DNA of 64,000 nt, taken from Pseudomonadota bacterium. Lineage in GTDB: Bacteria; Desulfobacterota; Desulfobulbia; Desulfobulbales; Desulfurivibrionaceae. Positions 1 through 64,000 of the stretch are shown one piece after another; the first letter of the stretch is position 1; each line of letters starts with the position of its first letter. The stretch spans positions 1 through 64,000 of the forward strand of contig JAHJRQ010000022.1 in NCBI GenBank assembly GCA_018830485.1, in the 5' to 3' direction. The position numbers were made by a program, and so were the translations under genes. The notes below the pieces were generated by a model that was given only the letters and a program-made list of their open reading frames with translations, was not told where the DNA came from and ran no database searches.

Positions 1-2
1 TC

Positions 3-110
3 CCTGAGAGAATTCTTAAATCAATCGATTATTATGCAAAGAAACATGGAGAAACCCGCTCAGGCCTTTTGACGCAAGCAGTTACTGAATACATGGCATC
101 ACATCAATGA
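3..110 (+). CDS. hicB: HicB-family antitoxin, C-terminal fragment cut by the window edge
   Basis: The open frame enters from the left edge and stops at 108-110. The visible 35 residues (LPER-like start, then DYYAKKHGETRSGLL and an EYMA-type end) match the ribbon-helix-helix C-terminus typical of HicB antitoxins, which neutralise the HicA mRNA interferase and repress their own operon. The partial double-stranded RNA-binding-like domain and any hicA gene lie outside the window. Assignment rests on the short conserved tail only. Confidence 0.65.
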   Translation, partial: PERILKSIDYYAKKHGETRSGLLTQAVTEYMASHQ

Positions 111-257
111 AATGAAAGAATGGCGAACCAGGCGCTGCACATTGACCGCAAGGGGCGCGGGCTTATTGCCTGTTGCCCCTTTTTGTGTTTCCGGTGCTTG
201 TTGCATAGTTGGTCATTAACTTGAGGCAAGTGAGCTTAACGTTCGCGTGAGGAGAAA

Positions 258-345
258 ATGACTGAATTGAAGCCCATCGGGACTATCCACAGCCCATTCA
301 AGGAGCTGAACGGCTTGCCGATCCAGCCCGCTGGCGCAGCCGCCG
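258..345 (+). pseudogene. 5' remnant of trmO (tRNA-t6A37 methyltransferase)
   Basis: A well-placed ribosome-binding site (GAGGAG) precedes an ATG at 258. The first 25 or so codons read MTELKPIGTIHSPFKELNG then PIQPAGA, which is the conserved N-terminus of the TrmO/YaeB (TsaA-like) family that methylates t6A37 in tRNA. After about 330-345 the similarity stops and the frame runs antisense into motB, so over 80% of the gene is missing. I read it as a truncated remnant, probably removed by the rearrangement that placed motB here. The long open frame continuing to 761 is a shadow of motB. Confidence 0.6.
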
Positions 346-410
346 CGAAGCGTGTTGTTCGCTTGAGGGCAAAGCGGACGGCGGCTCCTGCTGCTGATCT
401 CGGCTCTGCC

Positions 411-1295
411 TTACTTCATCCGTGCCGGGTGAACCTGGGGTACGGCTTTGGGATCGACCTGGGCCGGACCCTGCTGCTGGGGCTGAGGCTGCGGCTGGGC
501 CGGGGTTGGCGTCTTGCTCTGTTTTTCCGGATAGAGGCGCAGGCTTATCCTCCGGTTGCGGGGGTCAAAAGGGTTTTCCTTGATAATCGGTTCCGTGGCG
601 GCATAACCGGAGACCCGACGGAGCCGGCTGGAAGGGATGCCGTTTTTTTCCACTTCGACCCGGGCGGCCGAGGCCCTGGCCGTGGAAAGCTCCCAGTTGC
701 CGAATTCTCTGTTCGCGTAGCTCACGGCGTCGGTGTGGCCCTCGATTTCAACGCGGCTTGAGGTGCTCTTGATATTATCGCAGAGCACTTTGAGGATTTT
801 TTGACCGCTTTCGGTCAGGGTCGTGCTGCCGAGAGGGAACATGGGGTTTCCTTCCTTGTCCATGATATCCACCTTGACCCCGCCTTCAACAACCTCGATG
901 CGGACCTGATCCTTAAGGTCGGCGAGCCGCTGCTCGATCTCCTGTTCCAGCTTGTTTTTCATCTGTTCCAAACCAGCGGGACTTCCTTCGCCGTCTGTTT
1001 CTCCGGACGCGGAAGTTTGCGCGATGGTGATCTGGGCGGCGGGTTGTGCTTGTTCCATGGAGATGATTTCTTTGCCTCCGCCGGCGCCGCCCTCGGTAAA
1101 GAGGCTGTACTCCTGAAAATATCTGGCAAGCTCTTCCTTTTTCGTTGCGGGGGTCATGTTGACCAGCCACATGAGAAGGAAAAAGGCCATCATGCCGGTC
1201 ATGAAGTCGGCAAAGGCCACCTTCCAACTGCCGCCGTGGTGGCCGCCGCCCTGGACCTTCTTGACCTTCTTGATGATTATGCTTTTGTCTTCCAC
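411..1295 (-). CDS. motB: Flagellar motor stator protein MotB
   Basis: 294 aa. The N-terminus has the basic cytoplasmic segment (KKVKKVQGGGHHGGSWKVAF) followed by a single membrane helix containing the FADFMTGMMAFFLLMWL motif; the Asp in 'ADFM' is the proton/sodium-binding residue of MotB. The C-terminal half (about residues 150-260) is an OmpA-like peptidoglycan-binding domain with the EGHTDA and NxxLSxxRA signatures. A Pro/Gln-rich tail follows. It pairs with MotA as the A5B2 stator; its start overlaps the end of motA by 19 nt, so the two are translationally coupled. No other flagellar genes are in the window. Confidence 0.93.
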   Translation of the reverse strand: MEDKSIIIKKVKKVQGGGHHGGSWKVAFADFMTGMMAFFLLMWLVNMTPATKKEELARYFQEYSLFTEGGAGGGKEIISMEQAQPAAQITIAQTSASGETDGEGSPAGLEQMKNKLEQEIEQRLADLKDQVRIEVVEGGVKVDIMDKEGNPMFPLGSTTLTESGQKILKVLCDNIKSTSSRVEIEGHTDAVSYANREFGNWELSTARASAARVEVEKNGIPSSRLRRVSGYAATEPIIKENPFDPRNRRISLRLYPEKQSKTPTPAQPQPQPQQQGPAQVDPKAVPQVHPARMK

Positions 1296-2143
1296 TTCTT
1301 GATAGCCTCCTCAACCTCGGCAAAAGACGGGCGATCGTCTCCGGGGATCGCCCGTCTGCCAGCCTCAACGGCGAATTGGACCATGAAGCTGGTGGAATAA
1401 GCGGCGAGCAGCGAGGTCTTGATCACCCGCAGATAGGTCTCGCGTTCATGGGCATGATGCTCCAGCTTGGTTCCCATGGGCCCGACGAATCCGTAACAGG
1501 CAAGCACACCGAAGAAGGTGCCGACCAGGGCGGCGCCGATATGGTGGCCAAGAACCTCGGCGGATTCGTTGATATGTCCCATGGTGACAACAATGCCGAG
1601 AACCGCCGCGACGATACCCAGCCCGGGCAGGGCATCGCCGAGCCGGGTGACGCTGTGGGCGGGCAGCAGCCGCTCATGCTGGTTGGCCTCCAGGTCGATC
1701 TCCATGAGATTGTCCAGTTCGTAGGCCGGGTAATTGGCGCTGAGCATGGTGCGCACCGTGTCGCAGATGAATTCCGCCACCTCCCGATCCTTCATGATGT
1801 TGGCATACTTTTGAAAGAGCGGACTTTTTTCGTGGTCTTCGATGTCGGACTCAATGGCGACCAGCCCCTCTTTCTTGATCTTGAAAAAGACGGCGTTCAT
1901 GAGCAGCAGCAGTTCCAGATAATGCGCCTTGTTCATGTGAGAATCGGAAAAGATGCCGCCGAGATGCCCGACAATGACCTTCAGCGCCTTGGCCGGCGAG
2001 GAAATGATCAGGGCGCCTATGGCGGCACCACCGATGATGATGTATTCGGCGGGTTGGAAAAGGATGTGGAAATTGCCTTTTGCCATGGCGTAGCCGGCGA
2101 TGACCGACCCTAAAACAACTGCTATGCCGATGAGTGTGATCAT
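1277..2143 (-). CDS. motA: Flagellar motor stator protein MotA
   Basis: 288 aa, the usual size of the longer MotA form. The sequence starts with a membrane helix (MITLIGIAVVLGSVIAGYAMAKG), has the large cytoplasmic loop with the charged torque-generating region (EDHEKSPLFQKY, then HERLLPAHSVTRLGDALPGLGI), and two further helices (GIVAAVLGIVVTMGHI and GTFFGVLACYGFVGPM). It is the five-copy ring of the ion-driven stator around MotB. It is the promoter-proximal gene of a motAB operon; the PilZ gene upstream on the same strand is a plausible c-di-GMP input to the motor. Confidence 0.93.
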   Translation of the reverse strand: MITLIGIAVVLGSVIAGYAMAKGNFHILFQPAEYIIIGGAAIGALIISSPAKALKVIVGHLGGIFSDSHMNKAHYLELLLLMNAVFFKIKKEGLVAIESDIEDHEKSPLFQKYANIMKDREVAEFICDTVRTMLSANYPAYELDNLMEIDLEANQHERLLPAHSVTRLGDALPGLGIVAAVLGIVVTMGHINESAEVLGHHIGAALVGTFFGVLACYGFVGPMGTKLEHHAHERETYLRVIKTSLLAAYSTSFMVQFAVEAGRRAIPGDDRPSFAEVEEAIKKWKTKA

Positions 2144-2227
2144 ATTGGGCGTTGTTTTCCTATGGAATGTCTATGGTCTTGATGGCATGGGGGCGGATCA
2201 GGATATCCCTTCCGAAAACCGGAAAGC

Positions 2228-2893
2228 TCAAGGCTCCAGCCAGCGTTGATTCATGAGTTGCTCTTTTTGTTTCCTAAGCGCATAGGTGGCGATGGCGTCC
2301 TGGATGGCTCCGTTTGTTGCGGTAAACTGGATGGCCACCTGATTGCCTCCTTCCGGGAGCGGGTTTACCCGCGCAACCGAACCGCCGACCACAACCCAGC
2401 AGGGCTGGTCCGTGGAGAGAAGCATGTGGACCTCCACGAGATCTCCGGACGCAAGGGTCTCGTGGGAGGTGAGTTTGATGCCGCTCGCACTGAGGCTGAC
2501 CTCTCCAACCCGGGTTGTTTCCTGCGGTCTGGCGATAAGATGAAAATCGAGGAGGCTGTCCAGCTTGCTGTTGACCTGGAGGAGTAATTGAGTCAAGGCG
2601 GGTTTAAGGTTTTTCTCCTCGTTGTACCGTGACAGTTTGTAAAACTTGAACAGCAGATCAAGCTTGGTGTTGGCCTCAAGAAGCATCAGGGCAAAGGAGG
2701 CGTCTATTTCGTGGGGAAAAGGCTTCAGGCCTGCCCCGAGAGTGCCGGAGTCGGAAAGCGCCACTGGAATGACCCTGGGTACGGGCAGGACTCCATTGTC
2801 GATTTTTTGCACCGAGGTTGCCAGCAGATCATCGATCCGGAAATTTTCCCGGCGGTTCTGGTCGCTGGTGTTGGCAGGGGTGTCAGTTGGCAT
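2228..2893 (-). CDS. PilZ-domain protein (c-di-GMP receptor candidate)
   Basis: 221 aa. The N-terminal part has an NRRENFRIDD segment, reminiscent of the RxxxR c-di-GMP-binding element, and the C-terminal half (about 125-205) has PilZ-like strands: VSLSASGIKLTSHETLASGDLVEVHMLL and a GSVARV/VAIQF pattern. The D/NxSxxG motif of classical PilZ domains is represented only by 'LSASG', so binding should be verified. It lies 85 nt upstream of motA on the same strand, which suggests a role in controlling motility, as PilZ proteins such as YcgR do. Specific function is inferred. Confidence 0.7.
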   Translation of the reverse strand: MPTDTPANTSDQNRRENFRIDDLLATSVQKIDNGVLPVPRVIPVALSDSGTLGAGLKPFPHEIDASFALMLLEANTKLDLLFKFYKLSRYNEEKNLKPALTQLLLQVNSKLDSLLDFHLIARPQETTRVGEVSLSASGIKLTSHETLASGDLVEVHMLLSTDQPCWVVVGGSVARVNPLPEGGNQVAIQFTATNGAIQDAIATYALRKQKEQLMNQRWLEP

Positions 2894-3040
2894 GCATTGA
2901 ATCCTCTATGAAATACCGTACATCATACCCTGTTCCGGTGAATTTGGAATTATTTTTTGCGTTGGAAACAGGGTTGTTTGGTAAGGATTGCTGTGCCTCA
3001 CAGGAAACACGAAAGCTTGAGCGAACCTTGCACAATTCGT

Positions 3041-3116
3041 CACGCCGGTGAAAGCCGATGTCCGGTTTTTTGAGAACCTCCCGAAAATACTGGACATCGG
3101 CTTTCGCCGGTATTAC
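3041..3116. repeat. REP-like imperfect inverted repeat
   Basis: Arms at 3041-3063 and 3092-3116 are near-perfect inverted copies (GCCGGTGAAAGCCGATGTCC against its complement with one C/T change). In translation they give the VIPAKA(D/G) and GFHRRD-type peptides typical of dispersed REP palindromes. It sits in the gap between the hydrogenase operon end and the PilZ gene start. Confidence 0.6.
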
Positions 3117-3152
3117 GGAAAACATATTCGCGACGATTTTTTCAAGGCTCCC

Positions 3153-4427
3153 TTAATGGACCGAACAGGAGATGCAGGGGTCGTACGCCCTGACCAGCAT
3201 CTCCGCCAACAGCTCGATTTCCCGGTCCTGTTTGCCGGTTTTGGCATACTGGCCGGCCAGCGCCTCAATGTCGTGCAGGATGTTGGCATGGTTCTGGCTG
3301 GTGGGGATAACGCAATCCGCCTTGATCACCTTGCCGTCCTTGTCGAACTTATAATAATGGTAGAGGATGCCCCGGGGAACTTCCACCGCGCCGACCCCTT
3401 CCCCTTTTTTCGCTTTTACCGGTTGGCGCGGTTCCTGCCATGGGCTGCCCAGCAGCGTATCGATGAGCCGCACGGAATCAAGGACCACCTGGACGCACTC
3501 CACCAGTTGGGCCACATTGCACATGTACGGGTTATGGTTCACCGGGACAAGGCCGAGAAATTTGGAAATCTCCCGTGCGGTGGGGTGGAGCTTGGTAAAG
3601 TTGTTGTTCAGTCGGGCCAGGGCGCCCACGGCAAAGGAGGGCCGGGAGAGTTTGCTCAGCTTGGAGGTAAAGCCCTTTTGGCAATATTCATTGGTCATGG
3701 CCCGGTACTGGTGCTCTTTTTTCACGACCCCGTCCGTTGAAACCAACCCGCCGCCGATAAAGGGATAGTTGCTCTCGCCCTTGAGGGAGACGAATTCCGT
3801 TTCCCGGCTGAAGTCGGGGATGGCAAAGGTTTTAAACAGCTCCGCCGAAGCGAGCAGGTCGGGAACCGAGGCCATCAGCCGTTGGCGGATTTTTTCCATC
3901 TCGCTCTTTTCCGGCAGCATGGTGAAGCCGCCCACCACGGTGCGGGTCGGATGCAGCCGTCTGCCGCCGATGATGTCGCAGGCATCGTTGGCCAGCAGCT
4001 TGAGGCGCAGCGCCCGCTGCACCACGTCCGGATGGGTTTTGGCCAGGGGCAGCACGCTGCCCACGCCGAGGAAATCCGGGGCGGCAAGAAAATAGAGGTG
4101 CAGGATATGGCTCTGCAGGGTTTCCATGTGCTTGAGCAGGATTCTGAGATTTGCGGTCTGGGTCGTGGGGGTGATGCCAAAGGCGTTTTCCACGGCCCGG
4201 ATGCTGGCCAGGGTGTGGCCGATGGAGCAGATGCCGCAGATCCGCCCGCAGATGTATGGCGCATTCTCCCAGTGTTTGCCCACCAGCATGGCTTCAAAAA
4301 ACCGCGGGGTTTCGATGACCTCCCATTGCGCCTTTTTGACCACCCCGTTCTTGATGCTGATGTTGATGTTGCCGTGGCCTTCCACCCGGGTCAGGTGGTG
4401 GACATTGACCTCGCAGGAGAGCTTCAT
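3153..4427 (-). CDS. [NiFe] hydrogenase large (catalytic) subunit, group 3-like
   Basis: 424 aa, from an ATG at 4427 preceded by AGGAGG. It holds the bimetallic Ni-Fe site: the N-terminal motif RICGICSIGH at 62-71 (C64, C67) and the C-terminal DPCISCSVH at 416-424 (C418, C421). Both pairs are Cys, with no selenocysteine. The size, the lack of a signal peptide and the partners (small subunit, FAD/NAD reductase and Fe-S subunit in one operon) fit cytoplasmic, reversible NAD(P)/sulfur-linked hydrogenases of the HydABGD/sulfhydrogenase type. The protein ends exactly at the final His of the motif, so it has no C-terminal peptide for a maturation protease. The start overlaps the small-subunit stop by 4 nt. 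Confidence 0.9.
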   Translation of the reverse strand: MKLSCEVNVHHLTRVEGHGNINISIKNGVVKKAQWEVIETPRFFEAMLVGKHWENAPYICGRICGICSIGHTLASIRAVENAFGITPTTQTANLRILLKHMETLQSHILHLYFLAAPDFLGVGSVLPLAKTHPDVVQRALRLKLLANDACDIIGGRRLHPTRTVVGGFTMLPEKSEMEKIRQRLMASVPDLLASAELFKTFAIPDFSRETEFVSLKGESNYPFIGGGLVSTDGVVKKEHQYRAMTNEYCQKGFTSKLSKLSRPSFAVGALARLNNNFTKLHPTAREISKFLGLVPVNHNPYMCNVAQLVECVQVVLDSVRLIDTLLGSPWQEPRQPVKAKKGEGVGAVEVPRGILYHYYKFDKDGKVIKADCVIPTSQNHANILHDIEALAGQYAKTGKQDREIELLAEMLVRAYDPCISCSVH

Positions 4428-5242
4428 GATTTTTTCCTCCTGGCAGGGGATTTTTTGTCCTGAGTGGGGGCTGCCTGGGTGAAAGAGGCAAAGCCGCCAA
4501 AACACTCCAACCGGTCGAGGATGATTTCGCGGTCAAAACCGTAGGTATGCATGATTTCTTCCAGTCGTTTGAGATTTGCTCCTTCCGCCGGACCGCGGCA
4601 ACCCCAGCAACCCCTGCGGTTGCTGGTACACCAGGAGTCGCAGCCCGCCCGGGTGACCGGGCCGAGGCAGGGCTCGCCGAGTTCGAACAGGCAGATGTTT
4701 TCGTTGGCCTTGCACTCCATGCACACCGGGTATTCCGGGTGATGCACTGCCTTGCCCACCACCAGATCGGTGACGATTCGCTCGACCTCTTCCTTCTTGA
4801 TGGGGCAGCCGAAGATTTCAAGGTCCACCTGGACAAAATCCTTGAGCGGATGCACCTCCATGGTCTCGATGGGGAAGTCGCCGTACACCTCTTTTTTGAC
4901 CCAATCCAGATCGCGGAAGCGGTTTTTGAGCTGGTTGACCCCGCCAAAGCAGGCGCAGGAGCCGAGGGCGACCAGGATCTTGGCGTTCTTGCGGATCTCG
5001 GTGAGCCGGGTGATTTCGTCCTTGCGGGTGACGCTGCCCTCGACAAAGGCGATGTCGTAGGTGTCACCGCGCTCGGTCATGCCTTCGCGGAAGTTGACGA
5101 TCTCCACCAGATTGAGAAAATCCAGCAGGGTCGCCTCGTTGTTCAGAAGCTGCAACTGGCACCCCTCGCAGGAGCTGAGTTCGAAGAACCCGACCTTTGG
5201 CCGGGCAAGGGGGACACCGAGGTAGGAGAGTGGTTCGCTCAT
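4424..5242 (-). CDS. [NiFe] hydrogenase small subunit, group 3-like
   Basis: 272 aa with no Tat signal, which places it in the cytoplasm. The N-terminus has the proximal-cluster motif ELSSCEGCQL (C25, C28); later come ALGSCACFGGVN, FGCPI and a Cys-rich C-terminal region (CMECKANENICLFELGEPCLGP and CWGCRGP) that would ligate the medial and distal Fe-S clusters. It carries electrons from the Ni-Fe site to the flavin/Fe-S subunits. It is the third gene of the operon, separated by 1 nt from the reductase subunit stop and overlapping the large subunit gene by ATGA. Confidence 0.9.
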   Translation of the reverse strand: MSEPLSYLGVPLARPKVGFFELSSCEGCQLQLLNNEATLLDFLNLVEIVNFREGMTERGDTYDIAFVEGSVTRKDEITRLTEIRKNAKILVALGSCACFGGVNQLKNRFRDLDWVKKEVYGDFPIETMEVHPLKDFVQVDLEIFGCPIKKEEVERIVTDLVVGKAVHHPEYPVCMECKANENICLFELGEPCLGPVTRAGCDSWCTSNRRGCWGCRGPAEGANLKRLEEIMHTYGFDREIILDRLECFGGFASFTQAAPTQDKKSPARRKKS

Positions 5243-5243
5243 C

Positions 5244-6146
5244 TCAGATCGCCTCCTTGAGGTTCATCACCGACCAGTAGTCAAAAACCGGGCCGTCCAG
5301 GCAGGTGTAGGTGGAGCCGATGTTGCAGCGGCAGCATTTGCCTCGGCCGCAATGCATGCGGCGCTCCAGGGAAACGAACATCTTCTGCATGGGCAGCCCG
5401 GCCTCGGTCAGCATCTTGCAGACGAAATGGAACATCACCGGCGGCCCGCAGACAATGGCGTAGGTGTTCTCGCGCAGGCTAGAGGCTTGGGCGATGCGCT
5501 CCCGCAGGAGTTCGGTGATCAGGCCGGTGCGGCCCTTCCAGCTCTTGTCCGCTTTGTCCACCGTGATGCCGAGGTTGATGTCGAAGCGTTTCCATTCTTC
5601 GTACTGGTAGGTGAAGAGCAGCTCCGCCGGACTCTTGGCGCCGTACATGATGTCCACCCGCCCGTATCGGCTCCGGTTTTCCAGCACGGCCAACAGGGGA
5701 GAGCGCAGGGGCACGATGCCCAACCCCCCGCCGATGAGCAGGATGTCGTTCCCCTGCATCTTCTCTAAAGGGAAAGAGGTGCCGAACGGCCCGCTGATCC
5801 CCACCCTGGCGCCCCGTTCCACCCGATTGAGAAAGTTGGTGAAATTGCCCACCGCCCGGATGCACAGCTCAAGATCGCCGTGCCGCACCGGGGAAGAGGA
5901 GATGGAAAACGGCGCCTCGCCGATGCCCGGCAGCTCCAGCATCACGAACTGGCCCGGCTGAAAGGAGAAGCGGTTTCGCTGGGCAGGGTCGATGATCTGG
6001 ATCTGGTAGAGCTTTTCCGTGGCGGTGAGCGGGTAGATGCTGGTGATCTCGGCGGGCAGGGTGTACTCGAAGCTGTCCGGGTCTTCCTTGCGGTGTGCGC
6101 CGGAGCCTTGGCCGAGAATGTTGATGAAGTGGAGTTTGTTTTGCAT
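5244..6146 (-). CDS. Hydrogenase FAD/NAD(P)-binding reductase subunit (HydG/gamma-like)
   Basis: 300 aa. Ferredoxin-NADP-reductase fold: an FAD domain with APFSISSSP and the GPFGTSFP segment, an NAD(P) domain with the LLIGGGLGIVPL loop, and a C-terminal [2Fe-2S] cluster motif (HCGRGKCCRCNIG then TCLDGP) as in dihydroorotate dehydrogenase electron-transfer subunits. In the sulfhydrogenase family this subunit links the hydrogenase to NAD(P)H. It lies 3 nt downstream of the Fe-S subunit gene and 1 nt upstream of the small-subunit gene, in a tight operon. The choice between NADH, NADPH and polysulfide as partner cannot be read from the sequence. Confidence 0.85.
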   Translation of the reverse strand: MQNKLHFINILGQGSGAHRKEDPDSFEYTLPAEITSIYPLTATEKLYQIQIIDPAQRNRFSFQPGQFVMLELPGIGEAPFSISSSPVRHGDLELCIRAVGNFTNFLNRVERGARVGISGPFGTSFPLEKMQGNDILLIGGGLGIVPLRSPLLAVLENRSRYGRVDIMYGAKSPAELLFTYQYEEWKRFDINLGITVDKADKSWKGRTGLITELLRERIAQASSLRENTYAIVCGPPVMFHFVCKMLTEAGLPMQKMFVSLERRMHCGRGKCCRCNIGSTYTCLDGPVFDYWSVMNLKEAI

Positions 6147-6149
6147 GGC

Positions 6150-7187
6150 TTACTCCTTGCCCCGGACGCTGGCGATGACTTCCGGGGGGGTGATGTCGGC
6201 AAGGCAGGCTGTGCCGCAACGACCGCAGCCCACGCAGAGGGACTCTTCAAATGCCTCCACGAAACCGCGATGCTTGTGATAGTACCGGTATTTCAGTCGG
6301 CTGGCGCTGGTGGGCCGGAAGTTGTGGCCTCCGGCCACCTTGGCAAAATCGATGAGGTTGCAGGAGTGCAGAAATTTTGTCTTGCTGGCGTGCTGCAGAT
6401 CGAGATCGACATGCTCTTCAACCCCATAGCAGTAGCAGGTGGGGCAGACATTGGCGCAGGTGCCGCAGGAAAGGCATTTGTCACCCCAGGCATCCCAGGC
6501 TTTTGATTCGAACTCAAGATCAAGTATCTTGGTGAGGTCCGAGGTGTCCACCGTGGCGGTGTAGCGTTTGCTTTTCTCTTTGGCGGTGTGCTTGTAGAGA
6601 GCAAGCTCTTTGCTGCTCGGGTCTGTGCATTTGATTTCGCTCAGCAGGTCAAAGGCTGTGGCGGTAAGGATTTCGGTAAAATATTTGCCGCCCAGATCGG
6701 TGAGAAACAGGTCGAAGCCGTGGATGGCGGAATCGGTTCCCATGGAGCGGCAGAAACATTGGGGTTCCGGCGTGCAGTCGATCCCGATGATAAAGAGGTT
6801 TTTCCGTTTGCCCATGTAGTAGGGGTTCGGGTAGGTGCTTTGCGCCAGGACCAGGTCCAGTTTGTTCAGGGCATTGATGTCGCAGGCATGCATGCCGAAG
6901 AAGACCAGGGGGCGGTAGACATTGAGATCCACGTGCTTCTCCCAGCCGCCAGGGCTTGTGGTGAAGGTGGCCAAGGTTTCATGGTAGGGCAGGACAAAGC
7001 GCTTGGGCGAGTGCACCGTCTGGGTGTAGTCGAGGGCGAGTTCGTCGAAATCGTAGACCACATCGAAATCGTACAGGGGGTTGCCGTTGCGGTCGTTGCC
7101 CCTTGATACCGGGCCGACAATGACGTTGACGGCCAGCAGCTCATACAGGCGAGCGAGCTCCTGTTTTTTGAAGACTTTGAAGATCAT
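6150..7187 (-). CDS. Hydrogenase 4Fe-4S electron-transfer subunit (HydB/beta-like)
   Basis: 345 aa from an ATG at 7187 with a GAGGAG ribosome-binding site 8 nt upstream; longer frames upstream lack such support. The C-terminal 100 residues contain two ferredoxin-type motifs, CLSCGTCANVCPTCYCY and CVGCGRCGTACLADITP, typical of the beta subunit of cytoplasmic sulfhydrogenases and of anaerobic sulfite reductase subunit A. The N-terminal 200 residues include the family segment FFGMHACDINALNKLD. It is the first gene of the hydrogenase operon, so regulation probably acts in the 110-nt gap upstream of 7187. Confidence 0.85.
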   Translation of the reverse strand: MIFKVFKKQELARLYELLAVNVIVGPVSRGNDRNGNPLYDFDVVYDFDELALDYTQTVHSPKRFVLPYHETLATFTTSPGGWEKHVDLNVYRPLVFFGMHACDINALNKLDLVLAQSTYPNPYYMGKRKNLFIIGIDCTPEPQCFCRSMGTDSAIHGFDLFLTDLGGKYFTEILTATAFDLLSEIKCTDPSSKELALYKHTAKEKSKRYTATVDTSDLTKILDLEFESKAWDAWGDKCLSCGTCANVCPTCYCYGVEEHVDLDLQHASKTKFLHSCNLIDFAKVAGGHNFRPTSASRLKYRYYHKHRGFVEAFEESLCVGCGRCGTACLADITPPEVIASVRGKE

Positions 7188-7299
7188 GACAGCTCTCCTC
7201 GGCAGAGTGGGGAATAGCGCAATCGTTATAAAAAACAGCCCATGTGTATGGGATATAACGATCGGCCTCCGGCTGTCAAGCAATTGTCCGCTGGCAGAA

Positions 7300-8112
7300 T
7301 TATCTCGCGACGACGAAAGATTCGGGGAAGCCGGAACCCGCCAAGGCTTGTTCCATCTGTTTTGCTGCGGTGAGGGTTGAGCCTGCCTTGACCTGAACGC
7401 GGTAGAAGACCTGTCCGCCCCGTTCATGGCGAACGGTCTCGGTTGCCCTTCCCCCTCTGTCCATCTTGTCCTTCAGCCGGTCGGCATTCTCTCGGACGGT
7501 GAAGGCGCCGATCTGCACATAAAAATCACCCTTCTGGAAATCCTCGTGGGGCAGAAAACGGGTCGCTGTCTTGTTGTCGGCAAGTTGGATGGTTTCCGCC
7601 TCGCCCAAGGCGGTGATCCGGACCCTGCCGGTTCCGTCCTTGATGATGCCGAGGTCCCTGGCCACATTGTAGGAGAGATCGATGATTCTGTTCCCCACGA
7701 AAGGGCCGCGGTCATTGATCCGCACCGTGGTGGAGCGGCCGTTGTCCAGGTTTTCCACCAGAAGCCTGGTGTTCATGGGCAGGGTCTTGTGGGCCGCGGT
7801 CCAGCCGTACATATTGTAGGTCTCGCCGTTTGAGGTCTTGCGGCCGTGGAATGGATTGCCGTACCAGGAGGCAGTGCCGGTTTCGACGTATCCTTCGGCC
7901 GAGGGCAGCGGGTAGTAGGTCTTGCCCTCTATCTGGTAGGGCCTTTGCGTTGCGGGGATGCGGCCCGCCTTGGCTGCTGGTTTGGGCTGGGGCGGTGTCG
8001 CCTGCGGCGGCGGGGTGCTGGTCAGCACGGTGGTGCAGCCGGAAAAGGTTGTCCCGTAGAGGAGAACGAGGGCAGGGAGGAAGATTGTCCGGATATGTTT
8101 TGGGCGGATCAT
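7300..8112 (-). CDS. rlpA: RlpA-like septal ring lytic transglycosylase/lipoprotein
   Basis: 270 aa. A lipoprotein signal (LYGTTFSGC, lipidated Cys near residue 26) is followed by a Pro-rich linker, a double-psi beta-barrel domain (about 75-170; GTASWYGNPFHGRKTSNGE, then RINDRGPF) and a C-terminal SPOR domain (about 193-270) for denuded peptidoglycan. The Asp in the NDRGPF loop is part of the RlpA active site. It would cut or bind glycan strands at the septum. It overlaps the cytochrome gene upstream by 4 nt, so the two are cotranscribed, an unusual pairing. Confidence 0.88.
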   Translation of the reverse strand: MIRPKHIRTIFLPALVLLYGTTFSGCTTVLTSTPPPQATPPQPKPAAKAGRIPATQRPYQIEGKTYYPLPSAEGYVETGTASWYGNPFHGRKTSNGETYNMYGWTAAHKTLPMNTRLLVENLDNGRSTTVRINDRGPFVGNRIIDLSYNVARDLGIIKDGTGRVRITALGEAETIQLADNKTATRFLPHEDFQKGDFYVQIGAFTVRENADRLKDKMDRGGRATETVRHERGGQVFYRVQVKAGSTLTAAKQMEQALAGSGFPESFVVAR

Positions 8113-9644
8113 GGTTGTATCTCTGTGGGCAGGTTGGGTGTGAGCCGTTCGTTGAAAAATGCTCCGGCCTTGCCAACGGTGTGCGGGGTGTAGGGGAGAT
8201 AGCGCTGTTGCCTGGGCTCCACGGCAATATTGTCGAAAAGTACCTTTTTGTTTGCGTCAACCATGGAGAGGTGCAGGTCCAGGATGGGGCGGAAGATATG
8301 GAGCATGCCATCCGGGCCAACCCCGACCAAGGGGCTTTCCCAGCGGCGCAGCTCGTAGCCTTTGAGCCACAGGCTTGGGCTCGGCGTGCCGGTGATCTTG
8401 TCCCGCAGGGAAGGGGCTTGACCGGTGGGATCGTCCAACTGCGCCTCCACCTCGCGGCTGCCCTGCACACTGAGCCATGACCAGGCTGGATGGTCGGGAC
8501 GCTCGGTTCGCAGCAGATGGGTCCCGTGGTCGTTAAAGGACCACTGACTGTGGCAGACGGTGCAATGCGCCTTTTTTGCATACTGTTTGTGGGCCGGATG
8601 GACAAGTTGGGGCACCAAGAGTTTCCTGCCGGTCAGCCGGGTGAAGAGCACCAGCCGATTCGCCTCAACCTGAAGGTTGTCCAAGGGCAGGGGCAGACCT
8701 GTGCGCCAGCCGTGGCAGCCGAGGCAGGTCACGGGTTTTTCTTTTTTCCCTGCAGCACCGTGTGTGCCCATGAGTTCCGCCCCGGAGTGGCAGTCGATGC
8801 AGGCCATGCCCTTTTGCTGGTGGATGTCCGGGGCGAGCTGGTGGAACTCAACCCCGTAGGGCCTGGTTTCGCTGTTGTCGGTGCGGTAGGGGGTGCGGTA
8901 CTCCAGGTTGAAGTCGTGCTCGAAGCGGCCATAATAATCCGCGCCCACGAAATTGCCGTAATGGCAGTGGAGGCACTGGCTGTCAGCAGGCGATTTGACA
9001 AAGGCGTGGCCTGTCATTGTGCCGTTGGTGTAAGCGAGATGGCAGGCGGCGCACCCGGTGCCGTGCATCGTTTCAGGATAACCGTCGCCGGAATTGTACA
9101 CATGGCAGTTGAGGCAGCGGCGGCGCAGCAGGTCATCGACCAGGTCGAGGGGCGAGTCGATTGTCTGGTGGACCGGGATTTCCGTAAGCGAGGCAAGGGA
9201 GGCCTGGCTGCCAAAGGCGGTCCGAACGGTATTGACCTCGTTGCGCAGGGTGAAATGTGGCGAGGAAGCAGCCGAGGCCACCTGAGAGGCATGGCAGTCG
9301 CCGCAGCCGGTTTGCATCTGATCCGGATGCGCCGGCCGGGCAACGAGTCCGGCATGGGCCTGATCCTTCGTTGCTCCCCCTGTGTTCCCGCCGTGGCAAT
9401 CGGTGCAGGCGAAATCGTGGTTGATGTCAAGCCGGACCAGCGGGTGGCATCCTTGGCATCCGGGTTGACGCACTGTCTGGGGCGCGGTTTCCTGAACAGC
9501 GGATTTTTCCGGAGCCTTGCTTTCTTTGCAGCCGGGAATGGATAGGAGCAGGAAGCAGAGAAACAGCAGCATGGCGCGATGTTTTTTGTTGAGACGAAAA
9601 GGCATGAACGACCGTATATCCTCGGGATTGATAATTTTCGCCAT
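8109..9644 (-). CDS. Nonahaem c-type cytochrome lipoprotein
   Basis: Up to 511 aa. There are nine CxxCH haem-binding motifs (CQGCH, CTDCH, CGDCH, CLNCH, CAACH, CLHCH, CIDCH, CLGCH, CTVCH). The N-terminus has a hydrophobic stretch ending SIPGC, a lipobox, so the protein should be anchored in the envelope facing the periplasm or outside. A second in-frame ATG at 9605 (MPFRLNKKHRAM) would give a more conventional signal peptide. The C-terminal 150 residues lack haem motifs. It probably carries electrons between periplasmic donors and an extracellular or membrane acceptor; no specific family is recognised. It is translationally coupled to rlpA. Confidence 0.88.
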   Translation of the reverse strand: MAKIINPEDIRSFMPFRLNKKHRAMLLFLCFLLLSIPGCKESKAPEKSAVQETAPQTVRQPGCQGCHPLVRLDINHDFACTDCHGGNTGGATKDQAHAGLVARPAHPDQMQTGCGDCHASQVASAASSPHFTLRNEVNTVRTAFGSQASLASLTEIPVHQTIDSPLDLVDDLLRRRCLNCHVYNSGDGYPETMHGTGCAACHLAYTNGTMTGHAFVKSPADSQCLHCHYGNFVGADYYGRFEHDFNLEYRTPYRTDNSETRPYGVEFHQLAPDIHQQKGMACIDCHSGAELMGTHGAAGKKEKPVTCLGCHGWRTGLPLPLDNLQVEANRLVLFTRLTGRKLLVPQLVHPAHKQYAKKAHCTVCHSQWSFNDHGTHLLRTERPDHPAWSWLSVQGSREVEAQLDDPTGQAPSLRDKITGTPSPSLWLKGYELRRWESPLVGVGPDGMLHIFRPILDLHLSMVDANKKVLFDNIAVEPRQQRYLPYTPHTVGKAGAFFNERLTPNLPTEIQP

Positions 9645-9748
9645 ACTACCTTAATTGCGGCACAGGCAACAAGCAGCAATTGCATCGCAAGAAGAGATCT
9701 CTCTGGGCAATTGTGCGGATGAGGAGGGGAAAGCCTGGAAGTTTCCGC

Positions 9749-11698
9749 TTAGTATTTGTCCTGGGACCACATCTCCGGCTGAAAACCGATGGCCTTGTTG
9801 CGACCGGAGTCCTTTGCCCGATAAAGGGCGACGTCGGCGAACTTGATCGCTTCCCAGAAGCCTTGGGTGTCGTCTGGGAAAAGGCTGTGCCCGATACTGA
9901 GGGTCTTTTTAAGGGTTCCGTCCGGGATGTTGATAATCGTCTGCTCCATGGTGCTGCGGATTCTTTCGGCAAGCTCGGAAACCTCGTTGCGGCCATGCAC
10001 ATCGGTGAGCAGAATCAGAAATTCCTCCCCGCCATAACGGATGACCGTGTCCGAGGCCCTGACACAGCTTTTGAGCACCTCCGCGGTTTTGATAAGCACC
10101 ACGTCGCCGGTTTCATGGCCGTATGTGTCATTGACCTCCTTGAAGAAATCCATGTCGCACATGAGGATGCCGAGTTTTGAGGCGCGCCGCATTGTGTTTG
10201 CGACCAGAGTTTCGGTGTAGGTCTCGAGAAAACGTCTGTTGTAAAGGTCGGTCATCGGGTCTTTGAGGGTGGTTTCCTGCAATGCCGAGGCAAAGCGCTT
10301 GGCCTCAAGCACCGGCGTTGCCTCTTTGATGTAGCGGCTGGCTCTCCCGATGTTTTTTTCAAAAATCTTCATTTCCGACGGCGGGCAGTTTTTGTCCAGA
10401 AGGAACTGGACGATGCCCACGGCCCTGCCGTTGGCAATCATGGGGATGCAGTGGTGCTCCAGTCTGTCCCCGTGGGGGAATTTTTTGCAGATGGCAGGGT
10501 ATTCGATGGAGGAGATAGGATGTCCGGTGCGTTTGGCACGGCAATAATTACAATCGTCGAGGATATCAGGGCTGCAGATGTTTTCATGGGCGGAGGCAAA
10601 GGCAACGTTCATGGTATTCTTGCTGCCGGAAATTTCATAAACAAAAAGGTCTTTGAACGTAAAACGGTCCTGCAGCAGATTGGCCAAACGCTTGTTTACC
10701 TCCGTGGTGGTTTCTTCCTCTTCAATGACCGCCTTGAAGGTGTTCAGACTGAAAATGTTGTCGACCAGGGTGTTCAGTTCCTTTGCCAGTTGGCCGACTT
10801 CGTCGTGGGTGTGAACCTCGATCCGCTGGGACAGGGTTCCTTCTTCCTTTGCGATCTGCTTGATCTTGGCGAGGATATCCTTGAGTGGAACCACAATGAG
10901 CAGGATGTACAAGATGGTGCCGATGAAGAGAATAACGGCGATGATGGAACTGGTAAGATAGAGATTGAGCTGCGAGGCTGAGATTGTTGTCGCGGTTTCT
11001 TTGAGGTTATGATTGTAGCTGTCGTTTACGGTTATGGCCAGGTCGGTGACAAGGTTGTGCAACTCATCGAGGTTTCCCACTACCTCTTCGGTGTAGGTGT
11101 TGGCCGCGGCACTGCCGGGCTGATGGGCAAGAGCGTCCACCAGTCCATTGAAGTTTGTATCAAGGTCGGTGAATTCGGCGATGATCTCATTGACCAGGAG
11201 TGTCATTTCCGGACTGCGGGCAGGGGCAATCGTGATGATGTCCATGGTTTTCTGGGAAACCTTTGCCACATCCATGATGGTGCCGCCATCCTTCATGGCA
11301 AGGACCATGCGTTCCAGGGTCTCCATTCGCTGGCGGTTCTCCAGGATGTTTTTGTCGTCTGCCGTAACATTTTTCTGGTTCAGCAGGTGGATGAGGGAAA
11401 TTTTGAAGCCGTTGAGGCTCCGGAGAATGTATTGACTTACCTTGTATTGGGGGATGTTTTCATCTTTGATGTTGTCGGTGAGTTTTTCTATTGTGTGCAG
11501 GGTGTAAGTGTTCTGGGCGAGGATCAGGGTGAAGCCGAGAAGCGAGACGATCAGCATGCCCAGGAGTTTTCCGGTGATTCCGGTGTCAAGAGCTTTTCTG
11601 ATCAAGCAACTGAAAGGATTTTTTTTCTGACAGCTGAATAGCCCGGGTGCTTGCTGATCAGCAGTCTGTTCCGTTGCATTCTTCTGTTGTTCGGGCAT
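9749..11698 (-). CDS. Membrane diguanylate cyclase with HAMP and Cys-rich GAF-like sensor
   Basis: 649 aa from an ATG at 11698 preceded by AAGGA; upstream extensions look non-coding. Order: short cytoplasmic N-terminus, TM1 (about 42-62), a helical periplasmic domain of some 170 aa, TM2 (ASQLNLYLTSSIIAVILFIGTILYI region), a HAMP domain, a GAF-like domain with five cysteines (ICSPDILDDCNYCRAK, AICKKF, HHCIPM), and a GGDEF domain with RYGGEEF as active site. An RxxD inhibitory site (RASD) lies five residues before it, so product inhibition by c-di-GMP is expected. It synthesises c-di-GMP from GTP. The signal is unknown; the cysteine cluster suggests a metal or redox ligand. Confidence 0.9.
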   Translation of the reverse strand: MPEQQKNATEQTADQQAPGLFSCQKKNPFSCLIRKALDTGITGKLLGMLIVSLLGFTLILAQNTYTLHTIEKLTDNIKDENIPQYKVSQYILRSLNGFKISLIHLLNQKNVTADDKNILENRQRMETLERMVLAMKDGGTIMDVAKVSQKTMDIITIAPARSPEMTLLVNEIIAEFTDLDTNFNGLVDALAHQPGSAAANTYTEEVVGNLDELHNLVTDLAITVNDSYNHNLKETATTISASQLNLYLTSSIIAVILFIGTILYILLIVVPLKDILAKIKQIAKEEGTLSQRIEVHTHDEVGQLAKELNTLVDNIFSLNTFKAVIEEEETTTEVNKRLANLLQDRFTFKDLFVYEISGSKNTMNVAFASAHENICSPDILDDCNYCRAKRTGHPISSIEYPAICKKFPHGDRLEHHCIPMIANGRAVGIVQFLLDKNCPPSEMKIFEKNIGRASRYIKEATPVLEAKRFASALQETTLKDPMTDLYNRRFLETYTETLVANTMRRASKLGILMCDMDFFKEVNDTYGHETGDVVLIKTAEVLKSCVRASDTVIRYGGEEFLILLTDVHGRNEVSELAERIRSTMEQTIINIPDGTLKKTLSIGHSLFPDDTQGFWEAIKFADVALYRAKDSGRNKAIGFQPEMWSQDKY

Positions 11699-11860
11699 AT
11701 GCGGTCCTTTTTTGCGGAGAGGCAAAGGCAAATTGGAAGAGCGTATCGCAATTTGCAGGCTGGGGGAGTCCTGTCTTGTAGTATCTATCGATAGTAACGA
11801 ATATTTTTTGGATAAGTAAAGGATAAATATTGAAAAGAACACCGCGTGACAGATTCATCC

Positions 11861-12113
11861 CATTGCCCCCCCCCAAAAAAAAAATCTGATTACCATCGAA
11901 CTTCAGCCAGCATTTAAGAGTGGCAAGGCAACATGTTGATATGTAACGTTTTTTTGATTTGTTCGCCTGGCACAACCAAGTCATTCCCGCGCAGGCGGGA
12001 ATCCAGAGGAATTAGCCAGATGGCCTGGATTCCCGCCTGCGCGGGAATGACGTTAAAGAACTGGCTGAAGATTAGTGGTAATCAGAAAAAAATAAATTTT
12101 GGCGGCAATATGC
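11861..12113. repeat. MITE/BIME-like inverted repeat with a 26-bp perfect REP palindrome
   Basis: Centre: arms 11981-12006 and 12025-12050 are perfect 26-bp inverted copies (TCATTCCCGCGCAGGCGGGA-type REP) around an 18-nt loop. Outside these, a second pair of arms is also inverted: CTGATTACCA then CTTCAGCCAG near 11885-11915 matches the complement of 12060-12085, and CCCATTGCC at the left end resembles the complement of GGCGGCAATATG at the right end. The whole is about 250 bp with imperfect terminal inverted repeats and no gene. Confidence 0.65.
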
Positions 12114-12476
12114 CTGTTCCCTGCATGGTCGCCTCCGGCAACAGGGGTGTGATCTGTCAGCGGAAATGAAGCCGGGCGGCCGCGGGAATTTTTTTAGCGT
12201 GTTCGTTCTGTTTGAGCCATCTTGGAAGCTTCTCTTGTCAAAAGGGGCATTTTCCTTTGGACAAAAGAGGGCGGGATGCTGTATTTTATTGTGGATGTTT
12301 ATTGTGCGGCTCGATTGTCTCGGGCTGTTGTCCTTGTCTGCTGTTTGTCGATTGCTTGGTGGAATTCCGGCGCAAGTCTCGCTTCGCCTGTGTCGCGTTG
12401 CGGCGATGGGTTGTATTACTCGCGCTAACACCAGCCACCGTGTTTTTCCCCTATTTTACGAGACCGGCGCCATTTT
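12114..12476. other. Gene-free stretch upstream of pyrG
   Basis: About 360 nt between the inverted-repeat element and the pyrG start. Open frames here are short and have neither coding character nor ribosome-binding sites. It presumably carries the pyrG promoter and leader; I could not find a convincing promoter, riboswitch or terminator in it. Confidence 0.5.
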
Positions 12477-14132
12477 ATGAAAACTACCAATCAGACCCAT
12501 CGGACCAAGTTCATTTTTATCACCGGCGGCGTTCTTTCGTCCCTGGGCAAAGGGCTGGCAGCCGCGTCCATCGGCGCTTTGCTTGAGAGCCGCGGACTGT
12601 CCATCACCTTTCAGAAGCTGGACCCGTACATCAACGTGGACCCCGGCACCATGAACCCCTTCCAGCACGGCGAGGTATACGTTACCGACGACGGCGCGGA
12701 GACCGATCTGGATCTCGGCCATTACGAGCGGTACACCTCCGTGGCCCTGGGGCAGCGCAACAACTACACTTCCGGCCGCATCTACCATTCGGTGATCAGC
12801 AAGGAGCGGCGCGGCGAGTACCTGGGCGGCACCGTGCAGGTGATCCCCCATGTCACCGACGAGATTAAGAGAGCCATTCTCCAGTTCGAAGGCGAGGTGG
12901 ATGTGGCCATCATCGAGATCGGCGGCACCATCGGCGATATCGAAGGGCTGCCTTTTCTGGAGGCGATCCGTCAGTTCCGCACCGATGTGGGGAAGGAAAA
13001 TTCCCTGTACATCCATGTTACCTGGGTTCCCTACATCAAGACCGCGGGCGAGGTGAAGACCAAGCCCACCCAGCACAGCGTCAAGGAGCTGCGCGCCATC
13101 GGCATCCAGCCGGATATTTTGCTCTGCCGCACGGAAAGCCTGCTCAGTAACGAGCTGAAGGCCAAGATATCCCTGTTCTGCAACGTGGAGAAAGAGGCGG
13201 TGATCACGGCCCGCGATGTGGACAACATCTACGAGGTGCCGCTCTGTTTCCACGCCGAGGGGCTCGACGACATCATCCTCAACAAGCTCAATATCTGGAC
13301 CGGAGCGCCGCGTCTTGATGCCTGGCAGGAGCTGGTCGATAAGGTCAAGCACCCGAAACGCGAGGTGGAAATCGGCATCATCGGCAAATATGTTGATCTG
13401 ACCGAGTCGTACAAGAGTCTGCACGAAGCTTTGGTGCATGGGGGGGTGGCCAACGAGGCCAAGGTGCGGCTCCGCTATGTGAGCGCCGAGGAGATTGAAG
13501 AGAAGGGGGCCGAGGGCTTGCTGGCCGGCTGCCACGGTGTCTTGGTGCCGGGCGGTTTCGGCAGCCGCGGGGTGGCGGGCAAGATCCAGGCCGTGACCTT
13601 TGCCAGGGAGAAAAAAATCCCCTATTTCGGCATCTGCCTCGGCATGCAGCTTGCGGTGATCGAGTTCGCCAGAAATGTCGCCGGCATGAAAGACGCGGAC
13701 AGCACCGAGTTCAACCAGTTGACCAAGCACCCGGTTATTTATTTCATCAAGGAATGGTACGATTACCGCACCGGCAAAACCCAGATCCGCGACGAAGCCA
13801 CCGACCTGGGCGGCACCCTGCGGTTGGGGGCCTACCCCTGCAAGATGGTGGAAAACACCTTTGCCCACGCGGCGTATGGTACAGGCGAGATCCAAGAGCG
13901 GCATCGGCACCGCTACGAATTCAACAACCTCTTTAAGGACGAATTGGTGCAGCACGGGCTCATTATCAGCGGCACCTCCCCGGACGAAAAGCTGGTGGAG
14001 ATTGTTGAGCTGCCCGACCATCCGTGGTTTCTTGGCTGCCAGTTCCATCCGGAGTTCAAGTCCGGCCCCATGAAGCCGCATCCTTTGTTTAAGGATTTTA
14101 TCAAGGCGGCCCTCACGAACGCCGGAATTTAA
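12477..14132 (+). CDS. pyrG: CTP synthase
   Basis: 551 aa, normal for the family. It aminates UTP to CTP using glutamine. The N-terminal synthetase domain starts [16 protein letters not shown] (P-loop-like) and continues with [19 protein letters not shown]; the C-terminal class I glutamine amidotransferase domain has GICLGMQL with the nucleophile Cys and the catalytic FHPEFKS His/Glu near the end. It starts the plus-strand run pyrG-kdsA-kdsC-lptC-pyrF, where CTP is needed for CMP-KDO and lipid synthesis. A long open frame of 541 codons lies antisense to it and is a composition artefact. Confidence 0.97.
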
Positions 14133-14220
14133 GATCCAAGGTTAAAGGCTCAAGGAGAAGAACCCAGGTAAAACCTTTATCCTTTCACCTTGGACCTGTC
14201 TTTAACGAAGGAGAGCTAAA

Positions 14221-15063
14221 GTGGAGTCTGTTCGTATCCCGGATTTTTTTGAGGTCGGTCCCAACCGGCCTTTTTTGTTGATCGGCGGCCCGTGTGTCAT
14301 CGAATCGGCCGACCTGTGCCGCGAAGTGGCTGCGGGGCTTAAAGAGATTTGCGGCCGGTTGGGCATTTCCTACATGTTCAAGGCCTCCTATGACAAGGCC
14401 AACCGGACCTCGCTCGCTGCCTTCCGCGGCCCCGGCCTGGACGAGGGGTTGCGCATCCTGGCCGATATCCGCCGGGATTTTGGGGTGCCGGTGGTTTCCG
14501 ATGTGCATGAGGTGGCCCAGGTCGGTCCGGCCGCCGAGGTGTTGGATGTCCTGCAGATTCCCGCCTTCCTCTGCCGCCAGACCGATCTGCTGGTGGCTGC
14601 GGCCCGAAGCGGCAAGGTGGTGAGCCTCAAAAAAGGCCAGTTTGTCTCGCCCTGGGATATGCAGCACGCGGTGAGCAAGATCAACGCGGTGACAAAAGAT
14701 AAGCTGATGCTCATGGAACGGGGCACAACCTTCGGTTACAACAATCTGGTCGTTGACATGCGCTCCCTGCCGGTGATGCGCTCCTTCGGCTGCCCGGTTA
14801 TCTACGATGCCACCCACAGCGTCCAATTGCCCGGCGGGGCAGGGGGCAGCTCCGGCGGCCAGCGCGAGTTTATCCCGACCCTGGCCCGGGCCGCCGTGGC
14901 GGCGGGGATCGACGGGTTGTTCATGGAGATCCATCCCGATCCGGCCAAGGCCCTGTGCGACGGGCCCAATTCCATGCCCCTCAACGGCGTGGAACCCTTG
15001 CTCGCCCATCTTGTGGAGATTCATGCCCTTATCCAGCGGCAAGCAGCGGAGGGCGGTCCATGA
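14221..15063 (+). CDS. kdsA: 3-deoxy-8-phosphooctulonate (KDO-8-P) synthase
   Basis: 280 aa. GTG start at 14221 with GAAGGAGAG upstream. It condenses arabinose-5-phosphate and phosphoenolpyruvate to KDO-8-P, the first committed step to the inner-core sugar of LPS. Family motifs are FLLIGGPCVIESADLC, KASYDKANRTS, and VIYDATHSVQLPGG, followed by MEIHPDP. Lys and His residues of the active site are in place. The stop codon overlaps the kdsC start (ATGA), so both are made from one message. Confidence 0.96.
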   Translation: MESVRIPDFFEVGPNRPFLLIGGPCVIESADLCREVAAGLKEICGRLGISYMFKASYDKANRTSLAAFRGPGLDEGLRILADIRRDFGVPVVSDVHEVAQVGPAAEVLDVLQIPAFLCRQTDLLVAAARSGKVVSLKKGQFVSPWDMQHAVSKINAVTKDKLMLMERGTTFGYNNLVVDMRSLPVMRSFGCPVIYDATHSVQLPGGAGGSSGGQREFIPTLARAAVAAGIDGLFMEIHPDPAKALCDGPNSMPLNGVEPLLAHLVEIHALIQRQAAEGGP

Positions 15064-15704
15064 CCGGCAACGGTTCCCGCGGCATCCCGGGCGGCCAGTA
15101 CCCTTCCGACTGCGAGGTCACCGACGGGTTGCGCCAGCGGGCCATGTCGCGGAGTGGTCAGGACGAGCGCGGTTATGCCTGGCGCGCCTGCCTGCCCAGG
15201 GCAAAGGAGATCCAGCTCCTGCTCCTTGACGTGGACGGGGTGCTCACCGACGGCACCATCACCTACGGCAATTCCGGCACGGAGCTGAAATCCTTCAACA
15301 TCAAGGACGGCTTCGGCATCCGCCTTCTGCGGGAATCGGGAGTGGAGGTGGGCATCATCACCGCCCGCCGTTCCGAGGCGGTGGAGCGCAGGGCCCAGGA
15401 TCTGAAGCTGGCCCACCTCTACCAGGGGGTGGGCAACAAGATCGAGGCCTTCACCGAGATCCTCGCCGCCCAGAAGCTCACCCCGCAGCAGGTTGCCTAC
15501 ATGGGGGATGACTGGCTCGATCTGCCCCTGCTCAGCCGGGTGGGCTTGGCGGCAGCGGCGGCCGACGGCGTGGCCGAGGTCAGGGCGGTTGCCCATTATG
15601 TGACCAGGCAGGTCGGAGGCAGGGGGGCGGTGCGCGAATTGTGTGAGTTGATCATCGAGGCCAAAGGACGGCGGGAAGAGCTGTTGGCGAGGTATCTGCG
15701 ATGA
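15060..15704 (+). CDS. kdsC: KDO-8-phosphate phosphatase (HAD family)
   Basis: 214 aa from the ATG overlapping the kdsA stop. Haloacid dehalogenase fold of the C0 type: LLLDVDGVLTDG carries the catalytic Asp pair, IITARRSEAVERRA the second motif and MGDDWLDLPLL the metal-binding acidic residues. It removes phosphate from KDO-8-P. The first 45-50 residues extend beyond the usual KdsC start and look unstructured; an internal ATG (MSRSGQDERG) could be the true start, but the ATGA coupling favours 15060. Confidence 0.92.
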   Translation: MTGNGSRGIPGGQYPSDCEVTDGLRQRAMSRSGQDERGYAWRACLPRAKEIQLLLLDVDGVLTDGTITYGNSGTELKSFNIKDGFGIRLLRESGVEVGIITARRSEAVERRAQDLKLAHLYQGVGNKIEAFTEILAAQKLTPQQVAYMGDDWLDLPLLSRVGLAAAAADGVAEVRAVAHYVTRQVGGRGAVRELCELIIEAKGRREELLARYLR

Positions 15705-16276
15705 TGACCGGTTACCGCAATATCCTCTGGGCCTTGCCCTTGATTCTTGCTCTTTCCTGGCCGATTTGGGGCGGAGGGTTCACCCGGGTTCTCGCTCCCC
15801 GCGGCGGCATGGATTCCGGCGCTACTCTTGCTGCGCCCAAGGCCGCGACCGCAGGCGCCGGTTTCAGTATGGAGGGGGTCTTGTTTTCCCAATTGAAAAA
15901 CGGGGTGCGGGACTGGCAGATCCAGGCCAAGCGGCTCCATTCCGGAGAAGACCAGGACAGAATGCAGCTCGTAACGGTGGAGGCGCAGGTTTTCAAGAAC
16001 GCTGAACGCAGGTTTGTGATCACCGGTCAGGAAGGCGAATACAACAGCAAGCAAAAAATTCTCACCATGCGCAACGAAGTCAAGGTGCAGGCCGAGAAAG
16101 GCATGCTGATTCAGTCCGACAGCCTGAGCTATGACGATCAGGCCCGAAAGATCACGACCCTGGACCCGGTGCAGATCACCGACAAAAACCTGGACATCCG
16201 CGGCATGGGGATGGCGTATGACATGGAAAAGGATTCCTACGATGTCCGCGGCCGGGTCAAGGTGGACATCCAGTAA
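15701..16276 (+). CDS. lptC: LPS export ABC transporter periplasmic protein LptC
   Basis: 191 aa. An N-terminal membrane anchor (ILWALPLILALSWPIW) is followed by a beta-jellyroll-type OstA/LptC domain (FKNAERRFVITGQEGEYNSK and the repeated KITTLDPVQITDKNLDIRG pattern). It links the inner-membrane LptBFG transporter to the LptA bridge. Its start overlaps the end of kdsC (ATGATGA). lptA and lptB, usual next neighbours, are absent; pyrF follows instead. Confidence 0.88.
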   Translation: MMTGYRNILWALPLILALSWPIWGGGFTRVLAPRGGMDSGATLAAPKAATAGAGFSMEGVLFSQLKNGVRDWQIQAKRLHSGEDQDRMQLVTVEAQVFKNAERRFVITGQEGEYNSKQKILTMRNEVKVQAEKGMLIQSDSLSYDDQARKITTLDPVQITDKNLDIRGMGMAYDMEKDSYDVRGRVKVDIQ

Positions 16277-16301
16277 GATCGGCAGAAGGAAAAGGTAGCG
16301 C

Positions 16302-17009
16302 GTGAAAGATATTCCCTTGAAAGAACGGATCATCCTGGCCCTTGACGTGGAAACCCCGGAGCAGGCCAGGGATCTGGTGAAAAAAACAGAATCCCATCTT
16401 GGTTTTTACAAGGTCGGGCTGCAGCTTTTCATGGCCGACTGGTTCCGGACCGTTGACTGGCTGGTTGACCGGGGCCACAAGGTGATGCTGGATCTCAAAT
16501 TTTTCGATATCCCGGAGACGGTCAAGCTTGCCGTGGCCCAACTGAGAAGCCACGGGGTGAGCCTGGCCACCGTGCACGGCAACGACCCGATCATCCGGGC
16601 GGCCCTGGAGGAAAAAGGCGACATCAAGCTGCTGGCCGTGACCGTGCTCACCAGTTTCGGCGAGGATGATCTGCGGGCCATGGGCATGACCCAGTCCATC
16701 GAGGATCTCGTCTATTTCCGGGCCAAACGGGCGCTGGAACTGGGCTGCGACGGGGTGGTCTCCTCCGGTCTTGAGGCGGCCAGGTTGCGCGACGGGCTTG
16801 GCGAGAAGCTGTTGCTGGTCACGCCGGGAATCAGGCCGGGGGCCAATGTGCTGGACACGGCCGACGACCAGACCCGGATCATGACCGCAGGCCGCGCCAT
16901 CACAAGCGGCGCCGATCAGGTGGTCGTGGGCCGCCCCATCTCCAAGGCCGCTGATCCCATCGCGGTTATCGAAGCCATGCAGCAGGAGATTGCCCGGACT
17001 CTTCGGTAA
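16302..17009 (+). CDS. pyrF: Orotidine 5'-phosphate decarboxylase
   Basis: 235 aa, GTG start at 16302 (context AGGAAAAGGTAGCGC upstream). It decarboxylates OMP to UMP, the last step of pyrimidine synthesis. The signature MLDLKFFDIPETV contains the Lys/Asp catalytic array, and the phosphate-binding end is VVGRPISKAADP. The N-terminal LALDVETPEQA is typical. It closes the pyrG-kdsA-kdsC-lptC run, 25 nt after lptC. Confidence 0.96.
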   Translation: MKDIPLKERIILALDVETPEQARDLVKKTESHLGFYKVGLQLFMADWFRTVDWLVDRGHKVMLDLKFFDIPETVKLAVAQLRSHGVSLATVHGNDPIIRAALEEKGDIKLLAVTVLTSFGEDDLRAMGMTQSIEDLVYFRAKRALELGCDGVVSSGLEAARLRDGLGEKLLLVTPGIRPGANVLDTADDQTRIMTAGRAITSGADQVVVGRPISKAADPIAVIEAMQQEIARTLR

Positions 17010-17239
17010 GGCAAGAGCCTGGCAGGCAACCTGGGTATCCAAATTTCCTCTCCTCCCGTTTTTTTCACGCAGAGAACAGCAACCCATTTTCGCAAGCGAA
17101 CAACACCCCCTCTGTCCTCAAATGCCGACAGGACAAGCATCCTGGGCAACTTTCCCTCCGCCCCTTTACATCCGGTTTTTCAGGGCATATAGTAAAATAC
17201 ACGAATTCTGAAGAGCAGAACACAACAGGAGGACGCGCC

Positions 17240-17488
17240 ATGCACACCAAAGAAGAGCTGTGTGAGAAGATCAAGGCTGTTTTTCCGGAGATAGGCGCCT
17301 GCGGCATCGACCTCAAGGTTGATTACGACAAGGACAACAAGGCCTGGGTCGTTGATCTCAAGAAGGACAAGCATGAGCTCAAGACCTTCCTGGAGGACTC
17401 CGAAGCGCAACAGTGCATGGACGGTAAGCAATGCGTGTCGTTGGGTCTGCAGATCGGCCAGCTCAGGAAAAATATCGAGCAGATGTAG
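17240..17488 (+). CDS. Small conserved-looking hypothetical protein
   Basis: 82 aa, start supported by AGGAGG at 17229. Charged and soluble, with four cysteines (EELCEKI, IGACGIDL, QQCMDGKQCVSL) and no membrane segment or signal. The region KVDYDKDNKAWVVDLKKDKHELKTFLE looks like a small alpha/beta domain. I do not recognise the family. It sits 70 nt upstream of the selenoprotein gene on the same strand, so a redox association is possible but unproven. Confidence 0.7.
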   Translation: MHTKEELCEKIKAVFPEIGACGIDLKVDYDKDNKAWVVDLKKDKHELKTFLEDSEAQQCMDGKQCVSLGLQIGQLRKNIEQM

Positions 17489-17558
17489 CGTGGCGCGGTT
17501 CTGAAGCAAACTGCGATAAAGGGGTGTTTATCCACTAACCACACGAGGAGGGACAACC

Positions 17559-18128
17559 ATGACGACAGAAATTAAATGGCGAACCGAAATGGACGATGCC
17601 CTGTGTCTGGGGCAGAAGGCGGGCAAGCCGATTCTGCTCGATTTTTTCAACCACAACTGAATTGGCTGTCAACAGATGGATACAGTTACGTATCCCGAAA
17701 GCAAGGTGGTTCGCTTCATCGAGGAAAATTTCATCCCGCTCCGCGTTCCGTCTGACAGCAAGCCCCATGCGGAGAAGTTCAACGTCAAGTGGACCCCCAC
17801 CCTGATAACCTTGAGCCCGGAAGCCCAGGAACATCACCGGACCGTGGGGTTTCTCGGGCCCGAGGAGTTGATTTCCTCGCTCCTGTTGGGACTCGGCAAA
17901 TATCATTACGAAAATGACCGTTTCGACGAAGCCTTGGCCCGCCTTGCGCAACTGGTTGACGGGTATGGGCAAAGCGGCAGCGCGCCCGAGGCCATCTTCC
18001 TGGTCGGCGTCTGCAGCTACAAGCGGTCGCACGATCCCAAGCCGCTGAAGGCGGCCTATGAAAAATTGAGCGCTCTTTTCCCCGACAGCGAATGGACCAA
18101 GCGCGCCTATCCCTATCGGCTCCTCTGA
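17559..18128 (+). CDS. Thioredoxin-like selenoprotein (UxxC motif, in-frame TGA as Sec)
   Basis: 189 residues if the TGA at 17658-17660 is read as selenocysteine (residue 34). The start has GAGGAGGG 8 nt upstream. The first 33 codons (ending GKPILLDFFNHN) and the frame after the TGA (IGCQQMDTVTYPESKVV) join into one thioredoxin fold: the TGA falls exactly on the first active-site position, giving U-I-G-C in place of C-x-x-C. The cis-Pro loop follows as FNVKWTPTLITL. The last 70 residues (HYENDRFDEALARLAQLVDGYG) look like a TPR repeat. A thioredoxin-reductase-like gene follows. Conventional gene finders would call only 17676-18128. The alternative is a nonsense mutation, which is less likely at this precise site. 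Confidence 0.85.
17658..17687 (+). promoter_or_regulatory. Sec TGA codon with possible short SECIS hairpin
   Basis: Directly after the TGA, 17664-17669 (GGCTGT) can pair with 17682-17687 (ACAGTT), four Watson-Crick and two G-U pairs, around a 12-nt loop. Bacterial SECIS elements are hairpins in this position, but they vary and usually have a specific apical G; this one is weak and not decisive. Confidence 0.3.
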
Positions 18129-18236
18129 GGTTCCGGGCGCGCGGATCAGCCGGGTTGTCCATCGGCTCCCGACCGATCCGCGTGTCCCGCTGTGTCAACG
18201 ATTTCCTGCCGCCGGGGGGAGGGTCGGGAAAAGCCC

Positions 18237-19127
18237 ATGCAAGAAAACAGCTACGACTGCATCATCATCGGGGCAGGGCCTGGGGGTTTGCAAGCCGCCA
18301 TCCATCTTGCCCGCTATAACCGGAAGGTCATCCTCCTCGATCACGGCGGCGGCAGGACACGCCATGCCCTGCACATCGAGAACTATCTCGGCCTTGATCT
18401 CACCTCCGGGAAAGAACTTGTTGACACCGGCATCAGGCAGATTACATCCTTCGGCGCCGAGTTCAGACGCGAGGATGTTGCCTCGGTTCGGGTCGAGAAC
18501 GAGTTTGTTGTGACCACGGAAAAGGGGCGGTACCAGGCGCCCTATGCCATTGTTTCCGCCGGCGTTGTCGAGCATCCGCCGAAAATCAAGGGGATGAACC
18601 GGTTTTTCAGCCGGACGGTTTTTACCTGCGTTGACTGCGACGGCTACCGCACCACCGGCAAGAAGCTCGTCATTCTCGGCGATTCCCTCGAAGCCCTGCG
18701 CCTCGCCTTTGCCATGCGCCAGATGTTCACCCCGGATATCATGCTCATCCTGCCGGACGGCGTTCTGCCTGAAGATCATGCCGATTTGCTGGCCGAGGAG
18801 GGAATTGGTTTCCTGGCCGGGACCCCGCAGGAATTTCTTGGCGAGACAATGTTGCGCGGCCTGAGGCTGACGGACGGGCAGGAGATTGCCTGCCAGGCGG
18901 TCATGCTCAGTTATGAGTACACCGTGAACGATTCCTGTCTGGCCGGGCTTGCCCTTGCGCGGGAAGGCAACGGCCGCGAGCTTGCAACCGACCCTGCCTG
19001 CGAAACCTCTGTGAAAAACCTCTTTGCCCTGGGCGCCCTCAAGGCGGGCAAGGCCCAGGCCATTATTGCCGCCGGCCAGGGAGCCATGGTGGGCATCGAG
19101 ATCAACCGCCGGCTGCTGAATCTCTGA
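18237..19127 (+). CDS. Thioredoxin-reductase-like FAD/NAD(P) oxidoreductase
   Basis: 296 aa from the ATG at 18237; a GGGGGAGGG lies about 14 nt upstream. Two-dinucleotide-binding-domain flavoprotein: N-terminal FAD motif CIIIGAGPGGLQAA, the redox pair FTCVDCDGY placed as the CxxC of thioredoxin reductases, a partial second nucleotide site (LVILGDSLEALRLA, with GxxxE rather than a clean GxGxxA), and the C-terminal LFALGAL...GQGAMVGIEI. It likely reduces a disulfide or selenylsulfide partner, and the selenoprotein 108 nt upstream is the obvious candidate. The nicotinamide specificity, or use of another donor such as ferredoxin, cannot be told. Confidence 0.8.
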   Translation: MQENSYDCIIIGAGPGGLQAAIHLARYNRKVILLDHGGGRTRHALHIENYLGLDLTSGKELVDTGIRQITSFGAEFRREDVASVRVENEFVVTTEKGRYQAPYAIVSAGVVEHPPKIKGMNRFFSRTVFTCVDCDGYRTTGKKLVILGDSLEALRLAFAMRQMFTPDIMLILPDGVLPEDHADLLAEEGIGFLAGTPQEFLGETMLRGLRLTDGQEIACQAVMLSYEYTVNDSCLAGLALAREGNGRELATDPACETSVKNLFALGALKAGKAQAIIAAGQGAMVGIEINRRLLNL

Positions 19128-19168
19128 GCAGCGCGGCATAAACCCTCATCCCGCACAGGAGGAACATC

Positions 19169-19465
19169 ATGAAACGTCAGGTTGAAATGGAAGAAACCAT
19201 GCTGCGTGCGCACCGGGAGTTCCTGGAGCATCTTGAGAAATCCCTTGCTCTGGTGGCGAAGGATATAGATGAGGCCAAGGAGATGATGCATATCTGCACC
19301 GATGAGTGGTGTCTGGCCACCGAGGGCGTGCTTGACGAGCTGGCCAAGGTCATCTTTGCGGTCAGCGAGCCGCGCTGGCTTTCCACGGAAGACTCGAAAA
19401 AGATCAGCGAGTTGCGCCATCGCATCCACGATCTGTACGCCCGCTACAAAGCAGTCAAAAAATAA
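19169..19465 (+). CDS. Small helical hypothetical protein
   Basis: 98 aa with AGGAGG at 19157 as ribosome-binding site. Predicted almost entirely helical (MLRAHREFLEHLEKSLALVAKDIDEA, then DSKKISELRHRIHDLYARYKAVKK) with two cysteines (ICTDEWC). No signal or membrane segment. No family recognised. It lies between the flavoprotein and the oxoacid oxidoreductase genes, 17 nt before the latter, and may be cotranscribed with them. Confidence 0.65.
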   Translation: MKRQVEMEETMLRAHREFLEHLEKSLALVAKDIDEAKEMMHICTDEWCLATEGVLDELAKVIFAVSEPRWLSTEDSKKISELRHRIHDLYARYKAVKK

Positions 19466-19482
19466 CCCTGGGAGTCACGATC

Positions 19483-21183
19483 ATGTCACTGGACATTCAT
19501 CTGCTTATTGGCGGCGAGGCCGGCCAGGGGTTGGTGACCATAGGCCAGTTGCTCAGCAAGGCCCTGGTCCGGGCTGGGTATGAGGTCTTTGTCAGCCAGA
19601 GTTATCATTCGAGAATTCGCGGCGGGCACAACACCTTTGCCATCCGTTTGGGTGCGGGGCCATTTTTTGCGCCCCGCGTGTCCATTGACATCCTGGTGGC
19701 GCTCAACGCCGAAACCGTGGCGCTGCATCGGGGGCAATTGACCGGCCGGGCGCTGCTCATTGCCGATGCCTCCTTTGCCCCCGACCTGCCGGGGGTCATT
19801 GCGGTGCCCTTTGCCGAGCTTGGCCCGGAGCAGCTTTGGAACACGGCCGCCCTCGCCCTGCTCGGCAATATCCTGGATCTTCCCTCCGAGGCTCTGCATC
19901 AGGCGGTGGAGGCGATGCTCGGTAAAAAACATCCGGAAGCCCTGGCTGAAAACAGGGAGATTATGGAGAAAAGCCGGGAGTGGGCCGCGGCCCATGTGCC
20001 GGAGCATGGCTTTGCCCTGACCGGCGGAGTCTCTGCTGCGGCGGATCGCCTTTTGCTGAACGGCAACGAGGCCATCGCCCTGGGCGCTCTGGCCGGCGGC
20101 CTTAAGTTTTGCGCTTTTTATCCCATGACCCCCGCCACCTCCATTGTCCTTGAGCTAATCACCCATGCCGAGGTGATGGGCTGCGTGATCGAGCAGGCCG
20201 AGGACGAAATCGCCGCGATCAACATGGCCATCGGCGCTGCTTTTGCCGGAGCGGTCAGCATGGTGGCCACCTCGGGCGGCGGCTTTGCCCTGATGGCCGA
20301 GGGGGTGAGCCTGGCGGCCATGACCGAAACGCCGGTGCTCATCGCGGTGGCTCAACGGCCAGGTCCGGCCACGGGCATGCCCACCCGCACCGAACAGGCG
20401 GATCTGGAATTCGTGCTCCATGCGGGGCATGGCGAATTTCCCAGGGCAATCTTTGCCCCGGGCAGCATCGAAGCCTGCTTTGCTTTGACCCAAAAGGCCT
20501 TGGTCATGGCCGAGCGGGCCCAGTCGCCGGTTTTTCTTCTCACCGATCAGTTTCTGGCCGATTCGTCCCGGCCGGTCGCGCCCTTTGACCTGGCGGCCAT
20601 CGTTCCGGTCGCAACGGGGGGTGAGACGGCGTTGGCGTCGACCCCTTACCAGCGCTACCGGCTCACGGAAAATGGCCTTTCGCCCCGGTTGCTGCCAGGG
20701 TTTTCGCCGCAGTTGGTGGTGGCGGACAGCGACGAGCATGACGAAGAGGGGCATATCAGCGAAGACCACGGGGTACGCATCGCCATGGTGGAAAAACGGC
20801 TCCGCAAATGTGAGCTGCTCAAGCAGGAGGCCATCGCCCCCGAGCTTAGCGGGGAAAAGGGCGCGGACCTTCTTTTCGTCTGCTGGGGCTCAAGCCTCGG
20901 GCCGGTGCAGGAGGCAGCCGATGTTTTGCGCGGGCAGGGGAGGAATGTCGCCAGCCTGCATTTCTCCCAGGTGTGGCCCCTGGTTCCTGACCAGTTTCTC
21001 GACATCCTTCAGGGGGCCGGCAAGATCGTGTGCGTGGAGGGCAATGCCACCGGCCAATTTGCCCGGCTCATCCAACGGGAGACAGGTTTTGCCATCCCTG
21101 AAAGGATAGCGCGTTACGACGGACTGCCCTTTACCGCCCGCTATATTGTGGAACGCCTTGCAGCCATGGAGGAACGCGCATGA
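19483..21183 (+). CDS. korA: 2-oxoacid:ferredoxin oxidoreductase, fused gamma-alpha subunit (KorA-like)
   Basis: 566 aa. The N-terminal 190 residues are the gamma domain (IHLLIGGEAGQGLVTIGQLL, SYHSRIRGGHNTF); residues from about 200 are the alpha (pyrimidine-binding) domain with NEAIALGALAGGLKFCAFYPMTPAT and EQAEDEIAAINMAIGAAFAGA, and a C-terminal transketolase-like domain. The gamma-alpha fusion matches KorA of two-subunit 2-oxoglutarate synthases. With the beta subunit it decarboxylates a 2-oxoacid to acyl-CoA, reducing ferredoxin, or runs in reverse. Substrate (2-oxoglutarate versus another oxoacid) is inferred from the fusion architecture only. It overlaps the beta gene by ATGA. Confidence 0.88.
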   Translation: MSLDIHLLIGGEAGQGLVTIGQLLSKALVRAGYEVFVSQSYHSRIRGGHNTFAIRLGAGPFFAPRVSIDILVALNAETVALHRGQLTGRALLIADASFAPDLPGVIAVPFAELGPEQLWNTAALALLGNILDLPSEALHQAVEAMLGKKHPEALAENREIMEKSREWAAAHVPEHGFALTGGVSAAADRLLLNGNEAIALGALAGGLKFCAFYPMTPATSIVLELITHAEVMGCVIEQAEDEIAAINMAIGAAFAGAVSMVATSGGGFALMAEGVSLAAMTETPVLIAVAQRPGPATGMPTRTEQADLEFVLHAGHGEFPRAIFAPGSIEACFALTQKALVMAERAQSPVFLLTDQFLADSSRPVAPFDLAAIVPVATGGETALASTPYQRYRLTENGLSPRLLPGFSPQLVVADSDEHDEEGHISEDHGVRIAMVEKRLRKCELLKQEAIAPELSGEKGADLLFVCWGSSLGPVQEAADVLRGQGRNVASLHFSQVWPLVPDQFLDILQGAGKIVCVEGNATGQFARLIQRETGFAIPERIARYDGLPFTARYIVERLAAMEERA

Positions 21184-22031
21184 CATCCATTGAGGAATAC
21201 GGAAAATACGAAACAGCCTGGTGCCCCGGCTGCGGCAATTTCGGGATTCTCAACTCCCTGAAGCACGCCCTGGTCGCCTGCGCACTTTCTCCCCATCAGG
21301 TGCTGCTGGTTTCCGGCATCGGCCAGGCGGCCAAGGCTCCGCATTATCTCAAGGCCAATGTTTTTAACGGTCTGCACGGCCGCAGCCTGCCGGTGGCCAT
21401 CGGGGCAAAGCTCGCCAACCCCGAACTCACCGTGATCGCCGAAAGCGGTGACGGCTGCATGTACGGGGAGGGCGGCAACCATTTCCTCGCCGCCCTGCGC
21501 CGCAATCTCGACCTCACCATCCTGGCGCACGACAACAGGGTGTACGGTCTTACCAAGGGGCAGGCCAGCCCCACCTCGGAGCAGGGATTCGTGACCAAGG
21601 CCCAGCCCCATGGCGCTTTTGCCCCGCCCTTCAACCCGGTGGCCGTGGCGGTGACCATGGGCGCTTCCTTTGTGGCCCGCGGCTATGCCGGCTTGCCGGA
21701 GCATCTCGCCGACCTGATCGCCCAGGCCATCAAGCATCGGGGCACCTCCCTGGTGGATATCCTGCAGCCCTGCGTCTCGTTCAACAAGGTCAACACCTAT
21801 CAATGGTACAAGGAACATTGCTATGAGCTTGGCGAGGACCATGATCCCACCGATCATGGACAGGCTCTGCGCATTGCCCTGGAATTCGGGGAGCGCATCC
21901 CGCTCGGGGTGATTCATAAGATGGAAAAGCCGCTTTTCGAGGAGCAGTTCGCGGTTCTTAAAAACGGGCCGCTCGCACGGCAGGAGGTTTCCCGGGAGGG
22001 GCTGCAGCAGATAATGCAGGAGTATCTGTAA
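21180..22031 (+). CDS. korB: 2-oxoacid:ferredoxin oxidoreductase beta subunit (KorB-like)
   Basis: 283 aa. Thiamine-diphosphate-binding beta subunit: AWCPGCGNFGILNSL with the Cys pair, AESGDGCMYGEGGNHFLAALRRN as the TPP/Mg site, and DNRVYGLTKGQASPTS, all typical of KorB/PorB. The N-terminal cysteines plus C-terminal PCVSFNKVNTY supply ligands for one [4Fe-4S] cluster. No separate ferredoxin (delta) subunit is adjacent, consistent with the two-subunit form. Translationally coupled to the alpha-gamma gene. Confidence 0.9.
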   Translation: MTSIEEYGKYETAWCPGCGNFGILNSLKHALVACALSPHQVLLVSGIGQAAKAPHYLKANVFNGLHGRSLPVAIGAKLANPELTVIAESGDGCMYGEGGNHFLAALRRNLDLTILAHDNRVYGLTKGQASPTSEQGFVTKAQPHGAFAPPFNPVAVAVTMGASFVARGYAGLPEHLADLIAQAIKHRGTSLVDILQPCVSFNKVNTYQWYKEHCYELGEDHDPTDHGQALRIALEFGERIPLGVIHKMEKPLFEEQFAVLKNGPLARQEVSREGLQQIMQEYL

Positions 22032-22441
22032 TCATCCGCCAGGCGGTACACGCCGAAGGGGTAACTTTTTTTCTTACCAAGCAGTCTCAGTCAACTCCTT
22101 TGGTTTCATGGCAGTAAAAATCCCATTGGCCCGCAGCCGAGCACCGGAGAGGCTGCCGAAAAAGGGCTTTGCACTGTTTGAGGCGCAGCCGAGTTTGCAA
22201 AGCCCCGGCAGCATCGAGGAGCACAGGGGCATCCCGCCAACGGCGGGACAAGGGACACCGGGGGCCTTTTCTTTGGTTCGTTTCTTTGGGCAAGCAAAGA
22301 AATGAACAGAAGGATGACGCGTATTCCTTTGTTGAAAGTATTTTATAAACAGAATTTTGTCGGGTCGGTCGATAAATGGTGGCGGGAGTGTTGTCGTGAT
22401 GGGTAAGATCAAAGATCGATTAAAAATATGGGAGAAGATCT
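22032..22441. other. Gene-free stretch between korB and recQ, possible dispersed repeat
   Basis: About 410 nt. Frames here are open only because of composition. The part from about 22180 to 22305 contains CCGCCAACGGCGGGA and the run GGGGGCCTTTTCTTTGGTTC..., whose peptide reading (FSLVRFFGQAKK) resembles sequence I associate with dispersed intergenic repeats in other proteobacteria. No second copy is in this window. The recQ promoter must lie near the right end. Confidence 0.35.
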
Positions 22442-24265
22442 TTGAGTCGCACGCACACCACCCCCCAGGAAAGCCTCAAAAAAATATTCGGCTATGACAC
22501 CTTCCGGCCTCCGCAGCAGGAGATCATCGAAGGATTGATCCGGGGCGAGGACGCCTTTGTCCTGATGCCCACCGGCGGCGGCAAATCGCTCTGCTATCAG
22601 ATCCCGGCCCTGCACCGCCCAGGCGTCGGCATCGTAGTTTCTCCCCTGATTTCGCTGATGAAGGATCAGGTGGACGCCTTGCTTGCCTGCGGGGTCCGGG
22701 CGGCTTTTTACAACTCTTCTTTAAAAAGCGAGGAGGCGCGCCAGGTGCTTGCCCAGCTGCACCGGCAGGAGCTGGACCTCCTTTATGTCGCGCCGGAGCG
22801 GTTGATGAGCGATGGCTTTGTCGAGCGGCTCCGCGAGATCCCCATCGCCCTGTTCGCCATCGACGAGGCGCACTGCATCTCCCAATGGGGCCACGATTTC
22901 CGGCCCGAATACTGCAAGCTCGGCCAGTTGCGCCAGCTCTTTCCCGAGATCCCCCTTATTGCCCTCACCGCCACGGCCGAGCCCCACACCCGCAAGGATA
23001 TTCTTGAGCGTCTGGGCTTGCGGGCAAACCAGTGTTACGTCTCCGGCTTTGACCGGCCCAATATCCGCTACACCGTGCTGGAAAAGCACAAGCCCTTTGG
23101 ACAGCTCACCCATTTTTTGCAGGGGCGGCGGGAGGAGGCAGGGATCGTCTACTGCCTGAGCCGCAAACGGGTGGAGAAGGTGACGGAGCAGTTGCGCGAG
23201 GCCGGGTTTTCCGCGGCCTCCTACCACGCTGGCTTGCCTGCGGCGCAGCGGCAACAGGTGCAGGAGGATTTTCTGCGGGACGAGGTTCAGATTATCGTGG
23301 CTACCGTGGCCTTCGGCATGGGCATCGACAAATCCAATATCCGCTATGTGGTGCATTACGACATCCCCAAGAACATCGAGAGCTATTACCAGGAAACAGG
23401 CCGTGCGGGCCGCGACGGCTTGGCAGCCGAGGCGTTGCTCCTCTTTGGCTACGGCGATATCGCCCTGGCCCGTGGCCTGATCGAGAACAGCGACAATGCC
23501 GAGCAGAAGCGGATCGAACTCCACAAGCTCAACACCATGGTGGGTTTTGCCGAGGCCCTGAGCTGTAGGCGGCAGGTGCTGCTCGGCTATTTCGGCGACC
23601 GGTTGGCGCAGGATTGCGGGAATTGCGACATCTGTCTCAACCCTCCGGAGCTGGTCGATGTGACGGAAGATGCCCGCAAGGCATTGTCCTGTGTTTATCG
23701 GGTGGATCAGCGGTTCGGGGTGGGGCATGTGATCGAGGTGCTGCGCGGCTCGAAAAAAGAGCGGCTCCTGCAACTGGGGCATGACCGGCTTTCCACCTAC
23801 GGGATCGGCGCGGACAAAAGCCAGGAGTACTGGGGCAGCGTTCTGCGCCATTTGGTGCAGCAAGGGTATCTGGAGCAGGATGTGGGGAATTTCTCGGTGC
23901 TTAAATTAAACGATTCCGCCCGGCCCCTGTTGCGCGGGGAGCACACCATCAGCATGGCCAAGCCCAGGGCCAAGGTTGCGGCCCTGCCCAAAGCGGTGCG
24001 GCGCAAGGTGGGCGATCTGGAGTACAATCCTGAGCTGTTCGAGAGATTGCGCACGGTGCGCAAGGGTTTGGCCGATGCGGCTGGAGTGCCGCCCTTTGTC
24101 ATCTTCAGCGATGTCGCCCTGGCGGAGATGGCTGCCCATCGGCCCATTGACGACGAGGGGTTCCTGCGCATCCACGGGGTCGGCGGTCACAAGCTGGAAC
24201 GCTACGGCGCGGAGTTCCTTGGTGAGATCCGGCGTTTTTGCGAGGGGAGCAAGGAAGAGGAATAA
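22442..24265 (+). CDS. recQ: ATP-dependent DNA helicase RecQ
   Basis: 607 aa, TTG start at 22442 with GGGAGAAG upstream. 3'-5' superfamily 2 helicase: Walker A LMPTGGGKSLCYQIPAL, DEAH box AIDEAHCISQWGHDFRP, motif III TATAEPHTRKDI, motif VI QETGRAGRDG. The zinc-binding domain has CRRQVLLGYFGD and CGNCDICL, then RQC winged helix and a C-terminal HRDC domain (about 525-600). Acts in recombination and fork repair. Complete and ordinary. Confidence 0.95.
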   Translation: MSRTHTTPQESLKKIFGYDTFRPPQQEIIEGLIRGEDAFVLMPTGGGKSLCYQIPALHRPGVGIVVSPLISLMKDQVDALLACGVRAAFYNSSLKSEEARQVLAQLHRQELDLLYVAPERLMSDGFVERLREIPIALFAIDEAHCISQWGHDFRPEYCKLGQLRQLFPEIPLIALTATAEPHTRKDILERLGLRANQCYVSGFDRPNIRYTVLEKHKPFGQLTHFLQGRREEAGIVYCLSRKRVEKVTEQLREAGFSAASYHAGLPAAQRQQVQEDFLRDEVQIIVATVAFGMGIDKSNIRYVVHYDIPKNIESYYQETGRAGRDGLAAEALLLFGYGDIALARGLIENSDNAEQKRIELHKLNTMVGFAEALSCRRQVLLGYFGDRLAQDCGNCDICLNPPELVDVTEDARKALSCVYRVDQRFGVGHVIEVLRGSKKERLLQLGHDRLSTYGIGADKSQEYWGSVLRHLVQQGYLEQDVGNFSVLKLNDSARPLLRGEHTISMAKPRAKVAALPKAVRRKVGDLEYNPELFERLRTVRKGLADAAGVPPFVIFSDVALAEMAAHRPIDDEGFLRIHGVGGHKLERYGAEFLGEIRRFCEGSKEEE

Positions 24266-24382
24266 TCCCCTTCCCCCTGGAGGGGGACGGCTAAGGAGAG
24301 GGGGAAGTCGGCAGATGTTGTGTGGATTGCCATTTTTCCGCCCCCCAACCCATCGCGTCTTGGGAGCGACTCGCCTGCGACC

Positions 24383-24847
24383 TCACAGAAGATGCATGCC
24401 CAATTTGACCACCACCTTTTTGCTAAAGACCGGTCCTTGCCGGGTCATGATCGACGGCATATGGGCATCATGGGGGAACAACGCCATGAAGTCTCCCGGG
24501 AACAGATCCACCCGCAGCAGCCCTTGCTTTGGGTGCTTGTACAATTCCGCATCCTTGGCTGTGTCATAGGGTGTGTCAATCTCCAGGTCATCGATCTGGC
24601 TCCAGCCAATCCCCTCTTCCCCAGTGATAACCGCTTGGATATCGAGATACTTCCGGTGCGCTTCGATCTCGGCGTTTTCCGGAGCGCGGGTTTCATAGCG
24701 CATGACAATGGCGAAGAGGTCATCGCCAAGCAATGGGTATTTTTTTTCTTCCGCGTCGCTGGGCAACGACAGGAGAAAATCAAAGGCCATTTGCCACGCC
24801 TTGCCAAAGGGATAACATCTGTAGTGCTCTAAACGATCAACAATCAT
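24383..24847 (-). CDS. YhcH/YjgK/YiaL (beta-galactosidase subunit beta-like) family protein
   Basis: 154 aa. Cupin-like fold of the YhcH family: the segments HRKYLDIQAVITGEEGIGW, DLFPGDFMALFPHDAHMPS and VVKLGMHLL carry the His/Glu residues that bind a metal. Members are linked to sialic-acid or other sugar catabolism, sometimes as anomerases. No sugar-catabolic genes are adjacent, so the role here is open. It converges with recQ, leaving about 115 nt between their ends. Confidence 0.85.
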   Translation of the reverse strand: MIVDRLEHYRCYPFGKAWQMAFDFLLSLPSDAEEKKYPLLGDDLFAIVMRYETRAPENAEIEAHRKYLDIQAVITGEEGIGWSQIDDLEIDTPYDTAKDAELYKHPKQGLLRVDLFPGDFMALFPHDAHMPSIMTRQGPVFSKKVVVKLGMHLL

Positions 24848-24920
24848 GGTGTCTTCCTCTGGTGTTGGCGTTCCGCGCCATGTAAGATCCCGCTCTGTTT
24901 ACAGACTGACCTCGGCCCTG

Positions 24921-25476
24921 TCAAGCCCCCGGCTGCTGACAGGATTTTGCCAGCAGGTCCTGGAGTTTCCAGGGCGAGGAGAGGCAGGCGCAGCCCTGGC
25001 TGCACTCGTTGAGCAGGGCGCAGAAGTTGATGAACTCCTCCATCAGGTTGGTGGAGGCCTTTTTCTTGTATTGGATGATCTGCAGGGTCCGTTTCATGTC
25101 GATGCCCTCGACGGGCAGCCCTGCCAGCCAGCCCTGTTCCACCTCCCGGCAGACCGCGAGTATTGAGAGGCAGGCGACCCCGGCCCCGGATTCAACCGCT
25201 TTTTTGATGGCCTCGGTATGGCCCAGTTCCATGATCACCTTGAGTCCGGTTACATGGCGGCCCAGCTTTTTCTTGAAGATCTGCGCCGTGCCCGAGTCCT
25301 TTTCCCGCATGACCCATTCGCATCTCTCCAGATCCTCCGGCACCCGGAAGGTCTTTCGGGCGCCTATTTCGCTGGCCGGGCTGGCGATCACCATCAGTTC
25401 ATCCTGCAGCCAGGGAATCGCTGATATTTGGTCATTGCTGACCTCGCCCTCCACAAAACCCAGATCCATGCTGCCG
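24921..25476 (-). pseudogene. Truncated second copy of a LysR-type regulator (effector domain only)
   Basis: The reading frame from MDLGFVEGEVSND to the stop is a near-copy of the C-terminal 185 residues of the intact LysR at 29132-30106. Similarity ends abruptly at about 25476, within the codons for GGSMDLG; beyond that comes tandem-repeat DNA. The DNA-binding helix-turn-helix and half the effector domain are missing, so it cannot act as a regulator. An in-frame extension through the tandem repeat is spurious. It is a paralogous duplicate that was broken by the rearrangement next to the REP-associated transposase. Confidence 0.85.
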
Positions 25477-25500
25477 CAAGGAAAATGGCAGAGAAAATGG

Positions 25501-25556
25501 CAAGTGGCAAGGAGCAAGTGGCAAGGAGCAAGTGGCAAGGGCAAGTGGCAAGGGGT
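25501..25556. repeat. Tandem repeat, four 13-14-bp units
   Basis: Four successive units of CAAGTGGCAAGG followed by AG, AG, G or GG. The array sits exactly at the break of the truncated LysR copy, between it and the transposase gene, and marks the rearrangement junction. Confidence 0.85.
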
Positions 25557-25565
25557 CGGGCCAAG

Positions 25566-26372
25566 CTACCTGCTTGATATCTCATCATAATTATCCCAAA
25601 AGTAGGCATTTTCTCCGCTTAACCCCTCTTTTTCACCTGTGAAATCATGCTCGTAAAAGGATAACGGTTCCCGAAGTTCGCAAGCGGCTTCTGATTCCCG
25701 CAACGTTCTCCCTTTGGCCAGGATGCCCAGCGCCTCCTTGATTGTTTCAGTAAATTCCCGGCTGCCGACAGCAATGCTCTGGGTCCACATCTCTTCCCGG
25801 CAATGGCTCTTTGCCTTGAGAGCGTCTTCCACCCATTCCCGATGTGACCCCCTCAATTGTTCATACGTGCCGATGCCAAGATGGCTGCAAAGCGCATCAT
25901 AATGAATCAGCGATTTTCTTTGGCGCGGTCGCTGGATCTCGTTATAGCCGCCATGTTCCCATTCTGCCGGATGCGACACCACACCGGCACGAACCATATT
26001 GAGATCCAGGTACACGAGGCAGCGGCAAAGATGGTCTCCACTCTCAATTGCCGTCGCATGGTATCTGTCTTCCCAAAAGGCTCCTTTGCGACTCTTGCGT
26101 CGGTTATGTTCCTGGCCGACACGTCCGGCCAGCAGTTGCATCGACCGGGGGATAACATGACGATCCCCGGCATCGAGTACCAGAAGATGAATATGGTTGG
26201 ACGTTACGGTGTAATTGAAGATTACAAGTCCATAGCGCTTTTTCGCCTCGTACAGCCACTGCATCCAGCTTTGACGATCCTTACGGAACTTGAGCAAAAA
26301 CTCTCGCTTGTGACACCGGTGCGTCAGGTGCCACACTTGGCCGGGGAGATAGTGCCGCTTCGCTCGTGCCAT
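25566..26372 (-). CDS. REP-associated tyrosine transposase (RAYT, Y1_Tnp/HUH)
   Basis: 268 aa from the ATG (MARAKRHYLPGQVWH) preceded by AAGGTGA; a GTG four codons earlier is possible. The HUH motif reads SNHIHLLVLD, and the single catalytic Tyr is in the LVYLDLNMVRAGVV helix, as in the IS200/IS605-related RAYT family. Such enzymes nick and move REP palindromes. The C-terminal 100 residues are a helix-rich extension seen in many RAYTs. REP-like palindromes occur at 3041-3116 and 11861-12113 in this window. Gene appears intact. Confidence 0.88.
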   Translation of the reverse strand: MARAKRHYLPGQVWHLTHRCHKREFLLKFRKDRQSWMQWLYEAKKRYGLVIFNYTVTSNHIHLLVLDAGDRHVIPRSMQLLAGRVGQEHNRRKSRKGAFWEDRYHATAIESGDHLCRCLVYLDLNMVRAGVVSHPAEWEHGGYNEIQRPRQRKSLIHYDALCSHLGIGTYEQLRGSHREWVEDALKAKSHCREEMWTQSIAVGSREFTETIKEALGILAKGRTLRESEAACELREPLSFYEHDFTGEKEGLSGENAYFWDNYDEISSR

Positions 26373-26408
26373 ATTAAAAATCACCTTTTATGGACCTGAA
26401 AAGGCTGA

Positions 26409-26702
26409 TTAAGGCCATATTCCATCAATATATTCCGCTTTTACTCTGTCAAACCAATCTGTTATCTTGGCCCGACCCCATCCTGCCCAACCCCCCATCC
26501 TGCCCAACATCCTGCCCACCATCCTGCCCATCATCCTGCCCATCCTGCTTGTCGTATCGCGAAACGCGCTCGCGGCAAAGCCGGTGGACGAGGGGGCACT
26601 TGCCGCCAGGAACTCCATACCCAAGGGCACGGGCTGGTTGGCGTAGGATGCGTTGGCAGCGATCGCATATTTTTCGAGAAGTACTGGATCTAAGGTAGCC
26701 AT
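26409..26702 (-). pseudogene. Truncated ORF, possible lipase-type N-terminus, disrupted by a decamer repeat
   Basis: Start ATG at 26702 has GAGGGG upstream. The first 48 residues (LDPVLLEKYAIAANASYANQPVPLGMEF) look like a genuine protein N-terminus, somewhat like class 3 lipase-type proteins (weak). From about residue 50 the frame enters a tandem repeat that encodes a GRMxGRM-type periodic peptide, and then stops near the transposase. I consider the downstream part lost. It follows the frameshifted exported protein by 30 nt, so both once formed an operon under the upstream riboswitch. Confidence 0.5.
26478..26547. repeat. Short tandem repeat of ATCCTGCCCA-type decamers
   Basis: Six or so imperfect copies of an 8-12-nt unit (ATCCTGCCC with A, AC or AT spacers). 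It interrupts the short ORF at 26409-26702 and is likely a slippage-prone tract. Confidence 0.8.
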
Positions 26703-26732
26703 AAGTCGTGTCCCCTCTTGTTGGTACGCTTG

Positions 26733-27894
26733 TTAAAAACCGAGATTTGAAAGTCCTTCGCTGACTCTTCCACCGAGAACGTTATAAACCGTACCGTTCT
26801 TTTCCATCTCCTCGCAGGCGGCAAAGACCTTTGCCCAGCTTTCCTGAGGCCACTTGTTAGGTAGGGAGGAAACGTGACGTTGATTAATGCACTCATTGAG
26901 TGCCTTTGCCAGCGTCACTTTAGGCAGAACCGCCTGATAGAAGGCCTCTGGCATGCGGAAGTAGCCATCTTTGTTCGGGGCCGGTCCAGGATTGAAAGAA
27001 CCATGCGCATCTCGAACATAGCTTCCTGAGCGAGCTTTGCCGCTGGGACTTTCGAGGTAAGGATGTTTGCCAAGCAGCGAAAGCCAGTAGTGGGTTCCTT
27101 CCGCCTTGGGCGCCAATGCCTTGCAGCTGAATATGGACGGGAATCTCAGCATGGCCAAACCCGGAGCAAGGTCAGGGTAATACGCAGCGCCAAAGGTGAC
27201 AAAACGTCCGTCCAGTGGACCGTCGGCGAATACTGCCAGTCGCTGTTGAATGTCAAACGGTGATGGCTTTGCAACACACAGGGCTTTGCTGTCGCTCTCA
27301 TTCACTGTCTCCAGGCGGGAATAGCTCTCTGTCACTCCTTGAGGGTAAGTGTATTTGTCAACCCAGGTGGGTTTATCCGAAAGCGGAATCCGGATCGAGC
27401 TGCGGAATCCGGATCGAGCTGTCGAAGTAGAAGTCGTACTCACACCGATATTGCTCCGGGTAACCTTTAAAAATGATCTCCTTATACACCCGAAAAACCA
27501 GGGCATAGGCACCAGGAAAGAAATCCTCCGTGATGCCCTCGGGCGGCAGGTTCTTGAAGCGCTTGGCAAATGCCTTGTTGTAGGCCCAGATCTCCTGAAA
27601 CGGCTTGTCGCCGAGCACCGGGTCCGGTTTGGCCACCTCCACCTTTCTGGGCCACGCCGTAACATACCCAGGCGTGGGCGGAAAATCTTGACGACTCGTC
27701 GCCGGAACCTTGACCTGCGGAGCAACACCACCTGCCGGTGCAGACGGCTCGGCAGCCAAGGCCACGGTCGACCACAGCGCGATCAGCAGTACGAGTGACA
27801 CGTTGCGCCATGCCTTGGCCGAGATCAACACGGACTTTTTCCGCTGGCCCAGTGGCAACAGGAGTTTCAAGAGAGGCTTTCTTGGTTTTGTCAT
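26733..27894 (-). pseudogene. Exported protein gene broken by a 19-bp tandem duplication
   Basis: The 5' part (27894 down to about 27400) encodes a protein starting MTKPRKPLLKLLL with a signal or anchor (VSLVLLIALWSTVALAAEP) and reaches YDFYFDSSIRIP. A different frame then continues as RIPLSDKPTWVDKYTYPQGV to a stop at 26733. The two join perfectly if one copy of the 19-bp duplication at 27383-27420 is removed, giving about 380 residues. The family is not recognised; the size, export signal and order upstream of a lipase-like N-terminus resemble T6SS immunity-type proteins, which is speculation. Expression would be under the c-di-GMP riboswitch 250 nt upstream. Confidence 0.75.
27383..27420. 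repeat. Perfect 19-bp tandem duplication causing a frameshift
   Basis: Two identical adjacent copies of GCGGAATCCGGATCGAGCT. Nineteen is not a multiple of three, so the second copy shifts the reading frame of the gene at 26733-27894. Confidence 0.95.
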
Positions 27895-28090
27895 TCGGTG
27901 TTCCCTTCCGTTTCTTTATCCGGCCAAGCGAATGCCCTTCGGCTTCGTCGCACGGGTGAAACTTTCTGGAGGGTGTGTGGACCAACTTCGATAATGAGGA
28001 CGCACCGCAACACAGTGCATCTCACTTGGCAGGCCCCCCTCCAAAGTGCAGTGAATCTTTATGCTCTTCTTTTCCCCGACGCAGGCAGAC

Positions 28091-28126
28091 AAAAAAAGCC
28101 CGCCTCCAAAACCGAAGACGGGCTCA
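28091..28126 (-). terminator. Rho-independent terminator of the c-di-GMP riboswitch
   Basis: On the minus strand AGCCCG ... CGGGCT closes a hairpin followed by seven T. It lies directly after the aptamer and before the gene starting at 27894, and so is the expected expression platform. Confidence 0.85.
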
Positions 28127-28144
28127 AACTCTTGCCTACTACGC

Positions 28145-28222
28145 TCTTCGGTAGCCCGGCTACCTCAGTGAGGCCCGTGACTTTGCGTCCCCAGGTCGCC
28201 CCAGGTTTGCCTTTGTCGGAAT
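28145..28222 (-). promoter_or_regulatory. Cyclic di-GMP-I (GEMM) riboswitch aptamer
   Basis: On the minus strand the order is AGGCAAACCTGG, GGGGACGCAAAGTCACGGGCCT, then GAGGTAGCCGGGCTACCGA (written here in pieces). GGGACGCAAAG and the GGTAGCnGGGnTACCGA tetraloop-receptor/P3 stem are the hallmarks of class I c-di-GMP riboswitches. It is followed by a terminator and, about 200 nt further on, the exported-protein gene at 27894. The rest of the 535-nt gap between 27895 and 28429 holds no gene that I can support. Confidence 0.88.
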
Positions 28223-28429
28223 ATGTGCTTGATTTTTCTATCAGGCGTTTTGTGTATAGTCAATTAAAAAAATACACGTCAAATGGTTAGGGTATGGTCG
28301 ATGAAAAAAGGGAAGAAAAATGGGGACGGAGCCCGATATTTGATACCTTCCAGTGAAGATTGGAGCCTCCCGTCAAAATAGTGGGCCTCCATCGGTATCA
28401 ATGCCACTGTTACTGCCTCCCTCGCGACA

Positions 28430-28786
28430 TCAATGGGTTAAGCGAAGTTGCAAGGAAATTTCATGCAACCGTTTGTCAATCGTCCAGAGAGGAACCTTGG
28501 TCAGCATGGCGGACATGAGCAAATGAATATCAATATACCCCAGCCCTTTCCCCATCAGCGTGTAATCGTCAATGAATTTAATAAGCTCCTCGTCATCTGC
28601 GCGGATCGCCGTGGGAAGCTCTTGGAGAAGATTGAGTATTTCCGTTCTGTTTTTAAGATATCCGCAAGCGAGTTCGCCGATGATAAACGGGTGACAGATT
28701 ACCTGGCCGTCGTTTAATAATGCGTCAAGTCCGATAGTCCCGGATCGTAGATGATCAACCCAAACCGAGGTGTCGACCAGAATCAT
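28430..28786 (-). CDS. vapC: VapC toxin (PIN-domain ribonuclease)
   Basis: 118 aa. PIN fold with the acidic residues in place: MILVDTSVWVDHLR (first Asp), GELACGYL (Glu), and LGYIDIHLLMSAMLT (third Asp). VapC toxins cleave tRNA or rRNA. The gene starts 1 nt after the stop of the antitoxin gene, as usual for vapBC operons. Confidence 0.92.
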   Translation of the reverse strand: MILVDTSVWVDHLRSGTIGLDALLNDGQVICHPFIIGELACGYLKNRTEILNLLQELPTAIRADDEELIKFIDDYTLMGKGLGYIDIHLLMSAMLTKVPLWTIDKRLHEISLQLRLTH

Positions 28787-28787
28787 A

Positions 28788-28985
28788 TTATGAACCCTCG
28801 GGTCTTCTTCGCGGGATCATTTCCAGATTTTTTTCAGTTCCCCCCAGTCCGGCGAGTCTTTTCGCGCTTTCCTTGGCGATGAGCGCCTGCAATCCGAGCC
28901 TGACCAGAGATGTTTTTTCCGTAACCCCAGTCAATTTCGCTGCTTTTTCCAGTAAGGTATCTTCGATATTGAGCGTTGTTCTCAT
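28788..28985 (-). CDS. vapB: VapB-type antitoxin
   Basis: 65 aa from the ATG at 28985, chosen because GGAGGG sits 7 nt upstream; a longer frame to 29129 has no such site. The N-terminal MRTTLNIEDTLLEKAAKLTG is the ribbon-helix-helix of VapB/Arc-like antitoxins and the charged C-terminus (KRLAGLGGTEKN) would wrap VapC. It should repress its own promoter through the palindrome upstream. Confidence 0.88.
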   Translation of the reverse strand: MRTTLNIEDTLLEKAAKLTGVTEKTSLVRLGLQALIAKESAKRLAGLGGTEKNLEMIPRRRPEGS

Positions 28986-29011
28986 GGGTGCCCTCCACTG
29001 TATGCATGATT

Positions 29012-29030
29012 TGCATGTATTAATATGCAT
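29012..29030. promoter_or_regulatory. Palindromic operator of vapBC
   Basis: TGCATGTATTAATATGCAT is almost a perfect inverted repeat, 27 nt upstream of the vapB start, with a further TGCATGAT half-site between. This is where a ribbon-helix-helix antitoxin would bind. Confidence 0.65.
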
Positions 29031-29131
29031 ATCCTGTCTGCCTATGTCAAGGCAAAACACGAGGAAAATGAATTGCGCTTTCCTGTCGCAGGTGGCGTTT
29101 TTGCTGGATTCATAGAATTCCCTGGTCACCC

Positions 29132-30106
29132 TTATGCTCCCGGTTGCTCACAGGATTTGCCCAGCAGTTCCTGCAGCTTCCAGGGCGAAGAGAGACAGAG
29201 GCACCCCTGGCTGCACTCGTTGAGCACGGCGCAGAAGTTGATGAATTCATCCATCAGGTTTGTGGTGGCCTTGTTCTTGTATTGAATGATCTGCAGGGTT
29301 CGGTGCATGTCGACGCCCTTCACCGGCAGCCCTGCCAGCCATCCCTGTTCCACCTCCCGGCAGACTGTAAGTTTCGAGAGGCAGGCAACTCCGGCGCCTG
29401 ATTCCACCGCTTTTTTGATGGCCTCGGTATGGCCGAGTTCCATGACCACCTTGAGTCCGGTCACATGGCGGCCCAATTTTTTCTTGAAAATCTGGGCAGT
29501 GCCCGACCCCTTTTCCCGCATGATCCAATCGCATTTTTCCAGATCCTCCGGAACCCGGAAGGATTTTTGAGCGGCAATCTCGCTGTTCGGCCCGGCGATC
29601 ACCATCAGTTCATCCTGCAGCCAGGGAATCGCTGATATTTGGTCATTGCTGACCTCGCCCTCCACAAAACCCAGATCCATGCTGCCGCCGACGATGAGTT
29701 CCTCGGCATGGCGGGTGTTGCAGACCTCCATGTCGATGGAGACCGAGGGGTGCATGTGCTTGAAGGCGCCGATCAGGTAGGGCAGGACATAATTGCCCAC
29801 CGTGGAGCTGGCCACAATCTTGAGGGCGCCGACAACCTTGTCTTTTTTCTCGGTCATCAGGGTTTCGATGTTGTTGATCTGGCAGAGGATCTCCTTGGCA
29901 AAGGGAAGGAGGTAACGGCCGCGGTCGTTGATCAGCAGGGTGCGGCCCCGCCGGTCGAAAAGAGGGCCGGCCAGTTGATTCTGCAGCTCGTTTAAGGCCA
30001 TGCTCACCGCCGATTGGGTCAGGAACAGTTTCTCGCTTGCCTTGGTCACCTGCAGGGTTTCGGCCACGGCGACAAAGATTTCCAGTTGTCTCAGGGTGAT
30101 GCTCAT
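29132..30106 (-). CDS. LysR-type transcriptional regulator
   Basis: 324 aa from the ATG at 30106 (GAGGG upstream; the longer frame is not supported). N-terminal winged HTH: LRQLEIFVAVAETLQVTKASEKLFLTQSAVSMALNELQNQL. The effector domain from about 90 (GALKIVASSTVGNYVLPYLIGAF...) resembles CysB/YeiE-like LysR proteins. A Cys-containing C-terminal tail (NECSQGCLCLSS) is unusual. It faces the divergent PilZ gene at 30339, with about 230 nt between, so that gene may be a target. A truncated paralogue lies at 24921-25476. Confidence 0.88.
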   Translation of the reverse strand: MSITLRQLEIFVAVAETLQVTKASEKLFLTQSAVSMALNELQNQLAGPLFDRRGRTLLINDRGRYLLPFAKEILCQINNIETLMTEKKDKVVGALKIVASSTVGNYVLPYLIGAFKHMHPSVSIDMEVCNTRHAEELIVGGSMDLGFVEGEVSNDQISAIPWLQDELMVIAGPNSEIAAQKSFRVPEDLEKCDWIMREKGSGTAQIFKKKLGRHVTGLKVVMELGHTEAIKKAVESGAGVACLSKLTVCREVEQGWLAGLPVKGVDMHRTLQIIQYKNKATTNLMDEFINFCAVLNECSQGCLCLSSPWKLQELLGKSCEQPGA

Positions 30107-30338
30107 CAGGAATCCCTCGCGCGGCAATGGTTGGCCCGGTTCTTTCCAGCCCCGCTGTATTATAAGTAAAACTTGCTGCAAATATCTATATTATTCATTT
30201 TTATTTATCATTGAGGTTCGTTACAGTGCATGTACGGCAGGGCGCATGGGACAGAGAAACTCGCACGGGTCGTTTCCCGCGGCACAAGACTCTGGCGGGA
30301 CGAGCCACAAGGATACTTCAGCAACAAGGAGGAATGCC

Positions 30339-30941
30339 ATGGGAAAGTCGGAAGATGGTCTCTGCAGGATTGCCCCACAGCGCAACGCCTCTCCGCCGAA
30401 AAGCGGAGAGGCTCCGGGAAACCGGTCGGGGACGTGGCTCAATGCCGGGTGCGGCAATCTTGTCCAGACCGGCAATGCGCCGGGCGAGCACCACGGAAAA
30501 TTTCCCCGATTCACTCCGCGCCAGGAAATGTACGTGTTCCATCAGGGCGTCGGCAGGGTGCTCGACATCAGCATGGGCGGGGTGTCGTTTTCATACATTG
30601 CCGACAACCCTCCGCCGGCGGAACTGCCTGAAGAGGGAATCCTCTTTACCCACAACGGCCAGCATGTCCAGGGGGTTCCCTTTGAGATCCTGGCCGATGA
30701 TGTGTGTTTCCGGTTTTTGTCCAGCGACTATTTTGTCAGGGAAAGACGGATCCGTTTTGGCGAGCTTTCCGGGGTTCAGGTGCGGCAACTGGAAAGCTTC
30801 ATCCTGAACAACGCCCATATCCCGCAATTTTCCTACGACACGCGGTACACGGAGTGCAAATCCGTGTATGCCACCGGTAGGGCATATCCTTCTGATAGGA
30901 AAGCGCGGGTAATGGAGAATGCGGATGTACGCCTGGCTTGA
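30339..30941 (+). CDS. PilZ-domain protein
   Basis: 200 aa from the ATG at 30339 with AAGGAGG 6 nt upstream; the frame is open much further but without a site. The N-terminal 60 residues look disordered. Then RFTPRQEMYVFHQGVGRVLDISMGGVSFSYI is a PilZ start with the D-x-S-x-x-G motif (DISMGG). The R-rich motif that grips c-di-GMP is reduced to one Arg, so binding may be weak. The C-terminal part (RRIRFGELSGVQVRQLESFI) is typical of PilZ domains. It overlaps the DoxX-like gene start by 23 nt. Confidence 0.75.
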   Translation: MGKSEDGLCRIAPQRNASPPKSGEAPGNRSGTWLNAGCGNLVQTGNAPGEHHGKFPRFTPRQEMYVFHQGVGRVLDISMGGVSFSYIADNPPPAELPEEGILFTHNGQHVQGVPFEILADDVCFRFLSSDYFVRERRIRFGELSGVQVRQLESFILNNAHIPQFSYDTRYTECKSVYATGRAYPSDRKARVMENADVRLA

Positions 30942-31356
30942 TCGGGCCGATATCAGGATATCCCAGGGGATGGACAGGTACTGCCAGCCCCTGATGCGAT
31001 ACTCCATCGCCTTGATCTTCATCTGGTTCGGCCTGTTGAAGCCTTTGGGCATGAGTCCGGAGGAAGAGCTGATCAAGCGGACGGTCTATTGGGTTTCGCC
31101 CCAGGTTTTTTTGCCGGTTCTCGGCTGGTGGGAGGTGGCAGTCGGGTTGTGTCTGCTCTATCGGCCGTTGATCCGCATCGCTCTGCTGCTCCTGCTTCTC
31201 CAGTTGCCCGGAACGATGCTGCCCTTGTTTCTGCTGCCGGAAATTTGTTTTACCCGTCCGCCTTTCGGGCTCACCCTGGAAGGGCAGTATATCGTGAAGA
31301 ATATCTTTTTGGTGAACGCGGCTTTTATGATTGGCGGCAAAGTCCGCGCCCAGTGA
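30919..31356 (+). CDS. DoxX/DUF417-like integral membrane protein
   Basis: 145 aa with four predicted membrane helices (LMRYSIALIFIWFGLLKPLG; VFLPVLGWWEVAVGLCLLY; IRIALLLLLLQLPGTMLPLFLL; YIVKNIFLVNAAFMIGG). The pattern fits small DoxX-like or YkgB/DUF417 proteins, whose functions are unclear but often linked to redox or quinone balance. Start at 30919 or 30925. A strong terminator follows at 31401. Confidence 0.7.
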   Translation: MRMYAWLDRADIRISQGMDRYCQPLMRYSIALIFIWFGLLKPLGMSPEEELIKRTVYWVSPQVFLPVLGWWEVAVGLCLLYRPLIRIALLLLLLQLPGTMLPLFLLPEICFTRPPFGLTLEGQYIVKNIFLVNAAFMIGGKVRAQ

Positions 31357-31400
31357 TCGCCCTCAGCACCGGTTGCGCCCTTCCCTCGCTGCCGGGGCGA

Positions 31401-31448
31401 CTGCGGCCTTGCCAGCCCTTCTCCCCTGGCAAGGCCGCAGAGTTTTTT
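31401..31448 (+). terminator. Strong rho-independent terminator
   Basis: A perfect 15-bp stem (31401-31415 with 31426-31440), 10-nt loop, then AGTTTTTT. Terminates the PilZ/DoxX-like transcript 45 nt past its stop and before the convergent DUF748 gene. Confidence 0.92.
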
Positions 31449-31484
31449 GCAGAGTGCGGGGTACCTTGAGCGGGAGCTGGTTCT

Positions 31485-34400
31485 TCACCGCGCGCTCAAT
31501 TCGAGCTTGGCAGGGACACCCTTTTCCTGTTCCTCGGTCTGCACCGCAGGGCCGATGCCTATTCTGGCGGGATCCCCTTTGAAACGGCTTGCGAGTTCCT
31601 GGACGATGGCCAGCCCTCGTTGTTCGGCCAAGGCCTGCAGCTCCGCCTGGGGCAGGGGCGCGGTCTCCACCAGATGGCGAAACAGGGCCCGGTAGAAAGC
31701 AGAATCCTCGCTGGCCTTTCCGAGCAAGGCAAGGCCCGGGTTGACCCGTTTGACCTTTTGGCCGGAGGTCTCTTCATAACGGGACTGAAAGGCGGCCAAG
31801 GTGTCTTCGCCCAGTTTTTCCAGGGCGCGCTGGGTTTTGGCGTTGTCAAAGGCAATGGGGCCAGGGGTTGTCCCAAATTCTTGCACCAGGGTGCGCCGGA
31901 GCTGTGACCGCTTGATTGCCGTACCGTCAAGGCCAGGATCAAAACCGCCATGGACGGTGAGTTGGAGCTGTTCCCGCTTGGCAAGGGCCTCGGCCAGGTT
32001 TTTAATTTTTTCCTGTTCAGGCGGGGCAAGCTCTGCCCGGCCCGGTTCGAAGAGAATGATGCCCGGATTTTCGGAACTGCCGCCAAGCATGGCGCCCAAA
32101 GCGCGAAAGGGCGCGGTCACGATCTTGCCGAGCAGATTGAACAGCGCCTGCCTTATCACATGTCCGTAAGAGAATTCCGGATGGTCGATGTTGCCGCGGA
32201 TGGGCACGGCAATATCGATCTTGCCCGCGCTGTCGGTGAGCAGGGCAATGGCCAGGTCCAGGGGCAGGTCCATGGCGCTGGGGCTTTCGACCCTCTCCCC
32301 CAGAATGAAATCCTCCAGGACCACCGAGTTTTCGCCGAGCAATTCGCTGTCCTTGATGTTGTAGCCGAGATCGAGGTTGAGTTTCCCCGAGGCGATGCTC
32401 CTCCCGGCGAAGGTGGCGCTGTATGGGGACAGGGGCATCATGGCGACATTGCGGAAGGTGACCGTGATGTCGGTGAACTGCCTGGGGTTGGATGGAATCA
32501 GGCTGCCCCTGGCTTTGGCCTGGCCGAACTCCCCGACCCTCCCCTCGAACTTGAGGCTGGCGCGGCTGGCGGGTTTCGTGGAGATGCCGGTGGCCGCGCC
32601 CTTGAATTGCTCGACCCGGGTGGCAAAGGGCAGGACCAGGCTTAAGTCGGCAAAATCCACCACACCGTTGTTCAGGCGGATGCGATCTATCTCCACGGGA
32701 AAGGGGGGATTTCCGGCGTCCTCTTTCTTTTCTTCTGTTTCTGCTCTCTGTTTGCGGATTTTGGCCAGATTGAGGCTCTTATCCTTGAAGATGGTGATTT
32801 TTATCTCCGGCTCCCGCAGCCGGATCTGCTTGATGGTCAGCCGGTCCGGGTTGAGTCCGAAATCAAGACCGCTGGCGGTCAGTTCTTTCCAGGCAAGAAG
32901 GCGCGCCCCGGTTTTTTCCTCATTGAGCAGCAGCTTTCCGATCGTTGCCTCGCCCTCCATGGAGAGCGAAGGTTTTGTTCCGTCCGTGGCATGGAGCAGG
33001 TGCAAGTTTGTCGAGAGGTTGCCGGAAACAAGGGTCAGGGCGGTATGCTCCGTAACCAGGGGAGCCAGTGGCTTGAGGCTCATCTCGGAGATGCCGATCC
33101 GGGCCTCCGTTTGACCGAGTTTTCCGGCTGATTGCGCCGTGGTTCCGCTCAGGTTGACTGAACCGCCTTGGTCTATTTCCGCCTGAGCCTCAAAGGCGAT
33201 CGGTTTGTCTGCGGGACTGGCAAAATCCTTCACCTGCGCCGTCAGGCCGGTCAGCCCATACGCCAGGGGCGTGGTGTTTTTCTGGTCGACAAAGCCAAGG
33301 CGAAATCCGGAGATGTCGATCTGGTTGAACGCCACTTTCCAGGGATTTTTTTGCTCCGGCCCGGTTTCTCCGGCAGGTAGCGGTCCGCTCTCGGACCGGG
33401 TGTTTCCTTGCGCGGATTTTTCGCGGTTGAGCGGATTTTGGGTATAGGTAATTCCTCCGCCGCGCAGGGCGAGACGTTTGACCACGGCTTCCTGCCGGCC
33501 GAGGTCCAGGCTGCCTCCGGACAGCGAAAGGGCGAGATCCGCCTCGAGGCTGATGGGGGTGGCGCGGCTGGCATCGTTGTATTGCAGGGTGAGACCGGTG
33601 GCGTCGAAAGAGCCGAGGGAAATCCGCCAAGGGGGCGTCGTGACGGGAGCGGTTGTGATTGTGCCGGGAGGGTTGGCCGTTTCCTTGACAAGCCTTTGCC
33701 AGTTGCCGACACCTGCGGCATTGACCATGGGAGCGAACCGGCCTCCCTTGAGAATAATGGATGGCAAGGATATCCGGCGGGTGGCAAAGTCAATGTCTCC
33801 TCCCGAGGCGGCGAAGCTCTTGATGTTCAGGAGCGGCTCTGTTGTGTCCTTTTCAGCGAGCGAGAGGCCCTGCACCTCCAACCGGATGGGGTTTATCCGC
33901 AGTTCGGGTTTTCCGTTTCCGGCGGAAAAATCGTACCCCGCAGTGAGGTGTGCCGTGCCGCCGGGTTGTGCGAGATTCAATCCGTCCTGAAAGAGGTGCC
34001 AGATTGCGGCGGGCTTAAAATCCTTGAGCTCAATGGAGCCGGTGGAAGAGAGCGGCTGGAGGGACAAGTCCCCCTGCCAGCCAAGGGTTCCGTTGTTCGG
34101 GAGGGAGGCGGAAACAGTATAGGTGCCGCGATGCTCCGGCAGGGTGGAAATGTTTTTGAGCTCAAGGGCAATGGGCGTAAAGGCGGTGATGATCGGTTGT
34201 GCTGTGGAATGGTCGGCCAGATGCACCGTGCCGTTGGAGAGGGCCAGATGCTGCAGCAATAAACGAGGGGGCGTCGGTTTTTCCGTGTCCGGAGGCGGGG
34301 CTGACGCTGGCTGCTTTTTAAGGAGATCGGCCAGGTTGAGGCGGCCGTTCCCGTCGATCTTCAGATGAAGGGATGGGCTCTCGATGACAAGGTTACCAAA

Positions 34401-34745
34401 GGTCCAGGCGCGGCGGAGAATGCTTTCGAGCTCTAAGTCGACAAAAAGCCTGTGCGCCGAGAAGAGGGGCTCGTCACCGTCGGTTGTTCGCAGGCTGAGA
34501 TCCTGGATGTCGCAGGTGAAGAGCAAGGGGTTGATCCGTACCTTGCCGAGCAGAAGCGTGGAGTGGAGCTGCTCTTCGGCATACTGCGGCGCATATCTGG
34601 AGATGAGGTAGGGGGCCAGGAGGAAGCCCGCCATGCCATAGAGGGTGAACAGCGCGGCAAGGATGATGCCCAGGATGGCGAGGCGGCGGCGCCAGAAAGG
34701 CGGCAGGGAAAACAACTGTCCCGTTGTCTCGATACGTTTCGGCAT
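31485..34745 (-). CDS. AsmA/DUF748-family envelope protein
   Basis: 1086 aa. An N-terminal membrane anchor (RRLAILGIILAALFTLYGMAGFLLAPYLISRY) precedes a long series of beta-rich AsmA-like repeats (TLLLGKVRINPLLFTCDIQDLSL and many similar units). The C-terminal part has DUF748 features and an OmpA-like segment (LFEPGRAELAPPEQEKIKNLAEAL, HGGFDP). AsmA-like proteins such as TamB and YdbH bridge the periplasm and carry phospholipids to the outer membrane; this one is probably in that group. It lies 95 nt after pgpA on the same strand. Confidence 0.85.
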   Translation of the reverse strand: MPKRIETTGQLFSLPPFWRRRLAILGIILAALFTLYGMAGFLLAPYLISRYAPQYAEEQLHSTLLLGKVRINPLLFTCDIQDLSLRTTDGDEPLFSAHRLFVDLELESILRRAWTFGNLVIESPSLHLKIDGNGRLNLADLLKKQPASAPPPDTEKPTPPRLLLQHLALSNGTVHLADHSTAQPIITAFTPIALELKNISTLPEHRGTYTVSASLPNNGTLGWQGDLSLQPLSSTGSIELKDFKPAAIWHLFQDGLNLAQPGGTAHLTAGYDFSAGNGKPELRINPIRLEVQGLSLAEKDTTEPLLNIKSFAASGGDIDFATRRISLPSIILKGGRFAPMVNAAGVGNWQRLVKETANPPGTITTAPVTTPPWRISLGSFDATGLTLQYNDASRATPISLEADLALSLSGGSLDLGRQEAVVKRLALRGGGITYTQNPLNREKSAQGNTRSESGPLPAGETGPEQKNPWKVAFNQIDISGFRLGFVDQKNTTPLAYGLTGLTAQVKDFASPADKPIAFEAQAEIDQGGSVNLSGTTAQSAGKLGQTEARIGISEMSLKPLAPLVTEHTALTLVSGNLSTNLHLLHATDGTKPSLSMEGEATIGKLLLNEEKTGARLLAWKELTASGLDFGLNPDRLTIKQIRLREPEIKITIFKDKSLNLAKIRKQRAETEEKKEDAGNPPFPVEIDRIRLNNGVVDFADLSLVLPFATRVEQFKGAATGISTKPASRASLKFEGRVGEFGQAKARGSLIPSNPRQFTDITVTFRNVAMMPLSPYSATFAGRSIASGKLNLDLGYNIKDSELLGENSVVLEDFILGERVESPSAMDLPLDLAIALLTDSAGKIDIAVPIRGNIDHPEFSYGHVIRQALFNLLGKIVTAPFRALGAMLGGSSENPGIILFEPGRAELAPPEQEKIKNLAEALAKREQLQLTVHGGFDPGLDGTAIKRSQLRRTLVQEFGTTPGPIAFDNAKTQRALEKLGEDTLAAFQSRYEETSGQKVKRVNPGLALLGKASEDSAFYRALFRHLVETAPLPQAELQALAEQRGLAIVQELASRFKGDPARIGIGPAVQTEEQEKGVPAKLELSAR

Positions 34746-34841
34746 GGTATTCTCCGTGGGAAAGAGTCCGTGAAACGGAGGACGGTCCGATGATTTTTGC
34801 AGGTCGTTGCCCGAATGTCCCGGTGCAGGGAGATCACTTTC

Positions 34842-35297
34842 TTACCCGATTATAGCATAACAGAAAATTTGCAGAACGATACAACTGTAAACCCCGGCCA
34901 AGACATCGTCTAAAACGATGCCCATGCCGCCGTTGATCCGTCGGTCGATGATCCGGATGGGATAGGGCTTGAAGATGTCGAAAAAACGGAAGATTCCAAA
35001 TCCCAGCAGCCAGATCAGGGGGTTGTCCGGTGCACCGATGAGGGTGATGAGCATGCCGATGACCTCGTCGATCACTATTACGCCGGGGTCTTTGCGGTCC
35101 AAAATTTTTTCCGCCTGTCCGGCCGTGATGACTCCGAGAAAAAAGATCCCCCCCAGAGCAAGGGCATAATGGGACGGGGCCAGTTGACTGAGAAAAAAAT
35201 GCAGGGGCAGGGCCAGCAGCGACCCCCAGGTGCCGGGGGCCTTGGGCAGATACCCCGCGCCGAAACCCGTGGCAATGGTCATGAATAAACGATCCAT
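34842..35297 (-). CDS. pgpA: Phosphatidylglycerophosphatase A
   Basis: 151 aa from the ATG overlapping the larC stop (TGATG). PgpA fold with GAGYLPKAPGTWGSL, the metal-binding VIDEVIGMLITL and FDIFKPYPI, and several membrane helices. It dephosphorylates phosphatidylglycerol phosphate to phosphatidylglycerol. It is the last gene of the def-fmt-VTT-larC-pgpA run and is translationally coupled to larC. Confidence 0.92.
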   Translation of the reverse strand: MDRLFMTIATGFGAGYLPKAPGTWGSLLALPLHFFLSQLAPSHYALALGGIFFLGVITAGQAEKILDRKDPGVIVIDEVIGMLITLIGAPDNPLIWLLGFGIFRFFDIFKPYPIRIIDRRINGGMGIVLDDVLAGVYSCIVLQIFCYAIIG

Positions 35298-36490
35298 CAG
35301 GTATCCTTTGTGAAATCCGTGCGTTCGGCGCGACCCACTTCGTCGTACACCGCTTTGATCGAGACGTTGTGCGCGATTGCCACCCGTCTGCAATCTTCGT
35401 ATTCCGGGGTCAATACCTCCCCGCTCGGGGTCGTTACCTTCTTTACTTGGACCTCGCCCCAGCGGGTGGGAACCGTGCCGATTTCCCGGGGCAGGGTCCA
35501 GCGCTGTTCCGTGCGGAAACGCAACCCGATGGCCGTGGTCTCGCTCAGGATGCATTCCTTGGCGGCCAAGGACGCTGCCCGGTCGCAGATAACCCGCAGC
35601 AGAAAGCCGGGCCGCCCTTTTTTCATCTGAATGGGGATCAGGACCACATCCAGGGCGCCCAGGGAAAATAGCCGTTCGCTGAGATAGGGAAAGGTTTCCG
35701 GGGACCAGTCGTCCAGATGGGTTTCGATTACCTCCACCTCCTGGGTTTCGGCTGCCATTCGGGCCGTGCCCAGGACCAGTCGCAAGAGATTGGGCTGGCC
35801 ATTGCTCAGCTCCTGGCTGCCGGCGCCGTAGCCCACACCGGTCATGGTCATGGGGGGCATGGGGCCATGGCTTGTGACCAGTCCTTTGACGAGGGCAGCG
35901 CCGGTCGGGGTGACCAGTTCCTGTTCCAGTTCGACCCCGTAGGCGGGTACCCCGTGCAGCAGTTGGCAAACCGCAGGGGCGGGCAGGGGGAGCAAGCCGT
36001 GGGCGCACCGGACCCAGCCGCGGGGCATGGGCAGGGGGGCGCAATGCAGGTGGGTGATCTTCAGGCAGGCAAGGCCGATGGCCGTGCCGACTATATCTAT
36101 AATAGCGTCGATTCCCCCTACTTCATGGAAATGTACCGTGTCCGCCGGCTTGCCATGCACCTTCCCCTCGGCCTCGGCCAGCAGGGAGAAGATGGCAAGC
36201 GCTGTTGCCTTGACCGGCTCGGCAAGTCCGCTTGCTGCGATGAGTTGCCGGATATCCGCCAAAGTGCGGTGCGGATGGCTCTCGCTGCTTTCAACCGAAA
36301 GGGTGGTGGCGGCGATGGCTCCGCAGCTTTTTTTGCCCACGGTCAGGGTGTAGCCGTCAAGGTCGAGCAAGGAAAGCTGGCGGCGCAGCTCCTCTTCCGG
36401 CAGTCCGGCGTCGAGCAGGGCGCCAAGGAACATGTCGCCGCTTATTCCGGAAAAACAGTCGATATAGGCGATGGTGCGCTGCTCACTCAT
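35297..36490 (-). CDS. larC: Nickel-pincer cofactor biosynthesis protein LarC (single ORF)
   Basis: 397 aa from the ATG at 36490. The family signature IAYIDCFSGISGDMFLGALLDAG and VHFHEVGGIDAIIDIVGTA are at the N-terminal half; the C-terminal half corresponds to LarC2. LarC inserts nickel into the pyridinium dithiocarboxylate cofactor in a CTP-dependent reaction. In some lactobacilli larC is read by a frameshift, but here it is one uninterrupted frame. No larA, larB or larE is present in the window, so the client enzyme lies elsewhere. Confidence 0.9.
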   Translation of the reverse strand: MSEQRTIAYIDCFSGISGDMFLGALLDAGLPEEELRRQLSLLDLDGYTLTVGKKSCGAIAATTLSVESSESHPHRTLADIRQLIAASGLAEPVKATALAIFSLLAEAEGKVHGKPADTVHFHEVGGIDAIIDIVGTAIGLACLKITHLHCAPLPMPRGWVRCAHGLLPLPAPAVCQLLHGVPAYGVELEQELVTPTGAALVKGLVTSHGPMPPMTMTGVGYGAGSQELSNGQPNLLRLVLGTARMAAETQEVEVIETHLDDWSPETFPYLSERLFSLGALDVVLIPIQMKKGRPGFLLRVICDRAASLAAKECILSETTAIGLRFRTEQRWTLPREIGTVPTRWGEVQVKKVTTPSGEVLTPEYEDCRRVAIAHNVSIKAVYDEVGRAERTDFTKDT

Positions 36491-37241
36491 TTTTTTTCGT
36501 CGGGCCGGGGCTGTTGTCGTCGTCTGGAAAGGTCCGTTTGCTGTAATGGATGAGCCAGGTGAGAATCTGCTTGTGATAGAAGGCATACGGTATGGCGATC
36601 AGGGCTGAAACCGCCAGGAGAATCGCAAGCTTCAGGTAGTTGCCCTGGTAGATCTCCGCCCCTTGGAAGGAAAGAAGCAGGGTGCCGGGGATCCGGCCCA
36701 CCGCGGTGATGAAGAGAAACACAGGCATCGGCATGTGGCTCATGCCCAGCAGGTAGGCCAGGGAATCCTTCGGAAATCCGGGCAGGAGAAAGAGCACAAA
36801 GGGAATAATAAAATCACCCTTGGAAACCAAGCGATTGAACCGTTTGTAGATGGCGGTGTGCTCCAACCGGCGGCGGACCAGATCGCTGAGCAGGCGACCG
36901 ATCATGAAGGCCAGCCAGGAGCCGATGGTAAGGCCGACGGTGGAGTAAACAAGGGCGGGCAGGGCGCCGAAGAGGTAGCCGCCCAGGATGCCGCTGGCCT
37001 CGCCGGGAATGGGGGCAATGAGCACCTGGAGAATCTGCAGGGAGATGAAGATGAGCGGCGCGAAGACGCCTTTGGCCAGGATGGCTTCCCGGATCTGTTC
37101 CCCGTGGTGCCGGGAATTTTGCAGGTAGGAAATGACCCTGCCGAACAGGTTGTCCTCTTGGAGCGCGTAGAGGGTAACGGCGCCAATCCCGGCCAGGATG
37201 AGAACCAGGTAGAAGATGCGGCTTTTCAGGAACCGGGTCAT
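36483..37241 (-). CDS. TVP38/TMEM64 (VTT-domain) membrane protein
   Basis: 252 aa, with about six membrane helices. The VTT/SNARE-associated signature appears as PGEASGILGGYLFGALPALVYSTVGLTIGS and the downstream VLFLLPGFPKDSLAYLLGMS. Family members act as lipid scramblases or in envelope integrity (DedA superfamily). Overlaps fmt upstream by 4 nt and larC downstream by 8 nt. Confidence 0.88.
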   Translation of the reverse strand: MTRFLKSRIFYLVLILAGIGAVTLYALQEDNLFGRVISYLQNSRHHGEQIREAILAKGVFAPLIFISLQILQVLIAPIPGEASGILGGYLFGALPALVYSTVGLTIGSWLAFMIGRLLSDLVRRRLEHTAIYKRFNRLVSKGDFIIPFVLFLLPGFPKDSLAYLLGMSHMPMPVFLFITAVGRIPGTLLLSFQGAEIYQGNYLKLAILLAVSALIAIPYAFYHKQILTWLIHYSKRTFPDDDNSPGPTKKNE

Positions 37242-38185
37242 GTGGGGAGCCTCAGCCCTGCTTCGAGGGATCTGCCCCGGAGGAAGGCGTCCGCGCTCAT
37301 CCGTTTGGATCCTTCAAGCTGCACCTCGCCCACGTGCAGATACCCTTCGCCCGTGGCCACGGTTAAGCCGGTTTTGTCAGCCCTGCAGAGGGTGCCTGGC
37401 GCTTCGCGCACCTGGCCGGGGATCACCCGCGGGGAAAAAAAGCGCAGCCATTTGCCCTCCAGGGTGGTGTGCGCCATGGGCCACGGATCAAGGCCCCTGA
37501 TCTGGCAACTGATTTCTCGGGCAGATTTTCGCCAGTCGATGGGACTCAATTCCTTGGTGAGCGGGGGGGCCGGGGTGGCCAGGCTGTCGTCCTGCTTCTG
37601 CGCAGGGAGATTACCACCCTTGAGGAGTTCCAGGGCCTCGATCAACAATCGGCCCCCGAGTTCGGCCATCTTCACGGCCAGGGTGCCTGCGGTGTCGTCC
37701 GGCTCGATAGTCAGGCTCCCCGGCAGGAGAATGTCGCCGGTGTCCATGCCCTCGTCCATCTGCATGATGGTGATGCCGGTTTCCGGGTCGCCGTTCAATA
37801 CCGCCCACTGGACCGGCGCCGCGCCCCGGTATTTGGGGAGGAGCGAGCCGTGCACGTTGATGGTGCCCAGGCGCGGCAGGTTGAGCACCGGCCCGGTCAG
37901 GATGCGCCCATAGGCGGTCACCACCATGAGATCCGGGTGATAGCCACGCAGCTCTTCCAAAAACTCCGGGGTTCTGACCTTGGTGGGCTGGAGCACCGGA
38001 AGGCCCGCGGCCATGGCCAGTTCCTTGACCGGCGGCGGGCTCAGTTTGCGGCCGCGGCCCTTGGGTTTGTCCGGCTGGCAGACCACGGCGACCACCTCTT
38101 CCCCGTGGTCGAGCAACGCCTTAAGCGAGGGCACGGCAAAGTCCGGGGTGCCCATAAAAATTATGCGGTACCTGCTGGTCACCAC
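37238..38185 (-). CDS. fmt: Methionyl-tRNA formyltransferase
   Basis: 315 aa. It formylates initiator Met-tRNA with 10-formyl-THF. Hallmarks: IIFMGTPDFAVPSLKAL, then INVHGSLLPKYRGAAPVQWAV (catalytic Asn-His) and TGITIMQMDEGMDTGDIL. C-terminal OB-like domain present. Lies 3 nt after def, the usual functional pairing of formylation and deformylation. Confidence 0.96.
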   Translation of the reverse strand: MVTSRYRIIFMGTPDFAVPSLKALLDHGEEVVAVVCQPDKPKGRGRKLSPPPVKELAMAAGLPVLQPTKVRTPEFLEELRGYHPDLMVVTAYGRILTGPVLNLPRLGTINVHGSLLPKYRGAAPVQWAVLNGDPETGITIMQMDEGMDTGDILLPGSLTIEPDDTAGTLAVKMAELGGRLLIEALELLKGGNLPAQKQDDSLATPAPPLTKELSPIDWRKSAREISCQIRGLDPWPMAHTTLEGKWLRFFSPRVIPGQVREAPGTLCRADKTGLTVATGEGYLHVGEVQLEGSKRMSADAFLRGRSLEAGLRLPT

Positions 38186-38188
38186 CGG

Positions 38189-38704
38189 TTATTTCCCCTC
38201 TTCGGCCTTGAGCATTTTCTTGAGCTTCTTTTTATAAAGGGTCCGCTTGAGGGAGCTGATCCGGTCGATGAACAGGGTGCCATTCAGGTGGTCGAGTTCG
38301 TGCTGGATCACCCGGGCGTAATAGCCTTCCGCTTCAAAGCTCAGCGGCTTGCCGTCGATGTCCTGGGCCTCCACCCAAATTTTTGCATAGCGGGGAACCT
38401 TGCTGCAATACTCCCGCACGCTGAGGCATCCCTCTTCGTCAACCTCTTCCCCCTCGCCCTTGATGATCTTTGGGTTGGCCAGCACGATCAGCTCCTTGGG
38501 CGCATCCTTGGGTGAGATGTCAATGACGCAGAGCTGCAGGGGGATGTTGATCTGCGGGGCCGCAAGGCCGACGCCTGGGGCGTCGTACATGGTTTCCGCC
38601 ATGTCGGCCACCAGTTTTTTAAGCTCTTCGCCGAATTCGGTCACCGGCTTGGCTGTGTCTTTGAGAATGGGAAAGGGGTAGGTGACAATCTCTTGCAATG
38701 CCAT
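38189..38704 (-). CDS. def: Peptide deformylase
   Basis: 171 aa. Type 1 deformylase with all three motifs: GVGLAAPQI, EGCLS, and HELDHLNGTLF (metal-binding Cys and two His, catalytic Glu replaced in the motif pattern HExDH as 'HELDH', as normal). Removes the N-formyl group of nascent proteins. First gene of the run def-fmt-VTT-larC-pgpA. Confidence 0.96.
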   Translation of the reverse strand: MALQEIVTYPFPILKDTAKPVTEFGEELKKLVADMAETMYDAPGVGLAAPQINIPLQLCVIDISPKDAPKELIVLANPKIIKGEGEEVDEEGCLSVREYCSKVPRYAKIWVEAQDIDGKPLSFEAEGYYARVIQHELDHLNGTLFIDRISSLKRTLYKKKLKKMLKAEEGK

Positions 38705-38801
38705 GGTGTATCCTTATCTTAATGATTGCCGCGTAACGTGTTTTTTTTGTTCAATTACGGCATCAAGCGGGGGTGATTACGCCGCTTTAGCGGTGCAGGT
38801 T

Positions 38802-39119
38802 TTAGTACCCACTGAACAAAAAATCAAGCGCCGCGATAATCTCGCTTCTGCGATCAGCCAGGGAGCCAATTTTTTGCCCTAGAACGCGCGTTGGAATGCC
38901 CGCCAGTTCGGCAGTGGACATGATCACCTTGGTCTGCTCGACCGTGAATATGGGATTGAGGTGTTGCGCCGCCTTGCTCATGGCTGATGCCTTGACGAGC
39001 GGAACCACTACGCGGGAAGCGAGCCCCTCCAGCAGGCCGGTTTGCACATCTAGCAGATAGGGGATTTCTTCCCGGGTTGCCGGATTGAGGTTTTCGTACA
39101 CGTCAAGCTGCGCCATCAA
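38802..39119 (-). CDS. ccdB: CcdB-type toxin (DNA gyrase poison)
   Basis: 105 aa. CcdB fold: MAQLDVYENLNPATREEIPYLLDVQTGLLEGLASRVVVPL, then LNPIFTVEQTKVIMSTAELAGIP, and a C-terminal AALDFLFSGY. The gyrase-contacting end (W/G/I in F-plasmid CcdB) is 'F-S-G-Y' here. The start overlaps the stop of ccdA by 4 nt. Confidence 0.9.
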   Translation of the reverse strand: MMAQLDVYENLNPATREEIPYLLDVQTGLLEGLASRVVVPLVKASAMSKAAQHLNPIFTVEQTKVIMSTAELAGIPTRVLGQKIGSLADRRSEIIAALDFLFSGY

Positions 39120-39364
39120 AACCGCCTGAGCTCATCGCTGAATACTCCGCGGCTTTCGATGCGGGAATTGTATTCGTTTATGGCCTCGCGGTTTTCCGCA
39201 AGCCACTTGCGGCGTTGTTCTTCCCGAAGCACTTCAGCAAGCCGCTGCTCAAGGGCTTGGGATAGATTAATGTGGTTCTCTTTCGCCAGTCGCAGCAAGT
39301 CACTGTTGATACTGAGATTGGCGGATTTTTTAGGAGCAGCCAGATCAAAAAGTGTTGCCTGCAT
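39116..39364 (-). CDS. ccdA: CcdA-type antitoxin
   Basis: 82 aa from the ATG at 39364, which has GGAGG 5 nt upstream; the four-codon-earlier ATG overlaps that site. The N-terminal ribbon-helix-helix (KKSANLSINSDLLRLAKENHINLSQALEQRL) binds the operator and the C-terminal REAINEYNSRIESRGVFSDELRRF is the CcdB-binding part of CcdA. Tight operon with ccdB. Confidence 0.9.
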   Translation of the reverse strand: MQATLFDLAAPKKSANLSINSDLLRLAKENHINLSQALEQRLAEVLREEQRRKWLAENREAINEYNSRIESRGVFSDELRRF

Positions 39365-39375
39365 TGTTGCCTCCA

Positions 39376-39398
39376 TATGCGCATTGCTTATGCGCATA
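39376..39398. promoter_or_regulatory. Operator-like repeats upstream of ccdA
   Basis: Two copies of TATGCGCAT, itself self-complementary in ATGCGCAT, lie 4 nt apart directly upstream of the ccdA ribosome-binding site. The arrangement suits a dimeric ribbon-helix-helix repressor. Confidence 0.6.
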
Positions 39399-39448
39399 AT
39401 TGTATCTTCTGTGGCATGTGATGGCAAGAAAAAAACATCCTTCTGCCC

Positions 39449-41899
<2,451 letters not shown>

Positions 41900-42058
41900 G
41901 GGCCTGTCGGTGAATTGCGCAACAAAGGTTGATGATCTGATGACAACTAAAAATGCGACGCACTGTCGCAGACGCGCAGAGATAACACGCTGAAATCAGA
42001 GGGCGAGAACTCTCCGCCCCAGCGACGAAAAAAAATTGCGGTTGCAAGCCCCGTGAAA

Positions 42059-42928
42059 CTAAAAATCCGCGCAAACTTCCTTGATGTGTTTGCGGAAGTC
42101 CTTCGATATTACGGGATGCCGCAGGGCATAGGCGACAATGGCCTTGAGGTAGCCGAGCTTGTCGCCTGCGTCGAAGCGGGTGCCGCTGAATTCATAGGCA
42201 TACATGGGGCGTTGTTTGGCTAGGGCGAGCAGAGCGTCGGTGAGCTGGATCTCTCCCCCGTGGCCGGGCGTGGTTTTTTCGAGCATGGGAAAGATCTCCG
42301 GGGTCAGAAGATAACGGCCGATGATCGCCAGGTCCGAGTCGGTGGTGCCGGGCGCGGGTTTTTCCACCATGCGGTCCACCTGATACACCCCTTCCCGGAC
42401 CTGGGTTCCCTCCACGATCCCGTACTGGTTGGTTTCCTCGGTCGGCACCTTCTGGATCGCCACGATGGGCGCGTCCAGCTCCTGGTGCAGGGTGAGCATC
42501 TGCTGGCAGCACGGCACCTTGCTCAGAACCAGATCATCTCCCAGCAGCACCATGAAGGGTTCGTTGCCGATGACGTTTCTGGTGGTCCAGATGGCGTGGC
42601 CCAGGCCCAATGGTTTTTTCTGGCGGACCGTGGTAATGTCGATGAGATTCGAGATGTGGTTGATCTCTTCGCAGAGCGCATCCTTGCCCTTCTGTCTGAG
42701 GATGGTGTCGAGTTCGAAATCGTAGTCAAAATGATTCTCGATGGCGGATTTGCCCTGACTGGTGACAAAAACAATCTCTTCGATGCCGGAGGCGACCACC
42801 TCTTCAACAATGTACTGGATGGTGGGGCGGTCGACGATGGTGAGCATTTCCTTGGGGATCGCTTTGCTGGCGGGAAGAAAGCGGGTGCCTTTGCCGGCCA
42901 CCGGGATAACGGCTTTGCGTACGTTCAT
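42059..42928 (-). CDS. galU: UTP-glucose-1-phosphate uridylyltransferase
   Basis: 289 aa from the ATG at 42928 (MNVRKAVIPVAGKGTRFLPASKAIPKEML), the standard GalU N-terminus with the nucleotide-binding GKGTRFLP loop; upstream extension is not supported. Later motifs: PLGLGHAIW and LLGDDLVL, then VEKPAPG. Makes UDP-glucose for polysaccharides and LPS core. Confidence 0.95.
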   Translation of the reverse strand: MNVRKAVIPVAGKGTRFLPASKAIPKEMLTIVDRPTIQYIVEEVVASGIEEIVFVTSQGKSAIENHFDYDFELDTILRQKGKDALCEEINHISNLIDITTVRQKKPLGLGHAIWTTRNVIGNEPFMVLLGDDLVLSKVPCCQQMLTLHQELDAPIVAIQKVPTEETNQYGIVEGTQVREGVYQVDRMVEKPAPGTTDSDLAIIGRYLLTPEIFPMLEKTTPGHGGEIQLTDALLALAKQRPMYAYEFSGTRFDAGDKLGYLKAIVAYALRHPVISKDFRKHIKEVCADF

Positions 42929-43086
42929 GGGGGGACCCGTTGCTGAGTATTTTTTTAAAAAAGACAGACTACAGTTATGGTATACCACATAGCCAAAGAT
43001 AGCTGCTACTTCAAGGGAAATAATGGAAGCCCCGTAAAAACTCCCTGGAGATCGGGTTGTTGCCTGGGGCATCGTGAACGAGACGC

Positions 43087-44562
43087 ATGCATTCTTTCCT
43101 GAAAAAAACAGAAAAAATTATCAGGCGTCAGGCGCTTCTTGTCGAAGGAGAACGCTGCGTTGCGGCGGTGTCCGGAGGACCGGATTCCATGGCCCTGCTG
43201 CAGGTTTTGGCGCATCTGGCCCCAGTGCTTGGCTGTTCTCTGGTGGTTGCCCATGTGGATCATGGCTTGCGGCCCAAGGAAGCGGAGGCGGAAGAGCGAC
43301 TGGTGCGGGAAGCGGCTCAGTCCCTGGGGCTTGCCTGCGAGAGCCGCCGGCTCGAGGTTGTTGCCTGCGCCAGGAAAGAGGGTCTATCCATCGAGCATGC
43401 CGCCCGCAATCTTCGCTACGGATTTCTGGCGGAGGTGGCGGCGCGCCATGGGGCCACGAAGATTGCCGTGGCGCATACGGCGGATGATCAGGCCGAGGAG
43501 ATTCTGTTGCGGCTTATCCGGGGGACCGGCCGCGCGGGTTTGGCCGGCATGGCCGGAATGCGCGATGGTCTTGTGATTCGGCCTTTTTTGGGCATCGCCA
43601 AGGAGGAGATCCTCCGTTATCTTGCCGAAGAAGCGATCCCCTATTGCCTCGACAGCTCCAACCGGGAGCGGATGTATCTGCGCAACCGGATCAGGCTTGA
43701 TCTGCTGCCCTATTTAGAGGAACATTTTAACCCCAATATCGGCAACTCCCTGCGGGAAACAGCGGCGATTTTGCAAGGGGAAGAGGAGCTGCTGGCCGGG
43801 ATGGCCAGTCAGGCCTATGCCCAGGTAGTTGCGGAGGAGGGGAGCGAACCCTCCGGGCTGGCGATCCGGGTGGCGGATTTTTTGCGCCACCCCCTGGCCA
43901 TCCGGCGGCGCATTGCGGAAACAGCTTGCTGGCGCATGGGCTGCAGGCCGACGTTCAGGCGAATTGCCCAGCTTCTCTCCCTGGCGGAAACCGGGGATGA
44001 GGGCGCGGGATTGCATCTGGCCCAAGGGTTGCGGGTTGTGAAGGCAGAAGGGCGGATGGGCTTTGGTTATCCCCAGGGGCAACAGGCAGTGCGCGGCAAT
44101 CTCTTGGAGGCGGATAGGGAAGAGGGCTTTGCGTGCAGGGAGCTTCCCGGCCCGGGGGAATATGTTTTGGAGGGCCCAGGGGCGAGGATTACCCTGTGCT
44201 TTTTGGCTGCTGCGCCCGAGGGATGGAAAGATGAGTCTCCTCAGGCCCTGTATTGCGATGCCGATAAAGTCTCCTTTCCCATGACGGTGCACGCCGTTAG
44301 GCAGGGAGATCGCTTTCATCCCCTGGGCGCGCCGGGCTCAAAAAAGGTCGGCGATTTTTTCACCGACCGGAAGATCCCCGTGATCCAAAGGAGACGGATA
44401 CCCATCCTGTCCGACCGCGAGGGGATCATTGCCATCCTCGGCGTGCGTCCTGACCAGCGGGCAGCCATCTCTTTAAGCACCAGAAGGATTCTGGCCGTAA
44501 GCCTGCACCCTTTGCCCACCGGTGAAAATGGCTTTACTGAAAAAGCGATACATGGTAAGTAG
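43087..44562 (+). CDS. tilS: tRNA(Ile)-lysidine synthase
   Basis: 491 aa. PP-loop ATP pyrophosphatase VAAVSGGPDSMALLQVL, HVDHGLR, and AHTADDQAEEILLRLIRG, followed by the TilS-specific C-terminal domain (VGDFFTDRKIPVIQRRRIPIL). Converts C34 of the AUA-reading tRNA-Ile to lysidine. Complete; the tRNA-Arg gene begins 25 nt downstream. Confidence 0.95.
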   Translation: MHSFLKKTEKIIRRQALLVEGERCVAAVSGGPDSMALLQVLAHLAPVLGCSLVVAHVDHGLRPKEAEAEERLVREAAQSLGLACESRRLEVVACARKEGLSIEHAARNLRYGFLAEVAARHGATKIAVAHTADDQAEEILLRLIRGTGRAGLAGMAGMRDGLVIRPFLGIAKEEILRYLAEEAIPYCLDSSNRERMYLRNRIRLDLLPYLEEHFNPNIGNSLRETAAILQGEEELLAGMASQAYAQVVAEEGSEPSGLAIRVADFLRHPLAIRRRIAETACWRMGCRPTFRRIAQLLSLAETGDEGAGLHLAQGLRVVKAEGRMGFGYPQGQQAVRGNLLEADREEGFACRELPGPGEYVLEGPGARITLCFLAAAPEGWKDESPQALYCDADKVSFPMTVHAVRQGDRFHPLGAPGSKKVGDFFTDRKIPVIQRRRIPILSDREGIIAILGVRPDQRAAISLSTRRILAVSLHPLPTGENGFTEKAIHGK

Positions 44563-44587
44563 GGTGCCATTGTGCATTAAAACCCGA

Positions 44588-44664
44588 GGGCGGGTAGCTC
44601 AGTTGGATAGAGTGTTGGCCTCCGAAGCCAAAGGTCGTGGGTTCGATCCCCGCTCCGCCCACCA
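44588..44664 (+). tRNA. tRNA-Arg(CCG)
   Basis: 77 nt including an encoded CCA. Acceptor GGGCGGG pairs with TCCGCCC (last pair G-U), D-arm AGCTCAGTTGGATAGAGT, anticodon stem TTGGC/GCCAA with loop CTCCGAA, so the anticodon is CCG, reading CGG. T-loop GTTCGATCC. The 3' half from the anticodon onward is the attachment site of the integrated element and is repeated at 62496-62543; the tRNA is kept intact on the left side. Confidence 0.97.
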
Positions 44665-44665
44665 A
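44618..44665. repeat. attL core (48-bp direct repeat, tRNA side)
   Basis: Runs from the anticodon stem (GCCTCCGAAGCC) through the CCA end plus one A. Identical to 62496-62543. Confidence 0.95.
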
Positions 44666-44674
44666 AAAACATAA

Positions 44675-44709
44675 GGGAAATCAAGCAAATAGGCTTGGTT
44701 TCCCTTTTT
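44675..44709 (+). terminator. Terminator supplied by the element to tRNA-Arg
   Basis: Stem GGGAAATCAAGC with GCTTGGTTTCCC (one G-U pair), then TTTTT. It lies 10 nt past the tRNA and just inside the element, replacing the original terminator, which is now outside attR at 62555. Confidence 0.88.
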
Positions 44710-44747
44710 CGTTTTTCTGTCTAAAGTCCCCCCAATTTGTCCCATAG

Positions 44748-44767
44748 TGTCCCAAGAGTGTCACCAA
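44748..44767 (+). repeat. Arm-type repeat, left copy
   Basis: TGTCCCAAGAGTGTCACCAA. It differs from the copy at 62418-62437 in two of twenty positions. Same orientation, 83 nt inside the att core. Confidence 0.75.
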
Positions 44768-45073
44768 GGGACACCCACGCACACCGAGTGTCACCACTGC
44801 ACTATTTTTAAGTGTCCCGCTAGTGTCCCATGCTTTTTTATTGCACGTTTCAAGAAAAATATTGATCTGTTGATTTTTTTTATGGTTTTCTATTCTTCTT
44901 CTTTTTCAATAATCAATATCCTCCGCTGAAACTTTCAGGCTGAAAAACAAGCATAACGCTTTGTTTTATCGTATTTTATCTTTCTTCGCCTTCCATTTTT
45001 ACAAGCTCACTTGTTGATTTAGTAACGCAACACAATGTTTTTACGCCATTTTAGCGCATATTAGCACACGTAA

Positions 45074-45101
45074 TTTCAATAGAGGGTATCGCCTATTGAA
45101 A
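45074..45101. promoter_or_regulatory. 9-bp palindrome upstream of the AlpA-like gene
   Basis: TTTCAATAG and CTATTGAAA with a 10-nt spacer. Candidate operator or part of a replication origin; it lies 83 nt before the first gene of the element. Confidence 0.45.
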
Positions 45102-45183
45102 CTTATCTGCTGGATATTGTTGAATATTTTGTCTCGACAAGAAAAAAAGGGGGTGGTATGAAATAGAGCATGGAGGTCTAACC

Positions 45184-45456
45184 ATGAGCGATAAAATTGC
45201 AGCAAATCAGAAAATACTCCTGACCCTGGCAGAGGCGGCGGAGCTGACCAGCAGCTCGGTCAGCTGGTGGCGCCAGGCGGTCAGGGGAGAAAAAAAGCTA
45301 CCGCGGGGGGTGGTGGCTCTGCGGCAGGGCAAAATCTGGAAAATCAGCCGAGCAAGCCTTGATGCTTGGATTTCAGGGGCTGCGGTGGCCGCCCCTGCTC
45401 GCCGGCGGGGCCGACCCACCAAGGCAGAGCAGGTAGCCCATAGGCAGGAAGGGTAG
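45184..45456 (+). CDS. AlpA-like/MerR-type helix-turn-helix protein (putative excisionase/regulator)
   Basis: 90 aa. The N-terminal half ILLTLAEAAELTSSSVSWWRQAVRGEKKLPRGVVALRQGKIWKI follows the winged-helix pattern of AlpA/excisionase-type DNA-binding proteins, and RASLDAWISG ends the domain. The tail is basic (ARRRGRPTKAEQ). Ribosome-binding site GGAGG at 45174. First gene of the element, 3 nt before the replication-like gene. Role as regulator or recombination directionality factor is inferred. Confidence 0.65.
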   Translation: MSDKIAANQKILLTLAEAAELTSSSVSWWRQAVRGEKKLPRGVVALRQGKIWKISRASLDAWISGAAVAAPARRRGRPTKAEQVAHRQEG

Positions 45457-45459
45457 GAA

Positions 45460-46551
45460 ATGGCTGACCGGCGACAAATAGATACCAGATCGGCGGCTCT
45501 GCTAGTGGCCTCATTGGTGGGCCACGACAATGTAATCAGTATATCAAGGTCAATACTGGAACTATTGGGCGGAGACTATCCTGCTTCGATTTTGCTCTGC
45601 CAATCAGTGTATTGGCAGTCAATAGTCGAGCAGGGAAAAGGAGGCACCAGCGACGGATATTTTTGGAAGTCGATGAAAGATTGGAATAAGGAAACAGCCC
45701 TCGGCGAATATCAAGTCCGAGAGGGCACGAAGCGTCTCAAAAAAGCAGGAATATTGGAGACTACCATCCGCAAGGCATGGTCTGATCAGGCTCGGGACAG
45801 GGTGCCCACAGTACATTACCGAGTTGACATGGATAAGCTGCTAGAATTATTGCTCTCTTTTGTTTCCGAAGAAACCATTCCGCGAAAAATCAATAATCCA
45901 TCCCGGGGAAAACCCAAAATCGACTCTGGGGAAATTGATGCGACTATATATTCAAAGACTACCAAAACAAAGACTACCACCACCCCCCTTCCCCCATTCC
46001 CACCATCTCCATTTCCAGTGGCGACTACCCAGGCAGACAGATGTGGTAGTGGTGATGGTGATGTGGAGGAGTATATCCTCCTCGCTGCCGAGGATTACTG
46101 CAGGATTAAGAATCTCGGCCCAGAGCGGCTAGCGGGAACAATTAGGAGCATCCGCAAGCGGCTGAATTTGCAGGGCGGCATGACCGAGATAGACCAACAT
46201 CAGCTCTCGGCTTTCAGTAAGAGAAAGCAGGAGGTCCAGGGGGCAGTCCATGCAGAAATCATCTCCCTCCCTTTACCTGATGAGCCGCCCGTATGGAGGC
46301 AGGCCCGAGAGCAACTGCGGGCCAACATTCACCCCGGCACCTACTCCCTTTGGATCGAGCCCTTGGTCTGCGTATCTCAAGAGGGCAACACCCTGGAGCT
46401 GGTTGGTCCTGACATGTATTTCTGCTCTTGGGTCAAGGATAACCACCTGAATAATATTCACGACGCCTTGCAAAATGTCGGCTTTATGGGTGCCAAGGTG
46501 CTGCTGAGACCAGCCTCGCTGGCATCCGGCGAATCCTGGTTAACTGGTTAA
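45460..46551 (+). CDS. Replication-initiation-like protein with C-terminal DnaA domain I
   Basis: 363 aa. The N-terminal 130 residues (HDNVISISRSILELLGGDYPASILLCQSVYWQS, then a KSMKDWNKETALGEYQVREGTKRLKKAGILE winged helix) resemble phage/plasmid replication proteins. A Thr/Pro-rich linker follows. Residues from about 270 (VWRQAREQLRANIHPGTYSLWIEPLVCVSQEGNTLELVGPD...) match DnaA_N, the domain that in DnaA binds DnaB and DiaA. So it could recruit the host helicase to the excised circle. It abuts the DotA gene: its stop is the base before that ATG. Confidence 0.7.
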   Translation: MADRRQIDTRSAALLVASLVGHDNVISISRSILELLGGDYPASILLCQSVYWQSIVEQGKGGTSDGYFWKSMKDWNKETALGEYQVREGTKRLKKAGILETTIRKAWSDQARDRVPTVHYRVDMDKLLELLLSFVSEETIPRKINNPSRGKPKIDSGEIDATIYSKTTKTKTTTTPLPPFPPSPFPVATTQADRCGSGDGDVEEYILLAAEDYCRIKNLGPERLAGTIRSIRKRLNLQGGMTEIDQHQLSAFSKRKQEVQGAVHAEIISLPLPDEPPVWRQAREQLRANIHPGTYSLWIEPLVCVSQEGNTLELVGPDMYFCSWVKDNHLNNIHDALQNVGFMGAKVLLRPASLASGESWLTG

Positions 46552-48627
46552 ATGGTGAACTCCATGAAATTTTCCCGCAAAGCCTTCTTCGCTCTTCCCT
46601 CGGCGCTTGTTTTGCTCCACCCTGGCACAGCCGGCGCGACCATAAGTGATTATTTGAGCGCGGCCGATGGCGATCCGACCTTCAACATGCTCGGGAAAGT
46701 TTTCGGTCCCATACCTGGCATCCTCACTGGCACAGCTTCTCCTCTTTCTGAAATGTTCGTAATTTTCAATATGGCTGTCTTCTCTGTGGCAGTGTTGATG
46801 GTGCTTTATGGCGTCATTTCTGGGGTCATGCACACTGCGGTTGAGGGGGAGTTTCTCGGCAAGCGGCACTCCTCGATCTGGTACCCCATCAGGACAATCT
46901 TTGGCATTTTCGGCCTGGTTCCCATCTTCTCCGGGTGGTCTTTTCCCCAAGCTCTGATGATTCTAGGGATGGTTGTCGGCATAGGCATAGGCAACAAAAC
47001 CTGGGACGTCGGCTGGAAGCACATGCTAGATCATGTCGAAAGTGCCGTTCTTGTCAGCCCTGAAGCTGCAGGCAGGGATAATGCTTTGGAGGCCTTGGTT
47101 GCAGCTCAAGTATGCTCAATCGTAAATAATATCCAACAAAAACAAGATGCTGAACAAAGCGGGAAAACATCAATTTTGTTCCCAGAGAAAGGGACTTTAA
47201 TCCAACAGGGCAACATTTCAAAGTTGGTTTTTGGGTCCACCGAGGGGGGGTATTTTCCAGATACTTGCGGGGGGGTGCAAATATATCCAAAGTCCAATGC
47301 CCGCGGCATTCTCGATGGACCACAGGGCCTGGCAGCGCTGCCGCCGTTCGATCATCAGGCAGTAAACAAAGCCCAAGCTCAGGCCCTGGTGGCCATGAGT
47401 GCTTCCCTTCATCCTCATTCCCAGGCTCTCGCACTGGAGGGCCTGACCCCAGACCCGGCAGATTTAGCAGATATCAAAAATCGATACACCCAACAAATAA
47501 GTACAGCACTGGCCGATTCCAGCATGAAAAGCAAACATGGTTTTGCTGATTTCATGAAGAAGGAGGGTTCGTCGTGGCTATATTCTGGGGTCGTTTTCGT
47601 TAAAATAGCTTCCGTCAATCGAGATATCATGGATGCCGCATCTGCGGAGATATTACCCCTTTCTCCCCGGGAGGGAGGACTAATTGAGCAGGGTATTTCT
47701 GTAGGAGCCGGGGTGATGTCTGGCTGGTTAAAAACAGTCAAAAATATTGTGACTTTTGATTTTCCTAAAATTTTTGGCGATAGCATGCAATCTGCTGGAG
47801 TCAGATCCGCGCTGGATTTCATGACAGGTGGAGAAGGCGATTTGATGATCGGGATTACCCGGTTAGGCTATTCCTTGAGCGGTGCAGGGGGGATAGGCTT
47901 GGGTGTTGCTGGCGGCCTGGCGGCCGCTGGCGGGGATGGTGTCCTGCAGGTATTGGGCTTGCCCGCGATTTTTAAAATTTTACTGATAATCGGCCTAGCC
48001 ATGGCTTACCTGTTGCCTTTTTTGCCCTACATCCTCTGGTTTTCCGGGGTCATCAGCTATTTTATCGTGTGTATAGAGGCCGTGGTAGGTGCGCCGCTGT
48101 GGATGTTGGCGCATTTGGAGACCGAAGGAGAGGGGATGGGCCAGAAAACTGCCCATGGCTATATGTTTTTGCTGAATGTTCTGTTTCGACCGGTGTTGAT
48201 GGTGTTCGGCCTGGTCTCCGGCTGGTTGCTCATGAATATCCTGGGCGAATTCCTTAAATATTCCTTATCCGTTTTGTATGGATCTTCCTCCTTTTCCTTT
48301 TCCGGATGGGCCTCGATCGGGATGTTCTTCGTCACCTTGATCATCTTTTGCTATCTGTCTTATTTGCTAATTTCCAAGTGTTTCGCGCTGATCCATCATC
48401 TTCCAAATGAGGTTTTGGCTTGGGCTGGGGGTCACATAGGCAAAATTGGCGGGGGAGAGGATGAGCGCACGATCAATGCGCTTTACCACGGCGGCAATCA
48501 AATGGGACACGGCATGGGAGCTGGAGGAGCCGGGCAGTCAAAAAATGCCATTAAGGGGGTAGGTGGCAACACGATCCGGCCAGGTGGCCCTGGTGCGGGT
48601 GGTGACACAATTCATCGCGAGCGATGA
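46552..48627 (+). CDS. DotA/TraY-family conjugation membrane protein
   Basis: 691 aa. Starts directly after the previous stop; an ATG four codons in (MKFSRKAFFALPSALVLLHPGTAGA) is an alternative and gives a good signal peptide. Features of DotA/TraY are the N-terminal membrane pair (MFVIFNMAVFSVAVLMVLYGVISGV; SIWYPIRTIFGIFGLVPIFSGWS) with a large periplasmic loop, then several C-terminal helices (ILLIIGLAMAYLLPFLPYILWFSGVI; LVSGWLLMNILGEF; IGMFFVTLIIFCYLSYLLI). A Gly-rich tail ends it. IncI/Dot-Icm-type inner-membrane protein of the transfer apparatus. No other ATPase-type T4SS genes accompany it. Confidence 0.82.
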   Translation: MVNSMKFSRKAFFALPSALVLLHPGTAGATISDYLSAADGDPTFNMLGKVFGPIPGILTGTASPLSEMFVIFNMAVFSVAVLMVLYGVISGVMHTAVEGEFLGKRHSSIWYPIRTIFGIFGLVPIFSGWSFPQALMILGMVVGIGIGNKTWDVGWKHMLDHVESAVLVSPEAAGRDNALEALVAAQVCSIVNNIQQKQDAEQSGKTSILFPEKGTLIQQGNISKLVFGSTEGGYFPDTCGGVQIYPKSNARGILDGPQGLAALPPFDHQAVNKAQAQALVAMSASLHPHSQALALEGLTPDPADLADIKNRYTQQISTALADSSMKSKHGFADFMKKEGSSWLYSGVVFVKIASVNRDIMDAASAEILPLSPREGGLIEQGISVGAGVMSGWLKTVKNIVTFDFPKIFGDSMQSAGVRSALDFMTGGEGDLMIGITRLGYSLSGAGGIGLGVAGGLAAAGGDGVLQVLGLPAIFKILLIIGLAMAYLLPFLPYILWFSGVISYFIVCIEAVVGAPLWMLAHLETEGEGMGQKTAHGYMFLLNVLFRPVLMVFGLVSGWLLMNILGEFLKYSLSVLYGSSSFSFSGWASIGMFFVTLIIFCYLSYLLISKCFALIHHLPNEVLAWAGGHIGKIGGGEDERTINALYHGGNQMGHGMGAGGAGQSKNAIKGVGGNTIRPGGPGAGGDTIHRER

Positions 48628-48649
48628 CCTAAACGCGATCGCATAGTGA

Positions 48650-48756
48650 GGGCAGGGAGCAAGGTGTTAATCGGTGCCCCCAAAATGGGGGACCGATTAC
48701 CTTGCCCTCTGCCTGTCGGCAGCGGGAAGGGCAGGGCGGCGCTTCGCTTGCCCTGC
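48650..48756. other. Hairpin-rich intergenic region, candidate oriT
   Basis: Between the DotA and MobC genes. A long imperfect palindrome (48650-48716; GGGAGCAAGGT ... ACCTTGCCCT, with core ATCGGTGCCCCC and GGGGGACCGAT) is followed by a second, GCAGGGC...GCCCTGC at 48731-48755. Position next to mobC and the relaxase gene, with inverted repeats, is where oriT usually lies. The nic site cannot be assigned from sequence alone; a terminator function for the DotA transcript is also possible. Confidence 0.5.
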
Positions 48757-48767
48757 AAAAGATTAAA

Positions 48768-48787
48768 GGGCACCTAATCACATATTG
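48768..48787 (+). repeat. Mob-region direct repeat, copy 1
   Basis: GGCACCTAATCACATATTGC, 20 nt upstream of mobC. Similar copies at 49188 and 49249. Confidence 0.7.
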
Positions 48788-48807
48788 CATCGATAGGAGG
48801 AGGCATC

Positions 48808-49248
48808 ATGGCCTTTAAGAAAAGTGGCCGCCCGGCATTGCCGGCCAGCCAAAAAAGAAAAAATCGGGTCCGGGTCCATTTTTCTGACCTGGAAATGCAG
48901 TACCTGATTCGGATGGCCGGGGAGGGTGGCATCGTCGAAGGCGGGATCCCAGATTTCATCCGGCAACAGGCTCTGGGCCGGAAAATCCATACAATTCCCA
49001 CCATAAACCACGAGGCTTGGGTTTCCCTGGCCAGGGTGGGCGGAAATCTGAATCAGATTGCCCATCGGCTGCACCTCGTAGAGGCGGGCGCGGAGGGAGT
49101 CGTTGTCCCGGATATCTTAGAGATCCGGGAAGCACTGGAGCAGCTTCGCCTTCAGCTCCTCGGCGAGGATTTTTTCCCTCCCTCAGAGGACACCGAATCA
49201 CATATTGCCTCTGCAAATTCGCTGCGTGGGAAGGGTGGCGAGATTTGA
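48808..49248 (+). CDS. mobC: MobC-like relaxosome accessory protein
   Basis: 146 aa. Starts with AGGAGGAG upstream. N-terminal basic stretch and ribbon-helix-helix-like part (RVRVHFSDLEMQYLIRMAGEGG), then the MobC signature LARVGGNLNQIAHRLH. MobC proteins open oriT near nic for the relaxase. Encoded 42 nt before the relaxase gene on the same strand. Confidence 0.85.
   Translation: MAFKKSGRPALPASQKRKNRVRVHFSDLEMQYLIRMAGEGGIVEGGIPDFIRQQALGRKIHTIPTINHEAWVSLARVGGNLNQIAHRLHLVEAGAEGVVVPDILEIREALEQLRLQLLGEDFFPPSEDTESHIASANSLRGKGGEI
49188..49208 (+). repeat. Mob-region direct repeat, copy 2 (inside mobC end)
   Basis: GGACACCGAATCACATATTG then C. It matches copy 1 at 17 of 20 positions and lies within the C-terminal codons of mobC. 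Confidence 0.7.
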
Positions 49249-49269
49249 GGGCACCCAAAAACATATATC
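49249..49269 (+). repeat. Mob-region direct repeat, copy 3 (before the relaxase)
   Basis: GGGCACCCAAAAACATATAT then C, a degenerate copy just upstream of the relaxase ribosome-binding site AAAGGAGA. Confidence 0.6.
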
Positions 49270-49290
49270 ATCCAAAGGAGACTGCGCAAA

Positions 49291-51402
49291 GTGAAGGGCA
49301 AAATAACAAAAGGGAACGGATTCCGCGGCGGGTTGGAATACCTGCTTGGGCCGGGCGAGGATAATCACCCGGGCAGAGCTGTGCCGGTGATGGGAGCCGG
49401 AAATATCCTGGGCACTGAGCCCCGCAAACTGGCGCGCCAGTTTGCGGCCTCGCGGCGCCTTAGGCCGGGAATCAAAAATCCAGTCTTTCATGTCAGTCTT
49501 TCTTGTCCCCCAGGCGAAAAGCCAGTGGATGCGAAATGGGCGGAAGTCGCCCGGGACTATCTTTCCAGCATGGGCCTTGATCCCGATCGGCACCAATGGT
49601 TCTGCTGCCGCCACATTGACCAGGAGCATGACCATATCCATTTACTTGTCTCCCGCATTGCCCTGGATGGGAAGGTCTGGCATGACCAGTATGGCGTCCG
49701 TCAGTCAATCCGGATATGCCAGGAACTCGAAAAAAAACACGGATTGCGCCTCACCGCAGGCGAAGAAGGCGGCGAGAAAAAAAGCCTTAGCAAAGGCGAG
49801 TTGGGCCAATATCGCCGAACCGGCAAAATCCCGGATCGTCTTATTCTCCAGAAAAAAATCGGGACCGCCAGGACTGATTGCCCGGATTTTTCTACGTTCG
49901 TTTCCCGATGTCAAAAAAGCGGCATCGAGGTGCTTCCCGCGGGGAAAACCGGCCAGGTCGGCGGCATCTCCTTCCGGCTGGCCGGCGGTGATGCATTCTC
50001 AGGGTCCAGCCTGGGAAAGGCCTTCAGGTGGCAGAGGATAGCGGCAGACACGCATTTTGATGCAGAGCGCGACGCTGAGTTGATTGCCCGGCTGCGTGAG
50101 AAGGCCGAGGCTTCAGAAGTGGCGGGCTCATTTGCCCCGGCTGGGCTGGCACCGACCGAGGCGCCTGATATCTACCGGGCGAGGGGACAGATTGCCCCCT
50201 GGAAAGAACGAGACAGGTATTTTGTCCATCGGGAAGATGGAACCTGGGTGCACCGGCGGAACCCCGAACGGGTGGCCTTCAAGATGGAAGGCCAGCAAGT
50301 CCACGTCCTGGCCCGCCAGGATTTGGCCATCCGAGCGGCGCTGCTCACCGCCTCGGAGGCTTTTGGGCAATCGCTGAAGATCCAGGGCGAAGAGGAATTC
50401 TGCCGGAAAGCATGGCTGGCCGGATCCAAAATGGGCCTGGAGATCCAGGGCTACCAGCCGACCGCCGAGGATCTGGCCGAGCTAGCCGCCTGGCGCGAGA
50501 AACATGGTGGGCCAACGGTGACGGATTCCATCGGACCGGCCCATTCGGTCGAGCAAAACGAGATACAACCCGGTTATACGTTGCCAGAGAAGGAGGTAGC
50601 TGATGGGCATGATTCAGAGCATGGAGAAGGAGATCGAGTTCCTGACGGATCAGGAACCTCAGAAAACAGTCGAGCAGTCACAGCAACCCCTGAAATTGGT
50701 GGATCCGGCCGAGGAGATGCCGCCGCAACAGGAGCCCAGGCCGCCGGCAGAGACACCGCTGCCCCTGCCGCTGACAGCGGAGCAGGGGAAAGAGATCTTG
50801 CGGCTGCTGCGGGCATTGCCGACGCAGGCAGCCCGGGAAATCGTGACGCAGACCGAGCCGCTGCGCCAGCGACTCGGGAAGGCGACGGATCACGCGCTGG
50901 TGACCCGCAAAGCCATGGAGTCCCTGGCGGCCCTGGTGGAGCAGTTGCGGGCCGGGACAGCCGAGTCCAGAGCGGCAGCCGCGCAGATGACAGCCGCCGC
51001 GAAGGGCGTGCGGCGGGAGGTCGAGAGATCCATGCAGCAGGTGGCGACGCAGATGGCGCAGGCCGTGGCCAACGAGCGGGCAGCGATACGCAGGGACCTA
51101 TCGCAGATCCCCACGGTACGCAAATACTTCGTCATGTGCCTCCTCGCGATGTTGCTGACCTCTGCGATTTCGGCCGGCATTTTCGGGCTTGCATGGCAGA
51201 AGAGCAGGCCGGACCCGATGATAGCCAAGGCGGCGGAGACGTTCCACTCGATTTGGTCCCGAGCGAGCGACCAGGAAAAACGCCAGATCGAGAAGATCAT
51301 CGTTCGGCAGATCCCGAGCCAACAGGCCCCGACACCGCCAACGAAAAAAAGGTAGAGACGACGCCGGCCAAAAAACAGAAAGCCCCGTCGGAGTCGATGT
51401 AA
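49291..51402 (+). CDS. mobA: Relaxase (MobA/VirD2-like) with low-complexity C-terminus
   Basis: 703 aa, GTG start. The N-terminal 130 residues hold the relaxase fold: FRGGLEYLLG (possible catalytic Tyr region) and the HUH-type metal motif HIDQEHDHIHLLVSR. Middle region 130-290 is a typical linker and residues about 290-430 (YFVHREDGTWVHRRN..., AWLAGSKMGLEIQGYQPTAEDLA) are an LPD7-like domain. From about residue 438 the protein becomes Gly/Asp/Ala/Arg-rich without structure; that segment shares DNA with another gene in the +1 frame (50603-51355). Nicks oriT and pilots the strand to a helper apparatus. Confidence 0.88.
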   Translation: MKGKITKGNGFRGGLEYLLGPGEDNHPGRAVPVMGAGNILGTEPRKLARQFAASRRLRPGIKNPVFHVSLSCPPGEKPVDAKWAEVARDYLSSMGLDPDRHQWFCCRHIDQEHDHIHLLVSRIALDGKVWHDQYGVRQSIRICQELEKKHGLRLTAGEEGGEKKSLSKGELGQYRRTGKIPDRLILQKKIGTARTDCPDFSTFVSRCQKSGIEVLPAGKTGQVGGISFRLAGGDAFSGSSLGKAFRWQRIAADTHFDAERDAELIARLREKAEASEVAGSFAPAGLAPTEAPDIYRARGQIAPWKERDRYFVHREDGTWVHRRNPERVAFKMEGQQVHVLARQDLAIRAALLTASEAFGQSLKIQGEEEFCRKAWLAGSKMGLEIQGYQPTAEDLAELAAWREKHGGPTVTDSIGPAHSVEQNEIQPGYTLPEKEVADGHDSEHGEGDRVPDGSGTSENSRAVTATPEIGGSGRGDAAATGAQAAGRDTAAPAADSGAGERDLAAAAGIADAGSPGNRDADRAAAPATREGDGSRAGDPQSHGVPGGPGGAVAGRDSRVQSGSRADDSRREGRAAGGREIHAAGGDADGAGRGQRAGSDTQGPIADPHGTQILRHVPPRDVADLCDFGRHFRACMAEEQAGPDDSQGGGDVPLDLVPSERPGKTPDREDHRSADPEPTGPDTANEKKVETTPAKKQKAPSESM
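50603..51355 (+). CDS. Overprinted MobB-like membrane protein inside the relaxase gene
   Basis: 250 aa in the +1 frame relative to the relaxase. It has a textbook ribosome-binding site (AAGGAGG, 6 nt before ATG). The protein has a Gln/Pro-rich N-terminus (LVDPAEEMPPQQEP), a long heptad-like helical region (LTAEQGKEILRLLRALPTQAAREIV ... VEQLRAGTAESRAAAAQM), one clear membrane helix (FVMCLLAMLLTSAISAGIFGLAW) and a charged end. The relaxase frame over the same DNA is low-complexity, so this frame is the constrained one. Analogous to mbeB/mobB genes nested in ColE1 and RSF1010 relaxase genes; sequence homology is not claimed. Confidence 0.82.
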   Translation: MGMIQSMEKEIEFLTDQEPQKTVEQSQQPLKLVDPAEEMPPQQEPRPPAETPLPLPLTAEQGKEILRLLRALPTQAAREIVTQTEPLRQRLGKATDHALVTRKAMESLAALVEQLRAGTAESRAAAAQMTAAAKGVRREVERSMQQVATQMAQAVANERAAIRRDLSQIPTVRKYFVMCLLAMLLTSAISAGIFGLAWQKSRPDPMIAKAAETFHSIWSRASDQEKRQIEKIIVRQIPSQQAPTPPTKKR

Positions 51403-51612
51403 TTTCAGGGGGCGGGGAGGGCAGGCCCTCCCCGCCCCCTGGCCCCCCGACCCCACCGGGATTTTAGGGCGGTGGCCGGACAGGGCGGCGAAAGTCGCGC
51501 CACCGGCAAAAAGCCGCCGGTGTCACGCCGCTCGCTCCCTCGCCCTGCCGGGGTAAGGCAGTGCCGATCCGGAAGTCTGGGACTGCAGAGGAAGTCGGCA
51601 AGCCGAAGTCGG

Positions 51613-51660
51613 ATCTTTTTCCCCCCTCCCCCGTGGGGGTGAGGGGAGGGAGGAAAAAGA
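51613..51660. terminator. Large hairpin after the relaxase gene
   Basis: TCTTTTTCC...CCCTCCCCCG and its complement GGGGGT...GGAAAAAGA form an almost perfect palindrome of about 20 bp, followed by TTTTT. Likely terminator, possibly in both directions. The rest of the 308-nt gap from 51403 to 51710 is GC-rich and shows nothing further. Confidence 0.65.
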
Positions 51661-51710
51661 TGTTTTTCTGAGGGAAGAACCGCAAAAAAAACCAAACAAA
51701 GGAGAAAAAC

Positions 51711-52127
51711 ATGTCCGCGACGATGATGATGATAGTCCCAGTCCCTATCCTAAACCGAAACACCCCAAAAGCCGTCAATCAATGGCTCAAGGAAATTATA
51801 GAGGTTGCGCAAAAACATGCCCTGGCGGTGGATGATTTTGCCAAAACATTCGACTTTGATGAGGCAAAAAGCCGAACGTTAAAGGAAAACTACAAACTTA
51901 TCAATTCGATCCGGGCGCAACATGTTGCGCCGCTCAGAAGTTTCCTCTGGATTCATGGCCCCACCCAACTAACCTTCGATAAAATCGAGAAGCGACACGA
52001 TCGCCAGGAGCAGATCCGGTCCTGCAACAAAGAGCTGCGAGTCATTTTTGACTCGATGTGCGAAAAAATTGAGCCACTTTACAAAAAAATCGATGAAGTC
52101 GGCCTTAAAGCAAGAAAGGTGTACTGA
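51711..52127 (+). CDS. Hypothetical protein, first gene of an exported/membrane protein chain
   Basis: 138 aa, with AAAGGAG 7 nt before the ATG. Mostly helical and charged (QWLKEIIEVAQKHALAVDDFAKTFDFDEAKSRTLKENYKLINS, KEIEKRHDRQEQIRSC). No signal peptide. I do not recognise it. It begins a run of seven genes joined by 1-4-nt overlaps. Confidence 0.7.
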   Translation: MSATMMMIVPVPILNRNTPKAVNQWLKEIIEVAQKHALAVDDFAKTFDFDEAKSRTLKENYKLINSIRAQHVAPLRSFLWIHGPTQLTFDKIEKRHDRQEQIRSCNKELRVIFDSMCEKIEPLYKKIDEVGLKARKVY

Positions 52128-52588
52128 TGATCATGAAAAAGAAAAATTCGACGGAAACCCTCTATTTTTTCTCGCTGCCGGCGATTATCACCGGCGCCAA
52201 TTTCTTTATCACAGCCCCATGGAACTTCGTGGTCCGGCTGGCTGCCGGCCGGGAGGCGGAAGCAAATCCTTTTTTCTACTTCGGCGTGACACTGGCAGGC
52301 GCTGCTCTGGTCTGGGCGGGGTGGCGAGGATGGAAAAAAGCAAAAAGGCTCGATCTGCTGGATCCAAAATCTGACTTCCTGGGCTTGTCGCGGGTGGATC
52401 TCCTGGCCCGTAAAAATCGGCTTAAAGTCTTTCTGATTATCAACTGCGTCCTCTTCGCTCATGCCTGGGTATATCCTGGCCCGGTGCTTTTGCTTCTGAT
52501 GGCCGGTGTGGTGGCGATCTTTACACGCAAGTACCTGATCGCGAAAGCGGAACTTCAATTTATCCGGGCAAGGGAGGGATTGGCATGA
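52127..52588 (+). CDS. Small membrane protein of the element
   Basis: 153 aa. Three to four membrane segments: YFFSLPAIITGANFFITAPW, FFYFGVTLAGAALVWAGW, and VFLIINCVLFAHAWVY plus VLLLLMAGVVAIF. TGATG overlap with the previous gene and ATGA overlap with the next. Possibly a transfer-apparatus accessory; family not recognised. Confidence 0.72.
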   Translation: MIMKKKNSTETLYFFSLPAIITGANFFITAPWNFVVRLAAGREAEANPFFYFGVTLAGAALVWAGWRGWKKAKRLDLLDPKSDFLGLSRVDLLARKNRLKVFLIINCVLFAHAWVYPGPVLLLLMAGVVAIFTRKYLIAKAELQFIRAREGLA

Positions 52589-53349
52589 AAAAGCCGATGA
52601 AGAGAGTGCACTACAACTTTTCCCTGCACCCTGAAAAACATGTACTGCCTGCCTGCATGATCAACATAATCGGCAGCGACAAGAAGCGGCCGGATTATCA
52701 AGGCACCACTAACCAGGCGGCGGTGACCTGCGCCCGCTGCCTCAAAATCATAGGGGTGCAGGGAGAGATTAAAAAGATCATCCTCACCGTAGCTGTAGTG
52801 CTCTTTGCTGCAGTGCCAGCAGTCATGGCCGCGGATTGCGAATCGATCCGGCCGGATCTGATGACCAGAGCGCAGCAGATGGCGCAGAACGCTCGGGATC
52901 GGGAGATTAAAGACTTCTCCGAGGCCTCGGCCGCGACTCTCGAAGGTGGCTCTCCTGGGCAGTCGGGCAAGCCCGGCGCTGCTAATGCCTCCAGCTCCAA
53001 CTGCCTGGAGAAGTACAAGGATGTAAAAGTAGGGAGCATGATCGGCGTCCCATCGGTGAGCGATCTTGCAAAACAGGCGCTGGATCGCGTTTCGAAGGCG
53101 GCATGTACCGGCATCGACTCAATCTACAACCAGGCCGGTGCATCCATGTCGCAATCGGTCGTGTTGCCGGGCAACATCGGCGGTGCGCAGGTCGGCTTGC
53201 CTGGGGCCAGCCAGCTCGGGAATCCTTATCAGTCTCCGAACACGGTCAGCACTCCGGGGGCGGATGTGACCGTGAAAAAGTCAAACGGTGGGATCATCTC
53301 GAACACCATCAACGGCATTCCAAATTACATCAAGGGGATCTTTCAATGA
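52585..53349 (+). CDS. Zn-finger-like segment fused in frame to an exported protein
   Basis: 254 aa as one frame. Residues 1-55 (HYNFSLHPEKHVLPAC ... AAVTCARCLKII) look like the small mobile-element zinc-binding proteins ending V-T-C-x-x-C-L-K. Residues about 60-82 (IKKIILTVAVVLFAAVPAVMA) are a typical signal peptide with AxA cleavage, followed by a Gly/Ser-rich secreted part with three Cys. A signal peptide in the middle of a protein is unusual. A second start near 52755 (GTG, or ATT after GGGAGAG) may produce the exported protein alone. Ends in an ATGA overlap with the next gene. Confidence 0.6.
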   Translation: MKKPMKRVHYNFSLHPEKHVLPACMINIIGSDKKRPDYQGTTNQAAVTCARCLKIIGVQGEIKKIILTVAVVLFAAVPAVMAADCESIRPDLMTRAQQMAQNARDREIKDFSEASAATLEGGSPGQSGKPGAANASSSNCLEKYKDVKVGSMIGVPSVSDLAKQALDRVSKAACTGIDSIYNQAGASMSQSVVLPGNIGGAQVGLPGASQLGNPYQSPNTVSTPGADVTVKKSNGGIISNTINGIPNYIKGIFQ

Positions 53350-53633
53350 AAAAGGCAATCTTTGCAATGATGGCGGTGGTGGGAATGATGATCTTGGGAT
53401 CCAGTAGCCAGGCTATGGCCGGACAGCTCAAAGCCGATGACGAAATGACCATTTTTGTTACCGACCTGGCGGGCGTTACCGAATGTGATTGCAAATGTTT
53501 TCCGGAAGAACTCGCGCCGCTTACTGCTGATTCGTTTTCTCGCACCTGCCAATGTGAGTGTTTCTTGAGCAATGGGCAGCCTGGGGCGAAATTCGAAGAA
53601 AAAATGATCACGTTGAAGAGGCCCAAAAAATGA
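53346..53633 (+). CDS. Small exported Cys-rich protein
   Basis: 95 aa. Signal peptide KKAIFAMMAVVGMMILGSSSQAMA, then a 70-residue mature part with two CxCxC clusters (ECDCKCFPEE and TCQCECFLSN). The pattern suggests metal binding or several disulfides. The start is the ATG overlapping the previous stop; the frame is open further upstream without use. Ends with ATGA into the next gene. Unknown function. Confidence 0.7.
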   Translation: MKKAIFAMMAVVGMMILGSSSQAMAGQLKADDEMTIFVTDLAGVTECDCKCFPEELAPLTADSFSRTCQCECFLSNGQPGAKFEEKMITLKRPKK

Positions 53634-54838
53634 AAAGTTTCAGAAAATACTCTGTGGGTATAGCGCTTCTCGCTATGTTGTCTCCATCGAATAGCGCCAT
53701 GGCCGGTTGCTGCGGGGAAGTGGCCGCCATCAATGTGGCAGCAAAAACTATTTCGGGCGCGATCGAATCTTCAGGGGCGTCCACTGATGGTGCAATCAGA
53801 GATTTGAAAAAAGACCTGAAAGAGGCCTTGGCGACAGCGGCCGACGCGATCAAAGGCGAGGCAACCAGGGTGGCGGGGGATGTGGCGGATAACCGGGATA
53901 AAAAACGAGTGGCCCTGGCTGGATCGGAAAACGCGGCCAGGGCGCAGCAGGATTATGGCATTTTGCCTCCGAATCCCTGTGACTCTCTAGCATCAGCCTC
54001 TGTCTCCGGGGCAGCGGCCAGAAGCGCGGCCCGGACCGCTGCGACCGAGCATGCTGGGTTCCGGATGCGCGGGCGGAACACCAGCTCCCCGGCCTCGGCC
54101 ACCTATACCACTTACTCGCGGCACAGGGAAAAGTACTGCGGGCCTGCCGACGTGGCGCAGAAGCGCTGCAGCTCCACATCCTCGTTGCCCGACGCGGACA
54201 TTGATCCACGATCCCTCACGCACGGCGCTGGCTTGCTGGGCAACCAGAGCTATGTCTTCAACCAGCAGCAGACGGAGGCCGCCAGGGCCTATGCCAGCAA
54301 TGTCGCGCAGGCGGTGCCCCGACCGGTTTTGCCGGGGAATCTTGAGAATACCGATCAGGGACGCGGGTACGAGGCCATGCGGCTGGCGGAGCAGGCAAAG
54401 TTGGGCCTGGCTGCCTCTGTTTTTACCGAGGCCATGGCCTGGCGGGCGCCGGCCGAGGTGAACGGCGTGTCACTCGCCCAGCATATCAAAAATATCTGGG
54501 CAAAGATGGGAGGAGTCTCTGTCCCCCAGGGAGTCGAGGATGCAATCAAATCCGGACAGGCGAGTCATTTCCTGTTGCAGCAGGCAGAGGTGGACCGTCG
54601 AGCCAACAACCCCGAGTGGTATTCGCAAATGGTGGCGGCTTCGCCGGCGGCCGTGAGCCGGGAAGAAGCCTTCATGCTGGCCAGATTGCTTGAGATGCTG
54701 CATCGCCTGGAGTTGCGCATAGAACGGCAAGAAATGCTGCTGGCCGGGATTCTCTCCGAAGCGGTCCGCGCCAATGGTGGCCAGATCGATTCCCAATACC
54801 GGGCGGCGACCAGCGTGCCGCCCAGTTCCAAAAAATAA
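53630..54838 (+). CDS. TraW-like exported conjugation protein (tentative)
   Basis: 402 aa from the ATG overlapping the previous stop. Signal peptide RKYSVGIALLAMLSPSNSAMAG, then a helical region (AKTISGAIESSGASTDGAIRDLKKDLKEALATAADAI). A central segment YCGPADVAQKRCSSTSSLPDADIDPRSLTHGAGLLG and a C-terminal SREEAFMLARLLEMLHRLELRIERQEMLLAGILSE recall conjugal-transfer proteins of the TraW type in IncI-like and DotA-bearing elements; I base that on pattern memory only. Strongest hint is the DotA/TraY gene in the same element. Confidence 0.55.
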   Translation: MKSFRKYSVGIALLAMLSPSNSAMAGCCGEVAAINVAAKTISGAIESSGASTDGAIRDLKKDLKEALATAADAIKGEATRVAGDVADNRDKKRVALAGSENAARAQQDYGILPPNPCDSLASASVSGAAARSAARTAATEHAGFRMRGRNTSSPASATYTTYSRHREKYCGPADVAQKRCSSTSSLPDADIDPRSLTHGAGLLGNQSYVFNQQQTEAARAYASNVAQAVPRPVLPGNLENTDQGRGYEAMRLAEQAKLGLAASVFTEAMAWRAPAEVNGVSLAQHIKNIWAKMGGVSVPQGVEDAIKSGQASHFLLQQAEVDRRANNPEWYSQMVAASPAAVSREEAFMLARLLEMLHRLELRIERQEMLLAGILSEAVRANGGQIDSQYRAATSVPPSSKK

Positions 54839-54852
54839 GGGAGGAAGCCGAC

Positions 54853-54996
54853 ATGGAAATGAAGAAATTTGAGGAAATGAAACTGATAGTGACCGGGGAT
54901 CCCGACCAGGATGCCGCGATCTTGGAATGGTTATTCCTGGCTGTTCTGGCGCCATGGTCCTTTGGCTGCCGGCCTTTGGTGTGGGATCGGTCATGA
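54853..54996 (+). CDS. 47-residue coupled leader-like ORF
   Basis: GGGAGG precedes the ATG by 8 nt. The peptide starts MEMKKFEEMKLIVTGDP and ends with a hydrophobic stretch (ILEWLFLAVLAPWSFG) and DRS. Its TGA overlaps the ATG of the next gene, so it may exist to couple translation. Too short to classify. Confidence 0.5.
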   Translation: MEMKKFEEMKLIVTGDPDQDAAILEWLFLAVLAPWSFGCRPLVWDRS

Positions 54997-55301
54997 AGAC
55001 TTTCGTCATCGGTAAAACCGAGTTTTTGGCTGAAAACCGCTTCGGTAATGTGCTGATCAACCCCAAATTGCCGAAAAATTTCGAGTGCACGGATAACCAA
55101 AAACGACCGGCGGAGCAACTGGAAAAGTGGTGGGGGAGGCCATACCTTGAGGTTGAAATTGAAGATCCGGAGCAATGGCCTGATGGCGTGTTCTACTGCG
55201 TATATTGTCTGGATGGTGGTGTCTGGGATCGCCCAACATTGTGGGGGCGTTTTGGAAGCTTGCATGAAGCATTGCAATGTATCGAGCGCGGTCCGGCGTA
55301 G
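54993..55301 (+). CDS. Hypothetical protein
   Basis: 102 aa from the ATG overlapping the short ORF's stop. KTFVIGKTEFLAENRFGNVLINPKLPKNFECTD then WWGRPYLEVEIEDPEQWPDGVFYCVYCLDGGVWDRPTLWG, ending SLHEALQCIERG. Compact, aromatic, three cysteines. No family recognised. Last plus-strand gene of the element, before the convergent terminator. Confidence 0.6.
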   Translation: MKTFVIGKTEFLAENRFGNVLINPKLPKNFECTDNQKRPAEQLEKWWGRPYLEVEIEDPEQWPDGVFYCVYCLDGGVWDRPTLWGRFGSLHEALQCIERGPA

Positions 55302-55318
55302 CGGAAGTCCTGATAATC

Positions 55319-55353
55319 AAAGGGCGGTTCGGGGATTCCCCGGCCGCCCTTTT
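55319..55353. terminator. Bidirectional terminator between the two gene blocks of the element
   Basis: AAAGGGCGG..CGGGG and CCCCG.CCGCCCTTTT form a 14-bp stem with ATT loop and T/A runs on both sides, placed between the convergent genes ending at 55301 and 55378. Confidence 0.9.
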
Positions 55354-55377
55354 CTATTCCACTCTGCATTTCTTTTC

Positions 55378-56139
55378 CTAAACGACTTTCTCCATGGGGT
55401 TCCCGCACGAGGTACAGAATTTAACAGTCGCAGACTGTCGATTGCCGCATTCGGTACAAAAGACATCGGCTTCTTGTGGTTGAGCTTGCGTTACAGGGCC
55501 GGAAGCCACAGAGGCATCGCTCTTCTTGCGTCGCAAGAAAAAAAAGCCCAACCCTGCCACCATTAGAAGCAGAGCACCAACACCTATACCTACAATGACA
55601 ACAGGAAAAGCCGTGGCGGTGGCAGTTGCCGTGAGCGTTTTGTCGCCACGACCACCCCATACATTCGCCCCGGTTTCAAATTTCCAACGAACCGTCTGCG
55701 AATCAATTTTTTCGCCGTTGGTTTCGTCAACCTCTCCTGGGAATTTGACTGTGACCTCGACGGGAACAGGATCATTAATACGCCAGCGGCCATTAAAAAT
55801 GTAGCGGGTCCGCGGCGTGCCGTCCTTTTCGATTTCACACTCATAGCCCCGTGTGTCATTCCGCAGTTCTGAGAGGTTTTTGACTGTTCTCTGGCTCACA
55901 ATTGCCGTGTTGCCAGATTCGACCTCCTTGACAGAAACAACAGCATTTGGAGCATCTTTTTTGATTCGTCGTTCCAGATCAGGCACGACGAGTGCGGCAA
56001 AATCCTTCTGGACGATGATGGAAAGCATCGATTCCGCAGAGCCATCGGTCTTGATGGTTATCAGCTCTTTGACTTCCACACACCCGGAAAGGAACAGAAC
56101 GATACCCGCCAACAAAAAATAGAGTATTTTCCTCGGCAT
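55378..56139 (-). CDS. LppM-like lipoprotein with C-terminal membrane helix and zinc ribbon
   Basis: 253 aa from the ATG at 56139, which overlaps the previous stop (TGATG). Lipobox LFLSGC after a short signal; then an LppM/DUF3153-like domain (VKELITIKTDGSAESMLSIIVQKDF ... YIFNGRWRINDPVPVEVTVKFPGE), a second membrane helix (VVIVGIGVGALLLMVAGLGFFFLRRKK) and a C-terminal zinc ribbon FCTECGNRQSATVKFCTSCGN. So the ribbon would face the cytoplasm while the folded domain is outside. Fourth gene of the minus-strand cargo operon. Confidence 0.7.
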   Translation of the reverse strand: MPRKILYFLLAGIVLFLSGCVEVKELITIKTDGSAESMLSIIVQKDFAALVVPDLERRIKKDAPNAVVSVKEVESGNTAIVSQRTVKNLSELRNDTRGYECEIEKDGTPRTRYIFNGRWRINDPVPVEVTVKFPGEVDETNGEKIDSQTVRWKFETGANVWGGRGDKTLTATATATAFPVVIVGIGVGALLLMVAGLGFFFLRRKKSDASVASGPVTQAQPQEADVFCTECGNRQSATVKFCTSCGNPMEKVV

Positions 56140-57212
56140 CAGTTCACCTTCTGCCCACACTCGCCGCAAAATGTATCGGCTGAAGTAAGCGTTGCCCCGC
56201 AGGCACTACAAGTTTTCTTGGTCGCTGTGGCGGCGGCCGTCTGCCTTTGTTCCTGAGCCTGCTGCGCATGTTGTTTGGCGCGCTCATGTACTTCTTCCGC
56301 CTTTTTCTTCGCTTGTGCCAGCCCATCGGACAACATGGCTTCGGTAGAGGACGAATCTATTCCCTCGGACAACTTGAGATAAATAAGATTAACCCCCATC
56401 AGATAAACGGAAAAAACCGCAGCCGCCGCGACACCAAAGATAACTGCCCCGGCAAAGAGGGTGGCGGTCAAATATCCGTTCCCTCCTCCGCCCATGTAAA
56501 ATCCACCAAATAGACTAGACAAATTCATCAGGTGGAAATCCATCACCCCCCCAACCACACCCCCCACTTGAAAAAGCGAGACAGAAAGTATGCCGAAAAT
56601 TACCGCACTAACAAACGCAACCAGAATACCGAGCAACAAAAAATTGACAATCGCTTCGACGGGCCGCTTGCCAGCAATCGCCACAAGACGAGCGATGGCA
56701 GCCATGATCGAGTGCCCTTCCCAAACAGCCGGAAAAGCGAGACCAAGGGCCGCCATGATGCCGATCGTTATCAGCGCGGTTGCAATAATTGCCACCGGGA
56801 AAGTGATTGCGAAAAGCGCTACTCCCAGGCCCGGAATCTTGCAAAGGAAAAATACTAATGCCCAAACCAACCAATAGACGGCCACTGCCAGCAGGGCCAT
56901 GACCGAAATAGCCAGAACCTTCACAAAACTGGCGGCTCCGGCAAAGAATGCCGTAATTATCGCTGGCGGCTCCAAGCCGCGTGCGACATCCATCAACACT
57001 ACTCCGGCCGCACAGATGCCGAACAACCACACCAACGCCGAAAGAAGACCAACAACGGCTATCATCACTCCAGAGGCCGTGGCCATTCCCAACCAAAACA
57101 GGAAAGCCGCCAGCAGTCCAGTGCCGATCAATAACACAATAGCTCGCCAGTTTGTCAGCCCGTCAAGGGCACGCAACAGATCACCATGCTTCGCGTTTGT
57201 AGCGGTATTCAT
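56139..57212 (-). CDS. Polytopic membrane protein with C-terminal zinc ribbon
   Basis: 357 aa. Six or more helices (AIVLLIGTGLLAAFLFWLGMA; VMIAVVGLLSALVWLFGICAAGVVLM; VLAISVMALLAVAVYWLVWALVFFL; ALFAITFPVAIIATALITIGIM; NFLLLGILVAFVSAVIFGILS; LFAGAVIFGVAAAAVFSVYLM) with a coiled stretch (AQAQKKAEEVHERAKQHAQQAQEQ-like) and a terminal CSACGATLTSADTFCGECG zinc ribbon. Function unknown. Coupled by TGATG to the lipoprotein gene downstream. Confidence 0.75.
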   Translation of the reverse strand: MNTATNAKHGDLLRALDGLTNWRAIVLLIGTGLLAAFLFWLGMATASGVMIAVVGLLSALVWLFGICAAGVVLMDVARGLEPPAIITAFFAGAASFVKVLAISVMALLAVAVYWLVWALVFFLCKIPGLGVALFAITFPVAIIATALITIGIMAALGLAFPAVWEGHSIMAAIARLVAIAGKRPVEAIVNFLLLGILVAFVSAVIFGILSVSLFQVGGVVGGVMDFHLMNLSSLFGGFYMGGGGNGYLTATLFAGAVIFGVAAAAVFSVYLMGVNLIYLKLSEGIDSSSTEAMLSDGLAQAKKKAEEVHERAKQHAQQAQEQRQTAAATATKKTCSACGATLTSADTFCGECGQKVN

Positions 57213-57282
57213 TCATTCTCCAGTCTATTGTTGGTTCTGGTTAACAGACTATAAACTACACACCCTCGATTTTCCGTTTAGG

Positions 57283-57900
57283 TCAACCCACTGCGAAGGG
57301 GGTCTTCGATGTTTTGGTGATTTGGCCGTCGGTGATGGTGGTTACAAGCGTGTAATTACCCTTGGGAAGATCCTTGGGAAGATTGACCTTCGCTGTAGAA
57401 GTGTGTGTCCCCTGTTCACGCATTACTTTCCGCTCCGAAAGATCAAACGATTCTTGCTCACCCACAAGGACTCGCCGTTCGGTAATCGCAACCTGCTGCT
57501 CCTTGTTCGGAGAAAGTGTCGTGTATTGCACGCTTGAATCTATCGCCGATCCTGGTGCAACACGATCTGGCGTAGCGGAAGCACTTTCCACTTCAAGCTT
57601 TGCGACCTTTTCGTCGTATTGATATTTTTTTGCTGCTTCAGCACGGGTGGCATTTTGTTGATCAATATAGCTGCCAACCAACCCTCCGACTACCGCGCCA
57701 ATCGCCGCACCGATCAAAGTTGCCTTAGTATTCCCGCCGATAAGTTGTCCGGCGATCGCCCCTATTGCCGCACCCGAACCAGCCCCAAAGAGACCTCCTC
57801 GCTCTGCGGAAGGGGTAGTCGCCACACATCCGGCGGTTTGAGTGCCGACCATTAGAACGATAAGAGCAAATACCGCATTTTTTCTAATGCATTTTTTCAT
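57283..57900 (-). CDS. Glycine-zipper lipoprotein
   Basis: 205 aa. Lipoprotein signal with TQTAGC as lipobox, then a glycine-zipper segment (GGLFGAGSGAAIGAIAGQLIGG, AAIGAVVGGLVGSYID) like Rcs/OmpA-like surface lipoproteins, then a beta-rich C-terminus (KVNLPKDLPKGNYTLVTTI). Third-from-last gene of the cargo operon. Likely outer-membrane associated. The ribosome-binding site is GGAGGAAT just before the ATG at 57900. Confidence 0.78.
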   Translation of the reverse strand: MKKCIRKNAVFALIVLMVGTQTAGCVATTPSAERGGLFGAGSGAAIGAIAGQLIGGNTKATLIGAAIGAVVGGLVGSYIDQQNATRAEAAKKYQYDEKVAKLEVESASATPDRVAPGSAIDSSVQYTTLSPNKEQQVAITERRVLVGEQESFDLSERKVMREQGTHTSTAKVNLPKDLPKGNYTLVTTITDGQITKTSKTPFAVG

Positions 57901-57916
57901 AATTCCTCCGGGGATG

Positions 57917-58954
57917 TTATTCTACAATAAAGACTTTATCTTTGATTGGTCCAACAGCTCCGAACTGCCGCGCAATATCAAACGCTCGATCCTTTTCCGC
58001 GACACTCTTGACGGAGCCCTTCAGGGTAACAACAAAATCATCACTGACCTGAGCCGTGATTCCGTTAATCCCGCTAGCACGCAAGTTCCGGCCTATTTCG
58101 CCCTCCATTTTGGCGGGATCGCGCTTCTGAGGAGCCGGTGGTGGAACGGCGACGGTCTGCTGAGGCTGGCGACTTGGAGACGGAGTGGCAATAGGTGTCT
58201 CGGATCGCACCTTGGGCATGACAATTTTTAAAGCTGCGGCATCAACTCCTGTTACACCGTCATGGCCGCGAGCAATGCCGACCGCTTTCTCTTTTTCTTC
58301 CTTACTGGCAACCGTACCTCTGAGATCGGCATGCAGCTTGTCATCTACACTTGCCATTACCACCGCAAGACCAGCCGTGCGCAATTCCTGATTGAGTCCT
58401 CTCTCAACCTGTGCGGGATCATGCGTTGGTGCAGCAGGAGATGGGGCCGCAACGGCGGGTGGTTCTTGAAGCTTAACAGCGGGAGGGGCTACAGGTGCTT
58501 GCGTTTTGGGTTTTGAAGTAGTCTCGGCCTCTGTTGCCGCTTTTGCTGGCTCACCAGAATTCTTTTTCGTCCAATAATAATAGCCACCTGCCCCGGCTAC
58601 GAGTAGCAGCACGATAACGATTCCGATGACCACCGGAGCCTTGGAGGATGACTTGATTTCTTGAGGAGGCGGAACTGGAATGACGGGCGTTTGAGTCGCC
58701 TTGGGTGGAGGTGGCGCGACAGGTGGGGGCGAGCTGACTGGGGCAGACTGACTGGCCTGCGCCGCTTGAGGCTTTGCTTCAAACGCATAACCGTCCCGCT
58801 TGCAGAATTTGGCTGCAACGGGATTTTCTGCCCCGCATTGAGGGCAAATTTTGGTTGGGATCGAAGCCGGGCTCTCCGCTGAAATCGGAGCTCCACATTG
58901 CTTGCAAAATTTTGATGTCCCTTGAATCTCCGCGTTGCATTTCTTGCAATTCAT
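57917..58954 (-). CDS. Zinc-ribbon, transmembrane, double BON-domain protein
   Basis: 345 aa from the ATG at 58954 (GAGGG upstream). Order: two zinc ribbons (CKKCNAEIQGTSKFCKQCG; CPQCGAENPVAAKFCKRDG, whose last Cys is replaced by Asp), a Pro-rich linker, one membrane helix (APVVIGIVIVLLLVAGAGGYYYW), a Pro/Ala-rich spacer and two BON domains (VERGLNQELRTAGLAVVMASVDDKLHADLRGTV; MEGEIGRNLRASGINGITAQVSDDFVVTLKGSV). BON domains bind phospholipid surfaces. First gene of the four-gene cargo operon. Confidence 0.8.
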   Translation of the reverse strand: MNCKKCNAEIQGTSKFCKQCGAPISAESPASIPTKICPQCGAENPVAAKFCKRDGYAFEAKPQAAQASQSAPVSSPPPVAPPPPKATQTPVIPVPPPQEIKSSSKAPVVIGIVIVLLLVAGAGGYYYWTKKNSGEPAKAATEAETTSKPKTQAPVAPPAVKLQEPPAVAAPSPAAPTHDPAQVERGLNQELRTAGLAVVMASVDDKLHADLRGTVASKEEKEKAVGIARGHDGVTGVDAAALKIVMPKVRSETPIATPSPSRQPQQTVAVPPPAPQKRDPAKMEGEIGRNLRASGINGITAQVSDDFVVTLKGSVKSVAEKDRAFDIARQFGAVGPIKDKVFIVE

Positions 58955-59120
58955 GAAGCCATAGCCCTCTAGTTGAAGTTGCAACCCCCGCTCCGGATAA
59001 ACAAATTATGATTTTCTACCTCTAACAGACAAAAACTGTCAATCTTTATATTGAAGCTCCAAGCAAAGGATAATTGCCCGGTTACAGCCTCGTGACCAAA
59101 TAAAATTGATGCCAAATGCT

Positions 59121-59155
59121 AAAAAAGCTCCCTGAGTTAATCGGGGAGCTTTTTT
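59121..59155. terminator. Bidirectional terminator upstream of the cargo operon
   Basis: AAAAAAGCTCCCTGA and TCGGGGAGCTTTTTT form a 15-bp stem (one G-U) with GTTAA loop and T/A runs. It would end transcripts from the two small paralogues and isolate the zinc-ribbon operon. Confidence 0.88.
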
Positions 59156-59191
59156 GTTTATTCGAAACACCATATATCATACGGTGCGGGA

Positions 59192-59226
59192 TTGCGGGCC
59201 ATATTTCCGCCCGATATCACGCAAAC
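59192..59226. repeat. 33-bp dispersed repeat, copy 1
   Basis: TTGCGGGCCATATTTCCGCC then CGATATCACGCAAAC. It contains the inverted pair CGGGC/GCCCG and a GATATC core. It lies 7 nt past the end of the first paralogue. Confidence 0.75.
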
Positions 59227-59232
59227 TTACTA

Positions 59233-59781
59233 CTAATAAAGCAATTCAATCCCGTACAACCCCTTTTTCCATCGTTTGTAATCTGACCGCCAGGTTCGCA
59301 AGTCGCCGGGAACATCTCCCGGCAGCGGCGCCGGGCATGCTCGTGGGGCAGTTTCTGCAATATGTCGGCGGTAGGGTTCTTGATCCTCGGGCGGCAACTC
59401 CGAAATCAGCACCGAACACTCCCTGATTTTTTCACCTACAAGTTTCATTTTTGGCACAACCAATCGGATTTCATCTAGCAACCAGGCGACGTTGGCCTCC
59501 GTCGATTCCGGCGTAAAGCCATTCACATTGACTCGACCACTCTCATAGTCGGCCTGTGAAGGGATGCCCCAGCAGTCCACGATGATATGAATTTTGGCGG
59601 CCATTTCAGCTTCTTCGCCCCACATCCGGCAGACCTCTCTAATTCCTTCCGCATGGTGGCGGTGGCAGCGGTGGTCCTGGCCATATTCTTTAAAGAGCGC
59701 ATCGAGCCATTTGTGGACTTCCTTCCACTCGCGGCCAAGCAGTTTTTGGCAATCTGCGCAGTGTTCGTACAGGTAAGCCAT
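59233..59781 (-). CDS. DUF6915-like small protein (paralogue A)
   Basis: 182 aa. The N-terminal 110 residues (MAYLYEHCADCQKLLGREWKEVHKWLDALFKEYG, then HRCHRHHAEGIREVC) match paralogue B at 59975 with over 50% identity, and the HRHHAEGI signature recalls DUF6915 proteins found on mobile elements. The C-terminal 70 residues are unique (ELPPEDQEPYRRHIAETAPRA). The His/Cys-rich HRCHRHH suggests metal binding. Function unknown. Followed by a repeat copy. Confidence 0.65.
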   Translation of the reverse strand: MAYLYEHCADCQKLLGREWKEVHKWLDALFKEYGQDHRCHRHHAEGIREVCRMWGEEAEMAAKIHIIVDCWGIPSQADYESGRVNVNGFTPESTEANVAWLLDEIRLVVPKMKLVGEKIRECSVLISELPPEDQEPYRRHIAETAPRACPAPLPGDVPGDLRTWRSDYKRWKKGLYGIELLY

Positions 59782-59828
59782 CTTTTTACAAGATCCTCTC
59801 TTTTGCCAAACTGTTATACTGCGTGTGG

Positions 59829-59863
59829 TTGCGGGCCATTTTTCCGCCCGATATCACGCAAAT
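59829..59863. repeat. 33-bp dispersed repeat, copy 2
   Basis: TTGCGGGCCATTTTTCCGCC then CGATATCACGCAAAT; identical to copy 1 but for two bases. A half copy (TTTCCGCCCGGTATAAC) follows at 59863-59880. Confidence 0.78.
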
Positions 59864-59911
59864 TTCCGCCCGGTATAACACCGGAGCCTCAAACCCTTAT
59901 TCTGCGGGGAA

Positions 59912-59947
59912 TTGAGGTCTATCTTTCCGCCCGATATCACGCGAAAC
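59912..59947. repeat. 33-bp dispersed repeat, copy 3
   Basis: Right part TTTCCGCCCGATATCACGCG identical; left part diverged (TTGAGGTCTATC). Confidence 0.7.
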
Positions 59948-59974
59948 TCATTCAGTTTATGAAATCGCAAATCC

Positions 59975-60343
59975 TTACCCAGAGAGTGTTTGCGGGCCAT
60001 TTTTCCGCCCAACATCACGCTCATTCCGGATTTCTTGAATCATCTTCCATGCTTCTTCCCAAGTCGAGTCTTCTTCTTGGCCGAGCTGATTGACGAAACA
60101 ATTTTCATAATCGGCCTTGCTGGGTATGCCCCAGCAGTCAACGAGGATATGAATCTTGGCTGCAAGTGCGGCTTCATCACCCAATTTCTGCCGAATTTCC
60201 TCGATCCCCTCAATATGGTGCCGTTGACAGCGGTGCGCCGGGCCGAATTCTGTGAAAAATTCATCAAGCCACAAGTGGACTTCCTCCCAATCTCTTCCGA
60301 TCCAGCGCTCACAGTCGTAGCAATGTTCGTATAGGTGGGCCAT
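59975..60343 (-). CDS. DUF6915-like small protein (paralogue B)
   Basis: 122 aa. MAHLYEHCYDCERWIGRDWEEVHLWLDEFFTEFGPAHRCQRHHIEGIEEIRQKLGDEAALAAKIHILVDCWGIPSKADY parallels paralogue A throughout. The last 12 residues (GRKNGPQTLSG end) are read from a copy of the 33-bp repeat, so the gene end was created by, or invaded by, the repeat. Ribosome-binding site weak. Unknown function; small relaxed domain with CRHH-like metal ligands. Confidence 0.62.
   Translation of the reverse strand: MAHLYEHCYDCERWIGRDWEEVHLWLDEFFTEFGPAHRCQRHHIEGIEEIRQKLGDEAALAAKIHILVDCWGIPSKADYENCFVNQLGQEEDSTWEEAWKMIQEIRNERDVGRKNGPQTLSG
59990..60020. repeat. 33-bp dispersed repeat, copy 4
   Basis: TTGCGGGCCATTTTTCCGCC then CAACATCACGC. 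It overlaps the 3' end of the second paralogue's coding sequence. Confidence 0.72.
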
Positions 60344-60699
60344 TTCCGTATCAACTCATTTTTTTGTGATACTTACGTAAAAAGACCGAAGGTCGTGTTG
60401 CCCGGCGCCGCCGGCCGGGGAAGGTGGCAGAAGGAAGCGGCCGCTCGTGGCCCTCGGGGCCGCGTGTAGGTCGCCGCTGGTTTGGAGGGCAGGGGGGAAA
60501 GCTGGCTCGAAGAGGAAAACGGCTCTTAGGGCATCTCAAGCCCCTTTTGCCCTTGGGGTGCATTCCCCTTTCAAAAGCAAAAAGGTCGGCAAGGCGAACC
60601 TGTACCGGCCTTGCAAGCGCGCATAGCGCGTAGAGTGTTTCAGGCGGCATCTCGCAGGGTGATCACCCTTTCAAGGCCACCGGCAGATCCCCCGGCGCG
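60344..60699. other. GC-rich stretch without a supported gene
   Basis: About 355 nt. A 99-codon frame on the minus strand (60351-60650) has a strongly biased Arg/Pro composition and no ribosome-binding site, so I do not call it. The region may include an RNA or a decayed gene; I see no clear hairpin series or repeats. Confidence 0.4.
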
Positions 60700-61032
60700 C
60701 TATTTGTGGAGAGTTGGAGCATGCTTCGTCGGCGCAATATATTGGCGAACCGTGATCTCTCCTTCTCGCTTGCGAGTTTGGGCGATGTCAAAACTGTTCT
60801 GCATGCGCATTAGCGTATCCATTGGCACTCCGAAAGCCTTCTCAATACGCAGAGCCATCTCGGGCGAAAGCCGGGCACGTTCGTTAAGCAGCGCTGACAA
60901 AGCCGCCCGCGTTACGCCCAGAACATGAGCTGCGCCTGTCACCGTCAGGCCAAGAGGGTCAACAACCTCGTTTTTCACAAACCCACCGGGGTGAGCGGGG
61001 GCCTTCATTCTGATGCCTTGTGTGGTGCCCAT
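60700..61032 (-). CDS. higA: HigA-type antitoxin (XRE/Xre-HigA)
   Basis: 110 aa from the ATG at 61032 (AAGGAG 6 nt upstream); two earlier ATGs are inside or before that site. MKAPAHPGGFVKNEVVDPLGLTVTGAAHVLGVTRAALSALLNERARLSPEMALRIEKAFG is the classic HigA helix-turn-helix (N-terminal HPG). It represses the operon and binds HigB. The toxin stop lies 10 nt upstream. Confidence 0.9.
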   Translation of the reverse strand: MGTTQGIRMKAPAHPGGFVKNEVVDPLGLTVTGAAHVLGVTRAALSALLNERARLSPEMALRIEKAFGVPMDTLMRMQNSFDIAQTRKREGEITVRQYIAPTKHAPTLHK

Positions 61033-61042
61033 GACCATCTCC

Positions 61043-61333
61043 TTAGTGGTAGTCTTCATAGTCCAGGTCGATGATTTCGATCATTGCCTGGTTGATCCGA
61101 AACGTGAGCCGCCAGTTTTTTGTGATGGACAGGCTCCAGGTGCCTTTTCGGTCACCCGCCAACTGGTGCGCTCGCCAACTTGGGATTGTCCGAAGTTCGT
61201 TCTCTTGCTCCATGTCTTGAAGAAAAGAGATAATGCGCCGGAGTTTCGGCGCGATGGCGGGCTGAATGCCACTCGGGTCATCATCCTCGATGAAGCGGAG
61301 CAATCCCTTGTGCAGAACGTTTCTAATTTTCAT
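61043..61333 (-). CDS. higB: HigB-type toxin (RelE superfamily mRNA interferase)
   Basis: 96 aa. RelE/HigB fold: KIRNVLHKGLLRFIEDDDPSGIQPAIAPKLRRIISFLQDM, then GDRKGTWSLSITKNWRLTFRI and DLDYEDYH. Toxin-first order is normal for higBA. The predicted -10 ends 5 nt before the ATG, so the message seems almost leaderless. Provides stability to the element by post-segregational killing. Confidence 0.9.
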   Translation of the reverse strand: MKIRNVLHKGLLRFIEDDDPSGIQPAIAPKLRRIISFLQDMEQENELRTIPSWRAHQLAGDRKGTWSLSITKNWRLTFRINQAMIEIIDLDYEDYH

Positions 61334-61338
61334 GAGCT

Positions 61339-61376
61339 ATAATAACACGCATCGACGTACTGTGTCAAGCGACACA
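61339..61376 (-). promoter_or_regulatory. higBA promoter with overlapping palindromic operator
   Basis: On the minus strand TTGACA (61363-61368) and TATTAT (61339-61344) with an 18-nt spacer. The palindrome TGTGTC-gctt-GACACA (61361-61376) overlaps the -35, a likely HigA site. Confidence 0.6.
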
Positions 61377-61392
61377 ATACAGTAATCTTCCT

Positions 61393-62388
61393 TCATCCCA
61401 GCTTCGCCGCCAGGTCTTCCGCCCGTAGATGGGTATACCGCTTCAACATTTTGAGATCCTTGTGACCGGTGATGCTGGCCACTTCCATTATCCCCAGGGT
61501 GCCGAGTTCAAAAAGTCGACTGGTTGCTTCATGGCGCAGATCGTGGAAATTGAGGCCTTCAATTCCGGCTCGCTGGCAGATACGATCAAAGGCCTGGGAG
61601 ATTCCATCGGCTCGCTGTAAGGCCCACACTCCTCCGTCGATTCGCCGGGGCAATCCGTCTAAGAGTTTTAACGCTCGCGGTGAAAGAGGAACAGTGCGAG
61701 GTGTATTGGTTTTGGTTTTTGGAATGTGCCAAGTGCGTCGGGCGAGGTTGATGTGCTCCCACTGCATAGCTGCAATTTCGCCACGACGGGCAGCCGTTTC
61801 CAGGGCGATTATGACGATGCTCCCAATATCATTGCTTTTTGATATCTTGGCTGCATCGAGTAACCGCATTTCCTCATCATCAATAAGACGGCGATCTCGC
61901 CCGGGGGGAAGGGATGGTTTCCTTACCTGACTGGTAACAATACCATGAGCGAGGGGTATGCCCCAGTCAATGACGCAATGCTTGAGAACACGGCCGAGCA
62001 GGCCGAGGTCATGCTTAACGGATTGCGGCGCTGCTCCGGCTTGCAACCGGCGATCCCGGTATGCGGCAACGTGAGAGGAGTCCAGGGCGGTCAGGGACAA
62101 CTCGCCAAGGGCATCAATCAGCCTCCGGGCTCGTGAAATTTCACACCGACCATCTTGGGCTAGGCGGGGAAAGACCTCTTTTTGGTATCGCTCCAAGGCT
62201 GTGCGAACTGTGGTTCGTTGCGCTACGGTAGAGGGGATAAAGGTTCCCCGGTTCATGTCAGTTTCAATCCCTTTGGCCCAAGCCTCGGCGTCCTTTTTGT
62301 TGTTGAAGGTCTTTGTGACCGTCTTGTGTCCGAGTTTGCGGACCTTGGCGCGGATTTGGTAAGGGCCTCTTTTCTCGAAAGTTGCCAT
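61393..62388 (-). CDS. int: Tyrosine site-specific integrase
   Basis: 331 aa, with AAGGAGG upstream of the ATG at 62388. N-terminal arm-binding segment (MATFEKRGPYQIRAKVRKLGHKTVTKTF), a SAM-like core-binding part, and the catalytic domain with all residues visible: R in ALETAARRGEIAAMQWEH, K in the IPKTKTN strand, HDLRHE (H and R), GH in ASITGHKDL and the nucleophile in KRYTHL. It inserts the element into the tRNA-Arg 3' half. Encoded beside attR, reading toward the element interior. Confidence 0.95.
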   Translation of the reverse strand: MATFEKRGPYQIRAKVRKLGHKTVTKTFNNKKDAEAWAKGIETDMNRGTFIPSTVAQRTTVRTALERYQKEVFPRLAQDGRCEISRARRLIDALGELSLTALDSSHVAAYRDRRLQAGAAPQSVKHDLGLLGRVLKHCVIDWGIPLAHGIVTSQVRKPSLPPGRDRRLIDDEEMRLLDAAKISKSNDIGSIVIIALETAARRGEIAAMQWEHINLARRTWHIPKTKTNTPRTVPLSPRALKLLDGLPRRIDGGVWALQRADGISQAFDRICQRAGIEGLNFHDLRHEATSRLFELGTLGIMEVASITGHKDLKMLKRYTHLRAEDLAAKLG

Positions 62389-62417
62389 AATTGGTGAACC
62401 TCCTTTTTAGGACTTGA

Positions 62418-62437
62418 TGTCCCATGAGCGTCACCAA
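62418..62437 (+). repeat. Arm-type repeat, right copy
   Basis: TGTCCCATGAGCGTCACCAA, 18 of 20 positions equal to the left copy at 44748, and in the same orientation, 58 nt inside attR and just upstream of the int start. Likely bound by the integrase arm domain or an excisionase. Confidence 0.75.
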
Positions 62438-62495
62438 TAATTAACCATTATTTTTTTTAAGTCAATAAAACAAGTAGTTAAAAAATATAAATTTA

Positions 62496-62543
62496 GCCTC
62501 CGAAGCCAAAGGTCGTGGGTTCGATCCCCGCTCCGCCCACCAA
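62496..62543. repeat. attR core (48-bp direct repeat of the tRNA-Arg 3' half)
   Basis: Perfect copy of 44618-44665, lacking the tRNA 5' half, so not a functional tRNA. Right boundary of the integrated element. Confidence 0.95.
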
Positions 62544-62554
62544 GAAAATAACGT

Positions 62555-62589
62555 AAACCCGATAGGTTAAAAGCCTGTCGGGTTTTTTT
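62555..62589 (+). terminator. Original terminator of tRNA-Arg, displaced by the element
   Basis: AAACCCGATAGG and CCTGTCGGGTTT (with a G-U/A-C wobble) around TTAAAAG, followed by seven T. Before integration it lay 11 nt after the tRNA. Confidence 0.9.
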
Positions 62590-62591
62590 GT

Positions 62592-62695
62592 GTGCGCCCG
62601 GCATGGGCGCACTCTTGTGGGTGCAAGTCCCACCGTAAGTTGATCACGGCGAACGAAGCGAAGCGCAACTGCGGAAGGAATCCCGCCAGAGAAGA
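62592..62695 (+). mobile_element. Group II intron 5' fragment (class C-like position)
   Basis: GTGCGCCCGGCATGGGCGCA then CTC..., followed by GTGGGTGCAAGTCCCAC, is the 5' end and first stems of domain I of bacterial group II introns. It starts 3 nt after the T-run of a terminator, where class C introns insert. No reverse transcriptase, domain V or 3' end follows; an HD-GYP gene starts within about 20 nt. A truncated remnant. Confidence 0.6.
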
Positions 62696-62713
62696 CTCTT
62701 TTTCAATATCCTG

Positions 62714-63928
62714 CTAGGACACATGATATACTTTTTTGATGTGTTGAATGTTCTTTAAGAATAGATCCACAATCTTTGGATCGAAATATATTTTTCGCAT
62801 GCGACAGACCTCGTCAACGGATTCATCGAATCCCCAGGCCTTTTTATAGGGCCGCTCGGAGGTCAGCGCATCGAAGACATCGCAGATCGAGGTAATCCTG
62901 CTGGCCAGGGGAATTTGCCGCTCAGCCAACCCCAACGGATAGCCGGACCCGTCCCACCGTTCGTGATGGGTAAGCGCGATGGTCTGCGCAACCTGCAACA
63001 GAGAAGAGCTCCCTTCGCTCAACAGATCCGAGCCCACCTTGCAATGTGTTTTTATGACCTCAAACTCATCCTGCGAGAGTGAGCCCTCTTTCTGCAAAAT
63101 CGAATCCGCTATTCCCAATTTCCCCACATCATGCATGGGAACCGCATGGAACAACACCGTGTTGGCGCTTTTACTCAACCCGCACGCATTCCCGAGAACC
63201 GCACAATATTGACTCAATCTTTTTATGTGCGCACCCGTGCCGCCGTCGCGAAAGGCCGCGGCCTGGGTCAGGCGGGTAAGGACATCCAGTTGCGCTTTTT
63301 TGAGTTCCCGCGTGCGCTCCCCGACCAAAAGCTCCAGATTTTCCTTGTGGGATTCCAGTTCACACTTTACCTCGACAAGGGCTTCTTCCAACTGCATCTC
63401 CTTGGTGACATCGATCAATGTCCCATAGGAAAGCACGACGAGATCCCGGTCATGGATCTCGACCTTGGATAAATCCTTAAGCCAAAGCGGACTGCCATTG
63501 ACATGGAATTTGTATACCGCGTCAACCCCGCCGCCCCGCTCTGCCATCCGCCGCATCGCGTCACGCAAGCGATCTATTTGGGCCTTGTCGCGGATAATTT
63601 TATCGACGGCGGGAGGATTTTTCTGTATCCGGTACAGGCAGCGACTGAGGATATTGTCCCGCAGAGGCCCGGCCACTTCAGGGCCATGCACGCCGAGCAA
63701 TTCGTGCAGCCTCGCCCCGGTATATTCATACCAGATATGCCCGCCATCCGGTCGCCATGCGGCGATGTATGGAATGACCGGAGCCCCGATCCTCTCCAGT
63801 GCCTTGAAGTGGGCAATGGAAGAAAAAAGCTTTTTTTTCAGCGAGGCGCTGTACCGGCCGGAAAGGATTTTTCCCGTGTATCCGTCCCGTTCGCCGAAAA
63901 GAGAGGAGATATTTTCAGTCATGTACAC
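62714..63928 (-). CDS. HD-GYP c-di-GMP phosphodiesterase with PAS-like N-terminus
   Basis: 404 aa. N-terminal 190 residues are a PAS-like sensory part (YKFHVNGSPLWLKDLSKVEIHDRDLVVLSYGTLIDVTKE is a typical PAC end), then a coiled coil (LVEVKCELESHKENLELLVGERTRELKKAQ), and an HD-GYP domain with AAAFRDGGTGAHIKRLSQYC, AVPMHDVGKLGIAD (HD) and TIALTHHERWDGSGYP (HH and GYP). The usual 'HDIGKIGIPD' is nearly kept. It should hydrolyse c-di-GMP to pGpG/GMP. No membrane helix, so cytoplasmic. The 72 bases to the window end hold nothing I can name. Confidence 0.9.
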   Translation of the reverse strand: MYMTENISSLFGERDGYTGKILSGRYSASLKKKLFSSIAHFKALERIGAPVIPYIAAWRPDGGHIWYEYTGARLHELLGVHGPEVAGPLRDNILSRCLYRIQKNPPAVDKIIRDKAQIDRLRDAMRRMAERGGGVDAVYKFHVNGSPLWLKDLSKVEIHDRDLVVLSYGTLIDVTKEMQLEEALVEVKCELESHKENLELLVGERTRELKKAQLDVLTRLTQAAAFRDGGTGAHIKRLSQYCAVLGNACGLSKSANTVLFHAVPMHDVGKLGIADSILQKEGSLSQDEFEVIKTHCKVGSDLLSEGSSSLLQVAQTIALTHHERWDGSGYPLGLAERQIPLASRITSICDVFDALTSERPYKKAWGFDESVDEVCRMRKIYFDPKIVDLFLKNIQHIKKVYHVS

Positions 63929-64000
63929 ACGATTGAGACAAGAAAGGCCACCTTCAAGCGCGACGCAGCGCTTTATATTATGCGGAAACAGTGTTGCGGA

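Follow-up and report, generated by a model that had tools for sequence, protein, structure and literature searches.

The chaperedoxin CnoX (YbbN) is defined by the fusion of a thioredoxin domain to a C-terminal tetratricopeptide repeat (TPR) domain, and in the Escherichia coli protein the TPR domain comprises two subdomains of five helices each [PMC8129009, in the parts covered]. Selenocysteine (Sec) is a feature of another thioredoxin-fold family, which has been listed as 'thiol:disulfide interchange protein' since 2004. In the May 2026 inventory of prokaryotic selenoproteins this family has PF13098 and the motif UxxC (WP_011366075.1), and the parts covered of that inventory name no selenoprotein in which a thioredoxin domain is joined to TPRs [PMC13188914]. 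The family has been recorded in Geobacter and Syntrophus [PMC1794560], and 'thiol disulfide interchange protein', equated with Trx-like 2 (cd02953), is represented in ocean data by 22 Sec and 2,098 Cys sequences [PMC2398784], both sources again being covered in part. A limited literature search found no paper on a thioredoxin/tetratricopeptide selenoprotein of Desulfobulb- bacteria, and an earlier description may exist in print.

The window, a stretch of 64,000 nucleotides (positions 1 to 64,000, forward strand, of contig JAHJRQ010000022.1, assembly GCA_018830485.1), contains a gene at 17559-18128 that almost certainly encodes a selenoprotein with Sec34 and a DsbD-gamma-like thioredoxin fold, as judged from its sequence and from a predicted structure. 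The features of the region are as follows.

17546-17551, + strand: Shine-Dalgarno sequence AGGAGG, from the window sequence
17559-18128, + strand: predicted selenoprotein gene, with a thioredoxin-like domain at about residues 1-107 and a TPR-like helical tail at about residues 108-189, from homologues and predicted structure
17658-17660, + strand: TGA read as selenocysteine, Sec34 of UIGC, from the TGAs of homologues and from Cys at this place in 9 of 11 non-TGA loci
17678-17695, + strand: SECIS-type hairpin, with arms at 17678-17683 and 17690-17695 and a loop at 17684-17689 (AGTTAC), from covariation and recoding
17796-17798, + strand: codon for Pro80 in W-T-P, where the active-site cis-proline of a thioredoxin is expected, from residue conservation
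18237-19127, + strand: thioredoxin-reductase-fold flavoprotein with CVDC and without the NADPH motif, from sequence, its association being local to the genus and close kin
19169-19465, + strand: gene for a 98-aa protein without a Pfam or NCBIfam match, which follows in most same-genus loci, from the ORF list and the loci

With the internal TGA read as Sec, 17559-18128 is one open reading frame of 189 aa, from an ATG at 17559 to a TGA stop at 18126-18128. The internal TGA (17658-17660) is codon 34 and yields the motif UIGC in the context ...LLDFFNHN-U-IGC-QQMDTVTYP.... The preliminary description had placed this TGA at the first redox position, with the frame open on either side, and had predicted that gene callers would annotate a truncated protein of 150 aa; a TGA is present at the same column in all 66 genes read, and the mechanical ORF list indeed shows the downstream piece alone (17676-18128, 150 aa). 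The ribosome-binding site claimed for the upstream half exists, at 17546-17551 rather than at 17544 as had been written, and, as had also been said, no Shine-Dalgarno sequence is evident in the window in front of the ATG at 17676 that starts the downstream half. (By eye, purine-rich stretches precede the start in many homologues too.) In codons 1-33, pN is lower than pS in 16 of 16 comparisons with the window's gene, each of which covers these 33 codons; within the genus (n=10) pN is 0.064-0.141 and pS 0.23-0.44, and the weakest contrast, that with L028, is 0.358 versus 0.44. Consequently, the stretch before the TGA evolves as coding sequence. A motif scan for other in-frame TGAs in the window gave 44 loose candidates, and only the TGA at 17658 resembles, by eye, a conserved redox site.

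Homologues were sought in 97 relatives and in 395 genomes of the phylum, two sets that overlap. Matches at E 1e-3 or better are present in 52 of the 97 relatives and matches below 1e-30 in 39, and each of these 39 holds exactly one in-frame TGA (one of them, in G030, spans residues 3-103 only). The remaining matched relatives have weak matches to thioredoxin-fold or TPR-like stretches, a split copy in G024 excepted; relatives with names include Desulfurivibrio sp., Desulfobulbaceae and other Desulfobulbales-type MAGs. Within the phylum, 107 of 395 genomes match at E 1e-12 and 75 of 395 carry the TGA form below 1e-30; a long match is present in 84, of which 75 have the TGA form and nine are without the TGA. 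With both sets combined, 109 genomes hold a gene with exactly one in-frame TGA. Across the 66 genes read, Sec falls in a single alignment column, at residue 30-37 of each protein. C37, Q39, M40, D41, W78, T79 and P80 are invariant in an alignment of 24 rows, as are T79 and P80 in one of 60 rows. When plasmids were screened with the protein, the outcome was two matches, both weak and partial.

In G024, a genome of the window's family, the copy at locus L111 (C12, approximately 68283-68650) has decayed: its frame shifts near codon 40 and the C-terminus is gone, but the TGA and the hairpin are still in place; the other four genomes of its genus among the 97 relatives have no match. In addition, a contig filed under Draconibacterium, of the Bacteroidota (L048, DYSN01000186.1), encodes a protein 81% identical to that of the window, which the tree places among those of the window's genus; this contig is probably misbinned.

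Bacterial SECIS (bSECIS) elements have an apical loop 16-37 nt after the UGA and a G among the first two loop bases. The hairpin at 17678-17695 has both properties, its loop starting 23 nt past the TGA with a G at the second loop place, which is kept in 66 of 66 genes. (The genes compared are L010-L039, L048, L065-L091 and L103-L110, a subset of the 109 genomes; L040-L047 and L049-L052, mostly repeats of the same contigs, were omitted.) In these genes 54 bases from the TGA on align without a gap, and RNAalifold returns a single helix, columns 21-26 with columns 33-38 (17678-17683 with 17690-17695 in the window), that begins 17 bases past the TGA. Of the cells of this helix 98.2% are paired, compared with 19-63% in slid versions, and double-sided changes are seen in three of the six pairs. 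On four of five measures none of 500 shuffles comes up to the helix as observed; on the fifth (further pair types) 38 do. Conservation of the protein at this place is the obvious objection. With synonymous codons redrawn 2000 times according to the codon usage of the family itself, all six pairs form in 6.2 genes on average and in 15 at most, versus 64 of 66 observed, and 73.6% of cells are paired (maximum 78.5%) versus 98.2%. At these columns the full helix is missing in L106 and L108. A bSECIS prediction after the TGA had been proposed as a check, and the hairpin, with all six pairs in 64 of 66 genes, comes out of it strongly supported. (It should be added that Rfam, run on the window and at a loose threshold on 17600-17800, found no SECIS family, which is no test of the hairpin.)

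Within the paired columns Thr44 is encoded by ACG in 60 of 61 genes and Asp41 by GAT in 55 of 56. Five genes have Glu41 and Phe45 in place of Asp41 and Tyr45, and since the change of GAT to GAA (four genes) or GAG (one) is matched by a change of TAT to TTT, the pair is kept, with U-A becoming A-U or G-U; L108, with Glu41 and Trp45, has no pair. The five genes occupy two places on a tree of 76 rows with a poorly resolved backbone, four being grouped and L089 lying apart. In this paired Asp/Tyr to Glu/Phe swap an RNA element clearly steers the sequence of a protein. Of the six pairs, 4, 4, 2, 2 and 1 are left in the five of 11 non-TGA loci that were scored.

The preliminary description had made its proposal depend on the presence of sel genes, and in the window's genome (G000; 26 contigs, 2.89 Mb, 97.9% complete) selA, selB, selD and tRNA-Sec are all found: selA at C1:35868-37226 (617 bits, E 1.6e-185), selB at C14:15980-17875 (355 bits, E 4.5e-106), selD at C13:497401-498324 (L062; 380 bits, E 7.2e-114) and tRNA-Sec at C13:585712-585805 (71.1 bits against a gathering score of 47, with the anticodon TCA given by ARAGORN). 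The selD gene itself holds one in-frame TGA, given which SelD of this genome is likely a selenoprotein as well. An in-frame UGA that is conserved in homologues or aligned with Cys, a bSECIS hairpin right after it and a genome with SelA, SelB, SelD and tRNA-Sec are the marks of a bacterial selenoprotein, and the locus has all of them; every sequence-level test made has come out in favour, and the protein is very probably a real selenoprotein.

Two other explanations of the TGA have been weighed. If translation really ended there, or if the TGA came from a sequencing error or from mutation of a pseudogene, the locus would consist of two genes or of one broken gene, a view to which the 150-aa downstream frame in the ORF list and the decayed, frameshifted copy in G024 lend some colour. 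However, one in-frame TGA recurs in 109 genomes, evolution is of the coding type on either side of it, the hairpin is conserved, and the downstream ATG has no evident Shine-Dalgarno sequence ahead of it, so that this explanation is extremely improbable. An equally negligible probability attaches to the idea that the UGA is read as another amino acid such as Trp, or has been reassigned; a frame open on both sides of the UGA would fit this idea too, but the gene's own stop is a TGA, the genome has the Sec apparatus, the residue in 9 of the 11 non-TGA loci is Cys and not Trp, and a hairpin whose loop has the G is conserved in 66 of 66 genes.

A comparison of homologues for Cys or Sec at residue 34 had also been suggested, and it finds Sec and, in a minority, Cys, together with two diverged copies that have neither. 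The long loci without a TGA number 11, in nine phylum genomes; by eye, Cys stands at the Sec place in nine of them and neither residue in L098 and L102. A search for selA covered 80 of the 84 long-match genomes of the phylum, 71 of them with the TGA form and nine without. The gene is matched in 68 of the 71, in 67 of them above the cut-off, the gene of G243 being partial. The three TGA-form genomes without a selA match are MAGs of genus g48 that are 62-79% complete; two of these, G101 and G172, have selB above the cut-off, and G137 has only a fragment that matches positions 528-579 of the selB profile. Of the nine non-TGA genomes, selA is present in five and absent in four, and those four are also without selB above the cut-off. 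The most instructive genome is G373 (98% complete), which has the Cys form, no selA match and no selB above the cut-off; its congener G445 has the TGA form and has kept selB. Loss of the Sec apparatus as the full explanation of the Cys forms is ruled out, because five of the nine non-TGA genomes keep selA; apparatus loss is not the sole route to Cys. In genome family f72 Ser replaces the second Cys in six of the seven Cys copies and two copies have neither residue, a decay of the motif which argues that a redox role is not universal in the family. (The f72 copies with a decayed motif are L094-L102, among them two copies in G308 and G211; a Gly- and Ser-rich extension with a terminal Tyr follows at the C-terminus in seven of these nine.)

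An AlphaFold2 model, built on the 60-row alignment with Sec entered as Cys, has a mean pLDDT of 97.4 and a pTM of 0.92 and consists of a thioredoxin domain to about residue 100 followed by six helices. For the first part, sequence profile and structure alike name DsbD gamma and putative disulfide isomerases; the best structural match is 3f9u (Z 16.0, rmsd 2.2 over 119 residues). The window's protein matches Pfam PF13098 (Thioredoxin_2) best, and all 60 members scanned contain this domain, which together with the pLDDT of the model marks the domain as a thioredoxin fold. The TPR-like C-terminal extension of the preliminary description is borne out as well: the sequence profile names the TPRs of CpoB, YbgF and BamD for the second part, the model has its six helices there, and TPR_6 is found in 39 of 60 members. 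The DsbD gamma and DsbH-like thioredoxins share the fold of the domain, with Z 13.9, rmsd 1.9 over 110 residues and 23% identity for 1uc7 and Z 14.6 and 19% identity for 2ju5. The window's protein is unlike them in having the TPR-like tail and Sec and, by eye, no evident signal peptide or membrane part; as no signal peptide is seen, the protein is probably cytoplasmic. With CnoX/YbbN it shares the defining fusion, in which a single polypeptide carries TPR-like helices behind a thioredoxin domain, but its tail is shorter (189 versus about 284 aa in all), with six helices after residue 100 in place of five per subdomain, its domain is DsbD-gamma-like rather than TrxA-like, and it has Sec where CnoX/YbbN has Ser or Cys. 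YbbN (3qou) is the top Foldseek match (E 1.1e-6); the superposition is poor (TM 0.42, rmsd 11.9 over 200 columns), and the VIA structure list hardly probes residues past 122. Consequently, the likeness to chaperedoxins, for which holdase activity and transfer to GroEL are further marks, is architectural only.

Nine NCBIfam models (June 2026) match the window's protein and none reaches its cut-off, the best being NF045694 with 42.2 versus 805 bits. This model describes TsoB, a rhodanese/DsbD-fusion selenoprotein, and the match is confined to its C-terminal DsbD-gamma-like part (456-567 of 572), the other parts of the profile being unmatched. The listed 'thiol:disulfide interchange protein' resembles the window's protein in its UxxC motif, in a domain of the Thioredoxin_2/DsbD-gamma type and in its deltaproteobacterial-type hosts, as far as the parts of the sources covered go. 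That the protein belongs to this listed family, and is hence already known, is a real possibility, one that we nevertheless hold to be somewhat doubtful. Membership is favoured by PF13098 as best match and as a constant of the 60 members, and by the tables of PMC13188914 and PMC1794560, in which the same motif type occurs in hosts of a related sort. Against it, the covered parts of the sources mention no TPR tail for the listed family, and its Cys homologues are many (22 Sec versus 2,098 Cys for cd02953 in the ocean data of PMC2398784), whereas here the tail is present and the Cys form is uncommon, 75 of 84 phylum genomes with a long match having the TGA form; this comparison is one of descriptions only. 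Put forward tentatively, with about as much to be said against as for it, is the reading that the locus represents an undescribed, phylum-wide and mostly Sec-containing 'chaperedoxin-like' family, in which the tail would bring clients to the Sec site and the hairpin would dictate two amino acids. The deep-Sep paper, in the parts covered, states that its own method is weak for families without Cys homologues. Here Cys forms are scarce and divergent, for which reason programs that depend on Cys homologues might overlook the family. In either case the locus adds to the selenoproteomes of an anaerobic lineage a common protein, present in 75 of 395 phylum genomes sampled, which a plain ORF call truncates.

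The gene downstream, at 18237, had been described as thioredoxin-reductase-like and as forming a small redox pair with the selenoprotein. The fold and CVDC bear out the first claim, and by eye the protein keeps GAGPGG as well; the NADPH motif of the ordinary enzyme is missing. In particular, GxGxxA/G, the mark of an NADPH thioredoxin reductase, is not present by eye in its second Rossmann part, which has LVILGDSLEALRL in its place, and the protein scores 119 bits against TIGR01292, for which the cut-off is 343. Its closest solved relatives by sequence are Gll2934 (5n0j), 4ntd (called thioredoxin reductase) and Slr0600 (5jri). Gll2934 is presumably a cyanobacterial DDOR. DDOR is without the NADPH- and Trx-binding motifs and is described as not interacting with thioredoxins [PMC9025218, in the parts covered]. 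As for the pair, the claim is weak and the association local: the flavoprotein gene lies downstream in 12 of the 14 loci of the window's genus and nearest kin (L010-L023; it is absent in L015 and L019), L048 has a partial match, and none of the 62 other loci (L024-L039 and L065-L110; tblastn, E 1e-5) has it, L078, L080 and L085 having less than 1 kb downstream.

Genes 19483-22031 resemble, by eye, a 2-oxoacid:acceptor oxidoreductase, and a dedicated two-gene redox system can be envisaged in which the selenoprotein has its own reductase in the 18237 flavoprotein, with ferredoxin perhaps supplied by these genes. The adjacency in 12 of 14 loci and the presence of disulfide flavoproteins without the NADPH motif among the closest solved relatives speak for such a system, but the absence of the flavoprotein from the 62 other loci and from two of the 14, and the statement in the covered parts of PMC9025218 that DDOR does not interact with thioredoxins, make it unlikely. 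For the window's genus, the adjacent flavoprotein is a possible candidate electron donor. Among 41 wider loci surveyed, no neighbour is common to most. The largest cluster of neighbours, from nine loci, resembles by eye a loose group of signalling-type domains whose distance from the gene varies. Four loci have a DnaN-like gene nearby and three have 2-oxoacid-oxidoreductase-like genes, and in three others (L127, L136 and L151) flavin disulfide-reductase-like genes occur at up to about 5 kb. Since no neighbour is shared by most loci outside the genus, no pathway is pointed to. (Elsewhere in the window, a c-di-GMP-I-GGC riboswitch scores above the gathering score at 28146-28220 on the - strand.)

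For the Sec-containing protein the following mechanism can be proposed. SelB and Sec-tRNA would recognise the hairpin located right after the UGA and insert Sec at residue 34; both the apparatus and the hairpin are present. In the predicted structure, U-I-G-C opens the first active-site helix of the thioredoxin domain, together with the conserved Thr-Pro loop. The selenolate would most likely attack disulfides, oxidised thiols or persulfides of client proteins, and Cys37 would then resolve the mixed bond. The tail may dock the client or a partner, somewhat as the thioredoxin domain and TPRs do in CnoX/YbbN. Electrons might come from the adjacent flavoprotein in the window's genus, and most relatives would need another donor. 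The protein could thus be a client-docking reductase, a role that is slightly less likely than not.

A probable second family came to light beside the first. Short paralogues with a single thioredoxin domain and no TPR tail, L153 (G420:C28:287-613) and L154 (G437:C16:14302-14625), carry an in-frame TGA in the motif UPHC, and homologues read from G139, G402 and G203 have CPHC, in which Cys takes the position of the TGA. Behind the TGA a GGTC...GACC hairpin can be made out by eye, and the paralogues are probably a second selenoprotein family.
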